From Fidelibacterota bacterium (lineage in GTDB: Bacteria; Pseudomonadota; Alphaproteobacteria; Rhodospirillales; Rhodospirillaceae), in assembly GCA_945903705.1 (NCBI GenBank), contig CAMDOZ010000008.1, positions 1 through 43,576 on the forward strand: a DNA stretch of 43,576 nt. Direction: 5' to 3'. The position numbers and the translations under genes are program-made. This document shows positions 1 to 43,576 of the stretch, in pieces; position 1 is the stretch's first letter; every line of letters begins with the position of its first letter. The notes beneath the pieces are model-generated. The model did not search any database, was not told the origin of the DNA, and was given only the letters and a program-made list of their open reading frames with translations.

Positions 1-621
1 CTCGACGCTGTCGATCCCGGCGGACGCATCGCCGAAGCCATCGGAGGCCACCGGGTCGTCGGCGGAGTTATCTATGCCGCGGCGAAAGTGGTGGAGCCGG
101 CGGTGGTCCAGGTCGGGGACGCCTTGTCCCTGACCATTGGTGAGCCGGACGGCACCGAGTCCCTTCGCACCGCGGAAATTTCCAATCTCTTCAACCGCGC
201 GGGCTTCAAGACCCCTGTGAGCACGGACATCCGCGCCGACATCTGGACCAAGGTGTGGGGCAATTGCTCGTTCAATCCCGTGAGCGCGCTCACGGGCGCG
301 GGTCTTGCGACGATCGCGCGCGACGCAGGCGCCTGCAATGTCGTGCGCACGATCATGGAAGAGGTCGAGCGTGTGGTGGAGCGCCTCGGTGTCAGGATGA
401 AGATGCCGCTGCAGAAGCGCATCGACATCACGGAGTCGCTCGGCGACCACAAGACCTCGATGCTGCAGGACATCGAAGCCAAACGCATGCCCGAGATCGG
501 CGCCAATATGGGCGCGGTGGTGGAGATCGCCCGGCTCGTGGGTGTGCCCACGCCGATGCTGGAGGCTGTCCATACTTGCACGCGACTCCTGGCACACTCT
601 GTCGCAGGGGCGGCTGTTTGA
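1..621 (+). CDS. panE: 2-dehydropantoate 2-reductase, C-terminal part (5' end outside window)
   Basis: The frame is open from base 1 to TGA at 619-621, so the N-terminal Rossmann part is cut off by the window edge. What remains is the end of the NADP-binding domain (a GGVIYAAAKVVEPAVV-type strand) and the whole helical ApbA_C domain. IWTKVWGNCSFNPVSALTG carries the catalytic lysine and substrate-binding Asn of ketopantoate reductases, and DHKTSMLQDIEAKRMPEI is the conserved C-terminal signature. The enzyme reduces ketopantoate to pantoate with NADPH, the step before PanC; panB and panC lie about 6 kb downstream on the other strand. Its stop overlaps the TTG start of the next gene (TTGA). The family assignment is firm; some close relatives act on other 2-keto acids. 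Confidence 0.9.
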   Translation, partial: LDAVDPGGRIAEAIGGHRVVGGVIYAAAKVVEPAVVQVGDALSLTIGEPDGTESLRTAEISNLFNRAGFKTPVSTDIRADIWTKVWGNCSFNPVSALTGAGLATIARDAGACNVVRTIMEEVERVVERLGVRMKMPLQKRIDITESLGDHKTSMLQDIEAKRMPEIGANMGAVVEIARLVGVPTPMLEAVHTCTRLLAHSVAGAAV

Positions 622-1400
622 AGGCCGCCGCGCTCGCGCTTCTCTTTCTCGGCGCGGCCGCGCCTGCCTTCGCCTGGAGCCGCGACGGACACCGCGTCGC
701 CTGTACGATCGCCTGGGACGAGACGACGGAGGGCGCGCGCACGGGGGTTGGCGCGCTGCTCGACGTTTCGTCCAAAGAACAGTTCGTGGAAGCCTGTCTG
801 TGGCTCGACAGGCAACCCGACAAGAAAACGTGGCACTATCTCTTTGTGCCCAAGACCGCGCGGGAGGTCGAGCCGGCCCGGGACTGCGCGACAGGGTGCG
901 CGCTCGCGCATGTGGAGCACAGCCTTGCGGTGCTCAAGAGCAAGGCCCGCAAATCCGAAAAAGCCGAAGCGCTGAAAGTCCTCGCGCACCTCATCGCCGA
1001 GTTGCATCAACCGCTGAACCTGGGATTCGCGGAAGACGGCGGCGGCGAGACGATCAACGGGACTTTTCGGGGAAAGCCCGTGACCTTGCGCTCGGTCTGG
1101 GAACAAGAATTGCTCGGCACGATCCTCAATCCGGACTCGCCCAACGGATTTCTCACCATCTACGGTTATTTCTCGATCGAAGGCCGCGCACCGCGGCTTG
1201 CCGCCGCGACGCCTCTCGACTGGGCCACGGAAACCTTCTGGATCATGCGCACACCCGCAACGGGCTATGTCGGCAATCCGGGCGGCCTCGACTATGACGA
1301 CACTTATGTGAGCCAGAACCGCCGCATCGCCCTCGAGCAACTCGATAAAACCGGCGTGCGGCTGGCGGCGCTGCTGACGGAGATCTTCGGTGGGACGTGA
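618..1400 (+). CDS. Secreted S1/P1-nuclease-like protein with substituted zinc ligands
   Basis: The chosen start is TTG at 618, overlapping the panE stop by four bases and giving a clean signal peptide (KAAALALLFLGAAAPAFA) cut just before W-S-R-D-G-H. An N-terminal Trp plus His six residues in is the hallmark of mature S1/P1 nucleases, whose Trp1 and His6 bind zinc. Further family positions are visible: LWLD (Asp45 of P1), WHY (His60) and LAHLIAELHQPL (His116). By eye alignment several other ligands differ: Asp120 is Glu, His126 is Asn, His149 is Arg and Asp153 is Glu. That would remove or alter the third zinc site. Length (260 aa) fits the family. It is probably a periplasmic nuclease or phosphodiesterase relative, but activity is uncertain. 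Confidence 0.82.
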   Translation: MKAAALALLFLGAAAPAFAWSRDGHRVACTIAWDETTEGARTGVGALLDVSSKEQFVEACLWLDRQPDKKTWHYLFVPKTAREVEPARDCATGCALAHVEHSLAVLKSKARKSEKAEALKVLAHLIAELHQPLNLGFAEDGGGETINGTFRGKPVTLRSVWEQELLGTILNPDSPNGFLTIYGYFSIEGRAPRLAAATPLDWATETFWIMRTPATGYVGNPGGLDYDDTYVSQNRRIALEQLDKTGVRLAALLTEIFGGT

Positions 1401-1974
1401 AGCCCTTTGCACATGCCGGTGGGGCGGCGAGCGCGCCGAGGTGAAGGCGCTGCTCGAGACAAACGAATTGATTGTGCGCGGCGAGCTCAAGCGCAAGGTT
1501 CCCCTCGCCGACCTGAAGAGCGTTCGCGTCGACGGAGATGATCTCGTTTTCAAGGTTGGGCGCGAGTCGGTGGCCCTCACCCTCGGCGCCAAGGACGCTT
1601 TGAGCTGGGCGAAGAAGATCGCAACGCCCCCGCCGTCCCTTAAAGACAAACTCGGACTTAAGGGTAACGCCAAAGCTCTCGTGATCGGCTCCGTCAAAGA
1701 CCTGGCCCTCGCTGAAGCCCTTAAGGGTGCGACCACCAAGGCGGCGACCAAGGCCATGATCGTGGTTGCCGTGGTCGAGAACGAGAAGGATCTCGCGAAG
1801 GCCCTCAAGTCCTCGCCCACGGGAACACCGATCTGGATCGTTCATCGCAAGGGTAAGGCCGCCAGCTTCGTTGAGACGCCCGTCCGCACCGCGATGCGGG
1901 CGAAGGGATTTATGGACACCAAGGTGTCGGCGGTCTCGGCCGACTTCAGCGCGACGCGCTATTCGCGGAAATAG
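1390..1974 (+). CDS. DUF3052-like protein
   Basis: A 194-residue protein starting at GTG 1390 inside the end of the preceding gene (11-base overlap), so the two are probably co-transcribed. Residues 1-80 form a small beta-rich unit (CRWGGERAEVKALLE, ELIVRGELKRKVPL, a DLKSVRV strand). Residues 83-194 match the DUF3052 pattern: LKDKLGLKGNAKALVIG, then IVVAVVENEKDLAKAL, TPIWIVHRKGKA, and the terminal G-F-x-D-T-K-V-S-A-V-S-x-x-x-S-A-T-R. The function of DUF3052 is not known. GTG at 1441 is an alternative start, but would cut off the conserved CRWGG stretch. Confidence 0.75.
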   Translation: MGREALCTCRWGGERAEVKALLETNELIVRGELKRKVPLADLKSVRVDGDDLVFKVGRESVALTLGAKDALSWAKKIATPPPSLKDKLGLKGNAKALVIGSVKDLALAEALKGATTKAATKAMIVVAVVENEKDLAKALKSSPTGTPIWIVHRKGKAASFVETPVRTAMRAKGFMDTKVSAVSADFSATRYSRK

Positions 1975-2067
1975 GTTTGGGCCCGCGATTGGCGAAACCA
2001 TAGGATGCGTCTAGAGTGTGAGAGGTGACGGCAAACGGCCGCACCCCATTCTTACAGGAGCAACCAC

Positions 2068-2169
2068 ATGGCCAAAGGTCAGGAAAAACCTAAGGACAAG
2101 AAGAAGCCCAAGCAGGAAAAGTCGGGGGCTCCGAAATCCGCCTACGCGCAGAGCATGGCCAAAAAGTAG
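2068..2169 (+). CDS. Small Lys-rich protein, 33 aa
   Basis: ATG at 2068 preceded by an ACAGGAG Shine-Dalgarno seven bases upstream opens a 33-codon frame ending TAG at 2167-2169. The product begins MAKGQEKPKDKKKPKQEK and ends AYAQSMAKK. It is strongly basic, lacks hydrophobic segments and is probably unstructured. Short proteins beginning MAKGQ with Lys/Pro-rich bodies are widespread in Proteobacteria as conserved hypotheticals of unknown role. The good ribosome site and compositionally consistent codons argue that it is a real gene. No function is proposed. Confidence 0.7.
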   Translation: MAKGQEKPKDKKKPKQEKSGAPKSAYAQSMAKK

Positions 2170-2231
2170 AGAACCCGTACTACGCCCGGGCGCTCATGCA
2201 TCTCGAAATTCGCGTAAGGGATTGGAAGAAA

Positions 2232-2308
2232 TGGCGCGCCCGAAGAGACTCGAACTCCTAACCTTCTGATCCGTAGTCAGATGCTCTATCCAATTGAGCT
2301 ACGGGCGC
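2232..2308 (-). tRNA. tRNA-Arg (anticodon ACG)
   Basis: Read on the minus strand the sequence folds as a full cloverleaf. The acceptor stem is GCGCCCG paired with CGGGCGC, the D arm is AGCTCAATTGGATAGAGC, and the anticodon stem TCTGA/TCAGA encloses the loop CTACGGA, giving anticodon ACG. The T loop is GTTCGAGTC, and an encoded CCA follows discriminator G. ACG is read with inosine at position 34 and decodes CGN arginine codons. Confidence 0.97.
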
Positions 2309-2748
2309 GCTGTGGGACCCCGTCTTGAGATGAGTGGGGTCCTTCTCGGTGGTCACCTTAAGGTAAGAGCCGGTCGGGAAAAACGCCGATCCAACCCTTG
2401 TCTTGCCTAGCGGCCGACCGAACGGGCGCTTGGGATACTAAGATCATGGGACTGTTGCAAGAAAAACCTCGGAAATTCCGAGGGGAGACTGCTTCACGGG
2501 GGCCGTCTCCCGGCTTGTTTGGGGAGGGTGCATCGCGTAAAGTCGCAATCGGTGCGGGGCGATATCGGATTATGATGCATCGCCAAGCCTTTGGGGCGGC
2601 TTCTCAAGGTTTGAGTTCGGGAAAAGACCGGAACGGCTAGAGGCGCAGTGTTCACCCGGCGGATTCTTGCGTCCGAATTCGGGGTACGGGTGGGAACTCA
2701 CGATGTGATTGTGTGCGACGTTCGCATGCAGCGCTAACCTAACCGGTT
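2309..2748. other. Gene-poor region with several hairpins
   Basis: No convincing protein gene was seen; the 80-codon frame at 2398-2640 lacks a ribosome site and a recognisable product. The stretch holds inverted repeats: GGACCCC/GGGGTCC (2315-2342), CCTCGGAA-A-TTCCGAGG (2467-2483), GGGAGAC/GTCTCCC (2483-2511) immediately next to it, and GGCGAT/ATCGCC near 2558-2584. None is followed by a T tract on either strand, so they are not obvious terminators. The first lies just upstream of the tRNA. A structured small RNA or leader for the following gene is possible but unproven. Confidence 0.4.
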
Positions 2749-3066
2749 GTGGGGAATGTGAGTGTAAGAATGCAGGTATTGGGGCTGTCCACAGTACGTC
2801 TCGGACAAGATACGCTGGGCCGTAGGCGCTATTCCTTAAAACACGCTGCCATCGCGACCTTCGCCATTATCTTGGCGGGATGCGCGGGTCAGGGCGCGAG
2901 CCCGGCTAGTGCGGCGGACGCCACCGTCGGAGCCCCCGGGGAAACCGGCCGGAGCCCAGGTGGCCGCAGCGGCCGTGGATTCGCAAGGCCTCGCGCCGGC
3001 GGGATCCTCGACCAGCCGTTTCGGACCGACCGCGGTCGGCCAGAAAGCCACGCAATTACGGGCTGA
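2749..3066 (+). pseudogene. 5' part of frameshifted lipoprotein gene (signal peptide and lipobox)
   Basis: This frame supplies what the next entry lacks. After a basic stretch (GRRRYSLKH) comes a hydrophobic segment, AAIATFAIILAGC, that ends in a lipobox (L-A-G-C), then an Ala/Ser-rich linker (AGQGASPASAADATVGAP). Beyond about 2930-2942, at a CCCCCGGGG run, the reading becomes Arg/Gly-rich and unlike protein. The natural continuation (GKPAGAQVAAAAVDSQG) is in the neighbouring frame. Removing one base from the run would join the two into a single lipoprotein of about 380 residues. Starts are possible at GTG 2749 or ATG 2770; neither has a strong ribosome site. The break could be a mutation or a sequencing/assembly error. 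Confidence 0.6.
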
Positions 3067-3913
3067 TTTCGAAAAACTGCGCGGCAATACGGTGACGCGC
3101 AGCGAGCAGCTCGACACCATTCGCAAGCAGACGATCGCGAACGTGAACGCCTATCACACGCTGATCGGCAGCATCCGCTCGCGGCTGCAGATGGGCTCGA
3201 CTCCGGGCAACCCGGAGCTCCTGGCCAACTGGAGCTCGGCGCAGACTCAGCTCACCCAGATCGATGCGGACATCGCGACCCTCAATCAGCTTTCGTCGCA
3301 GGTTTCGAGCGACGCGGGCGCGTCGGCGTTCATTCTGGAAAATATCCGCGCGGCCTACGGCCTTTCGGGCGCGCTGGAAGACGATCACCGTCAATTGCGC
3401 ATGCTGGAAGACGAAGTGAACCAGAACGCGATCGTGATCGACCGCGCCCTTCTGGATCTCAATGCGGAGATCGGGCGCCAGCAGGCTTATGTCAGCACCG
3501 AGCGCAATTCGCTGGTGGAACTTGCCTCCGAAATCAATGCCGGACAGTCCTACCCGGCCGCGTCGGTCGGCGGCATCCGCCGTGCCGTTCCGGTGCGTTC
3601 GGTCGCGACGGTGTCCGCCGAGGCCTTCGCCCAACGCCGCCCGCTGGTGGTGATTCGCTTCGACAAACCGGACGTTGCGTTTGAACCTCAACTCTACCAG
3701 GCCCTGTCGCGCGCTCTTGAACGCCGCCCCGACGCTGTGTTCGACCTGGTAGCGGTGTCGCCTCAGGGCGGTAATCCGTCGGCCGCGCGCCGCAACGCCG
3801 ATGCCGTCTTCGCGTCCATGACCAACATGGGCCTGCCGGCGGAACGCGTCGCCATGGCGGCCATGCCGAGCGATGCGGCCAAGACGCCGGAAGTGCATAT
3901 TTACGTACAGTAA
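2909..3913 (+). CDS. Coiled-coil / OmpA-like envelope protein (main frame of the frameshifted lipoprotein)
   Basis: As it stands the frame opens at GTG 2909 and has no signal peptide. That is implausible for its content; the lipobox lies just upstream in another frame (see the 2749-3066 entry). From about residue 40 to 215 it is helical with heptad-like spacing (DFEKLRGNTVTRSEQLDTIR, HRQLRMLEDEVNQ) and probably forms a coiled coil. Residues about 245-334 (PLVVIRFDKPDVAFEPQLYQ, then ARRNADAVFASMTNMG and a final EVHIYVQ) have the shape of an OmpA-like peptidoglycan-binding fold with its usual R-x-N-A-x-x-V motif. An intact product would be an outer-membrane lipoprotein contacting peptidoglycan. 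An intrinsic terminator follows at 3933. Confidence 0.7.
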   Translation: MRRTPPSEPPGKPAGAQVAAAAVDSQGLAPAGSSTSRFGPTAVGQKATQLRADFEKLRGNTVTRSEQLDTIRKQTIANVNAYHTLIGSIRSRLQMGSTPGNPELLANWSSAQTQLTQIDADIATLNQLSSQVSSDAGASAFILENIRAAYGLSGALEDDHRQLRMLEDEVNQNAIVIDRALLDLNAEIGRQQAYVSTERNSLVELASEINAGQSYPAASVGGIRRAVPVRSVATVSAEAFAQRRPLVVIRFDKPDVAFEPQLYQALSRALERRPDAVFDLVAVSPQGGNPSAARRNADAVFASMTNMGLPAERVAMAAMPSDAAKTPEVHIYVQ

Positions 3914-3932
3914 CCGGATTTGAAACCAAGCC

Positions 3933-3971
3933 GGGCGGGACCGCGAAAAGCGCTCCCGCCCGTTTCTTTTT
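3933..3971 (+). terminator. Intrinsic terminator after the lipoprotein gene
   Basis: GGGCGGGA (3933-3940) pairs perfectly with TCCCGCCC (3954-3961) and is followed by GTTTCTTTTT. It ends the plus-strand gene and overlaps the last codons of convergent ahpD. Confidence 0.8.
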
Positions 3972-4527
3972 AGGCCGCCGCGGCGACCGGTTGCGCCGAT
4001 GCCGCTTCGGTTTCGAGCGTGACCGCAACGGCGTGAACCACGGCGGCGATGCGCACCGCCTGCTGGACCTGGGCCACTGAGACGCCGGCCTTTCGCAAGA
4101 CTTTCTCGTGGCTGTCGATACACAGTCCGCAGCCGTTCACCACCGAGACGATCAGCGACCAGAGTTCGAAATCCACTTTGTCGACGCCCGGATTCGCGAG
4201 CGCGTTCATGCGAAGGCGCGCGGGCAGCGTGCCGTACTCAGCCTCGGACACCAGGTGCACGAAGCGATAGTAGATATTGTTCATGGCCATGATCGCAGCC
4301 GCGGTTTTCGCGGCTTCGAAAGCTTGCGGGGAAAGAACCGCGGCGGCTTCGGCCGAGATGGCGGCGATCACAGACTCGCTGCGCGAGGCGATTGCGGCGG
4401 CGAGCAGGCCGCCAAACGTCTGCTGCGGCGTAAGCGTGGTGTCGGCCGCCACGGACGAGAGATTAAGCTTTAGATCTTTGGCGTAAGCGGGGAGCGCGTT
4501 CTTCAAAGTCTCAATATGTGCGGTCAT
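3970..4527 (-). CDS. ahpD: Alkyl hydroperoxide reductase AhpD (carboxymuconolactone-decarboxylase-like)
   Basis: A 185-residue AhpD of normal length. The catalytic set is visible: Glu121 in DFELW, the redox pair Cys133 and Cys136 in [11 protein letters not shown], and His140. In mycobacteria AhpD passes electrons from the lipoamide/SucB-Lpd system to AhpC, replacing AhpF. That fits this operon, which has ahpC directly upstream on the same strand and no ahpF. The gap to ahpC is 82 bases and GC-rich, with a possible GGCGCC-armed hairpin. Expression is expected to follow the OxyR-controlled ahpC promoter. Confidence 0.95.
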
Positions 4528-4609
4528 ATGAACCTCGCGTTTGAAAGTGGTGGCGCCGCCCCGCGTGAGGGGGAGGGACGGGACGGCGCCGGGGTGCGGC
4601 CGGAGGGGG

Positions 4610-5143
4610 TCAGGCCGCTTTCAAAGTGTCTTCACCTTTCTGCCAATTGCAGGGGCAGAGTTCGTCGGTCTGCAGGGCGTCGAGCACGCGCAAGACTTCC
4701 TGCGGATTGCGACCGACGGAGAGGTCGTTCACCGCGACGTAGCGAACGATATTGTCCGGGTCGGCGATGATGGTGGCGCGGAAGGCGACGCCTTCATTCG
4801 GTTCAAGCACACCGAGCGCGGACGCAAAGTCCTTCTTGATATCCGCGAGCCAGGGGTACTTCACGGCGCCGAGGTCGGCGCGGCTCTGGCGCCAGGCCAA
4901 GTGCACGAAGTCGCTGTCGGTGGAGGCGCCGATGAGCTGCGCGTCGCGGTCGGCGAATTCGCCTTCGACGTTGTTGAAACCGATGATTTCGGTGGGGCAC
5001 ACGAACGTGAAGTCCTTCGGCCAGAAGACGAAGACCTTCCATTTGCCGGCAAAGCTCGCCTCGGTGAGCACCGGGAATTCGCCGCTGGTGTCGGAAACGG
5101 CCTTCAGGGAGAAAGCCGGGAGTTTTTGTCCAATCGTGATCAT
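4610..5143 (-). CDS. ahpC: Peroxiredoxin, alkyl hydroperoxide reductase subunit C
   Basis: A 177-residue 2-Cys peroxiredoxin of the AhpC/TSA family that reduces H2O2, organic peroxides and peroxynitrite in the cytoplasm. The peroxidatic Cys49 sits in [10 protein letters not shown]. The C-terminal ELCPCNW segment (Cys163, Cys165) provides the resolving cysteine, as in the AhpC proteins that pair with AhpD. First gene of ahpC-ahpD, transcribed divergently from oxyR across a 105-base region with dyad-symmetric sequence. Confidence 0.95.
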
Positions 5144-5191
5144 TTTCAGTCGTCCCTCAGGAGTTAAGTGATGTGGTTGGGCCGACTGAGT

Positions 5192-5239
5192 ATCTAAGGC
5201 AGGGTCATTATTGATTCCAACGATTAATAATGCTTAGAT
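5192..5239. promoter_or_regulatory. Probable OxyR operator region between ahpC and oxyR
   Basis: Two nested inverted repeats lie in the divergent intergenic region. The outer is ATCTAAG (5192-5198) with CTTAGAT (5233-5239), a perfect 7-base match. The inner is ATTATTGAT (5207-5215) with ATTAATAAT (5223-5231), matching at 8 of 9 positions. AT-rich dyads in front of a LysR-type gene and its divergent target are where OxyR tetramers bind. The right arm is 9 bases from the oxyR start, so OxyR probably also represses itself. Assignment is by position and symmetry only. Confidence 0.6.
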
Positions 5240-5248
5240 TGATCGATT

Positions 5249-6157
5249 ATGTCACTCAAAGCCCTGCCCTCGGCCCGCCAGCTCGCCTACCTGAACGCCC
5301 TCGTGGAATCGGGCCATTTCGGCCGCGCGGCCAAAAAATGCGCCGTGACGCAATCGACCTTGAGCGCCGGCCTCAAGGAGCTGGAGGCGATCCTTGGCGT
5401 GACCTTGATCGAACGCACGCGCCGGAGCGTGGTGGTGACGCCGCTCGGGCGCGTGGTCGCCGCGCGCGGGCGCGAGGCGATCCATTACCTCGAGGACCTT
5501 GTGGAGCTTGCGCGCGCCGGCAAGGGCGAGCTCGGCGGTCCGTTGAATCTCGGAATCATCCCGACCATCGCGCCTTATCTGTTGCCGCGCCTGGTCGCCG
5601 AAACGGCGCGCACATTCCCACGCCTCAAGCTGTTCGTGCGCGAAGAGCAAACGGCCGGTGTGCTGGCGCGACTGCGCAAGGGCGAGCTGGACCTCGCGCT
5701 CATTGCGCTGCCCTTCGACACGCAAGGACTCGATGTGGCCGAGATCGGCGAGGAGGACATGGTGGTCTGCATGCCCGCCAAACATCCCCTCGCCGCGCGC
5801 AAGTCCGTGCGCGAGACCGATCTCGCCGACGTGCCGCTCCTGATGCTCGAGGGCGGGCACTGCCTGCGTGACCATGCGCTGGCGGCGTGCCGGCTTTCGG
5901 ACCGCGCGTTCAAGGAAGTGTTCCAGGCGACGAGCCTTCCGACTCTCGTGGCCATGGTGGCGGGCGGCCTCGGACTCACGTTGTTACCGCGCATGGCGGT
6001 CGCGCGCGAGCTCGCGGGCCGTGCCGATCTTGTGGTGCGCCCCTTCGAAAAGCAGCAGCTCCTGCGGGAAATCGCGCTGTGCTGGCGAAGCGCTGCGGCG
6101 CAGAGCGATAACTACGCGCGCCTCGCGGCAACGTGGAAAACAGCTAAAATCCTCTAG
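5249..6157 (+). CDS. oxyR: LysR-family peroxide sensor and regulator OxyR
   Basis: A 302-residue LysR-type regulator. The N-terminal winged helix spans residues about 8-65 (RQLAYLNALVESGHFGRAAKKC, TQSTLSAGLKELE, then a T-P-L-G wing) and the effector domain about 95-300. The two redox cysteines are present with the exact OxyR spacing of nine: Cys205 and Cys214 in HCLRDHALAAC, equivalent to E. coli Cys199/Cys208. This identifies it as OxyR and not a generic LysR protein. It is divergent from ahpC-ahpD, its likely main target. The last bases overlap the end of the convergent response-regulator gene (CTAG). Confidence 0.95.
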   Translation: MSLKALPSARQLAYLNALVESGHFGRAAKKCAVTQSTLSAGLKELEAILGVTLIERTRRSVVVTPLGRVVAARGREAIHYLEDLVELARAGKGELGGPLNLGIIPTIAPYLLPRLVAETARTFPRLKLFVREEQTAGVLARLRKGELDLALIALPFDTQGLDVAEIGEEDMVVCMPAKHPLAARKSVRETDLADVPLLMLEGGHCLRDHALAACRLSDRAFKEVFQATSLPTLVAMVAGGLGLTLLPRMAVARELAGRADLVVRPFEKQQLLREIALCWRSAAAQSDNYARLAATWKTAKIL

Positions 6158-6606
6158 CTCACGATCAGGCGGCGCACGTGGAAGAGCAAGACCTCGAAGG
6201 CGTAAGGTTTGCTGAGGAACGGCCGCTTGAGGCTGAAGGCGGCCTCGGCCTTCTTCATCACCTCAGGCGCGCCCGACGCCATGATGATCCGCACCTGCGG
6301 ATAGTTTTTCTCGACCCAGCTTGCGAGCGCGAAGCCATCCACGCCGCCGGGGAGCTGTATGTCGGTGAACAGGATTCGGATCGGCTCGCCGCTATGAAAA
6401 ATCGCCTGCGCTTCGCCGGCGCTGGTGGCTTCGAGCACGCGGTAGCCGCACGAGCGCAAATAGTCGGCGGAGGCGACGCGGGTCAGGATCTCGTCTTCAA
6501 CGACAAGTATCGTCGCATGCTTTTCGGCGCCGTTACCCGCGCGCGACGGCATGCCTTGCGATGCATAAGGATTCGAAGGTTCGTGTGTGGCCGCCAGCCG
6601 AAGCAT
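6154..6606 (-). CDS. Single-domain response regulator (REC only)
   Basis: A 150-residue protein made of one CheY-like receiver domain after a non-conserved N-terminus of about 30 residues. ILVVEDE has the acidic Mg pocket, LFTDIQLPGG carries the phospho-accepting Asp and LSKPY the conserved Lys. There is no output domain, so it should act by protein-protein contact, as a phosphate sink, or in a phosphorelay. ATG 6606 is the longest start; the internal Met of MPSRAGNG is an alternative closer to the domain. The orphan kinase at 9018-10472 is one candidate partner. Its stop overlaps the oxyR stop tail to tail. Confidence 0.88.
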   Translation of the reverse strand: MLRLAATHEPSNPYASQGMPSRAGNGAEKHATILVVEDEILTRVASADYLRSCGYRVLEATSAGEAQAIFHSGEPIRILFTDIQLPGGVDGFALASWVEKNYPQVRIIMASGAPEVMKKAEAAFSLKRPFLSKPYAFEVLLFHVRRLIVS

Positions 6607-6801
6607 CGCGTCTCTCCCGAGATGGTGACGGGCGTGGCCCTCGGCCCCGATGCCTGCGCAAATGATCCGCGGCCCCGCTGTATCCGGAGCGCCGTCACTT
6701 GCGCGTCGTATGGCTGAACACCTACCCCCGCGGCAGCCACCCGCTGAGGCTGCAGAGGGGAGAACGCATTAAGGGAATTAAAGTTCCAAGAAATTCAGCT
6801 A

Positions 6802-6833
6802 ATTATAGTGGTCGAGATTATCACAGGATAATC
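6802..6833 (-). promoter_or_regulatory. Possible promoter with dyad operator upstream of the response regulator
   Basis: On the minus strand a TATAAT (6807-6802) follows a perfect inverted repeat, GATTATCCTGTGATAATC (6833-6816), that would cover the spacer and -35 region. It lies in the 244-base gap between panC and the REC gene; no gene was seen in that gap. There is no good -35 hexamer, which would suit an activator-dependent promoter. The dyad is also 18-35 bases beyond the panC stop, but is AT-rich with no T tract, so it is a poor terminator. Confidence 0.35.
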
Positions 6834-6850
6834 AATAGCCTGCGGCGCTT

Positions 6851-7717
6851 TTAGCCGCGCGGGACGGCCGCGTTGTCGATCAATCGCGCGCGTCCCAGAT
6901 GCGCCGCGACGAGCACACGGCCGGGTTCGGCGTTCGATCCAAGCGGCGCGAGGGTTTCGGCGTGGCGGGCGTCCACATAGTCCACGCTCGAGAAGCCGCT
7001 CGCGAGGATATTCTCTCGCGCGGACGAAACCGCGGCGGCGATATTCTCGCCTTGCGCGATGGCTTTGGCGGCAGTGGTGATCGCGGCGTACAGCGCCGGC
7101 GCTTTCGCGCGTTCGTTGGCCGTGAGGTAGGCGTTGCGCGATGACAACGCCAAGCCGTCGGCCTCGCGCACGGTCTCGACGCCGATGATGTCCACCGGAA
7201 TGTTGAGATCGGCCACCAGGCGACGAATGAGAACAAGCTGCTGATAATCTTTTTCGCCGAAGAGCGCGATATCCGGCAGCGCCTGCAAGAGGAGCTTGGC
7301 GACAACAGTGGCGACGCCGTCGAAGTGCCCCGGCCGGTGGGCGCCGTCGAGGATTTCGCCGATGCCGGACATACGAATGCTAGTCGCGAAGTTCGGCGGA
7401 TACATCGCGCCAACATCGGGCGCGAACAGGAGATGGACGCCGGCGCCGTTCAGCATCTCGAAATCCTGGTTTTCGCGGCGCGGATAGGCGCTGAAATCTT
7501 CCGAAGGGCCAAACTGCTTCGGGTTGACGAAGATGGTGGCGACGACGCGGTCGGCCATCTTCTTTGCCCGTTCCATGAGGGTGACGTGACCCTTATGGAG
7601 CGCGCCCATGGTGGGAACGAGCGCGACAGTGCGGCCTTCACGGCGCCACCCCTGGATGCGCCGGCGCAGGCTCTCCACGTCTCGTACCGCTACAAGATTT
7701 ACGTTTGCAGCTGCCAT
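6851..7717 (-). CDS. panC: Pantothenate synthetase (pantoate-beta-alanine ligase)
   Basis: A 288-residue enzyme joining pantoate and beta-alanine with ATP to make pantothenate. PTMGALHKGHVTLM holds the ATP-binding HxGH motif; IFVNPKQFGPSEDF, the HRPGHFDGVATVV stretch, FGEKDYQQ (binding pantoate/ATP) and LALSSRN (KMSKS-like) are all present. The start is ATG 7717 (MAAANVNLVAVRD). The frame runs 85 codons further upstream but only as the antisense-like reading of panB. It lies downstream of panB on the same strand, separated by a 118-base stretch holding a palindromic repeat and a second copy of the panC start. No strong ribosome site precedes it. Confidence 0.95.
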   Translation of the reverse strand: MAAANVNLVAVRDVESLRRRIQGWRREGRTVALVPTMGALHKGHVTLMERAKKMADRVVATIFVNPKQFGPSEDFSAYPRRENQDFEMLNGAGVHLLFAPDVGAMYPPNFATSIRMSGIGEILDGAHRPGHFDGVATVVAKLLLQALPDIALFGEKDYQQLVLIRRLVADLNIPVDIIGVETVREADGLALSSRNAYLTANERAKAPALYAAITTAAKAIAQGENIAAAVSSARENILASGFSSVDYVDARHAETLAPLGSNAEPGRVLVAAHLGRARLIDNAAVPRG

Positions 7718-7745
7718 CTTCGTATTTCGCTTTTTTGTTTGTTTG

Positions 7746-7792
7746 TGCGCAACCTGATCGGAAAACCGCTTCACACTTTTCCGGGTCGCGCA
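7746..7792. repeat. Palindromic repeat (CGGAAAA...TTTTCCG type), copy 1
   Basis: A 47-base imperfect palindrome: TGCGC at one end, GCGCA at the other, and CGGAAAA/TTTTCCG inside around CCGCTTCACAC. A related copy sits at 10536-10583. Elements with GGAAAACCG and CACTTTTCCG cores are dispersed intergenic repeats in many alphaproteobacterial genomes. Here it separates panB and the panC start remnant from panC. Confidence 0.65.
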
Positions 7793-7830
7793 CGGCGTAC
7801 CGCAACGAGATTGACGTTTGCCGCAGTCAT
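7771..7830 (-). pseudogene. Duplicated remnant of the panC start (19-codon ORF)
   Basis: Five bases after the panB stop an ATG (7830) opens a 19-codon frame, MTAANVNLVAVR followed by RARPGKV and a stop. Its first 12 residues repeat those of panC (MAAANVNLVAVR). The two 35-base segments (7796-7830 and 7683-7717) match at 29 positions, and five of the six differences fall at third codon positions. That pattern suggests both were once translated. The frame runs out inside the palindromic repeat, so this looks like an old panC beginning cut off by that element. It might still act as a short leader peptide coupling panB to panC. Confidence 0.6.
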
Positions 7831-7835
7831 CGGAC

Positions 7836-8717
7836 CTAGCGCTTCTTCGATTTCTTGCGAGGCGTTGCGGGCGCGGCGCCGTAGGTGTTCTCCGGACCGG
7901 GGAAGCGGCGTGCGCGCACGTCGGCGGCGTAGCTCGCGACGGCCTTCGAGACGTCGTCGCCCAGGTGCGCATAGCGCTTGGCGAACTTCGGCATGAAAGC
8001 GCTGTAGAGGCCGAGAATATCTTCGGCGACGATCACTTGGCCGTCGCATCCGGCCGACGCCCCGATGCCGATGGTCGGCGCGGTGCTGGCCTTGGTGATT
8101 TCGCGTGCGACAGGCTCGACGGTTCCTTCGACCACGATGCTGAAGGCGCCGGCGTCGGAGAGCGCCTTGACGTCGGCGACGAGGGCGCGCGCTTCGGCGC
8201 TGGACTTACCCTGCACGCGGAAGCCGCCGAGCACGTTCACGGATTGGGGCGTGAGGCCGATATGGCCCATCACCGGCACGCCGCGCGAGACAAGGTACTC
8301 AACGGTCGGCGCCATCACGGTGCCGCCCTCGAGCTTCACGCCGGCGCAGCCAACTTCGGACATCACACGTGCGGCCGCCTTGAAGGCGTCCACGGGCGAC
8401 GCCTGGTAGGAGCCGAAGGGCAGATCGACGATGACGCAAGCTTTGGAGCTGCCGCGCATCACGGCCTTGCCATGAGCGATCATGATATCGAGCGAGACGC
8501 CGACCGTGGTGTCCATGCCGTAGACCATCATGCCGAGGCTATCGCCCACGAGCAGAAGATCGACGTGCGGATCCATGAAGCCCGCCATGGGCGCGCTGTG
8601 GGCCGTGATACACACAATGGGCGCGGCACCCTTGCGCGCTTGGATATCGCGCGGCGTCAGGCGCTTGGTGATGGGCGTTCCGCCCTCGCGCTTCGGAGGC
8701 TGTGGCATGGTGCTCAT
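7836..8717 (-). CDS. panB: 3-methyl-2-oxobutanoate hydroxymethyltransferase
   Basis: A 293-residue PanB that makes ketopantoate from 2-ketoisovalerate using methylene-tetrahydrofolate; a (beta/alpha)8 barrel. Signatures: [32 protein letters not shown] (Mg-binding Asp), [31 protein letters not shown] and [14 protein letters not shown]. The C-terminus is Lys/Arg-rich (PRKKSKKR) and longer than usual, giving about 20-25 extra residues over typical PanB. ATG 8717 and the Met three codons in are both usable. A 25-residue membrane peptide gene precedes it on the same strand. Confidence 0.96.
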
Positions 8718-8742
8718 GACACGCGTCTCTACTCTATTTCAT

Positions 8743-8820
8743 TCATTTGCGGGAGCGATAAAACCACATGACGGCCCCAATGGCCGCGAAGAGCACCAGC
8801 AATCCCGCCGCCTCAGACAT
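8743..8820 (-). CDS. Small single-span membrane protein, 25 aa
   Basis: On the minus strand ATG 8820 to TGA 8743 encodes 25 residues: MSEAA, a hydrophobic run (GLLVLFAAIGAVMWFY) and a basic tail RSRK. The layout (short acidic start, one membrane span, positive end) is typical of bacterial small membrane proteins. A weak AAAGTGAG ribosome site lies upstream. It ends 25 bases before panB and may share its transcript. No family is recognised; the call rests on composition and position. Confidence 0.5.
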   Translation of the reverse strand: MSEAAGLLVLFAAIGAVMWFYRSRK

Positions 8821-8842
8821 ACTCACTTTGCAAGACTCATCA

Positions 8843-8919
8843 CTAGTGGTCCGATTCTAACATTCGCAATCCAGTTCCGTGTGCAATTTTGCGAATGTTA
8901 GAATCATTAGGACCACTAG
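8843..8919. repeat. CTAGTGG-ended hairpin element (MITE-like), copy 1
   Basis: CTAGTGGTCC (8843-8852) pairs with GGACCACTAG (8910-8919), and GATTCTAACATTCGCAA (8853-8869) with TTGCGAATGTTAGAATC (8889-8905), leaving a small loop and a 4-base bulge. The near-perfect 27-base arms with CTAG ends look like a miniature inverted-repeat element. It lies 14 bases from a diverged second copy. Confidence 0.75.
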
Positions 8920-8932
8920 ATATCTATAGAGT

Positions 8933-9012
8933 CTAGTGGAGCTTATGGATTTGACATTCGCATCTCAGCCTAGAAGCAAACAGGGTAGCGAATGTCAAAT
9001 CCGCTCCACTAG
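8933..9012. repeat. CTAGTGG-ended hairpin element (MITE-like), copy 2
   Basis: CTAGTGGAGC (8933-8942) pairs with GCTCCACTAG (9003-9012), and GGATTTGACATTCGC (8947-8961) with GCGAATGTCAAATCC (8988-9002), with a 4-base bulge in the left arm. The ends and the ACATTCGC core are shared with copy 1; the rest has diverged. It stops six bases before the kinase stop codon. Confidence 0.75.
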
Positions 9013-9017
9013 AAAGC

Positions 9018-10472
9018 TTATTGGGGTAACCGGATCACGAACGTCGTCCCGGCGGCCGAGGTCGAGGCCAGTTCAAGGTCGCCTCCTTGGACGCGAATCA
9101 GTTCGCGGGCGATAGGAAGGCCTAAGCCCGCACCGCCGGCGCGGGTCGAGCCGGCGAAAGGCACGAACAGATTCTCGAGGGTCCGGCGCGGGAGTCCCGG
9201 TCCATTGTCGGCGACACGCAAGACGACCTTGTCGCGCTCGCGATGCGCATCGAGCGCAATCACGCTCGCCCCGGCCTGAGCGGCATTGCGCACGAGATTG
9301 TCGACCGTGCGGGTGAGCAATTCCGGATCGGCATTAAAGGCAAATTCGCCGTCGACGCCGACATGCAGCGTGCAGCCGCTACAGACCTTTTGGAGCGCCA
9401 CGCGGAGGCCTTCAAGAAAGACCGACGCGCTCAAGGGCTCCTTATTGACTTCAGGTAAGCTTTGTTTCGCGAAGCTCATGGTCGTGTTGGAAAGATGCAC
9501 CGCGCGGTCGACCGCCTTCATCATGTTCGCGGTCATGCGGCGCACTTCCGGATCGGGCGTCGCCTCGAGGCCGTCGAGTTCGAGCGCGGCGGTGGAAAGG
9601 ATATTTTTGAGGTCGTGCGAGATCTTCGTCACAGCCGTGCCGACACCGGCGAGGCGCTCTTTCTCGAGGAGCGCCTGACGCAGCTCCTTCTGCATGGCCG
9701 CGAGCGCTTTTTCGGCGAGCCCCACTTCATCGGCGCGGTTCGAGGGCACGATGATGCGCGCCGGATCTTCAGGTGAGGCTTGGAACGACGTGATCGATTC
9801 GGTAAGCCGGCGCAAGGGATTCACCGCGAGCCATTGCAGCGTCACGTAGACCGCCGTGGCGGCGATGATGGAAACGATGAAGCCGATGAAGAGAATCCGC
9901 TGTGCATAGTTCAGCAGGTTGGCGCGCAGCGGCGACTCGTCGAGATAAACTTCGATGATCACCTGAGGCTCGCGCAGCGAGGCGCCGGTGACGGCAACCG
10001 GCACCTCGCCCGTCCGGGCCATCATGGCGAAGGCATGGAAAATAGAGTCCCAATAGTTCTCGGACCTCAAGTCGTAGACATGGGGCAGGATCGTCGGGAT
10101 GCTCGGACCCAGGGTGCGCGCCGCCTGGCCGGGCCGGTAAATGGTCATGCCGAACATGCCGCTTTGGAACAACAACGTATCTCGCAAGAGCGGATCGATC
10201 TCGGCGGTGGCGACTTCCAGGGCGACCAGGACGAGATGGGCCTGCTCGAGTTTTTGATTGAGGTAGGCGATGCGCCCCCGGGACATCATCGGCGCGAAGA
10301 CGGCGGCCTGGGCCACCATGACAAAGGCGATGGTCAGGATCAGGAGTCGGGCGGAAAGGCTGGAGGCACGCCCAGGCGGTGCGAGCGCCACCACCTCGCG
10401 CGGACGTCGGGTCCGGTCGAGGTCGGCCTCGCTTGTCTCGAGGGCAATATGCCTGCGGTCAGCCGGCGCCAT
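9018..10472 (-). CDS. Membrane sensor histidine kinase
   Basis: A 484-residue kinase. The order is: a charged 38-residue cytoplasmic start, membrane span about 40-62, a periplasmic sensor of roughly 130 residues, a second span about 195-215 and a HAMP-like segment (NPLRRLTESITSF). The H-box KISHDLKNIL has its phospho-His near residue 285. The ATPase domain has N box NLVRNAAQAG, G1 VADNGPGLP and G2 GGAGLGLPIA. No response regulator is adjacent, so it is an orphan; the receiver-only protein at 6154-6606 is a possible partner. The ligand cannot be read from the sequence. Confidence 0.92.
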   Translation of the reverse strand: MAPADRRHIALETSEADLDRTRRPREVVALAPPGRASSLSARLLILTIAFVMVAQAAVFAPMMSRGRIAYLNQKLEQAHLVLVALEVATAEIDPLLRDTLLFQSGMFGMTIYRPGQAARTLGPSIPTILPHVYDLRSENYWDSIFHAFAMMARTGEVPVAVTGASLREPQVIIEVYLDESPLRANLLNYAQRILFIGFIVSIIAATAVYVTLQWLAVNPLRRLTESITSFQASPEDPARIIVPSNRADEVGLAEKALAAMQKELRQALLEKERLAGVGTAVTKISHDLKNILSTAALELDGLEATPDPEVRRMTANMMKAVDRAVHLSNTTMSFAKQSLPEVNKEPLSASVFLEGLRVALQKVCSGCTLHVGVDGEFAFNADPELLTRTVDNLVRNAAQAGASVIALDAHRERDKVVLRVADNGPGLPRRTLENLFVPFAGSTRAGGAGLGLPIARELIRVQGGDLELASTSAAGTTFVIRLPQ

Positions 10473-10485
10473 TCGGTCTCCCCTA

Positions 10486-10521
10486 GGCCATTTCGCGATC
10501 CTCGTGGATCGAGAAATGGCC
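10486..10521. repeat. Perfect-armed hairpin upstream of the kinase gene
   Basis: GGCCATTTC-G-CGATCC (10486-10501) pairs with GGATCG-A-GAAATGGCC (10506-10521) around a TCGT loop; only one internal position is unpaired. It sits 14 bases upstream of the kinase start on the minus strand, within the leader, with no T tract. It could be a dispersed repeat or a structured leader. Confidence 0.5.
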
Positions 10522-10535
10522 GGGATTCAAATTTG

Positions 10536-10583
10536 GCGCGCTTCCTCTCGGAAAACCGGTGTCCACTTTTCCGGGAAGCACGC
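10536..10583. repeat. Palindromic repeat (CGGAAAA...TTTTCCG type), copy 2
   Basis: GCGCGCTTCC and CGGAAAA on the left pair with TTTTCCGG and GAAGCACGC on the right around a CCGGTGTCCAC core. Same family and nearly the same size as the copy at 7746-7792. Confidence 0.65.
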
Positions 10584-10751
10584 TAGGCCAGTCTTATCAC
10601 ACACATCCGAGGCATTCCCGGGGCGCCGGGGGAGCCTCAAGGGCTCCCGAATCCGCCCCTTGCCTCCCCGCCAGCGCCGGCAAGCCCTTGGGAACGGGCG
10701 GTTTTACCCGCTAAAGGGGCGAAATTGTTGAAAAATAAGGGTTCCTTGCCA

Positions 10752-10781
10752 TTGACTTGGCCGCCCGGGGGCCGCTATACA
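10752..10781 (+). promoter_or_regulatory. Sigma-70-type promoter of rpmH-rnpA
   Basis: TTGACT (10752-10757) and TATACA (10776-10781) are separated by 18 bases, placing the start near 10788, about 58 bases before the rpmH GTG. It is the best-matching housekeeping promoter in the window, as expected for a ribosomal-protein operon. Confidence 0.75.
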
Positions 10782-10845
10782 CCGCCCGCAATTGGGAGCC
10801 CGGAGCGCCGGGCCCTTTCTTTTTTGACGAACCGGAGTTGGTGAC

Positions 10846-10980
10846 GTGAAACGCACCTATCAACCCAGCAAGCTCGTGCGCAAGCGCCGCCATGGTTTCC
10901 GTACCCGTATGGAGACCGTCGGGGGCCGCAAGGTGCTCGCAAACCGCCGCGCCAAGGGCCGCAAGCGTCTGTCGGCCTAA
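10846..10980 (+). CDS. rpmH: 50S ribosomal protein L34
   Basis: The 44 codons from GTG 10846 give [20 protein letters not shown], then [20 protein letters not shown]34, nearly residue for residue the family consensus and of standard length. A CGGAG ribosome site lies 8 bases upstream. First gene of the classic rpmH-rnpA-yidD-yidC cluster. Confidence 0.98.
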
Positions 10981-11012
10981 AGCCGTTTAGGCTCCGCCAG
11001 GAGCCGAAGGCG

Positions 11013-11025
11013 CCTCTCTCAGAGG
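11013..11025 (+). promoter_or_regulatory. Hairpin covering the rnpA ribosome-binding site
   Basis: CCTCT (11013-11017) can pair with AGAGG (11021-11025), which is the Shine-Dalgarno of rnpA; a 6-base-pair hairpin GGCTCC/GGAGCC (10990-11005) lies just ahead. The pair fills the rpmH-rnpA gap and could keep RnpA synthesis low relative to L34. The stem is short, so this is tentative. Confidence 0.4.
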
Positions 11026-11032
11026 AAGAGCT

Positions 11033-11440
11033 ATGTCTCAGGACACGGCCATTGAACCTGCTCGCGAAATACGCCGCGGCCGGCAGTGGACCTCTCTTGA
11101 GCGCCGCGCCGACTTTCTGCGGGTCGGAAGCTCGGGCCTCAAGCGGGTGACGCCCGCCTTCATCCTTCAAGCCGCGCCGCGGTCTTCCGAGACCGCAGGT
11201 CCGCCGATTCAAGTGGGCTTCACCGCCAGCCGCAAAGTCGGCAACGCCGTTGCGCGCAATCGGGCCAAACGCCGGTTGCGGTCGCTGACCGACCGCCTTA
11301 TCTCCTGTGCCGATCCCGCATTCGATTACGTGCTGGTGGGGCGTGGCGAGACACTGACGCGGGACTTCGCCGAAATGGAAAAAGAGCTGCGCGACGCCCT
11401 GAAGCGAATCGCGCAGCCGCGGAAGGGTACGCGCGCGTGA
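11033..11440 (+). CDS. rnpA: Ribonuclease P protein component
   Basis: A 135-residue basic protein, the protein subunit of RNase P that helps the RNA bind pre-tRNA 5' leaders. The RNR signature appears as [11 protein letters not shown] after [11 protein letters not shown]. The N-terminus (about 20 residues, [18 protein letters not shown]) precedes the usual L-x-x-R-x-D/A-F-L segment. ATG 11033 follows AGAGGAAG. It overlaps yidD by GTGA. Confidence 0.95.
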
Positions 11441-11688
11441 AGCCGGCGGGGAAACATTCACTATCTAGTCACGTGCTGCGCGGCGCGATCCGCGTGTATC
11501 AAGTGACCGTATCGCCGCTCCTCGGACCGCGCTGCCGATTCCACCCGAGTTGTTCTCATTACGCCTGCGAAGCCATCGCGACGCACGGCGCCGGAAAAGG
11601 CGCCGTGCTTGCGGCCAAGCGGCTTCTTCGCTGTCATCCCTGGGGCGGATCGGGCGTCGATCCTGTTCCAGCGCCTCCCTCTTCGTAA
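11437..11688 (+). CDS. yidD: Membrane protein insertion efficiency factor YidD
   Basis: An 83-residue Yid[28 protein letters not shown] with its three conserved cysteines (the third in [12 protein letters not shown]) and GVDPVP. Peripheral inner-membrane protein thought to assist YidC-dependent insertion. GTG start at 11437 overlaps the rnpA stop, implying translational coupling; yidC follows 18 bases later. Confidence 0.95.
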
Positions 11689-11706
11689 GCAGGATTTCGA
11701 GCCCCT

Positions 11707-13461
11707 ATGGATCAACGTAACCTGATTATCGCCGCCGCCGTGTCGATGCTGATCCTGCTCGGCTGGGAGATGTATTTCGCGCCGCAGCTGATGCCGCCGC
11801 CGCCGGTCGCGACCGAACAAGGGGCCACGCCGGCAGCACCCCCGAGCGTGGACACCGACGGTCCGTCCGCGCCGCTGGCCGCGCCGACAGCGCAAGGCCA
11901 GCCGGTGGCAGCACCGCCGCCCGCGGAAGCTGCGCCCGAAGCAGGCCGGGTGAAGATCGCAACAAAGCTTGTCGAGGGCTCGATCTCGCTCGCGGGAGCT
12001 CGCATCGACGACATCCACCTGGTGCGTTTCCGGGAGACGACGGATCCAAAGAGCCCGGCGATCACGCTGCTGACACCCGCCTCCTCGCCGAAGCCTTACT
12101 ACGCCGAGTTCGGCTGGATCGCCTCTGACGCGTCGCTGCGCCTGCCAAGCGCCGGCACGGTCTGGACGGCGCAAGATCCGGACGCGGTGCTGAGCGAAAG
12201 CACGCCCGTCACGCTGACCTGGGACAATGGCGAGGGATTAGAATTCCGCCGCACCATCCGCACCGACAAGGAATATCTGTTCCGGGTCGACCAGACGGTG
12301 ATTAACAAGACCGAGCGCGCCGTGACCCTCTATCCCTATGCGCTGGTCGCGCGGACCGACACGCCGGAACTCGCGGGCTTTTTCATCCTGCACGAAGGCC
12401 CCATCGGCGTTTTCAATCAAACCACTTTGATGGAGCCCGACTACGAGGAGCTCCGCGACGAGGGCAAGCAGACGGTGACTGAATCCACCGGCGGCTGGAT
12501 CGGCATCACCGACAAATACTGGCTGGCGGCGGTAGCCTTCGATCAGACAAAGAAAGTCGCCGCGACATTCACCCATTCGACACCGGGCGGCCGCGACCGC
12601 TATCAGACCGACTTGCGCGGCGAAGCGCTTGCGCTCGCGCCCGGCGAAGAAAAGGCGGTGACCGGATATGTGTTCGCGGGCGCCAAGGAACTCGAGCTTC
12701 TCGACCGCATCTCGCTCGATCCGGGTCTCACGCAGTTCGACCTCGCCATCGACTTCGGTTGGTTCTACTTCCTGACCAAGCCCTTCTTCTACGCGCTGCG
12801 CTGGCTGCACGGGATTCTCGGCAACTTCGGCCTGGCCATCATCGCCTTCTCGACCTTCCTGCGCCTTCTGATGTTCCCCATCGCCAACAAGCAGTTCAAG
12901 TCGATGAACCATCTGAAGCGCCTGCAGCCGGAGATGAAGAAGCTGCAGGAGCGGTACGGCAACGACCGGGTGAAGATGAACGAGGAGCTGATGGCGCTGT
13001 ACAAGCGCGAGAAAGCCAACCCTCTGTCCGGCTGCCTGCCTATCCTGCTTCAGATCCCGATCTTCTTCGCGCTCTATAAAGTGCTGTTCGTGACCATCGA
13101 AATGCGTCACGCGCCGTTCTACGGCTGGATCAAGGATCTTTCGGCGCCCGATCCCACGGGCTTCCTGACGTTCTTCAGCCTGGTGCCGTGGAACGTGCCG
13201 GATTTTCTCGCGATCATTAATATCGGCATCTGGCCGATCATCATGGGCGTGACGATGTTCCTCCAACAAAAGTTGGCGCCGCAGCCCGCCGATCCCGTGC
13301 AGGCCAAGGTGATGATGTTCCTGCCGGTGATCTTCACCTTCATGATGGGCACGTTCCCGGCGGGCCTGGTGATCTACTGGGCGTGGAGCAACTTGCTCGG
13401 CATCCTGCAGCAATGGATTCTGCTGCGGAGTGAACCGGCGACCGTTCCCGCAAAAAAGTAA
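11707..13461 (+). CDS. yidC: Membrane protein insertase YidC (Oxa1 family)
   Basis: A 584-residue Gram-negative YidC. It has an N-terminal membrane span (NLIIAAAVSMLILLGWEMYF), a Pro/Ala-rich linker (about 30-75), a large periplasmic beta domain (about 80-340), then the conserved five-helix insertase region. That region includes the LRWLHGILGNFGLAIIAFS helix, the cytoplasmic hairpin MNHLKRLQPEMKKLQERYGN, NPLSGCLPILLQIPIFFALY, and the last spans ending near residue 565 with the basic tail PAKK. It inserts membrane proteins alone or with SecYEG. Typical position after yidD. Confidence 0.97.
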   Translation: MDQRNLIIAAAVSMLILLGWEMYFAPQLMPPPPVATEQGATPAAPPSVDTDGPSAPLAAPTAQGQPVAAPPPAEAAPEAGRVKIATKLVEGSISLAGARIDDIHLVRFRETTDPKSPAITLLTPASSPKPYYAEFGWIASDASLRLPSAGTVWTAQDPDAVLSESTPVTLTWDNGEGLEFRRTIRTDKEYLFRVDQTVINKTERAVTLYPYALVARTDTPELAGFFILHEGPIGVFNQTTLMEPDYEELRDEGKQTVTESTGGWIGITDKYWLAAVAFDQTKKVAATFTHSTPGGRDRYQTDLRGEALALAPGEEKAVTGYVFAGAKELELLDRISLDPGLTQFDLAIDFGWFYFLTKPFFYALRWLHGILGNFGLAIIAFSTFLRLLMFPIANKQFKSMNHLKRLQPEMKKLQERYGNDRVKMNEELMALYKREKANPLSGCLPILLQIPIFFALYKVLFVTIEMRHAPFYGWIKDLSAPDPTGFLTFFSLVPWNVPDFLAIINIGIWPIIMGVTMFLQQKLAPQPADPVQAKVMMFLPVIFTFMMGTFPAGLVIYWAWSNLLGILQQWILLRSEPATVPAKK

Positions 13462-13475
13462 GCCCCTCACCCCGG

Positions 13476-13499
13476 CCCTCTCCCGCAAGCGGGAGAGGG
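13476..13499. repeat. REP-like hairpin between yidC and engB
   Basis: CCCTCTCCCGC (13476-13486) pairs exactly with GCGGGAGAGGG (13489-13499). Hairpins with CCTCTCCCGC...GCGGGAGAGG are common intergenic repeats in Proteobacteria. It ends 14 bases before the engB start, so it also places a stable stem close to that ribosome site. Confidence 0.65.
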
Positions 13500-13513
13500 A
13501 GTGGAGCGCAGTT

Positions 13514-14167
13514 GTGCCCGACACCCTAAATCCAACATTCGACCCGGCGGTCATCGAGACCGGGCGGAAGCTGTTCGCGCAGCAGTGCAACTTTCTGCTG
13601 GGCGTGCTCGAGCTCGCCCAGATGCCCGACGCGGACATCCCGGAGATCACCTTTGCGGGGCGTTCGAACGTGGGCAAGTCGAGCCTCATCAACGCGCTGA
13701 CGGGCCGTACCAACCTCGCCCGCACGTCGGTCACGCCGGGGCGGACCCAGGAGATCAACTTTTTCGACCTCGGGCGGCGGCTCACCATCACGGATTTGCC
13801 GGGCTACGGCTACGCCCAGGCGCCTAAGGATAAGGTCGAGCTTTGGACCGACTTCATCCGAAAATATCTAAAAGGCCGGCCTACCTTGCGCCGCGCCCTG
13901 GTGCTGATCGACAGCCGCCACGGCCTCAAGGATGTCGACCGGGACATCATGAAACTGATGGACGACTCGGCGGTGAACTACCAGATCATCATGACCAAGG
14001 CCGATAAGGTGAAGCCGGGGCCGCTGGCCGCCACCCGCGCCGCCATCGCCAAGGAACTGGCGGAACACGTGGCCGCGCACCCGGAAATTCTGATGACGAG
14101 CTCCGAGGACGGCTTCGGAATCCCGGAAGTCCGGGCGGCCCTTTCGGAACTCGCCCTGCCGGCGTAG
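13514..14167 (+). CDS. engB: Ribosome-biogenesis GTPase YihA/EngB
   Basis: The frame is open upstream into yidC, but the likely start is GTG 13514 (PDTLNPTFDPAVIETGRKLF), 7 bases after a GGAG; this gives 217 residues, normal for EngB. GTPase motifs: G1 GRSNVGKSS, switch region TSVTPGRTQEINFF, G3 DLPGYG, G4 TKADKV and a G5-like TSSEDG. It assists 50S subunit assembly. Follows yidC as in many Alphaproteobacteria, with argB next. Confidence 0.94.
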   Translation: MPDTLNPTFDPAVIETGRKLFAQQCNFLLGVLELAQMPDADIPEITFAGRSNVGKSSLINALTGRTNLARTSVTPGRTQEINFFDLGRRLTITDLPGYGYAQAPKDKVELWTDFIRKYLKGRPTLRRALVLIDSRHGLKDVDRDIMKLMDDSAVNYQIIMTKADKVKPGPLAATRAAIAKELAEHVAAHPEILMTSSEDGFGIPEVRAALSELALPA

Positions 14168-14235
14168 CCAAAGTGTTGCGTTAGGCGGGCGTTGGCCTTA
14201 TGCGAGTAGTTGAGAATTCACCACCGGATTCCCCC

Positions 14236-15150
14236 ATGACCGTAGAACGCAATCCTAACGCCGACCATGAGATCTGGCTGGAAAAAGCCGGCATCCTCGC
14301 CGAGGCGTTGCCGTTCATGCGCGAGCATTCGGGCGAAACCGTCGTGCTCAAGTACGGCGGTCACGCCATGGGCGACGAGAAATCCGCGCTTAGCTTCGCC
14401 AGCGACGTCGTGCTCCTGAAGCAAGTCGGCATCAATCCCATCGTGGTGCACGGCGGGGGGCCTCAGATCGGCGCGATGCTGGACCGGTTGCGCATCCAGA
14501 GCTCCTTCGTCGACGGCCTGCGCGTCACCGACGCCGCTACCGTGGAAATCGTCGAGATGGTTCTGTGCGGCTCGATCAACAAGGCGATCGTGACCGCCAT
14601 CAATAAGGCCGGCGGCTTCGCGGTCGGCATGTCGGGCAAGGACGGCAACCTGATCAAAGCGCGCAAACTGCGGCGCTCGAAAAAGGATCCGGGCTCGAAC
14701 ATCGAGAAGATCCTGGACCTCGGTTTCGTCGGCGAGCCGCACGAGATCAATCCGCACATCCTCGACACGTTTGAGGAATCCGACATCATTCCCGTGATCG
14801 CCCCCATCGGCGTCGGCCCGAACGGAGAGACCTACAATATCAACGCCGATACGGCGGCGGGCGCCATCGCGGGCGCGGCGGGCGCCACGCGCCTTCTGAT
14901 GCTGACGGACGTCGCCGGTGTGCTCGATGATACCGGCCGGCTCATCAAGGAGATGACGGTGGAGCGGGCGAAGACCCTGATCCAGTCCGGCACCATCTCC
15001 GGCGGCATGATCCCGAAAGTGGAAACCTGCCTCGACGCCGTGGAGCAGGGCGTGGAAGCCGCCGTGATCGTCGACGGCCGCGTGCCGCATGCGGTGCTGC
15101 TCGAGCTGTTCACCCCACATGGGGCCGGGACACTGATCAAGGCGCGGTAG
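14236..15150 (+). CDS. argB: Acetylglutamate kinase
   Basis: A 304-residue ArgB phosphorylating N-acetylglutamate in arginine synthesis. Signatures: [12 protein letters not shown] (ATP phosphates), [13 protein letters not shown] (substrate), [16 protein letters not shown] and [14 protein letters not shown], and [13 protein letters not shown]. Start chosen at ATG 14236 ([13 protein letters not shown]), which agrees with alphaproteobacterial homologues. ATG 14200 adds 12 residues of no recognisable conservation; neither start has a strong ribosome site. A palindromic repeat follows. Confidence 0.96.
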
Positions 15151-15160
15151 GTTCCTCCGG

Positions 15161-15251
15161 TGTCACCCTCGGACTTGATCCGAGGGTCCAGAGCCGAGAA
15201 ACTCTTTTCGAATTTGGAACCCTGGATCCTGGGGACGAGCCCCAGGATGAC
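15161..15251. repeat. Compound palindromic repeat (GTCA...TGAC type), copy 1
   Basis: Bounded by TGTCACCCTCGG and CCAGGATGACC, with two inner hairpins: CCCTCGGACTTGATCCGAGGG at the left and TCCTGGGGACGAGCCCCAGGA at the right. It fills most of the argB-HAD gap. A related element is at 26625-26719; such GTCATC-ended doublets recur between genes in Alphaproteobacteria. Confidence 0.65.
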
Positions 15252-15263
15252 CAAATAACAAAA

Positions 15264-15941
15264 ATGAAAACACCCAAGCGCAGCGACTTCGCGGAAATCG
15301 ACGTCTGGGTGTTCGATCTCGACAACACCCTTTATCCCGCCACGACCAATCTCTTCGCGCAGATCGATGTGCGCATGAAGACCTTCATCTCGAAGGCCTT
15401 GAACCTGACGCTCGACGAAGCCTTCACGCTTCAGAAGGGCTACTATCATAAATACGGAACGTCGCTGCGGGGCCTCACGCTCCATCACGGCATCGATGCG
15501 GACGCCTTCCTCGATTATGTGCACGACATCGACCACAGCGTCCTGAACGCCGACCCACGGCTCGATGCATTGCTGGCCGCCCTGCCCGGCCGCAAGCTCA
15601 TCTACACCAATGGCAGCGCTTACCATGCCGAGAGCACGGTGAAGCGCTTAGGCGTCGCCCATCACTTCGCCGACATCTTCGACATCCGGGCGGGCAGCTA
15701 TATCCCCAAACCGGACCCCGCGACCTACGCCGCGATGATCGCAAAACACGCGGTGACGCCGACAAAGGCGGTGATGTTCGAGGACTCACACAAGAACCTC
15801 GCACCCGCCGCCGCCCTTGGCATGAAAACCGTTTATGTGCGCCACGGCGGCGACCTGGTGCGCGAGGGCGAGGACCTCAGCCACTGCCACTACGTCACCG
15901 ATGATCTGCTCGGATGGTTGGAGGAGGTCACGCGAACATGA
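15264..15941 (+). CDS. HAD-family pyrimidine 5'-nucleotidase
   Basis: A 225-residue HAD hydrolase of the SDT1/PpnN-like pyrimidine 5'-nucleotidase group. Motif I is VFDLDNTLYPA (nucleophile and acid Asp), motif II IYTNGS, motif III Lys in KPDPATY and motif IV MFEDSHKNL. The D-N-T-L-Y-P signature with a helical cap beginning at FAQIDVRMKTFI is characteristic of this subgroup. Expected to dephosphorylate UMP/CMP-like compounds. The annotation of alphaproteobacterial homologues next to argB is usually the same. Overlaps the next gene by ATGA. Confidence 0.88.
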   Translation: MKTPKRSDFAEIDVWVFDLDNTLYPATTNLFAQIDVRMKTFISKALNLTLDEAFTLQKGYYHKYGTSLRGLTLHHGIDADAFLDYVHDIDHSVLNADPRLDALLAALPGRKLIYTNGSAYHAESTVKRLGVAHHFADIFDIRAGSYIPKPDPATYAAMIAKHAVTPTKAVMFEDSHKNLAPAAALGMKTVYVRHGGDLVREGEDLSHCHYVTDDLLGWLEEVTRT

Positions 15942-16471
15942 GAGCGCCCGCCGCCGTTCTGTTCGCGTGGTTTGCCATGGCGGGCTCCGCCTTCGCCGAT
16001 GAGGCCGAGGCCACCGACCGGTTGCTCGACTTCGTTTCCAACGGTTGCATCCAGTCGGTAATCACCGGAGCGCCGGTGAAAGATTTCGCCGCAGCGCGCC
16101 AGGCTCGGCCTGCCGATGAAAAATTTGCGGGCGCGGTGCTCGGCAAAGACAAGGGCACGGTCTATCTCAAGGACGATCCCTTGTATCCGGTGGTGCTGGC
16201 CGAACGGGCCGATGGCCCTTGCACCGTGAATGCGATGTTCCCGTCGGATCTCGCGGCGATGATCGCGGCGGTCGAGGACTTCATCGCCGGTCCGGGCGGC
16301 GGGCTCTACCCTGTGCGCACGTTCGAGGAGCAGGCGGGGTCCGGCTGGACGACGCACCGGATCTATCTCGGCCGGCGCCGCGGTAAGAACCTCACCGTTC
16401 TTTTTTCGACGACTCCGGGTGCGACGACAATCGACCAGGTCATGGTTGCGGTCGCGGAAACGAAACAGTGA
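15938..16471 (+). CDS. Secreted protein of unknown function
   Basis: The start is taken as ATG 15938, which overlaps the HAD stop and gives a signal peptide (RAPAAVLFAWFAMAGSAFA, cut before DEAEATD). An extension to 15914 lacks sense as a signal sequence. The mature protein is about 157 residues with two cysteines (NGCIQSV and GPCTVNAMF) that could form a disulfide, and ends in a beta-rich region (HRIYLGRRRGKNLTVLFS). No domain is recognised. Probably periplasmic and co-transcribed with the HAD gene. Confidence 0.72.
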   Translation: MRAPAAVLFAWFAMAGSAFADEAEATDRLLDFVSNGCIQSVITGAPVKDFAAARQARPADEKFAGAVLGKDKGTVYLKDDPLYPVVLAERADGPCTVNAMFPSDLAAMIAAVEDFIAGPGGGLYPVRTFEEQAGSGWTTHRIYLGRRRGKNLTVLFSTTPGATTIDQVMVAVAETKQ

Positions 16472-16490
16472 AGCCCTGAGCCGGCCTTAA

Positions 16491-16589
16491 TCCGCATCAC
16501 GTCCGCATCGAGGTCCGCATGAGAAAAACCGCATAAGTGTGTGAGCGGACGGGGGAATTGCGTTGTCCGCATAATCCGCATCGTCCGCA
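16491..16589. repeat. Cluster of TCCGCA direct repeats downstream of the DUF3987 gene
   Basis: TCCGCA occurs at 16491, 16502, 16514, 16566, 16575 and 16584. Spacing is 11-12 bases in the first group and 9 bases in the second, with a related ACCGCAT between them. The repeat unit in the second group is roughly TCCGCATNN. The array fills the gap between two convergent genes, 17 bases beyond the DUF3987 stop. It resembles short iterons or a protein-binding array; function unknown. Confidence 0.6.
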
Positions 16590-16605
16590 CGCCGTTTTTT
16601 CAGAC

Positions 16606-18066
16606 TCAGCATTTTTGTGTGAGTTCCCAAGACTCGCCGCCGCGCCTGCCGATATTTGTAAGGCGGACATGGCCGTCCTTCGCGAGCGTTTGCAGAAAGG
16701 CACGGGCGGCGTCGGCCGTGCGCACGAAGGAAGGACCATCGCCATAGACTTCGGACAGGGCGAACGGACCGGTTGGATGGCTGCGCTTCAACCATGTCAG
16801 GACCACCTGGGCCCGGTCGCGGGATTCAATTGCGACGGGCGGCACGCAGAGCCGCAGCGCCTCGGCCCCGTACCAGCGCGCAAGCGCTATGCCGCCGTCC
16901 GCATGGGCCTCGGCGATCTCGGGCGCATTCTCGTCGTCGTAGGCGGCGAGCAGCGCCGCGAGGCGCGCGGCCTGCTGCGGAAGTTTTGCGCCCGCCGCAC
17001 GCAAGGCGGCAAAATCACCGCCTAACGCCATGCGGGCCTCCATCTCGCCGGCGAACTGGGTCCAGCGTGCTTTCGCCGCCTTTGAGAACTCCATGATGCG
17101 CACGAGCACTTCGCCGACGTCGGCGGGCGGTCCGAGGCCGGAATGGAGGAGTGCTCCGATGCGTTCGACGAAGGCGGCGGGGCACGCCCCTCCCGCCGGT
17201 TCGCGCCAGGGGCGCCGTCCGATCCGGGACGGAGGGGCTGCGATGAGGAAGCGGGCGAGCACGCCTTCGCGGGCCAGGAGCGGATCGCCGAGGAGGACGT
17301 AGCCCTCGGCGGGCGGTACGGTGACGTGGAGCGCGAGGCGGCGACCGCCAAGCCGCTGGGCCGTCCGACCGCGGCCGACGGTGAGCGCGCCTGCATCCCA
17401 GATATCGCGCAGGAAGGCGGCCCCCGGCGCCTTCGCAAAATTCCGCAAGGGCGCCGCGGCGTCAGAACATAGGAGCAGACTCGGGCGCGCCTTGAGCTGA
17501 TCGCAGAGCAAGCCGACGGCGAGCGAAGTACTGACGAGGAAGGGAGGCGCGGGCGCAAGCGGCTTGCGCTCCAGAAACTTTTCTTCGAGCTCGGCCGCAT
17601 CGGCCTCGCCGCGAGCGCCGGAGCCACCGGACCAGGCGCGCAAGGAGGCGCGGGTCAGGCGCGCGCGATAGAGGCGCCAAGCCTGCAGGCGGGCGCGGTA
17701 GTCGAGATCGGCGAAGGGCGCGGCGCGGGCCAACTCCTCCTCGAAGCTCCGCACCGGCACGAGGGCAAGGCCGGACACGGTGCTTTTGCGCTCGCCGCTT
17801 TCGGCGACAGTGAGGAAGAAGCAGGAGACCGGGCGGATTTCGCTGGTGGGAACGCGCACCGCGACATGGTGCTGGACCGCGAGCGACACCACCGCGAGGA
17901 CAGCCTGTGCGGCCATCTCGACCGGCGCCTGGCTCGCGTCCTCGATGGCGCGCACGACGGCGCCAAGGCGCGGGCCAAGGGCGTCGATTGGGTACGCGGC
18001 GGAGCCGACGGGATAGGGAGCGGGGCCTGCTGCGAACGCGTGCAGGGGCGAGAGGCCATGGATCAT
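16606..18066 (-). CDS. DUF3987 (YfjI-like) protein
   Basis: A 486-residue protein from ATG 18066 (MIHGLSPLHAF), which has an AAGGTG ribosome site; a 25-residue extension to 18141 is unlikely. The DUF3987 pattern is clear: YPIDALGPRLGAVVRAIEDA, PVEMAAQAVLAVVSLAVQ, PVSCFFLTVAESGERKSTV (a P-loop-like S-G-x-x-K-S) and later the PPAEGYVLLGDPLLAREGVLARFLIA strand-loop. The C-terminal 70 residues look like a winged helix (FALSEVYGDG, FLQTLAKDGHVRL). Relatives occur in prophages, plasmids and islands near primase/replication genes; a DNA-related ATPase role is inferred. Flanked by a repeat array and a terminator. Confidence 0.82.
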   Translation of the reverse strand: MIHGLSPLHAFAAGPAPYPVGSAAYPIDALGPRLGAVVRAIEDASQAPVEMAAQAVLAVVSLAVQHHVAVRVPTSEIRPVSCFFLTVAESGERKSTVSGLALVPVRSFEEELARAAPFADLDYRARLQAWRLYRARLTRASLRAWSGGSGARGEADAAELEEKFLERKPLAPAPPFLVSTSLAVGLLCDQLKARPSLLLCSDAAAPLRNFAKAPGAAFLRDIWDAGALTVGRGRTAQRLGGRRLALHVTVPPAEGYVLLGDPLLAREGVLARFLIAAPPSRIGRRPWREPAGGACPAAFVERIGALLHSGLGPPADVGEVLVRIMEFSKAAKARWTQFAGEMEARMALGGDFAALRAAGAKLPQQAARLAALLAAYDDENAPEIAEAHADGGIALARWYGAEALRLCVPPVAIESRDRAQVVLTWLKRSHPTGPFALSEVYGDGPSFVRTADAARAFLQTLAKDGHVRLTNIGRRGGESWELTQKC

Positions 18067-18100
18067 GGCGCACCTTTGGAGTTGGATGTGCTGAGGGAGA

Positions 18101-18116
18101 CGGGCGCTAGCGCCCG
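18101..18116. promoter_or_regulatory. Perfect 16-bp palindrome in the DUF3987 leader
   Basis: CGGGCGCTAGCGCCCG is self-complementary over all 16 bases and lies 35 bases upstream of the DUF3987 start. It is placed where a repressor operator would sit. No flanking T tract, so not a terminator. Confidence 0.45.
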
Positions 18117-18142
18117 GGCGCGGGAGATAAAACGCGCGCAAT

Positions 18143-18166
18143 AAAAAACCGCGCTGTCGGGCGCGG
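18143..18166 (-). terminator. Intrinsic terminator closing the 18.2-20.8 kb insert
   Basis: On the minus strand CCGCGC-CCGACA-GCGCGG is followed directly by TTTTTT. It lies between the 48-codon ORF and the DUF3987 gene, so it separates the insert's transcript from DUF3987. Confidence 0.8.
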
Positions 18167-18218
18167 TTCAGACGAACGGTACGGTATATTTAGAGTGTCG
18201 CGCCGGAGGGTATTTTTT

Positions 18219-18257
18219 GTCAAGCTTCATCGCGCTTTGAAAATAGCTAAGCTTGAC
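18219..18257. repeat. 9-bp perfect inverted repeat next to the small ORF stop
   Basis: GTCAAGCTT (18219-18227) and AAGCTTGAC (18249-18257) are exact inverse copies with a 21-base spacer, ending one base before the small ORF's last codon. It is not followed by T residues on the minus strand. It may mark an edge of the inserted DNA or be a protein site. Confidence 0.45.
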
Positions 18258-18258
18258 G

Positions 18259-18405
18259 TTAGCCCTTCCATCCGAGGCGCCGGCAATAATCTTCGCCTGC
18301 CTTCTTACCCTCTCCTCGGGTCGCGTACCTTCCTGGAATATTTACCTGATCGCCTCGAAAGGTAATGCGGACAGTTTTTGAGATCTCGTCGTATTCGATG
18401 CTCAT
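18259..18405 (-). CDS. Small protein of unknown function, 48 aa
   Basis: ATG 18405 opens a 48-codon frame: SIEYDEISKTVRITFRGD, then QVNIPGRYATRGEGKK and AGEDYCRRLGWKG. It is a soluble, basic, probably beta-hairpin peptide with no recognised family. The frame extends to a TTG at 18501, but that part (RFQSGDRCQRDRAAS) lacks character. A minus-strand TATAAT at 18506-18501 could start its own transcript. Downstream of the nuclease gene in the same direction and before a terminator, so it may belong to the same unit. Confidence 0.45.
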   Translation of the reverse strand: MSIEYDEISKTVRITFRGDQVNIPGRYATRGEGKKAGEDYCRRLGWKG

Positions 18406-18548
18406 TCCTGCTTCGTAGGCCACGTTCTTTCTCCATCGCTCAATGACTTCGACGCTCGCCGCCCGGTCCCTTTGGCATCGATCGCCAGACTGAAACCTCA
18501 ATTATAAGAGTGGGAGCGAACTGAGACACGGCCCACACGCCCAGCGAA

Positions 18549-20180
18549 TCACGGGACCCTGCCGCTATGGTACCAAGTCCTATCGAGCTGTGTATCGAGC
18601 CACATTAGGACTTCGTCCCAGGCTCTGTACGGTACAATCGTTATGTAAGCTGCTATCAGCCACGCGAGCGAAGAGAAATCGTCAAGGAAGCGTCCTTGAT
18701 TTTCGTCGACCGCTTCCCGCACCAATTCGGACCACTCTTTCTTGTGATATGTGTAAGTAACTAACTTGCCTTCGGTGGAATAGGCGGCGTCAAAGAATGT
18801 TCGAGTGGGTAGCTGCGGCGTTTCATGAACGAGATGAGAGAACGACGACCATATTCCTTTGCATGTCTGCTTATAGTTGCGCTTAGCCAACATAAAAAGC
18901 ATGGGTCGAGCGAACCACGTCCGCCCCTCAAAACTGTCTTTGAAAATGCTACTGTCCCAAATAAATGGAAGGCCGTTGGTGTATGCCCAGCATTCCTCGA
19001 AATTGTAGTGGGGTGTCGGCAGTGATCGAATTTTACTCGACTTCGTGCCAGCAAAGATGATCGCCCTCAACTGACTACCAAATAAGCGGTCAAACTTAAT
19101 TGATGCCCTCGCTTGGTTGATCGCCCAGTACTTCAAGATCAAACTTGGCACCGCAGCCAATCCCCATAGTCTTGGTGCAGAGAACGTAGATTCAAGTATG
19201 CTTTCTATGTATGGGCGGCTTTCTGTCTTATGACCTGACAAAATTAGGATTGCTGCGCAATCTCCAATCAGTCGACGCCTCTCCCACATAATATCTCGTT
19301 CAGAAAGGGGGTCTCGCTCTGCCCAAACGTAGTCGGGTTCAAAACTTCGTTCCTTCGCTTCAGTGAGCAAGTCTGCACAGTGTTCAATCGCTAGCGCGCA
19401 ATACCTCTCGAGAGTTGCGTAACGATCCGGATCATCTGCAAGGGGCAACGCGTAGACTGATACTAAAGTCGTAATACTGAAGAGCGCGTAGTGATTTTTT
19501 GTTGCATACCATGGCGCTTTTATTATCTCGGCCAATAGCAATAACGATGACAAATGTGCCGACTTTGCGGCGCTCGACAGCTTCTTGCCTACTCTTGCAT
19601 TCGCAATCAGCACTCGTGCAATGATTCTAGGATCAGGGGTGAGTCGTCCATCTTCCGCGAATAAATTCAAGATCGCGCGCGCGCCATCAAGAGAAGCCGG
19701 CCATATAGTGCCCGAATGCTTGCGCAAAAGCGCAAGAAGCTCACCCCGCGTCCAAAGTTCGTACTTCCGAGCGGGGCATGTGGACTTCTTAACGCGCGCG
19801 CCTGCCCCTTCAAAGACCAGGCGCGCTTCTTCGTCTATATCCCCGTTAGTAACGAAAACAGCGACATGTCGCTCTGATGGCGTCGAGCGAAACGTTGACG
19901 AAGGAGAAATTTCCAGCAGCTCAATGAACTGATCTAGGAGACTTTGTGCTTCGCTTTTTGTCACCCGACTTCCGGGATTGCCCTTTAGCTGAAAGCAATG
20001 CAGCACGCCTCTTGAGTTGCGCGCTATTACATCCTTTCCGAGTTCGATGGGTGAGTGACGGGTGTTATGGAGGACCGTCCATCCTTCGGAGACCAGTAAC
20101 TGAATAAACGCCGCCTGATAGAGTCGCTCAGACTGGCTATCCAACCAGCTTTCGATCAGCCTCTCGAAGGTTGAACTCAT
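18549..20180 (-). CDS. PD-(D/E)XK nuclease-like protein with large uncharacterised C-terminal region
   Basis: A 543-residue protein. Residues 1-110 read as an Mrr/restriction-endonuclease-type fold: helix with Glu18 (SQSERLYQAAFIQLLVSEGW), then Asp50 in ELGKDVIARN and Gln64-x-Lys66 in CFQLKGN, the catalytic D...(E/Q)xK layout. Residues about 110-155 finish an alpha/beta unit (HVAVFVTNGDIDEEARLVFEG). Residues 160-543 are mostly helical, rich in Trp/Tyr, and match nothing recognised. ATG 20180 lies 44 bases inside the upstream gene, implying translational coupling. Codon use is clearly AT-richer than neighbours, a sign of transfer. A defence nuclease is the leading guess; no methylase is present. 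Confidence 0.75.
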   Translation of the reverse strand: MSSTFERLIESWLDSQSERLYQAAFIQLLVSEGWTVLHNTRHSPIELGKDVIARNSRGVLHCFQLKGNPGSRVTKSEAQSLLDQFIELLEISPSSTFRSTPSERHVAVFVTNGDIDEEARLVFEGAGARVKKSTCPARKYELWTRGELLALLRKHSGTIWPASLDGARAILNLFAEDGRLTPDPRIIARVLIANARVGKKLSSAAKSAHLSSLLLLAEIIKAPWYATKNHYALFSITTLVSVYALPLADDPDRYATLERYCALAIEHCADLLTEAKERSFEPDYVWAERDPLSERDIMWERRRLIGDCAAILILSGHKTESRPYIESILESTFSAPRLWGLAAVPSLILKYWAINQARASIKFDRLFGSQLRAIIFAGTKSSKIRSLPTPHYNFEECWAYTNGLPFIWDSSIFKDSFEGRTWFARPMLFMLAKRNYKQTCKGIWSSFSHLVHETPQLPTRTFFDAAYSTEGKLVTYTYHKKEWSELVREAVDENQGRFLDDFSSLAWLIAAYITIVPYRAWDEVLMWLDTQLDRTWYHSGRVP

Positions 20181-20721
20181 CGCGCTTTTTCTGGAGGATT
20201 TTTTCTAGCTTTTTCTTGAAATCTTCGGAAGGAACTTTGCCAGCGATTTGGTCAAACAGCTTTTGGCCAGTTAATAAGACCTGAGGCTGCCAATTACCTT
20301 CCCCGTCAAACGTATGATCCAACTTGTTATACATTTCGAGCAGCATGTTTTCATCAAAAGGCTTTCCACCGGCATCGAGCTTGTTACCGGCAGCAGATAT
20401 ATCTTTGTCTAACGTCTTATAGGCGACACCACTAAAACCGCGCGCAAACTGTTCTGCAATGTGGTCGATACAGTTGGCGTAGTGAGCGTTATCGTAGTCC
20501 TTTAGTTTCAGCGCCTCGAACTTTATATCGGCCGTTACAGGGCTAAGTGGATACCTACCAATACTGTCGTCGTGCCGCAGGATCGTTGACTGATTTCCCT
20601 CGAATTGGACGTGAGTTTTAACCATACCAAGTAGCGGGGACTTGCTCTTAGCAAGCTGCTGCACGGCATCGTTCAGCATTTGCCGGCTTATTTCTTCTAT
20701 CTTTGGACTTGTTGGCAGCAT
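20137..20721 (-). CDS. Unknown protein, partner gene of the PD-(D/E)XK protein
   Basis: A 194-residue protein from ATG 20721 (LPTSPKIEEISRQMLNDAV); a TTG at 20760 would add 13 residues. It has an alpha/beta middle (MVKTHVQFEGNQSTIL, PVTADIKFEALKLKDYDN), a central helical part (CIDHIAEQFARGFSGV) and a very basic C-terminal helix (EDFKKKLEKILQKKRDEFNL, then READRKLVG). No family recognised, no transmembrane or signal segment. It overlaps the nuclease gene by 44 bases, so the two products are probably made together. The sequence is AT-richer than the flanks. No promoter is evident in the 75 bases to the DUF2336 gene, so it may be read through from it. Confidence 0.7.
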   Translation of the reverse strand: MLPTSPKIEEISRQMLNDAVQQLAKSKSPLLGMVKTHVQFEGNQSTILRHDDSIGRYPLSPVTADIKFEALKLKDYDNAHYANCIDHIAEQFARGFSGVAYKTLDKDISAAGNKLDAGGKPFDENMLLEMYNKLDHTFDGEGNWQPQVLLTGQKLFDQIAGKVPSEDFKKKLEKILQKKRDEFNLREADRKLVG

Positions 20722-20796
20722 TCGTATTTCGTTGTAGCGCAATATTCCTCTGGCGCCCAACTTTTGTGACTGGGCGTCATCGAAGGGAACGAGCCG

Positions 20797-22113
20797 TCAC
20801 TTCCCCGCCATGTCCTGGAACATATCCAGCTGCCATTCGAGCTCGGACTCGGTGGCGTCGAAGCCGCCGCCGGCGCGGGGACGGATCAGGGCTTCGGGTG
20901 TCACGCGCGCCACTTTCAGCTGAAGCTGGGCGGCTTCCTCGGCGGTGAAATCGCCGGCCCAGCCGACGGCGAGCATGCCTTTGGCGGAGGCCGTGCGCAC
21001 GACTTCGGCGACGGCGGCGAGCGGCAAGTCGGAGAGATGGGCGAGCGAGGCGACGACCATGGGTGTCGCGCCGTCGTTGGCCATCTTCATGACCGCGCGG
21101 GTGGTGATCTTGCCGGCGCGCGCGAGGGCTTCGACCTGGCGCGCGGCCATCTTCAGGGAGTCGGGGGCCAGCGCGTCGGCGGGATCGTCCTGGACGAGGC
21201 CGCCCTTCTCGTCGTCCTTGCGGAGCTTGTCCTGCACCATCTTGCCCAGCGACAGGATGGTGTCGGGGTCGAGGTCGGACCGGCGGGCGAGTTCCTGCAC
21301 GAGGGACGCCGCGACGAATTCGGCGATGCGCAGCGCCGCCTTGGAATTGAGGTTGGGGCGATGCACCAGGGGCTCGTGCCACCAGACCTGACGGGGCGCG
21401 GCGTCGATGATGGCGTCGAGGGTCTCTTCCCTGATCTGCGCGCTTTTGTTCTTGAGGAGCGAGGTGATGGCGTCGACGTTGCCGGTGCCGACGATGGCGT
21501 TGGAGACTTCCTCGCCCACGTTGAGGCGCCGGGAGATGGCGACGAGCTGGGCGGTGAGCGGTGACGCTTGAATGACCGCCTGGAGATCCTCGTCCGTCAG
21601 CACCGGCGAGAATTCGAGGACCGGCGTCGCGACGGTCGCCTCGGTATCGGTGGCCAAGGTGAAGACCACGTCGTGGGGCGCGTTCGGCACCGACTTCAGG
21701 GCTTCCGAGAGCGCCCGGCGGACGCGCGGCAACTGATCGCGCGCGAGAAGGATGAGCACCTGGTGGATGGTGCGCCAGGCTTTTTCGTGTTCGTCGACGG
21801 CGAGGCCGGGAAGCACACGGCCCAAGCGGTCGGCGAGGTCGGAGCGCACGTCGGCGTCATCGTCCGCGGCGAGGAGGAGTGCTGCTTTCGCGGGCGCGGT
21901 TTCGTTGACCGCGATGGAGCGGCGCACGACGGTATCGGTGTCGCGGGCGAGGAAGAACAGGATCTCGGGCTCGAGGTCGGCGCGTTCGGCGAGCGCCCGA
22001 CGCACTTCCACTTCGGGATGGTCGAGAAGATCGCGCGCCTGTTCGTACGTGACCTTCTGCCCGGGCAAGCCGAGCAGATGCTTCAGACGGTCTTTCGCGG
22101 GGACGCCGGACAT
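20797..22113 (-). CDS. DUF2336 HEAT-repeat-like protein
   Basis: A 438-residue, largely helical protein. The first 160 residues contain HEAT-like units (DLLDHPEVEVRRALAERADL, DTDTVVRRSIAVNETAP, DDADVRSDLADRLG, DQLPRVRRALSEAL). The rest, including SPLTAQLVAISRRLNVGEEV and RRSDLDPDTILSLGKMVQ, follows the DUF2336 pattern common in Alphaproteobacteria. Function unknown; a protein-binding scaffold is inferred. Its ATG shares a base with the TGA of the upstream GGDEF gene, so it is coupled to a c-di-GMP enzyme. Confidence 0.82.
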   Translation of the reverse strand: MSGVPAKDRLKHLLGLPGQKVTYEQARDLLDHPEVEVRRALAERADLEPEILFFLARDTDTVVRRSIAVNETAPAKAALLLAADDDADVRSDLADRLGRVLPGLAVDEHEKAWRTIHQVLILLARDQLPRVRRALSEALKSVPNAPHDVVFTLATDTEATVATPVLEFSPVLTDEDLQAVIQASPLTAQLVAISRRLNVGEEVSNAIVGTGNVDAITSLLKNKSAQIREETLDAIIDAAPRQVWWHEPLVHRPNLNSKAALRIAEFVAASLVQELARRSDLDPDTILSLGKMVQDKLRKDDEKGGLVQDDPADALAPDSLKMAARQVEALARAGKITTRAVMKMANDGATPMVVASLAHLSDLPLAAVAEVVRTASAKGMLAVGWAGDFTAEEAAQLQLKVARVTPEALIRPRAGGGFDATESELEWQLDMFQDMAGK

Positions 22114-23885
22114 CAGGACTTCGCCGGCGCGTCGGGCGCCACGGTAAAGGCGCCCTTGCCGCCGCGCTTGGCTTCATACATGGCCGCATCGCCGCGGGCG
22201 AGCAAGCCGTCGAGCGTTTCCTTGGTGTCGCGATTCCAGTTGGCAATGCCGATGGACATGCCGAGCGGTTTCGCCGGCCCCGCCGAATAGGGCTCGAGGT
22301 CTTTCATGCGCGCCAGGAACTGGCCGGCGCGGGTTTTGGCGATGGTGAGGTCGGCGCCCGTAAGCCAGAGGGCGAATTCGTCGCCGCCGAGGCGCGCAAT
22401 CAGGTCGGTCGGGCGCGTGTGCTGGACGAGGATGTCGCGGACTTTCAGGAGCGCATCGTCGCCGGCCTTATGGCCCTTGGTGTCGTTGACGGCTTTGAAA
22501 TTGTCGAGATCGACATAGATGAGCGCGCCGAACCCCCCGTCGCGGGTGAGGCGCACAAGGAAGCGTTGGAGGCCGTCGACAAAGGCGCCGCGGTTGAGGA
22601 GCCCGGTGAGCGCGTCCGTGCGGGAGATCTTGAGCACGTGCTCATGGTGGGTGAACTGCTCGATGGTGATGCCGACCTGGTTGGCGATATCGCCGATGAG
22701 CAGGCGGTCGTCGTCGTTCCAGGTGCCGCGTTCCACCGTGCGCCAGAGGATGACCGCGCCGTTGGACGCGTTCTGATAGCGCGCGGGCGCGGCGAGCACC
22801 TGCATGCCGCCCAAGAGGATTTCGGCGGCGGCGGCGCCTTCGCCGATGGTCTTGAGGACGGGTGCGGCTTCGCGCGCCTCGAGGTCGCCGTAGCGGGCCG
22901 CGAGCTGAAAGCCCGGCGTCTCGACGTTGAGGGGCGCCTCTTCAGAAAGGGCGCGGAAGATATGGCAGTGCTCGGCGCCCAACCCGCGCGCCAGCGCTTC
23001 GGCGGCAACGCCGAGCATGGCTTCGGGGTCTACTTCGTCGCGGAACGCACGAACGATGCGGGTGAGGACGCGTTCACGGTTTCTGACCCGCGTGAGCGTG
23101 GCTTCGCGGTCGCGGGTTTCGGTGACGTCGCGGCACACTCCTCTTGCTCCGACCCATTTGCCGTCGCGGGCGATGAGCGGCATGGCCGAGACGATGACGC
23201 AGGCGGCGCGGCCGTCGGGACGGCGCAGCCAGAGTTCCTCGTTCTCGACGCGGCGCTTGGTGAGGAAGGGGATCTCGGCGCCGGGCGAATCGGCGACCAG
23301 GAGCGCGTGAGGCTCGATGGACATGAGACCATCCGCCGTGTAGCCCAGAGCCCCGCGCGGCGGCACGAAGGCGAAGCGTTCATCCGCGCCGGTTTCCCAG
23401 GCGAAGTCGGTGGAGATTTCGATGAAGTCCTTGTAGCGGCGCCGGCTGTCGACAAGGGCCAAGCGCAAACTGTTGTCGAGGGTGAGATCGCGCACGAACA
23501 GAAGTGTTCCGCCGCCGTCGCGCAAGGGCACGAGCGTCACCTGGAGATTCTGTTGCTTGCCTTCGATGCCGACGTCGACCATGTCGACGAGGGCGCGGTT
23601 GGCGGTGGTGGATTTTTCCGCGGCCGCCTTGAGGCGGTCCATATCCGAAGGCGCGAGACGCGCGGCGAACTCGAGGGCCACGGGATTGGCGGGTTCGATG
23701 ACGCCGCCCGGCAGTACCCGGAACACGGGCTCCTCGTAGCGCTCAAGAGCGGCGGGAGAAACTTCGAACGATAGGACGCCAGTCTGACCACTGACATCCA
23801 ACGTCGATGATGAAGCGCCGCGTTCGCGCGCCATACCTTCCCCCACCACTTTCATGCGGCCAACTTCTGTCAGCCTGTTATTCAT
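22113..23885 (-). CDS. Diguanylate cyclase with PAS and GAF sensor domains
   Basis: A 590-residue cytoplasmic protein. Order: a degenerate PAS-like start (about 40-140), a PAS domain (about 145-265: YKDFIEISTDFAWETGADER, WVGARGVCRDVTETRD), a GAF domain (about 275-415) and a GGDEF domain (about 420-585). The cyclase site is intact: TDALTGLLNRGAF, YVDLDNFKAVND (metal Asp) and RLGGDEFALWL. No EAL domain is present. No membrane segments, so the signal is internal, for example redox or a small ligand. First gene of an operon with the DUF2336 gene; divergent from dapD. Confidence 0.92.
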   Translation of the reverse strand: MNNRLTEVGRMKVVGEGMARERGASSSTLDVSGQTGVLSFEVSPAALERYEEPVFRVLPGGVIEPANPVALEFAARLAPSDMDRLKAAAEKSTTANRALVDMVDVGIEGKQQNLQVTLVPLRDGGGTLLFVRDLTLDNSLRLALVDSRRRYKDFIEISTDFAWETGADERFAFVPPRGALGYTADGLMSIEPHALLVADSPGAEIPFLTKRRVENEELWLRRPDGRAACVIVSAMPLIARDGKWVGARGVCRDVTETRDREATLTRVRNRERVLTRIVRAFRDEVDPEAMLGVAAEALARGLGAEHCHIFRALSEEAPLNVETPGFQLAARYGDLEAREAAPVLKTIGEGAAAAEILLGGMQVLAAPARYQNASNGAVILWRTVERGTWNDDDRLLIGDIANQVGITIEQFTHHEHVLKISRTDALTGLLNRGAFVDGLQRFLVRLTRDGGFGALIYVDLDNFKAVNDTKGHKAGDDALLKVRDILVQHTRPTDLIARLGGDEFALWLTGADLTIAKTRAGQFLARMKDLEPYSAGPAKPLGMSIGIANWNRDTKETLDGLLARGDAAMYEAKRGGKGAFTVAPDAPAKS

Positions 23886-23921
23886 AAAGGTTACCTGACC
23901 AAACTAATTTACGCCAATACG

Positions 23922-23949
23922 TTGACTCACTCGGTCGAGTAGTTATGTT
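23922..23949 (+). promoter_or_regulatory. Probable dapD promoter
   Basis: TTGACT (23922-23927) and TATGTT (23944-23949) with a 16-base spacer. The spacer contains the palindrome ACTCGGTCGAGT (23929-23940), a possible operator. Start would be near 23956, about 38 bases before dapD. Confidence 0.55.
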
Positions 23950-23993
23950 CGGGCACCCTCGCGCCGCCAGAGCCGTCGAAACAGGAATTCACT

Positions 23994-24833
23994 ATGGATA
24001 TCAAATCATTACAAGACGCGGTCGAACGCGCGTGGGAGGACCGGAACACCCTTTCGCCCGCCACCCAGGGCGAGGCCCGCAGCGCTGTGGAGACGGCCCT
24101 CGACCTCCTGGATGGCGGCACGGTCCGAGTGGCCGAAAAAGGCGCCGGCGGCTGGACCGTCAATCAGTGGCTGAAGAAGGCGGTGCTGTTGGGCTTCCGG
24201 CTGAATGACATGCGCCAGATGCCGGGGCTCGCCGGCGCTGCTTATTGGGACAAGGTGGCGCTTAAGACATCCGGTTGGAGCGACGCACAGTTCAAGCAAG
24301 CCGGTTTCCGCGCCGTACCGGGCAGCGTCGTACGGCGCTCGGCGTTCGTCGCCCCCGGCGTGGTGCTGATGCCCTCCTTCGTGAACGTCGGCGCTTATGT
24401 GGATAGCGGCACCATGGTGGACACCTGGGCGACGGTGGGGAGCTGCGCGCAGATCGGCAAGAACGTGCATCTGTCGGGCGGCGTCGGGATCGGCGGCGTG
24501 CTCGAGCCGCTGCAGGCGGGGCCGGTGATCATCGAAGACAATTGTTTCATCGGCGCCAGGTCGGAAGTCGTCGAAGGCGTGATCGTGGAAGAAGGCGCGG
24601 TCTTGTCCATGGGCGTGTTCATAAGTGCGACGACCAAGATCGTCGACCGCGCCACGGGAGACATCTTCGTCGGGCGCGTTCCGGCCTATAGCGTCGTGGT
24701 GCCGGGCGCGATGCCGGGAAAACCGCTGCCTGACGGCAGCCCGGGGCCCAGCCTTTCCTGCGCCGTGATCGTCAAGCGCGTGGACGCGCAGACGCGCGCG
24801 AAGACGTCCATCAACGAACTCCTGAGAGACTAA
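23994..24833 (+). CDS. dapD: 2,3,4,5-tetrahydropyridine-2,6-dicarboxylate N-succinyltransferase
   Basis: A 279-residue DapD of the succinylase branch of lysine/diaminopimelate synthesis; uses succinyl-CoA. N-terminal helical domain, then a left-handed beta-helix of hexapeptide repeats ([40 protein letters not shown]). It contains [19 protein letters not shown] and ends [10 protein letters not shown]. Ribosome site AACAGGAATTC precedes ATG 23994. It is followed without a gap by dapE, the later deacylase of the same pathway. Confidence 0.97.
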
Positions 24834-26051
24834 GTGGGCGCTGTCCCCAATATCGATGCGGTAGAGCTGGCCCGCGAACTGATCAGGCGGCCGAGCATCA
24901 CGCCCAAGGACGAAGGCGCGCTCGACGTGCTGGTGCGCGCGCTCGAAGGTCTTGGGTTCACATGCGAGCGCATGGCCTTCGCGGATGGGGGCAAACCACA
25001 GATCGAGAACCTGTACGCGCGCTTGGGCACCGGCGCACCGAACTTCTGTTTCGCCGGACACACGGATGTGGTGCCGGTGGGCGACGGCTGGACGGTGGAT
25101 CCGTTCAAGGCCGAGGTGATCGAAGGCCGGCTCTACGGCCGGGGTGCGGCGGACATGAAGAGCGCCATCGCGGCGTTCACGGCGGCGACGTCGCAGTACC
25201 TTAAAAAGAACGGAAGCCCGACACCTTCAAATCAGTGGGGCTCCATCAGCCTGCTTATCACGGGCGACGAAGAAGGCGATGCGGTGAACGGCACGGTGAA
25301 GGTGCTGGAGAAACTGAAAGCGCGCGGCGAAAAATTGGACGCCTGCGTGGTGGGCGAGCCCACCAATCCCACCAAGCTGGGTCAGATGATCAAGATCGGC
25401 CGGCGCGGGAGCCTCACGGGCAAGCTCGTGGTGCATGGGACGCAAGGGCACTCCGCTTATCCGCATCTCGCGGACAACCCGATTCCAAGATTGATGAAGA
25501 TGCTGGGCGCGCTGATCGAGACGCCGCTCGACAACGGTACAGAGCATTTCCAGCCGTCAACCATCGCCATCACCACGGTCGATGTCGGTAATGCGGCCAC
25601 GAACGTCATTCCGGGCCTCGCGCGCGCGGGGTTCAATATCCGCTTCAACGATAAACACACGGGCGACGCACTCAGGACGTGGGTGAGGGAGACGTTTGAT
25701 CGTGCAGTGGGCGACCGCGCGGCCTCCGCCTCCGCCGAGGCTTCGGCGGGACAAGGAGGGCGGCCCCTTTACGATCTCGAGATGTCCGTGTCGGGCGAGA
25801 GTTTCATCACCATGCCGGGCCCGCTCACGGATGTCGTGCAAGGCGCAATCAAGAGCGTGCTCGGCGGCGCGGCGGAGCTCTCGACCACCGGCGGCACCTC
25901 GGACGCGCGGTTCATCAAGAACGCCTGCCCTGTGTGCGAGTTCGGGATGGTCGGCCAAAGCATGCATAAAGCCGACGAGCACAGCCTCGTCAGCGATATC
26001 GAAAGTCTCACCCGCATTTACCTCGCGATGCTCGAGGGATATTTCAAGTAA
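24834..26051 (+). CDS. dapE: Succinyl-diaminopimelate desuccinylase with a palindrome-encoded insert
   Basis: A 405-residue M20 metallopeptidase-fold enzyme releasing LL-diaminopimelate. GTG 24834 follows the dapD stop directly. Zinc ligands are visible: [30 protein letters not shown] (catalytic Glu pair), CVVGEPT and MHKADEH. Dimerisation lid about 185-300. Usual DapE is about 375-385 residues; the extra length is mostly the Ala/Ser-rich block near residues 295-311 ([17 protein letters not shown]), encoded by a palindrome and absent from normal DapE. It lies between the lid and the last strands, a surface loop, so function may survive. A membrane-protein gene starts right after the stop. Confidence 0.95.
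25720..25762 (+). repeat. In-frame palindromic insert inside dapE
   Basis: CCGCCGAGGCTTCGGCGG (25732-25749) is a hairpin with 7-base perfect arms, preceded by a CCTCCG direct repeat and followed by GACAAGGAGGG. It adds about 15 codons without breaking the frame. Coding palindromes of this kind recall the palindromic elements described inside Rickettsia genes. Confidence 0.55.
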
Positions 26052-26618
26052 ATGTCCCCCCGGGAAATGGCAGGCGCACTTTACGGTCTCGGCCTCCTGC
26101 TCCGGTTCGACGGCCGCGCCTGGGAGTTCTTCGATAAGAGCTTGCGCGGGTTCTGGCTGTCCTTCGCGGCGGCCCTCATCGTGGCGCCGTTTCACTTCAC
26201 GCATCTGGCGTTGGCCTTCGGGCGAACGCCGACCAACTTGGGCCCTGTTTCTTATGGCATCGTCCAGGCGCTGTCTTACATCCTGACGTGGACGCTATTC
26301 CCGTTCGCCATGATGTATGTGTCGCAGATTCTGGCGCGCGGTAGCCGCTATTACTGGCAGATGGTGCCGTACAACTGGTTCCAGTTGCCGGTGGCGCTTA
26401 CGCTCGCGGCCCTCGGCCTGCTGAACGATTTTGGGATCATTCCGCTCGACGCCTATCGGTTCGCGAGCCTTGTCGCCATGGTGATCGTCGCAGTTTACAC
26501 CACCTTCATCGGTGCGGTGGGTTTGCGCATCCCCATCGGCACCGCGATGAGTCTGGTGGTGCTCGATTATGCGCTGACGTTCTTGGCCGGTGCGTTGATC
26601 GCGAAGATCGGGACGTAA
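26052..26618 (+). CDS. Multi-pass membrane protein of unknown function
   Basis: A 188-residue protein with about four to five membrane spans: LSFAAALIVAPFHFTHLALAF, ALSYILTWTLFPFAMMYVS, LPVALTLAALGLL, FASLVAMVIVAVYTTFIGAV and VVLDYALTFLAGALI. Repeated Trp/Tyr and an R-G-S-R-Y-Y-W-Q-M loop lie between spans 2 and 3. No family is recognised with certainty; the shape is reminiscent of YIP1-like proteins. ATG 26052 abuts the dapE stop, so it is the third gene of the dapDE transcript. Confidence 0.75.
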   Translation: MSPREMAGALYGLGLLLRFDGRAWEFFDKSLRGFWLSFAAALIVAPFHFTHLALAFGRTPTNLGPVSYGIVQALSYILTWTLFPFAMMYVSQILARGSRYYWQMVPYNWFQLPVALTLAALGLLNDFGIIPLDAYRFASLVAMVIVAVYTTFIGAVGLRIPIGTAMSLVVLDYALTFLAGALIAKIGT

Positions 26619-26624
26619 TACACA

Positions 26625-26719
26625 TTGTCATCGCCCGACTTGATCGGGCGATCCATGGATCAAACACATGACTGGCGTTTGTTGATGAATGGATTGCCCG
26701 CCTAAAGCGGGCAATGACA
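26625..26719. repeat. Compound palindromic repeat (GTCA...TGAC type), copy 2
   Basis: TTGTCATCGCCCGA at the left and GCGGGCAATGACA at the right bound two hairpins: CGCCCGACTTGATCGGGCG, and TTGCCCGCCTAAAGCGGGCAA. GATCCAT and ATGGATT face inward. It fills the gap between convergent genes and ends two bases before the truA stop, so it may act as the transcription stop. Confidence 0.7.
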
Positions 26720-26721
26720 GA

Positions 26722-27465
26722 TTAGGTTGGGTAGCGAACCCGCGTCAGGTAAAGACCTTCCGGCGGAGCCGTGGGTCCCGCGGCAGCGCGGTTCTTCGCG
26801 GCGAGCGCATCAGCTACATCGCGCGCGGTCCATTTGCCTTCGCCCACCAGCTTGAGCGTGCCCACCATATTGCGGACCTGGTGGTGCAGGAACGAGCGGG
26901 CGCGCGCGGTGACGACGATCACATCGGCTTGCCGTGCGACGTCCAACTGGTCGAGGGTTTTCATCGCAGAGTCCGCCTGGCACTCGGCCGCGCGAAAACT
27001 GGTGAAGTCGTGATGGCCGATGAGGGTTTGCGCGGCCGCATGCATCGCCTGTGCGTCGAGCACGGGGCCCACCCACCAGACGCGGCCCGCATCAAGGGCG
27101 GGGCGGGCCGGCCGGTTGATGATGCGGTATTCGTAGGCGCGCTCGACCGCCGAGAACCGCGCGTGAAACTCCTCGCCGACTTTTTCCGCGGTGAGCACCG
27201 CGATGGGATGCGGGCGGAGATGCGCGTTGAGCGCGTTGACCACGACGTGCGGGCTATCGTCGCGCGGAAGATCGACGTGGGCCACCTGGCCGAGGGCGTG
27301 CACGCCCGCGTCGGTGCGCCCTGCCCCGTGGACGACGGTGTTCACCTGGCAATAGCCGCGGACGGCGTCTTCGAGAGCAGCCTGAACCGAGGGACCGTTG
27401 TCCTGGCGCTGCCAGCCCACGAAAGGCGAGCCGTCGTATTCTATGGTGAGTTTGAAGCGGGGCAT
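26722..27465 (-). CDS. truA: tRNA pseudouridine(38-40) synthase
   Basis: A 247-residue Tru[19 protein letters not shown] starts the enzyme; [15 protein letters not shown] has the catalytic Asp; [35 protein letters not shown] and [19 protein letters not shown] are the other conserved blocks. Modifies the anticodon arm of several tRNAs. First in position after the repeat; transcribed in the same direction as the fmt and def genes to its right. Confidence 0.97.
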
Positions 27466-27482
27466 CTCGGAGTGTTCAAATC

Positions 27483-27570
27483 GCGAAAAAGGGGTCAGAC
27501 ACGAAAAACACGTCTACCGTGGCCACGACTAAGAGTCTTCGTAGTTATTCGTATCTGACCCCATTTTCGC
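27483..27570. repeat. GGGGTCAGA hairpin element, copy 1
   Basis: The left arm (27483-27505, GCGAAAAAGGGGTCAGACAC and three more bases) and the right arm (27548-27570) match at 21 of 23 positions when inverted. The interior carries GAGTCTTC, shared with the copy at 29158-29247. It fills the truA-acetyltransferase gap. GGGGTCAGA-ended stems are found as mobile hairpin repeats in other Proteobacteria. Confidence 0.75.
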
Positions 27571-27593
27571 TCGCGCCCGTGGGCGGCGAGGCT

Positions 27594-28184
27594 CTAGGCC
27601 AGAATCGTCGCGTGGGGTTCGGGGCTGCGGGTGCCGTGGGCCGACAGCCATTCCTCGGCGAGGATCGCCCAGCGCTCGTGGTCGCACCAGACGCCGCCGA
27701 TCTTGAGGAAAGCGGGCGAAAATCCCTCCTGGCGAAAGCCGAGGCGCTTGATGAGCCCAAGGGAGTTGGCGTTGGCGGGCTGCACGTTGGCTTCGAGGCG
27801 ATGGAGTTCGAGCGCCGTGAAGGCGTGATCGAGCACCAGCGCGAGGCCCTCGGTCATATAGCCGCGGCCGGCGAACATCGCGGCGCCGTAGTAGCCGAGC
27901 GAGCCGCAGCGGAAGCCGCCCATGACCACGTCGTTGATATTGATGACCCCGGCGAGCGACGCGTCTTCGTTGCGGTACACGAGAAAGCCGAAGGCGCCGC
28001 CGCGCTCCAGGCGATCGAGATAGGCGCGATACCGCCGTTCGTCGGTGGCGGGATAGACCCAAGGCTCGTGAAAGGCGCGGGACGCGGTGGTCATGGCAAC
28101 GAATTCGTCCTCCTGCTCCTTGGACGGAGTAATCAGGTGGACCTGCTCGCCGCGCACGATGACTTTCGGCCGTCGTCCGAACAT
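27594..28184 (-). CDS. RimJ/RimL-type GNAT N-acetyltransferase
   Basis: A 196-residue GNAT of the RimJ group. It has the early VRGEQVHLITPSKEQ strand and YRAYLDRLERGGAFGFLVYR, then the acetyl-CoA loop region GYYGAAMFAGRGYMTEGLAL, HRLEANVQPANANSLGLIKR and GFRQEGFSPAFLKIGGVW. These enzymes acetylate N-termini of ribosomal proteins, and some act on EF-Tu or small molecules. Substrate cannot be told from sequence. Between hairpin repeats and fmt. Confidence 0.88.
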   Translation of the reverse strand: MFGRRPKVIVRGEQVHLITPSKEQEDEFVAMTTASRAFHEPWVYPATDERRYRAYLDRLERGGAFGFLVYRNEDASLAGVININDVVMGGFRCGSLGYYGAAMFAGRGYMTEGLALVLDHAFTALELHRLEANVQPANANSLGLIKRLGFRQEGFSPAFLKIGGVWCDHERWAILAEEWLSAHGTRSPEPHATILA

Positions 28185-28207
28185 ACTTAACCTCTTGAAG
28201 ACGTAGT

Positions 28208-29131
28208 TTAGGCGAGCGCGGTTCCCTTGGGCAACGCATAGCCCCTGAGGAAGGCGCCGGTGGGCGCCGGCCCTTTGCCCGCCCGCTGGACGGTGAGAAG
28301 GCGGACGGCGCCGCCCTGGCAGGCGACGGTGAGGCGATCGTCGAGGGCCGTGCCGGGGTCGCCGGATCCTTCGCTGAGCTCGGCCGTCAGGACCTTGATG
28401 CGCTCGGATCCTCTTTCGCCTTTGGGCGCAAACCAGGCCCCCGGAAAAGGCGAGAGGCCGTGGATGTGGCGCAGCACCTCGCGCGCGGGACGGGCGAAGT
28501 CGATATGCGCCTCGGCCTTGTCGATCTTCGCGGCATAGGTGACGCCTTGCTCGGGCTGCGGCACCGGAAGGAGTCGTCCTGCCTCGAGCGCATCGATGGA
28601 TTCAACGATGAGGCTGGCGCCAATGACGGCGAGGGCGTCGTGGAGCATCTGTGCCGTGGTGGCGTCGTTGATCGGCGTCTCGCGGGTCATGAGCATGGCG
28701 CCGGTGTCGAGGCCCGCGTCCATCTGCATGATGGTGACGCCGCTTTTCTTGTCGCCGGCCATGATCGCCCGCTGAATGGGGGCCGCGCCTCGCCATCTTG
28801 GAAGCAGCGACGCATGGATGTTGAGGCAGCCGAGGCGCGGCGCATCGAGGATGGCTTGGGGAAGAATGAGGCCGTAGGCGGCGACCACCGCCGCGTCGGC
28901 GCTGTGCATGCGGAAGGTCGCCTGGGTCTCGGGTTGCTTGAAGCTCTTGGGTGTGTGGACGGGAATATTGTGCGACATGGCGAAGGTCGCGACGGGGCTG
29001 GGGCGGAGCTGCTGGCCGCGGCCGGCGGGACGCGGCGGTTGCGAATAGACCGCGACAATGTCGTGATGCTCGGCAAGACGCGCGAGCGCCGTGACGGAGA
29101 ATTCCGGAGTGCCCATGAAGATGAGGCGCAT
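28208..29131 (-). CDS. fmt: Methionyl-tRNA formyltransferase
   Basis: A 307-residue Fmt that formylates initiator Met-tRNA using 10-formyl-tetrahydrofolate. [18 protein letters not shown] opens a Rossmann-type domain; [20 protein letters not shown] holds the catalytic Asn/His and SLLPRWRG loop, with [10 protein letters not shown] after it. The C-terminal OB-like domain (about 207-307) is present. It lies with def on one strand, separated from it by a hairpin element. Confidence 0.97.
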
Positions 29132-29157
29132 TGGGTTAGCCTACGACCACCGAGTCC

Positions 29158-29247
29158 GCGAATTTGGGGTCAGACTCCAATTCGCCCGCAAACAGTATTC
29201 GTGTTTCGAGAGTCTTCAAGCGAATGGGAATCTGACCCCAAATTCGC
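29158..29247. repeat. GGGGTCAGA hairpin element, copy 2
   Basis: Arms of 28 bases (29158-29185 and 29220-29247), starting GCGAATTTGGGGTCAGA, match at 26 of 28 positions when inverted. The loop shares GAGTCTTC with copy 1. Sits between def and fmt. Confidence 0.78.
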
Positions 29248-29262
29248 CCTGCGCTCCGCTGC

Positions 29263-29808
29263 TCACCCCACTTCGACCGGGTGGCGCTTCGCGGACATTT
29301 GCTCGAACTTTTTGATCTTGGTCAGGCGCTTGATGATCATGTTGCGCTTCAGGGCCGAGAGGTGATCGACAAAGAGCACGCCTTCGAGGTGGTCCATCTC
29401 GTGCTGGATGACCACGGCGAGAAGACCGTCGGCGTCCAGGGTGCGGATTTCGTTCTGCTCGTCGATGTAGCGGACCTTGATGGACGCGGGCCGCGTCACC
29501 TCTTGATACTCCTCGGGGAGCGACAAGCAGCCTTCTTCGTGCAGCTTGGTCTCCTCGGAGGCCCAGACGATCTCGGGATTGGCCATCTTGAGCGGACGCG
29601 GCTCTTCTTTCTCGCGGGCCGGATCCACCACGATGATGCGCTTCAAGACACCGACCTGCGGGGCGGCAAGCCCGACGCCGGGCGCCTCGTACATGGTCTC
29701 GAGCATGTCGTTCATGAGCTTGGCGGTCGCGGCGTCGACGCGCTCGACCGCCGCGGCGCGTTTCTTCAGCCGGGGATCGGGTGCGACGATGATGTCCAGG
29801 AGCGCCAT
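29263..29808 (-). CDS. def: Peptide deformylase
   Basis: A 181-residue class I deformylase removing the formyl group from new proteins. All three motifs are present: GVGLAAPQ, EGCLSLP (metal Cys) and QHEMDH (metal His pair and catalytic Glu). The C-terminus is slightly longer than usual (KRNMIIKRLTKIKKFEQM). Start ATG 29808 (ALLDIIVAPDPRL). Normally paired with fmt; here an inserted hairpin element lies between them. Confidence 0.97.
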   Translation of the reverse strand: MALLDIIVAPDPRLKKRAAAVERVDAATAKLMNDMLETMYEAPGVGLAAPQVGVLKRIIVVDPAREKEEPRPLKMANPEIVWASEETKLHEEGCLSLPEEYQEVTRPASIKVRYIDEQNEIRTLDADGLLAVVIQHEMDHLEGVLFVDHLSALKRNMIIKRLTKIKKFEQMSAKRHPVEVG

Positions 29809-29868
29809 GATGGGGGTGAAATAAGGCCAGGAGCCGGGGGCGTCAACGCAAAACGACCCCCTCCTTCC

Positions 29869-29887
29869 CTCCCCCTTTTAGGGGGAG
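29869..29887. repeat. Short C/G hairpin between def and the DUF4139 gene
   Basis: CTCCCCCTTTTAGGGGGAG has 7-base perfect arms. Likely a small dispersed hairpin; no T tract follows on the minus strand. Confidence 0.45.
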
Positions 29888-29908
29888 GAATAAAGGGAGC
29901 GAAAGGCG

Positions 29909-31348
29909 CTACTGCGTTACACGCGCCGTGTATTCCAGCACGGTCTTTCCCTTGGCGGGGACCTCGAGGGTCCAGAGGGCGGAGCCCGCATCCGGCTTGG
30001 TGTGCGCGTGGGACTCCTTGGCGATTTCCCAGGAGCCGGGGATCGGTTCGATCACGCGCACGGTGACGGGCCGGGATTTCGCGTTGCTGACGGTGACACG
30101 CCAGGTGGTGAGCGTGATGTTGTCGGTGGCGCGGACGTAATTGAGCTGCTCGCGCTGGACGGGCACGTCGAAGTCGTTGCCGAGGTTCAAGCTGATGTCG
30201 CCGCCGGCGGCCGTGTGCTGGATCGTGTCCTCGCCCATGAACTGCGGCGCGCCTTCGGCATCCTGACCGTAGACGCGCACGATGCCTCCGGGCAGAGGCG
30301 TGCCGAGCTTGGCCGCGGTCGTGTTGGTGAAGGTGAGCTCGATGGCGGCGCGGGCCTCCTGAGGCTGCCCCCGCATCTGCTGCATATAGAAGTGCGGCTC
30401 GGACCGCACAGTCAACTGACGCCGCACCGGAATCGCTTGGGCGTTGAGAAGGCCAAGCTGTTTGGTTTCGAAGGGGCCGAGGCTGGTGAGCTTCGGGATG
30501 GTGTAGACGTGCGTCGCGAGGGAGGCCGTGGGCGCGATGCTGCCTGCGAAGGACTGCGCCATGGCCATATCCGCCGCTTCGGCCTTATAGGCGCGCATGG
30601 GCATGGGTGGCGGCGCCGGCCGACTGCGATTCACGTCGCCCGCGATGAGCTTCATCTTGGCGTTCGGGAAATTGGTGCCGGTGGCGTTGGTGACCGTCGC
30701 CCAGGCGAGGAGATCCATGCGCCCGCTGTCGGAGTCGTATTGCGCCACGTAGTCGGGCCGCCACGCGAGGCCCCCGGTAAGATAGCTCAACTCGGCCTCC
30801 ACATCCTGGGCGCCCTTGCCCGTCACGGACATGATGAGGGCCGGCCGGGCGCGAGTGCCCGCGGGCAGGCTGTCGAACACAAGGCGGCCTGGATGATTGG
30901 TGTGGATCTTGCCGTTGATCTCGAGCACCAGGCCGTCGTTGATGCTGAGCACGCGGGCGCGCTCGGTGATTTCGCGGCCGTTGCCGGGATTGACGGAGAT
31001 CACGGAGACCTCGCCGCCCACGGCGCGCTCGAGGAGCTTCTGCGGCGTCAGCACATCGAAATTGAAGATCTGCTCGGTGACCCGTACGGCGTCGCCCTTC
31101 AAGACCTGGAGGAAGGCGGTTTCCGCCTGCAGCTCACGCGGCACGCCGCCCATGACGAGCTGCGCCGATGCCCCCGGGAGCTTGAACGACCGCCGCTCGC
31201 GCACCATCGCGAAATTATTCCCGTAAATGGTGAGGTCGGCGTTGCCGGTGGCGGCGGGAACTTCAACGACCTGGGCGACGGTTTGCGCCAGCGCCGTGGA
31301 GGAGGCGAGCGCGAGGGTGACAGCGAGGATGCAACGCGAGAGAGTCAT
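29909..31348 (-). CDS. Secreted DUF4139 protein
   Basis: A 479-residue exported protein with signal peptide TLSRCILAVTLALASSTALA before QTVAQVV. The early strand DLTIYGNNFAMVRERRSF, the middle block VEAELSYLTGGLAWRPDYVA and the late PIPGSWEIAKESHAHTKPDA plus WTLEVPAKGKTVLEYTARV are the DUF4139 pattern. Function unknown; beta-rich, probably periplasmic. Divergent from rmuC across 150 bases, where no further gene is seen. Confidence 0.88.
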   Translation of the reverse strand: MTLSRCILAVTLALASSTALAQTVAQVVEVPAATGNADLTIYGNNFAMVRERRSFKLPGASAQLVMGGVPRELQAETAFLQVLKGDAVRVTEQIFNFDVLTPQKLLERAVGGEVSVISVNPGNGREITERARVLSINDGLVLEINGKIHTNHPGRLVFDSLPAGTRARPALIMSVTGKGAQDVEAELSYLTGGLAWRPDYVAQYDSDSGRMDLLAWATVTNATGTNFPNAKMKLIAGDVNRSRPAPPPMPMRAYKAEAADMAMAQSFAGSIAPTASLATHVYTIPKLTSLGPFETKQLGLLNAQAIPVRRQLTVRSEPHFYMQQMRGQPQEARAAIELTFTNTTAAKLGTPLPGGIVRVYGQDAEGAPQFMGEDTIQHTAAGGDISLNLGNDFDVPVQREQLNYVRATDNITLTTWRVTVSNAKSRPVTVRVIEPIPGSWEIAKESHAHTKPDAGSALWTLEVPAKGKTVLEYTARVTQ

Positions 31349-31498
31349 GAGAGAGCCGTTCTAGTTAAGGAGCGAGTGGCCGCGGGGGCGGAATTCATCT
31401 AGATTCGCGAGGGATGATGGCACGGTTGAGGCAAGCTGCACATTGCAAGCCTGCAACAATTCGCGGCCAAAAAGCGTGATGGAACGGGGACTTAACGA

Positions 31499-32653
31499 AT
31501 GGATGCGGATACCGCTAGCGTTCTCGGCCTTGCGATTTTCGTCGGCGCGTTCGTGGTCATGTACGCCCTGCGTACCATGAAGAAGGACGACGGCCCGGAC
31601 GTGAACCACCTTGCCGACACCGCGGCGCGTCTGGTCGAAGCACAAACGATGCTCGCGGGCCGCCTCGCGCAGATGGCCGACAGTCAGACGGCCGCGCAGG
31701 CGCGCATGGCCGAGCAGCTACAGGCGCAGGAGAACGTCGTGCGCACGTTGCTGGACGAGCGTCTGGCGGACGTCTCGCGCAAAGTGGGCGAAAATCTCGA
31801 GAAGAGCAGCACCAAGAACACCGAAGCGTTGGGCGCCCTGTCCGAGCGGCTGGCGGTGATCGATGCCGCGCAGAAAAACATCACCGAGCTTTCAGCGGAG
31901 GTGGTGGGCCTACAGGACATTCTTTCGAACAAGCAGGCCAGAGGCGCCATCGGTCAAACCCAGATGGAAGACCTGGTGCGCAATATGCTGCCGAGCAACG
32001 CCTACGAGTTCCAGGTGACGCTGACCAACGGCAAGCGCGCCGACTGCGTCATCCGCCTGCCGAATCCGCCGGGTATGATCGCGGTGGACTCGAAGTACCC
32101 GCACGAAGCTTTCCTCGCGCTGTGCGCGGCGCCGGACGAACGGGCGCGCGCCGCGGCGGAACAACAGTTCCGGGGCGATGTCTTGAAGCATATCAAGGAC
32201 ATCGCCGAGAAATATATCGTGCCCGGCGAGACGGCGGATTCGGCGATCATGTTCGTCCCCGCGGAATCGGTGTTCGCCGAGCTGCACGACCGCTTCCCGC
32301 AAGTGGTGGAAGAAGGATTCCGCCGGCGGGTTTATATCGTTTCGCCGACGACGCTGATGGCGACGCTGAACACCATCCGCACCATCCTCAAGGATGCGCG
32401 CATGCGCGAGCAGGCGCATGTGATACAGACCGAGATCGGCAAGATGATGGAAGACGTGAAACGTCTCGATACGCGCGTTACGGCGCTAGGGACTCACTTC
32501 GACCAAGCGCTTAAGGACGTTACGGAGATTCGCACCTCCACCGGCAAGATCGTGAAGCGCGGGCAGGAGATCGAGAACATTCCCCTCGAGAAGGACACCG
32601 CGCCCGCCATCCAAGGCGACAATGTCACGCAGCTGCGGGTGATCGCGGAGTAG
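31499..32653 (+). CDS. rmuC: DNA recombination protein RmuC
   Basis: A 384-residue RmuC. One N-terminal membrane span (ASVLGLAIFVGAFVVMYAL), a coiled coil (about 40-135), then the nuclease-like core: RGAIGQTQMEDLVRNMLPSN, RADCVIRLPNPPGMIAVDSK (D...xK of a PD-(D/E)XK-type site) and SAIMFVPAESVFAELH. VYIVSPTTLMATLNTIRTI precedes the final helix. Limits DNA inversions between short repeats in E. coli, of possible note in a repeat-rich genome. GGGGA ribosome site about 8 bases before ATG 31499. Ends two bases from a convergent permease gene. Confidence 0.95.
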   Translation: MDADTASVLGLAIFVGAFVVMYALRTMKKDDGPDVNHLADTAARLVEAQTMLAGRLAQMADSQTAAQARMAEQLQAQENVVRTLLDERLADVSRKVGENLEKSSTKNTEALGALSERLAVIDAAQKNITELSAEVVGLQDILSNKQARGAIGQTQMEDLVRNMLPSNAYEFQVTLTNGKRADCVIRLPNPPGMIAVDSKYPHEAFLALCAAPDERARAAAEQQFRGDVLKHIKDIAEKYIVPGETADSAIMFVPAESVFAELHDRFPQVVEEGFRRRVYIVSPTTLMATLNTIRTILKDARMREQAHVIQTEIGKMMEDVKRLDTRVTALGTHFDQALKDVTEIRTSTGKIVKRGQEIENIPLEKDTAPAIQGDNVTQLRVIAE

Positions 32654-32655
32654 CT

Positions 32656-33840
32656 CTAGCGCACCTGTAACGCCACAGCGACCGGCAGCCGCGCGGCGCG
32701 GGCGGCGGGCAAAAGCCCGCCCAGGGCACCGACGGCGAGAGCCCAGAGAATGCCGGTGGTCAGCACCGGCCCACTGACGGTCAAGGGGAACACCAGCTGG
32801 GTGAAGTTGGCGCCGAGGGTGCTGACGGCGTTGCCGTTGAAAAAGAGCCAGGCGAGCAGAGCGCCGACCGCACCGCCCGCGAGCGCCAGCAGTAATGCTT
32901 CCAGCAGCACTGAGACCATGACCGACGCGGATCCGAAGCCGATGGCGCGTAAGGTCGCGATCTCCACCGTGCGCGCGGCAACGGCGGAGTACATGGTGTT
33001 GAGCGCGCCAAACAAAGCGCCCACGGCCATGATGCCGCCGACGAAATAGGCGATGAAGAAGAGCACCTGGCTCAGCTGCCGTGACTGGGAGGCGTAGTAG
33101 TCGGGCTCACGGCGCACGTCCAGCCCAAGGGTCGGATTGCTAGAGACCCAGGCCTTCAGCGCGTCGAAGGCTTCCGGGCTTTCCAGCATCACCGACATGG
33201 CCTGGAAGCCGGGACGGCGATAGGCAGAGGCGATCGACTCCGCGTCGGCCATGATCTCCGATTCATGCGTGTCGCCGTTGCTCGTGAAGACGCCGACGAC
33301 GGTCCACTCGGTGCCGCGGATGTTGATGCGGTTGCCGATCTCGAGGCCCTGGAACTGCGCGTGCGCCGATTTGCCGACGATGGCTTCATAGACGGAGGGC
33401 TGGAACGCGCGGCCCTCGACGATCTGCATTTCCGGCCTGAGGGCGAAGACCGCTTCGCCGACACCGCGCAAGGCGACATTGGCGGCGTCGGTCTGGCCCT
33501 TCTTGGGCAGATTGACCATCACAAGCAGTTCAGCCGAAGCGATCGGCCGCCCGTCGCTGTCCTTCTTGATGCCGGGACCATCGCTCAAGGTCACCGCCGC
33601 GCTGCGGCTCATACCGCTTTCCAGCTCCGAGTTGGCGGCGCCGCGCAAGATGATGGCGCGGTCGGCCCGGCCGGTGCCGGCGACGGTGGACTGGAAGCCC
33701 GACGCCATGGCCAGAACCGACACCAGCACGGCCACCACGCCGGCCACGCCCACGACCACCACGAGGGAGCTCCAGAACCGCTGCCACAGATTGCGGAGGT
33801 TCATGAATGAGATTGCAGTGATCTGATCGAGCGCGCGCAT
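32656..33840 (-). CDS. ABC transporter permease, MacB/FtsX family (second of two)
   Basis: A 394-residue permease with the MacB topology: one span near residues 25-50, a large periplasmic region (about 55-260, MacB-PCD-like with a GRAFQPSVYEAIVGKSA segment), then three spans at the C-terminus. These are VLFFIAYFVGGIMAVGALFGALNTMYSAV, SVLLEALLLALAGGAVGALLA and LTTGILWALAVGALGGLLPA. The pre-span MYSAVAARTVEIATLRAIGF is the ATPase-contact motif. Nine bases after the first permease, so one operon. No ATPase or adaptor gene is in the window around it. Confidence 0.87.
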   Translation of the reverse strand: MRALDQITAISFMNLRNLWQRFWSSLVVVVGVAGVVAVLVSVLAMASGFQSTVAGTGRADRAIILRGAANSELESGMSRSAAVTLSDGPGIKKDSDGRPIASAELLVMVNLPKKGQTDAANVALRGVGEAVFALRPEMQIVEGRAFQPSVYEAIVGKSAHAQFQGLEIGNRINIRGTEWTVVGVFTSNGDTHESEIMADAESIASAYRRPGFQAMSVMLESPEAFDALKAWVSSNPTLGLDVRREPDYYASQSRQLSQVLFFIAYFVGGIMAVGALFGALNTMYSAVAARTVEIATLRAIGFGSASVMVSVLLEALLLALAGGAVGALLAWLFFNGNAVSTLGANFTQLVFPLTVSGPVLTTGILWALAVGALGGLLPAARAARLPVAVALQVR

Positions 33841-33849
33841 GGGAGGACC

Positions 33850-34992
33850 TTACCGGCGCAATGCGTCGATGATCGTCAGGCGCGAGGCCAAGATCGCAGG
33901 CGGCAGGGCCGCGACAACGGCCAAAGCCGCCGCAATGGCGGTGCCGAGGACGATGACGTCGGCGGGCATTTTGGCGACACCGATAAATGCGCTGAGGGCG
34001 GGGAACATGGCCGTCGCCACGCCGAGGCCTATAAGGGCGGCGACGACGCAGAGGATCACCGACTCCACCAGCACCAGCGTAACCACGCCTCTATCGGTGA
34101 AGCCTAAGGTCTTCAGCACCGCGAGCTCGGGCACGCGTTCGCGGAACGACTGCATCATGGTATTGCCCGTGAGGAACAGGAGCGTGAACAACACCGCGCC
34201 GACGATGGCGGTCACGATCATATTTATGTCGCCGACCTGCTTGAGATAGGACTGCGTGTTTTCCTTCTCCGTCTGGGTTTTCGTCTCCGCCGGCGAGTTG
34301 GCGAAAAGGGTGTCGACGGCGTCACCGATGCGGGAGGCGGCCGCGGGATCGCCGATGCGCAGGATGTACCACCCGACCATGCCCTTACCGAAGGCGCGAG
34401 ATTCGTCGAAGTAGTCGGCGTTCAGGAAAAAGAATTGCGTTTGGCCCGGGTCGGTCGCGTGGTCGAAAATACCCACAACATCGAAGGCCCAGTCGTTGGT
34501 GCCGCCCGCTTGCGGCCAAATGGCGGACGTCAGCGGGACCCGATCACCGATCTTCCAACCGTAGCGGCGCGCGAGCTCGGAGCCGATGACGGCGCCGGTC
34601 CGCGTCGTCTTCATGACCTGCATTTGTTCTGGCGCGAGGATTAGCTCGGGAAAGAGAGCGAAGTAGCGCTCGACATCGGCGGCAAAGGAAAAGATGACAT
34701 TGGTCTTCTCCTGGTAGTAGCCGCCGAACCACGAGGCATAGGCGACACCCGTCACGCCCTCAACGCTTTCGAGGCGCTGCATGTAGGACATAGGCAGCGG
34801 CTCGATCATGCTGATGTTGCTGGCCACATAGAGGCGATTGACGTTCGCGCCCTGGATGGCATTGGAGAACGCCGAGTTCACGCCCTGCAGCATCCCGAAG
34901 AGGATAAAGGCGACGAGGATCGACAGGAACGTGAAGGCCGTGCGCGTGCGATTGCGCCACAACCCGGCCCAGAGGAGCGGAAGGTATTTCAT
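33850..34992 (-). CDS. ABC transporter permease, MacB/FtsX family (first of two)
   Basis: A 380-residue permease of the same design: span about 17-40, a periplasmic domain about 45-255 (WFGGYYQEKTNVIFSFA, TTRTGAVIGSELARRYGW), then spans in MIVTAIVGAVLFTLLFLTGN, VTLVLVESVILCVVAALIGLG and VLGTAIAAALAVVAALPPAI. The coupling motif reads SFRERVPELAVLKTLGF. Paired permeases normally work with a LolD/MacB-like ATPase and often a membrane-fusion protein; neither is adjacent. Substrate unknown; lipoprotein, peptide or lipid export are options. Confidence 0.87.
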   Translation of the reverse strand: MKYLPLLWAGLWRNRTRTAFTFLSILVAFILFGMLQGVNSAFSNAIQGANVNRLYVASNISMIEPLPMSYMQRLESVEGVTGVAYASWFGGYYQEKTNVIFSFAADVERYFALFPELILAPEQMQVMKTTRTGAVIGSELARRYGWKIGDRVPLTSAIWPQAGGTNDWAFDVVGIFDHATDPGQTQFFFLNADYFDESRAFGKGMVGWYILRIGDPAAASRIGDAVDTLFANSPAETKTQTEKENTQSYLKQVGDINMIVTAIVGAVLFTLLFLTGNTMMQSFRERVPELAVLKTLGFTDRGVVTLVLVESVILCVVAALIGLGVATAMFPALSAFIGVAKMPADVIVLGTAIAAALAVVAALPPAILASRLTIIDALRR

Positions 34993-35138
34993 GCCGTTTG
35001 CCCGCGTTTACACGTGCGATGTGGTTGGGTACCGCGCACGACGAATGACACTATGCTTCCCCCGCGCCACTTGCGTCCCGCAACACTAGCTCAAGGGCAG
35101 CGGGACGAACATCCACCATCTCCGGAGTCGACCGATAC

Positions 35139-35170
35139 GAAAAAGCCGGACCCCAAAGGGGCCCGGCTTT
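35139..35170 (-). terminator. Intrinsic terminator after the DUF4136 gene
   Basis: On the minus strand AAAGCCGGGCCCC-TTTG-GGGTCCGGC is followed by TTTTT. It ends the DUF4136 transcript before the permease operon. Confidence 0.82.
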
Positions 35171-35191
35171 CTCTTTGTCGATAAAACTAAG

Positions 35192-35896
35192 TTAGTAGGC
35201 CGAGCGGGCCGCGGGGCGCGGCGCGCCGCGTTCGACGTCGGGCGGAACCTCGACACTGACCGTCCGGGTTTCGCCGGAGCGGCCCGGGAACTCCTGGAAG
35301 ATCGCGTCCAGAATATAAGGCATCACCGGCTCGATCTGGCCGTTGAGGCCGGAGCTGACGGCGCGGCCTTCGAACACCCGTTCCTTGCGCTCGGAGTTGT
35401 AGGTGGCGGCGCGGAAGACATTCACTTCAACCCGGCGCGTGAAGAGCTGGCGCGTTTCGACGTCGTAGCGATCATCCCAGAACGGGTCGTAGCCCATATA
35501 GCCGAAGGGACCGCGGCCCCAATAGGGTCCGTAGCCGTAGCCGAACCCGAAGCCCATGCGGGGGCCGAAGCCCGAATAGCGCGTGCGCACGTCGGCGCTG
35601 GGGCCGTAGACGGCATAGCGCAGTGTGACGACGTAGTCCGCGGCCGTGGGGCCGGCGCTGCCGGTGTACTGCTTGAGGCCGAGCGTTGAGAGGCGCTGGT
35701 TCATCTGGTCGCCGAACTGCTTGAAGGCGAAGCTCGACTCCTGATCTTCATCCAGCGCGACGATGGCAAAGGTGCGGCCCTGCGGCGCTTCGGTCAGAGC
35801 GTGATAGCGCGTCACATCGGACGTGACGAATTTCGTGGATGCACAGCCGACGAGCGCGAGAAGCGCGACCGCAGCGGCGAAAACTGTTCTCAACAT
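35192..35896 (-). CDS. DUF4136 lipoprotein
   Basis: A 234-residue lipoprotein: LRTVFAAAVALLALVGC ends in lipobox L-V-G-C, followed by ASTKFV. The D-V-T-R-Y-H-x-L start, DYVVTLRYAVYG, a Gly/Tyr/Trp-rich central loop (GFGFGYGYGPYWGRGPFG) and ERKERVFEGRAVS match DUF4136. Position +2 after the Cys is Ser, not Asp, so an outer-membrane destination is expected. Role unknown. No gene is seen in the 143 bases to recR. Confidence 0.87.
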   Translation of the reverse strand: MLRTVFAAAVALLALVGCASTKFVTSDVTRYHALTEAPQGRTFAIVALDEDQESSFAFKQFGDQMNQRLSTLGLKQYTGSAGPTAADYVVTLRYAVYGPSADVRTRYSGFGPRMGFGFGYGYGPYWGRGPFGYMGYDPFWDDRYDVETRQLFTRRVEVNVFRAATYNSERKERVFEGRAVSSGLNGQIEPVMPYILDAIFQEFPGRSGETRTVSVEVPPDVERGAPRPAARSAY

Positions 35897-36039
35897 TACC
35901 TACCTCCAGAAAACTGCACCCGGACCCGCGAGGCGGGAATTCTCGGCGCACAGCACGTGACTGTTCATCTTAGAAGATATGGATGAATTATGGCACAGGC
36001 GTGACGCGGGCAGGTTGAGAATTTGAAAGTTGTGGAGCG

Positions 36040-36633
36040 TTAGACCGGGCGGCGGGCGGTGAGCGCGGCGGCGATAGTACCGTCGTCGAGATAGTCGAGC
36101 TCCCCACCTATGGGCATCCCATGGGCGAGGCCGGAAACTATTGTGTTGGTGCCGCCGAGGCGCTCGGCGATGTAGTGGGCGGTAGTCTGGCCGTCGACCG
36201 TGGCGGCAAGGGCGAGGACGATTTCTTTGACCTCGGTCGCTTCGGCGCGAGCGACCAGCCTGTCAATGCGAAGGTCGGCGGGGCCGATGCCGTCCAAAGG
36301 CGAAAGCAGGCCGCCGGTGACGTGATAGCGGCCCTTGAACGCCCGGGTCCGCTCGAGCGCCCACAGGTCGGCAACGTCCTCAACCACGCAAATGAGCGCG
36401 GGATCGCGCCGGTGATCGTTGCAGATGGTGCAGGGATCGGTGCTGTCGAAGTTGCCGCAGCGCGAGCAGATCTTCACGGACTCGGCGGCTGCGGAGAGTG
36501 TCTGCACCAAGGGCTCGAGCAGAGACTCGCGGCGCTTTATGAGCGCCAGCGCGATGCGCCGCGCCGAGCGGGGCCCGAGGCCCGGCAGTTTAGAAAGCTG
36601 CCGGATGAGCGCTTCGATCTGCGGTCCGGCCAT
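36040..36633 (-). CDS. recR: Recombination mediator protein RecR
   Basis: A 197-residue RecR for RecFOR loading of RecA on gapped DNA. Helix-hairpin-helix [19 protein letters not shown], four-Cys zinc finger [16 protein letters not shown], Toprim domain with [16 protein letters not shown], and the C-terminal Walker-B-like part [14 protein letters not shown]-type stretch (here [18 protein letters not shown]). The ATG shares bases with the ybaB stop (TAATG). Confidence 0.97.
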
Positions 36634-36956
36634 TAGAAAGGTAGCTTGAAGCCCGGAGGCAGCGGCAAGCCGCCGGTGAGTTTGCCCATTTCTTCCGTAG
36701 TGTGGCGCTCGACTTTGCCGCGAGCGTCGTTGACGGCGGCGACGATCAAGTCTTCGAGCACTTCGGCTTCCTCAGGCTTCACCAGGACCGGATCGATCTT
36801 GATCCGCTTCAGCTCGCTCTTGCCGTTGAGCGTCGCCGTCACCATACCCGCGCCGGAGCTGCCGGTGATTTCGATCTCCGTGAGCTTCTCCTGCATCTCG
36901 GACATGCGGGTCTGCATGTCCTGGACTTGCTTCATGATGTTGCCGAGATTCTTCAT
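36633..36956 (-). CDS. ybaB: YbaB/EbfC nucleoid-associated protein
   Basis: A 107-residue dimeric DNA-binding protein: [18 protein letters not shown] coiled coil, [18 protein letters not shown], the [19 protein letters not shown] block and the Gly/Pro-rich end [13 protein letters not shown]. Classic dnaX-ybaB-recR order; 7 bases after dnaX. Confidence 0.97.
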
Positions 36957-36963
36957 CGCTTAC

Positions 36964-38640
36964 CTATTTGTCCGCCGGCTTTATTGCTTCAACTACCGCA
37001 CCGGGGAATGCCTCAAGAATAGATTTCACCAGAGGATCGGCTTTCGCCGCGTCGATTTCCTGGTCGTAGAGCGGGGTCGCGCCACCGGCGTTGGCAACGC
37101 TGACGACCCAGCGCTGTCCGGTCCAGGCGGTGAGCATCTTGCCCACTTGGCCCGCAAGATCCGACGGCGCAAGGCGGCCGGGTTTGAATTCGATCAGGCC
37201 CTGCTCGAAGCGCACCAGATGCACATTGCGGTGAAGGTGCGTGGAGAGCACGGCTTCGCGCTTAGCCACAAAGAGCTTCACCACTTCGGCGAAGGATTGC
37301 GGCTGCGGTTGAACTTGAACCTCGGCCGTGGGCTGAGGCGCCGCGACCGCGTGCGGCACATGGTCGGTGGCGACCGCGGTGGCGGTCATGCTCGGCCGCG
37401 GAGACGGCCGCACCGGCGCGGCGGCAGGCGCGCGGGCGGCGACCGCGCCGCCGCTTTCAAGGGCCTTCACCGCGTCCGCGGGCGTCGGCAGATCGGCGGC
37501 GTAAGCCAAGCGTACCAGCACCATCTCGACCGCCTGCAGCGGCATCGGCGCGGCGCGCGCTTCGCTCAAGCCCTTGAGCAGCATCTGCCACGCGCGGGTG
37601 AGCACGGCCATGGTGAGCTTTTCCGACATCGCGACGCCGCGGGTGCGTTCGTTTTCCGCGAGCGCCGGATCGGCCGCGCCGTCGGGGGCAACCTTGAGAC
37701 GCGTGAGCCAATGCACGAGTTCGAGCAGGTCCTGGAGCACCACCACCGGGCTTGCGCCGGCGGCGTATTGGTTAGCAAGAATGTCGAGGGCGGTTTTCAC
37801 ATCGCCCGTCATCATCGATTCCAGGAGATCGAATACCAGCGCGCGGTCGGCGAGACCGAGCATATCGCGCACGGCGGACTCGGGCACCGTCTTTCCGGCG
37901 GCCTGGGAAATAGCCTGGTCGAGGATGGAGAGACCGTCGCGGGCCGAGCCATCGGCGGCGCGGGCGATGAGGGCAAGCGCGCCCTCGTCCACCGACGCGC
38001 GTTCCTGCTTGGTCACCTCGGCGAAGAGTTTCTGCAAGGTGGCGCTTTCGATGCGGCGCAGGTCGAAGCGCTGGCAGCGCGAAAGGACCGTCACCGGAAC
38101 CTTGCGGATCTCGGTGGTGGCGAAAATGAACTTCACGTGCTCGGGCGGTTCTTCAAGCGTCTTCAGGAGCGCATTGAATGCCTTCTCGGAGAGCATATGC
38201 ACTTCGTCGACGATGTAGATCTTGAAGCGCGCGGAGACGGGCCGATAGCGCACGCCTTCGAGAAGCTCGCGGATATCGTCGATGCCGGTGCGGCTCGCGG
38301 CGTCCATCTCGAGCACGTCGACATGGCGATCTTCGGAGATGGCGGTGCAGTGAACGCAGGTTCCGCACGGCGTCGGCGTCGGTCCGCCCTTGCCGTCGAC
38401 ACCGACGCAATTGAGGGCGCGCGCGATGAGCCGCGCGGTGGTGGTCTTGCCGACGCCACGCACGCCCGTGAGCATGTAGCCATGGGCGAGACGCCCCGAC
38501 GTGATCGCGTTCGTGAGGGTGCGGACAAGCGCATCCTGGCCGACGAGCTGGCCGAAGGTGGTGGGGCGGTATTTGCGGGCGAGGACCTGGTATTCCGCGG
38601 CGGAGTCCGTGGACGGCTTATCGGTCACGGGCTGATCCAT
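36964..38640 (-). CDS. dnaX: DNA polymerase III subunit gamma/tau
   Basis: A 558-residue clamp-loader ATPase. Walker A is GVRGVGKTTTAR, followed by a zinc module (LNCVGVDGKGG, then CGTCVHC), Walker B IVDEVHMLS, SRC motif VLSRCQRFDL and sensor 2 DGSARDGLSILDQ. A linker of Ala/Pro (about 395-440) leads to a C-terminal domain (about 445-558) that in tau binds DnaB/alpha. No slippery A-tract for a programmed frameshift was seen, so a single product is likely. First of dnaX-ybaB-recR; preceded by the SRP RNA. Confidence 0.97.
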   Translation of the reverse strand: MDQPVTDKPSTDSAAEYQVLARKYRPTTFGQLVGQDALVRTLTNAITSGRLAHGYMLTGVRGVGKTTTARLIARALNCVGVDGKGGPTPTPCGTCVHCTAISEDRHVDVLEMDAASRTGIDDIRELLEGVRYRPVSARFKIYIVDEVHMLSEKAFNALLKTLEEPPEHVKFIFATTEIRKVPVTVLSRCQRFDLRRIESATLQKLFAEVTKQERASVDEGALALIARAADGSARDGLSILDQAISQAAGKTVPESAVRDMLGLADRALVFDLLESMMTGDVKTALDILANQYAAGASPVVVLQDLLELVHWLTRLKVAPDGAADPALAENERTRGVAMSEKLTMAVLTRAWQMLLKGLSEARAAPMPLQAVEMVLVRLAYAADLPTPADAVKALESGGAVAARAPAAAPVRPSPRPSMTATAVATDHVPHAVAAPQPTAEVQVQPQPQSFAEVVKLFVAKREAVLSTHLHRNVHLVRFEQGLIEFKPGRLAPSDLAGQVGKMLTAWTGQRWVVSVANAGGATPLYDQEIDAAKADPLVKSILEAFPGAVVEAIKPADK

Positions 38641-38685
38641 AGGGTCCTGGGCGGTCCAGAGCTCGGGCGGGGCGGGAAAGGGTGA

Positions 38686-38787
38686 GAGACTGGACGACGA
38701 CCCGAACCGAAACTCGTTACGGCTGCTTCCTTCCGGACCTGACCGGGTTGGCGAGGGATCCGTCCATCGCCAGCCTCTCGAGGGGCA
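38686..38787 (-). ncRNA. ffs: Signal recognition particle RNA (4.5S), bacterial small type
   Basis: On the minus strand GGTCAGGTCCGGAAGGAAGC is the universally conserved SRP domain IV (Ffh-binding) stem with its GGAA tetraloop and asymmetric loop. The outer helix is GAGAGGCTGG near the 5' end with CCAGTCTCTC near the 3' end. A minus-strand TATAGT lies just upstream, a likely -10. Position before dnaX is usual in Alphaproteobacteria. Ends are estimated from pairing. Confidence 0.93.
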
Positions 38788-38824
38788 CTATATCAGATGA
38801 CAGAGCGCCGGATGCAAGGCCTGC

Positions 38825-38863
38825 AAAAAGCCTCACAACTTATTCGCGCAACAGGCTTTTTTT
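38825..38863. terminator. Bidirectional terminator-like hairpin between SRP RNA and gpmI
   Basis: AAAAAGCCT (38825-38833) pairs with AGGCTTTTT (38853-38861), with a 19-base loop and T tracts on both strands. It would insulate gpmI from upstream plus-strand transcription. The long loop makes it weaker than a standard terminator. Confidence 0.45.
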
Positions 38864-38949
38864 GATTGCCAGGCCAGGGCGGACGGCTCAAAAGGACCCC
38901 ATATCGCCCGCCGCCGGACAGTCTATCTAAGGTATACTCGCAAAGACCC

Positions 38950-40563
38950 ATGAACGTGATCAGCCCCGATTCAACCGCCAAGCATGGTCGCCCCAAGCCC
39001 GTCGTCCTCGCCATCCTGGACGGATGGGGGCACCGGGTCGAAAAGACCGACAATGCGATCGCGCTGGCCACTCTGCCCACCTGGAACCGGCTGCTGGCCA
39101 CCTGCCCCCACAGCGTCGTGGAAACCAGCGGCCTCGACGTGGGCCTTCCGCCGGGACAGATGGGGAATTCCGAAGTCGGCCACATGAATATCGGCGCAGG
39201 CCGCGTGATGATGCAGGACCTGCCGCGTATCGACGCGGCTGTGGCGGACGGCAGCATCGCGAAGACCCCGGCGCTCGTGGAATTTATCGCCAAGATGAAG
39301 GCCTCGGGCGGCACCGTGCATTTGATCGGGCTGGTTTCGCCGGGCGGCGTACATTCGCACATGGATCAGATGGCGGCGCTTGCCCGCCTCATCGACACGG
39401 CCGGCGTTCCGGTGGCCATCCACGCGCTGCTCGACGGCCGCGACACACCGCCGTCCTCCGGCCGCGGCTTCATGGAGACGTTCCAAAAAAATCTCGGCGG
39501 TCTTGCGCGCACGAAAGTCGCGACCGTGGGCGGACGCTATTACGGCATGGACCGCGACAAGCGCTGGGACCGGGTCGAGAAGGCCTACGTCGCGATGACG
39601 GATGCGAAAGCGGTCGTGTTCGCGGACCCGTTGTCCGCCATCCGGGCCTCTTACGACGCCCGCATGACCGACGAGTTCATGCTGCCGGCGGTGATCGGCG
39701 ACTACCGCGGCATGAAGAACGGCGACGGCGTTCTGATGGCGAACTTCCGCGCCGACCGCGCGCGGCAGATCCTATCTGCCCTGCTATGGCCGTCGTTCGA
39801 CGGCTTCGCGCGGCCGCGGACGATTGCATTCGCCGCGGCGACGGGGCTGACGGAGTACTCCCAGGCGCACAACAAATTCATGACGGTGATGTTCCCGGCC
39901 GAAGCCGGAGGGCGCACGTTGGGTCAGGTGCTGAGCGAGGCCGGCCTCACGCAGCTGCGCATCGCCGAGACCGAGAAGTATGCCCACGTCACATTCTTCC
40001 TGAACGGCGGCTTGGAATCCGAATTCCCCGGCGAAGAGCGCATCCTGATCCAAAGCCCGAAAGTGGCGACTTACGATCTCCAGCCGGAGATGAGCGCGGC
40101 GGAGATGACCGACCGGATTGTCGAAGCGATCGAGCACAACCGTTTCGATGCGATCATCGTCAACTACGCGAACGGCGACATGGTGGGACACACCGGCATT
40201 CTGGCCGCCGCCATCAAGGCGGCGGAAACCATCGATGCGTGCCTCGCGCGCCTTGAAGCGGCCCTGAAAAAAAGCGGCGGCACCATGCTGATCTGCGCCG
40301 ACCACGGCAATCTCGAGATGATGAAGGATCCCGAGACGCACGAAGCACATACGCAGCACACGGTGGGCGTCGTTCCGGCGGTGCTGGTGAACGGGCCGGC
40401 AAGCGTCGAGCGCCTCAAGGATGGACGCCTCGCCGACATCGCGCCGACAATCTTGGAGCTGATGACGCTGGAGAAGCCCGCCGAAATGACCGGCGCTTCG
40501 CTGCTCGTGCGCACGCGCGACTCACGCGGCACAAGCTCCCTTGCGAGCCGTGCGAACGCCTAA
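38950..40563 (+). CDS. gpmI: 2,3-bisphosphoglycerate-independent phosphoglycerate mutase
   Basis: A 537-residue iPGM from ATG 38950 (NVISPDSTAKHGRP); the open frame reaches 38866, but the added residues lack conservation. Metal and catalytic motifs: VLAILDGWGHR, MGNSEVGHMNIGAGR (phospho-Ser), HSHMDQMAAL, DGRDTPPSSG, NFRADRARQI, NYANGDMVGHTG and ICADHGNLE. Interconverts 3- and 2-phosphoglycerate with Mn. A TATACT at 38933-38938 is a possible -10 that would leave a very short leader. Overlaps the next gene. Confidence 0.96.
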   Translation: MNVISPDSTAKHGRPKPVVLAILDGWGHRVEKTDNAIALATLPTWNRLLATCPHSVVETSGLDVGLPPGQMGNSEVGHMNIGAGRVMMQDLPRIDAAVADGSIAKTPALVEFIAKMKASGGTVHLIGLVSPGGVHSHMDQMAALARLIDTAGVPVAIHALLDGRDTPPSSGRGFMETFQKNLGGLARTKVATVGGRYYGMDRDKRWDRVEKAYVAMTDAKAVVFADPLSAIRASYDARMTDEFMLPAVIGDYRGMKNGDGVLMANFRADRARQILSALLWPSFDGFARPRTIAFAAATGLTEYSQAHNKFMTVMFPAEAGGRTLGQVLSEAGLTQLRIAETEKYAHVTFFLNGGLESEFPGEERILIQSPKVATYDLQPEMSAAEMTDRIVEAIEHNRFDAIIVNYANGDMVGHTGILAAAIKAAETIDACLARLEAALKKSGGTMLICADHGNLEMMKDPETHEAHTQHTVGVVPAVLVNGPASVERLKDGRLADIAPTILELMTLEKPAEMTGASLLVRTRDSRGTSSLASRANA

Positions 40564-41881
40564 GTCTCCGATTCTTTTTCTCGCCGCAGCTCTCGCGGCC
40601 GCACCGGCGTTTGCGCAGACGCCCGACCCAGCACAGCTGAAGGCCCTCGAGCAGGACCTCAAGCAAAGCGAAAGCGAGAGCCAGCGTCTGGCGCGGGAAG
40701 CCGATGCCGCCACGCGCGCGGTCGAGCGCCTGCGAAAGCAATCGATCGACCTCGCCCGCGAGATCCAGGACCAGGAGTACTCGTTGCTGGTCATGGAAAA
40801 CCGGATCGCCGACATGGAGGCAAGCTCGGCGCGGGCCGCGGAAACCTTGGAGCGACGCGACGCCCAGATGCGTGAGGCTCTGCTGGCCCTTCAAAGGTTG
40901 GCCCTTCGCCCGGCGGACGCCCTGACGCTCAATCCCTTGTCGCCCGACGACGCGGTGCGCACCGCGATCCTTCTGCGCGCGGCGCTGCCGAACATCAAGC
41001 AGTCGGTGAACGCGCTCTCGAGCGAGCTTGCGGAACTCTATCGCGTGCGCACCGCCGTGGTGGAGCAGCGCGAAGAGGCCGCAGCGGCCGCCGCTGCGCT
41101 GATCGAAAAGCGCAAGCGCATGGAGGCGACGCTGACCGGGCGGTCGGCGGCGCAGGAGAAGATTGCGCTGCGCTCAGGCGAAGCAAACGCGAGAACAAGG
41201 AAGCTGGCCCAGGAGGCCGAGGACCTGCGCGCCTTATTCGCAAAGCTTGCCGAAGAAAAAGCGCGCCGCGACGAAGTGACGCGAAAGGTGGCAGCGGAAA
41301 AAGCCGCCGCCGAGAAGGCGCTGGCCGCAGCGAAAGCGAAGGAAGACGCCGCCAAGGCCAAAGACGCAGAGGTTGCAACGGCGCGAGTCGCGCCCCCGGC
41401 GGCCCCGGCCCTGCCGACGACCGCGGATGAAGTTGCTGTAACCCGCTCATTCGGCAAGGCGCGCGGAACCCTGCCTTACCCCGTCGCCGGCACCCTTTCA
41501 GCCAAGTACGGCGAGGCCGCGGACCCCACAGATACCGCCGGATTACGTACAAAAGGCATTACAATCAAAGCCGCGGCAGGGTCGCAGGTGATTGCGCCGT
41601 TCGACGGTGTTGTGGCCTTCGCGGGCGCGTTCCGCGGGTATGGGCAACTATTGATCATCGAACATAGCGAGGGATATCATACGTTATTGGCTGGTTTAGG
41701 GCGCATCGACGGTGAAGTCGGCCAGCGCGTTTTGGCAGGCGAGCCTGTCGGCGTGATGGCCGGTGGAATGACCGAAAGTGCGGCCGCGTCCTCGCTCTAT
41801 CTCGAGCTGCGCCGGGACGGTCAGCCCATCAATCCCTTGCCGTGGCTCGCTGATCGCACGGGAAAAGTAGCGAGTAGATGA
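40550..41881 (+). CDS. EnvC-like murein hydrolase activator (degenerate LytM domain)
   Basis: From GTG 40550 (TTG 40541 is an alternative) the protein has a signal peptide (KSPILFLAAALAAAPAFA, cut before QTPDP), long coiled coils (about 25-250, Ala/Lys/Glu-rich) and a C-terminal LytM/M23-like domain (about 320-440: GITIKAAAGSQVIAPFDGVV, GYGQLLIIEHSEGYHTLLAG). The usual zinc ligands are missing: no H-x-x-x-D at KGITI and no H-x-H at YHTLLAG. So, like EnvC, it should activate amidases and not cut murein itself. Starts within gpmI (14-base overlap), then ctpA follows. Confidence 0.88.
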   Translation: MRTPKSPILFLAAALAAAPAFAQTPDPAQLKALEQDLKQSESESQRLAREADAATRAVERLRKQSIDLAREIQDQEYSLLVMENRIADMEASSARAAETLERRDAQMREALLALQRLALRPADALTLNPLSPDDAVRTAILLRAALPNIKQSVNALSSELAELYRVRTAVVEQREEAAAAAAALIEKRKRMEATLTGRSAAQEKIALRSGEANARTRKLAQEAEDLRALFAKLAEEKARRDEVTRKVAAEKAAAEKALAAAKAKEDAAKAKDAEVATARVAPPAAPALPTTADEVAVTRSFGKARGTLPYPVAGTLSAKYGEAADPTDTAGLRTKGITIKAAAGSQVIAPFDGVVAFAGAFRGYGQLLIIEHSEGYHTLLAGLGRIDGEVGQRVLAGEPVGVMAGGMTESAAASSLYLELRRDGQPINPLPWLADRTGKVASR

Positions 41882-41911
41882 AGCCCTCTTTTACGAACGG
41901 TGTGAATTCCA

Positions 41912-43354
41912 ATGCGCCTTAAATATATCGCCGCCGCCGCGGCCCTCTCGTTCGTCGCCGGCGCCGTCACGGCCCCCTGGCTTCCGAGTTCCGCCGCGGA
42001 GAAGGCGACCGGGAAATTCAACGACGACACTTATAAATATCTCGAGCTGTTCGGCGATGTGTTCGAACGCGTGCGCAAGGACTATGTCGAAGAGGTGACC
42101 GACCAGGAGCTTCTGGAATCGGCGATCAACGGCATGCTTACCTCGCTCGATCCGCACTCGGGCTATATGCCCGCGAAGAACTTCCAGGAGATGCAAGAGC
42201 AGACCAAGGGCGAGTTCGGCGGCCTCGGCATCGAAGTGACCATGGAATCGGGCATCGTGAAGGTGGTCTCGCCCATCGACGATACGCCGGCCAGCCGCGC
42301 CGGGATCCAGCCCGGCGATTACATCATCGGCATCGACGGCAAGCCCGCGATCGGGCTTACGCTGCAAGAAGCGGTCGAGAAGATGAAAGGCCCCGTCAAT
42401 ACGGCCATTGTCATCACCGTGCGGCGCGCCGAGGTCGATCCGTTCGACGTGAAGCTGGTGCGCGCCATGGTGCGCGTGCAGTCGGTGAAGAGCCGCGTCG
42501 AAGGCGATGCCGCCTATATCGACATCAACCAGTTCAACGAGACGACGCAAGTCGGCCTCGATTCCGCGATCAAGACGCTGAAGGGCAAGCTGGGACCGAA
42601 GCTGAAGGGTTACGTCATCGACCTGCGCAACAATCCGGGCGGCCTGTTAGATCAGGCCGTGTCGGTGTCCGACACGTTCCTCGATCGCGGCGAGATCGTC
42701 TCGACGCGCACGCGCCACAGCGAAGAGACTCAGCGCTATAACGCCAAGCCCGGCGACCTCACCGAAGGCAAGCCGCTGGTGATCCTGATCAACGACGGCT
42801 CGGCGTCCGCATCCGAGATCGTGGCCGGCGCGCTGCAGGATCATGGCCGCGGGATTCTGCTCGGCACCAAGAGCTTCGGCAAAGGCTCGGTGCAGACCAT
42901 CATTCCGCTCGCCCGCGGCGAGAGCGCGATGCGGCTTACCACCGCGCGCTACTACACGCCCTCGGGCAAGTCGATCCAGGCGACCGGCATCGACCCCGAC
43001 ATCGAAGTGAAGCCGGCCAAGATCGAACCCATTGGCACACCGAGTGCAGGGTTCAGCCGCGCCGAACGCGATCTGCCGGGCGCGCTTCGTAACGAAATTG
43101 AAAAGCCGGTGGAACCGTTGGTGACGCCGCCGGCCCTGGGTCCGCAGTCGGGCGCAAAGCCCGCGCCGGACGCCGCCAAGCCTGACACCGCCAAGCCGGG
43201 CGCCGATGCGGCGAAGCCCGGCGCGCCGCAGCAGACCGCGGCCGCCAAGCCCGCCGAGCCGGAGGACTACCAGCTCCGGCGCGCCCTCGACCTTTTGCAG
43301 GGCATCGCCCTCTATCAGCGCGCCGAGGCGAAGCCGGTCTCGACACCCAACTAA
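41912..43354 (+). CDS. ctpA: C-terminal processing peptidase (S41), PDZ-containing
   Basis: A 480-residue periplasmic serine protease. Signal peptide KYIAAAAALSFVAGAVTA; N-terminal helices with SLDPHSGYMPAKNF; PDZ domain about 95-180 (GEFGGLGIEVTMESGIVKVV, AGIQPGDYIIGIDG); protease core with LRNNPGG, catalytic Ser near 299 in NDGSASASEIVAGAL and the Lys in GTKSFGKGSVQT. The last 110 residues are an Ala/Pro/Lys-rich linker (AKPDTAKPGADAAKPGA) and a helix. Processes periplasmic proteins and murein enzymes, consistent with the envC neighbour. Confidence 0.96.
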   Translation: MRLKYIAAAAALSFVAGAVTAPWLPSSAAEKATGKFNDDTYKYLELFGDVFERVRKDYVEEVTDQELLESAINGMLTSLDPHSGYMPAKNFQEMQEQTKGEFGGLGIEVTMESGIVKVVSPIDDTPASRAGIQPGDYIIGIDGKPAIGLTLQEAVEKMKGPVNTAIVITVRRAEVDPFDVKLVRAMVRVQSVKSRVEGDAAYIDINQFNETTQVGLDSAIKTLKGKLGPKLKGYVIDLRNNPGGLLDQAVSVSDTFLDRGEIVSTRTRHSEETQRYNAKPGDLTEGKPLVILINDGSASASEIVAGALQDHGRGILLGTKSFGKGSVQTIIPLARGESAMRLTTARYYTPSGKSIQATGIDPDIEVKPAKIEPIGTPSAGFSRAERDLPGALRNEIEKPVEPLVTPPALGPQSGAKPAPDAAKPDTAKPGADAAKPGAPQQTAAAKPAEPEDYQLRRALDLLQGIALYQRAEAKPVSTPN

Positions 43355-43375
43355 AAGTTCAACATTCTCAATAGA

Positions 43376-43410
43376 AAGGCCCAGCCGAAGCGCTGGGCCT
43401 TTTCTTTTTG
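43376..43410 (+). terminator. Intrinsic terminator after ctpA
   Basis: AAGGCCCAGC (43376-43385) pairs exactly with GCTGGGCCTT (43392-43401) and is followed by TTCTTTTTGG. Ends the gpmI-envC-ctpA transcript. Confidence 0.9.
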
Positions 43411-43522
43411 GCTTAACAGGCTCTTAACCCGCATTCCCCGGATGAACATTGAGGTTGCAAGGATGCTCTCATCGATTCAGACATAGGTATCAGCAGCTTA
43501 TGTCGTTGGATCGAGGACAATC

Positions 43523-43576
43523 ATGGCGCACCCAGCGGGTGAAACGGACTCCGGCGCTTCCAGGCTCGATTTCGAC
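43523..43576 (+). CDS. Start of a gene cut by the window edge, possibly IS1380-family transposase
   Basis: ATG 43523, with GAGG 8 bases before, opens a frame that runs off the end: AHPAGETDSGASRLDFD. A short Ala/Gly/Ser lead followed by R-L-D-F-D resembles the first residues of IS1380-type transposases, which continue with a R-L-x-L-x-F-x-G-S stretch not available here. Only 18 residues are visible, so the identity is a guess. The 110 bases between the ctpA terminator and this ATG hold no other gene and could include an IS end. Confidence 0.4.
   Translation, partial: MAHPAGETDSGASRLDFD

Follow-up and report, generated by a model that had tools for sequence, protein, structure and literature searches.

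Two overlapping genes in an AT-rich block of an alphaproteobacterial contig probably constitute a horizontally acquired anti-phage (or anti-plasmid) module with a predicted nuclease, related to Olokun but more compact and so far without a name. The window (the whole stretch of DNA analyzed, 43,576 nucleotides of contig CAMDOZ010000008.1) holds one representative of a conserved two-gene unit whose overlap is fixed, and, judging from sequence comparison, the larger protein of this unit contains a PD-(D/E)XK domain of the Mrr/OloB type.

Organization and composition of the block

The two genes lie on the minus strand between a DUF2336 gene (20797–22113) and a DUF3987 gene (16606–18141), and both flanking families were confirmed (1.5e-41 and 4.1e-58, respectively). 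The features of the block and its borders are as follows.

20137–20721, minus strand: small partner protein, 194 aa from ATG, with a basic C-terminal helix; its last codons overlap the nuclease gene
18549–20180, minus strand: predicted nuclease, 543 aa, with an OloB-related, Mrr-type PD-(D/E)XK N-terminal domain (E18, D50, Q64-x-K66)
C-terminal region of the nuclease, about 380 aa: helical in a low-confidence model, outside any assigned family
20137–20180, minus strand: overlap of the partner and nuclease genes, 44 nt
18225–20796, no strand: AT-rich block, 2.6 kb, without counterpart in the same-genus locus L027 (genome G012)
18259–18405, minus strand: 48-codon ORF downstream of the nuclease, 80 aa if TTG at 18501 is the start
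18146–18169, minus strand: terminator-like hairpin, in flanking DNA common with L027

The initial annotation described two genes of 194 and 543 aa overlapping by 44 nt in a block of deviating base and codon use, all of which is borne out. An alternative TTG start at 20760 would extend the partner to 207 aa. The GC content is 50.0% in 18225–20796 versus 64.1% in the rest of the window; 360 stretches of the same size taken outside the block vary between 60.9 and 68.2%. GC3 is 0.52–0.53 in both genes versus 0.82–0.88 in four other window genes. Two further elements that had been counted as parts of the module do not belong with it as far as can be judged: the 48-codon ORF found no convincing match among the loci collected at that stage (best E 2.5) and probably lies outside the module, while the hairpin lies outside the block because its flank is common with L027, a locus without the pair. 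The block contains no third long gene, and visual inspection of the other loci showed no methylase gene next to the pair, in keeping with the earlier statement that this is not an ordinary restriction-modification set.

The window segment 18178–18224, approximately 47 bp upstream of the DUF3987 gene, is nearly identical in G012, and its far end, at the block edge, reads TTGACA on the minus strand; perhaps it is the promoter of the DUF3987 gene.

Occupancy of the site across the genus

A search of 18 other same-genus genomes (completeness 71–100%, so some are incomplete) gave no match to the nuclease, and among 41 relatives overall the window's own genome was the only one with it. The DUF2336 gene has matches in all 19 genomes of the genus, with only a distant paralogue in G005. 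The site itself was compared in 12 of the 18 same-genus genomes, and the block proved absent there: the 12 regions are empty or otherwise filled, and none contains the pair. At ten of them, only 47–875 nt separate the end of the match to the HAD-type gene (a name given by eye) from the end of the DUF2336 match, and therefore both the DUF3987 gene and the pair are missing. The G002 site holds TonB-receptor-like and AsnC-like ORFs (by eye), and the G012 site holds TonB-receptor-like and AsnC-like ORFs, the DUF3987 gene, and an 86-aa ORF. G012 is the only compared relative with both neighbors; its match to the window breaks at 18224 and restarts at 20799, and 448 bp including the 86-aa ORF replace the block. 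The block is foreign DNA, probably acquired horizontally, and the pair occupies different sites in different genomes.

The larger interval from the HAD-type gene to the DUF2336 gene (window 15942–20796, names assigned by eye) is variable across the genus; it occurs nearly empty, with TonB-receptor-like and AsnC-like ORFs, or with the DUF3987 gene and other cargo.

Homologous loci and conservation of the pair

Including the window, seven distinct loci from two phyla were collected; the other six are listed here.

Caulobacter sp. MAG (G296, locus L004): 56% identity, overlapping pair
Brevundimonas variabilis (L005): 55% identity, overlapping pair
G471: 44% identity, overlapping pair
G560: 28% identity, overlapping pair
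G954: 28% identity, overlapping pair
Rhodococcus qingshengii plasmid (L045): 20% identity, annotated as 'restriction endonuclease' and 'hypothetical protein'

The family is sparse. Nuclease searches matched 2 of 398 genomes of the phylum (own genome included; the same set was also searched with a profile), 2 of 249 genomes of the order of G296 (query genome included), and, among 385 genomes of the class (own/query genome included), three strongly and one weakly; the last, in G068 (E 0.0066, spanning about 60 aa), was dropped. A contig scan with two short peptide patterns yielded at least two loci. The window nuclease had no match in phages or plasmids, four scans of viral contigs found no nuclease relative, and neither the G954 partner searched against phages nor the window partner searched against plasmids gave anything below E 5.

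That the two genes recur as a unit is confirmed in all seven loci, in each of which the partner lies directly upstream of the nuclease. The overlaps measure 44 nt in four loci and 35 nt in three, the frame relation is constant, and the partner stop codon falls at or near one place of the nuclease alignment across loci; the Rhodococcus partner, only 20% identical, was recognized from its position and length. No lone partner was found in the 385 class genomes, where the three strong partner-profile matches all adjoin a nuclease; only the absence of lone copies is informative in this result, because those three sequences had gone into the profile. Between the Caulobacter and Brevundimonas copies, dN/dS is 0.078 for the nuclease and 0.215 for the partner, and where this is measurable both genes are under purifying selection.

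Three weak matches were considered as lone partners and rejected: those in G747 and G621 are ORFs that we take to be HflC-like, and that in G550 lies in a frame with three stops. A frameshift fusion of the two proteins through the overlap was also discarded, as the nuclease frame is +1 to that of the partner and no slippery run common to the seven loci was seen by eye.

The nuclease domain and its relationship to OloB

Neither window protein had a convincing match in Pfam, PADLOC, NCBIfam, or PHROGs (the best values for the partner in family-library scans were 0.059 and 0.31), nor in a sequence search of the PDB (best 0.61), and none of the seven partners matched in a PADLOC scan. AlphaFold predictions, made with three sequences each, were poor, with pLDDT values of 42 and 39, the latter for the nuclease model. 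When the nuclease profile was searched against the PDB, only WD-40 propeller chains came out on top (1.3e-4, 34 positions); no single stretch passes alone, and we attribute the match to chance.

Alignment of the homologues strengthens the original PD-(D/E)XK assignment. The putative catalytic residues E18 and D50 are invariant in all seven, and Q64-x-K66 is in register in six; in Rhodococcus, a QSK occurs three residues later (by eye). Pfam Mrr_cat (PF04471) is matched by one of the seven nucleases (1e-4) and is the sole Pfam family below E 0.1 for any member. The PADLOC model for OloB, of the Olokun system (OloA plus OloB) reportedly described by Millman et al. in 2022, finds one of the seven, weakly (7.3e-4), with G954 at 0.003; it gives no hit to the window nuclease and none in G000. 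The true OloB of G296, a genome that also has a full Olokun pair approximately 50 kb from the module, scores 4.9e-187.

Profile comparisons were made against OloB alignments of 9 and then 15 sequences and OloA alignments of 8 and then 14. These drew on six of seven viral OloB loci (L080 was omitted as a copy of L076) and 8 of 34 plasmid OloB records; four of nine Mrr_cat loci served as a control. Nuclease residues 1–160 aligned to OloB 1–165 with a score of 71.2 and an E-value of 2.8e-11, a result that none of 60 shuffles equaled (maximum 21.4). Across alignments, hhalign E-values for the OloB N-terminal domain ranged from 5.4e-9 to 2.8e-11, including one of 7.2e-11 with 0 of 100 shuffles as good. 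The profile of four Mrr_cat domains scored 29.4 (profile-profile E 4e-4). With single sequences, one OloB scored 42.4 and the four Mrr domains 13.7–21.0, and proteins from the surrounding islands scored 19.6 (DUF4365), 13.1 (281-aa protein), and 13.8 (AbiJ). Profile comparison thus establishes the predicted N-terminal domain as a specific relative of that in OloB of Olokun. The C-terminal domain of OloB scored 18.2 against the C-terminal region of the nuclease, with 12 of 100 shuffles as good.

Klebsiella accounts for 19 of the 34 plasmid records in which an OloB relative occurs. In a Tolypothrix plasmid (L063, 1308–4240), ISAs1 transposase genes are found near an OloB relative, at the place expected for OloA.

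The partner protein

Residues 19–85 (approximately) of the partner align with the last 75 or so residues of OloA at a score of 23.0 (hhalign probability 8%, E 0.0046), in the register that had been spotted by eye earlier. None of 150 shuffles was as good (maximum 18.0), and alignment to 17 other OloA or OloB segments gave 8.5–15.6. A five-partner profile against more OloA sequences scored 19.9 versus a maximum of 19.6 in 150 shuffles; with five partners and a smaller OloA set, the score was equaled by 4 of 200 shuffles. The match is weak, and we consider a relationship between the N-terminal half of the partner and the OloA tail likely but unproven.

A second signal lies on a partly different region (82–167, versus 19–85 for the OloA tail). 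In a PDB search, the partner profile built from seven sequences retrieved an HK97-type capsid protein of a halovirus at E 0.041; with five sequences the capsid protein was absent up to E 5, and PHROGs gave no capsid match for the partner. A profile of capsid proteins from four haloviruses scored 33.4 at partner residues 82–167 (25.6 with five partners), with 0 of 100 shuffles as good in each case, although these later shuffles do not correct for choice because the haloviral capsid was picked from 177,635 sequences. Seventeen PF05065 capsids scored 21.6 (equaled by 1 of 100 shuffles) and 23.2 (equaled by 3 of 100); the highest score of any real profile that was unrelated or reversed was 16.9, and the OloA tail did not match capsids. 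The PF05065 test has little power because the haloviral family itself scores 25.5 against PF05065, compared with 21.6 for the partner. The partner thus matches haloviral HK97-type major capsid proteins weakly and those of PF05065 more weakly, and it is about half as long as such proteins.

Comparison with Olokun and Mrr-type nucleases

The pair resembles Olokun in consisting of two genes with an upstream, overlapping partner, in its predicted OloB-type PD-(D/E)XK N-terminal domain, in nuclease length (543 aa versus 559–595 aa in the 15 OloB used), in its presence on plasmids and in defense surroundings, and possibly in the OloA tail-like segment of the partner. It differs in its partner of 194 aa, versus approximately 570 aa for OloA, which has no match to OloA 1–455; in a nuclease C-terminal region that is not alignable to OloB; and in an overlap of 35–44 nt, whereas in Olokun it is mostly 4 nt (1–17 among those read). 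The site also differs: QxK is canonical here, whereas in all nine aligned OloB the Q/E of the (E/Q)-x-K motif is replaced by S, T, L, or I. D47 and K67 are invariant in the same nine, and the active site of OloB may thus differ from the canonical PD-(D/E)XK site. Because the OloA body and the OloB C-terminal domain are unmatched and the PADLOC OloB model misses the window protein, the pair is not Olokun itself. The initial annotation had proposed a candidate new defense or mobile-DNA system; a wholly new system is not supported, given an N-terminal domain specifically related to that of OloB and a partner that may be related to the OloA tail, and we read the pair as a compact, previously unnamed relative.

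A compact Olokun locus, L064, is similar in combining a smaller partner (300 aa) with a 559-aa nuclease, at an overlap of 4 nt. However, PADLOC identifies it as Olokun (OloA 1.8e-18, model positions 313–589; OloB 4.8e-81, nearly the whole model), and its partner lacks the C-terminal half of the window-type partner. Such compact Olokun is found on Enterobacteriaceae plasmids; L064 itself is on a Klebsiella michiganensis plasmid (CP146540.1, 2096–4674), near ParA and ParG genes.

Restriction endonucleases of the Mrr_cat type (PF04471) share the D...QxK site, with its order kept, but they have a different C-terminal region, the pair here includes a partner gene, and they are more distant than OloB.

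In published passages, Olokun is termed 'largely uncharacterized' (PMC12926258), is described in 2025 as not thoroughly characterized (PMC12592470), and is listed under nuclease activity (PMC10855318); the passages on it in these three papers and in PMC12629846 and PMC10121019 give no mechanism. Among the papers searched, none contains two of 'OloA', 'OloB', and 'Olokun' as whole words.

Genomic surroundings

Defense-rich surroundings are present in three of the seven loci (Caulobacter, Brevundimonas, and Rhodococcus). The flanks of the window, G471, G560, and G954 pairs contain no recognized defense gene (ORFs read by eye), and PADLOC gives no hit for the DUF2336 and DUF3987 neighbors in the window.

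In Caulobacter, the pair is located between ParB and ArdC/relaxase genes. Before it come a PD-T7-1 homologue (4.2e-151), a 504-aa ORF that matches nothing in Pfam or PADLOC, and an MNT-HEPN protein. DUF4365 and AbiJ_NTD3 genes come after it, and an HEPN_LA2681 gene is also in the locus. The Brevundimonas order is a PD-T7-1 homologue (5.6e-151), MNT-HEPN, the pair, and then a PDC-S39 gene on the other strand (1e-86). Downstream of the Rhodococcus pair come a 281-aa ORF with no PADLOC hit and then a helicase gene (PDC-M23B 7.1e-60, HamB 3.8e-55); upstream of it are genes annotated as an AAA ATPase, an exonuclease domain protein (PDC-S48 2.6e-32), and an ATP-dependent endonuclease.

A PD-T7-1 homologue and an MNT-HEPN fusion thus lie upstream of the pair in two genera (L003, 6490–10414; L005, 5109–7460), with the 504-aa ORF as an extra gene between them in L003. 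PD-T7-1 was reportedly described by Vassallo et al. in 2022. This arrangement is possibly a larger unit in Caulobacterales.

Proposed function and alternatives

As an anti-phage or anti-plasmid module, the pair would be produced by coupled translation, after which partner and nuclease would form a complex. The partner, with its OloA-tail-like N-terminal half and its own C-terminal half, and the C-terminal region of the nuclease would together sense an infection cue and would keep the nuclease inactive until that cue arrives; on release, the predicted E-D-QxK site would cut phage or cell DNA. As the block has no modification enzyme, self-protection would be via control by the partner or via recognition of a feature of foreign DNA. 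The fixed ratio of the two proteins and the effector-regulator pairing that the initial annotation drew from the overlap are putative.

The same tight, conserved coupling, with the partner gene first, could also be that of a toxin-antitoxin-like abortive system, in which the nuclease would harm the cell that produces it and the partner would be a labile antitoxin, with infection freeing the nuclease. Here the target would be host DNA and the partner an inhibitor only. A block without methylase, the recent gain of the pair, and the defense surroundings in three of seven loci are consistent with such a system, but no antitoxin or DNA-binding family matches the partner at E < 0.04 in any library scan, and most toxins are small, unlike this 543-aa nuclease. 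We therefore regard it as possible but doubtful.

Somewhat less credible, and in our judgment unlikely, is modification-dependent (type IV-like) restriction, in which an Mrr-like nuclease would cut foreign modified DNA recognized by its C-terminal region or by the partner; host DNA, being without the modification, would make an inhibitor unnecessary. The Mrr_cat match of one member, the QxK site, and again the lack of a methylase point in this direction. However, OloB rather than Mrr is nearest by a wide margin in both profile and single-sequence scores, and Mrr is not known to include an obligatory overlapping partner.

The position of the Caulobacter pair between ParB and ArdC/relaxase genes, similar ORFs in Brevundimonas (by eye), and the one copy on a mobilizable plasmid suggest a non-defense alternative, namely that the nuclease serves a mobile element in transfer, in competition between elements, or in its own mobility. 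This we consider improbable: the G471, G560, and G954 pairs have ordinary chromosomal neighbors, none of them evidently a mobility gene (ORFs read by eye), and a comparison of the ends of the window block found only an 8-bp match.

Finally, and also improbably, the partner might be a small capsid-like protein with the HK97 fold, or an OloA-tail segment fused to a capsid-type spine helix and A-domain, that couples an OloB-type nuclease to phage capsid assembly, a reading not adopted here as PHROGs and the five-sequence PDB search gave it no support; were it true, the partner would co-assemble with or imitate a phage capsid protein, the nuclease being released or aimed when capsids form, or else the partner would form a shell around the nuclease.

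Implications

These loci add a sparse, mobile family spanning two phyla next to Olokun. If the interpretation of the pair as a compact relative of Olokun is correct, an OloB-type nuclease and a 194-aa partner can suffice as a working unit, one that dispenses with the large OloA body and retains a canonical E-D-QxK site. As this would be a small unit of two proteins, the role of the OloA tail and the triggering of the nuclease would become testable on it.
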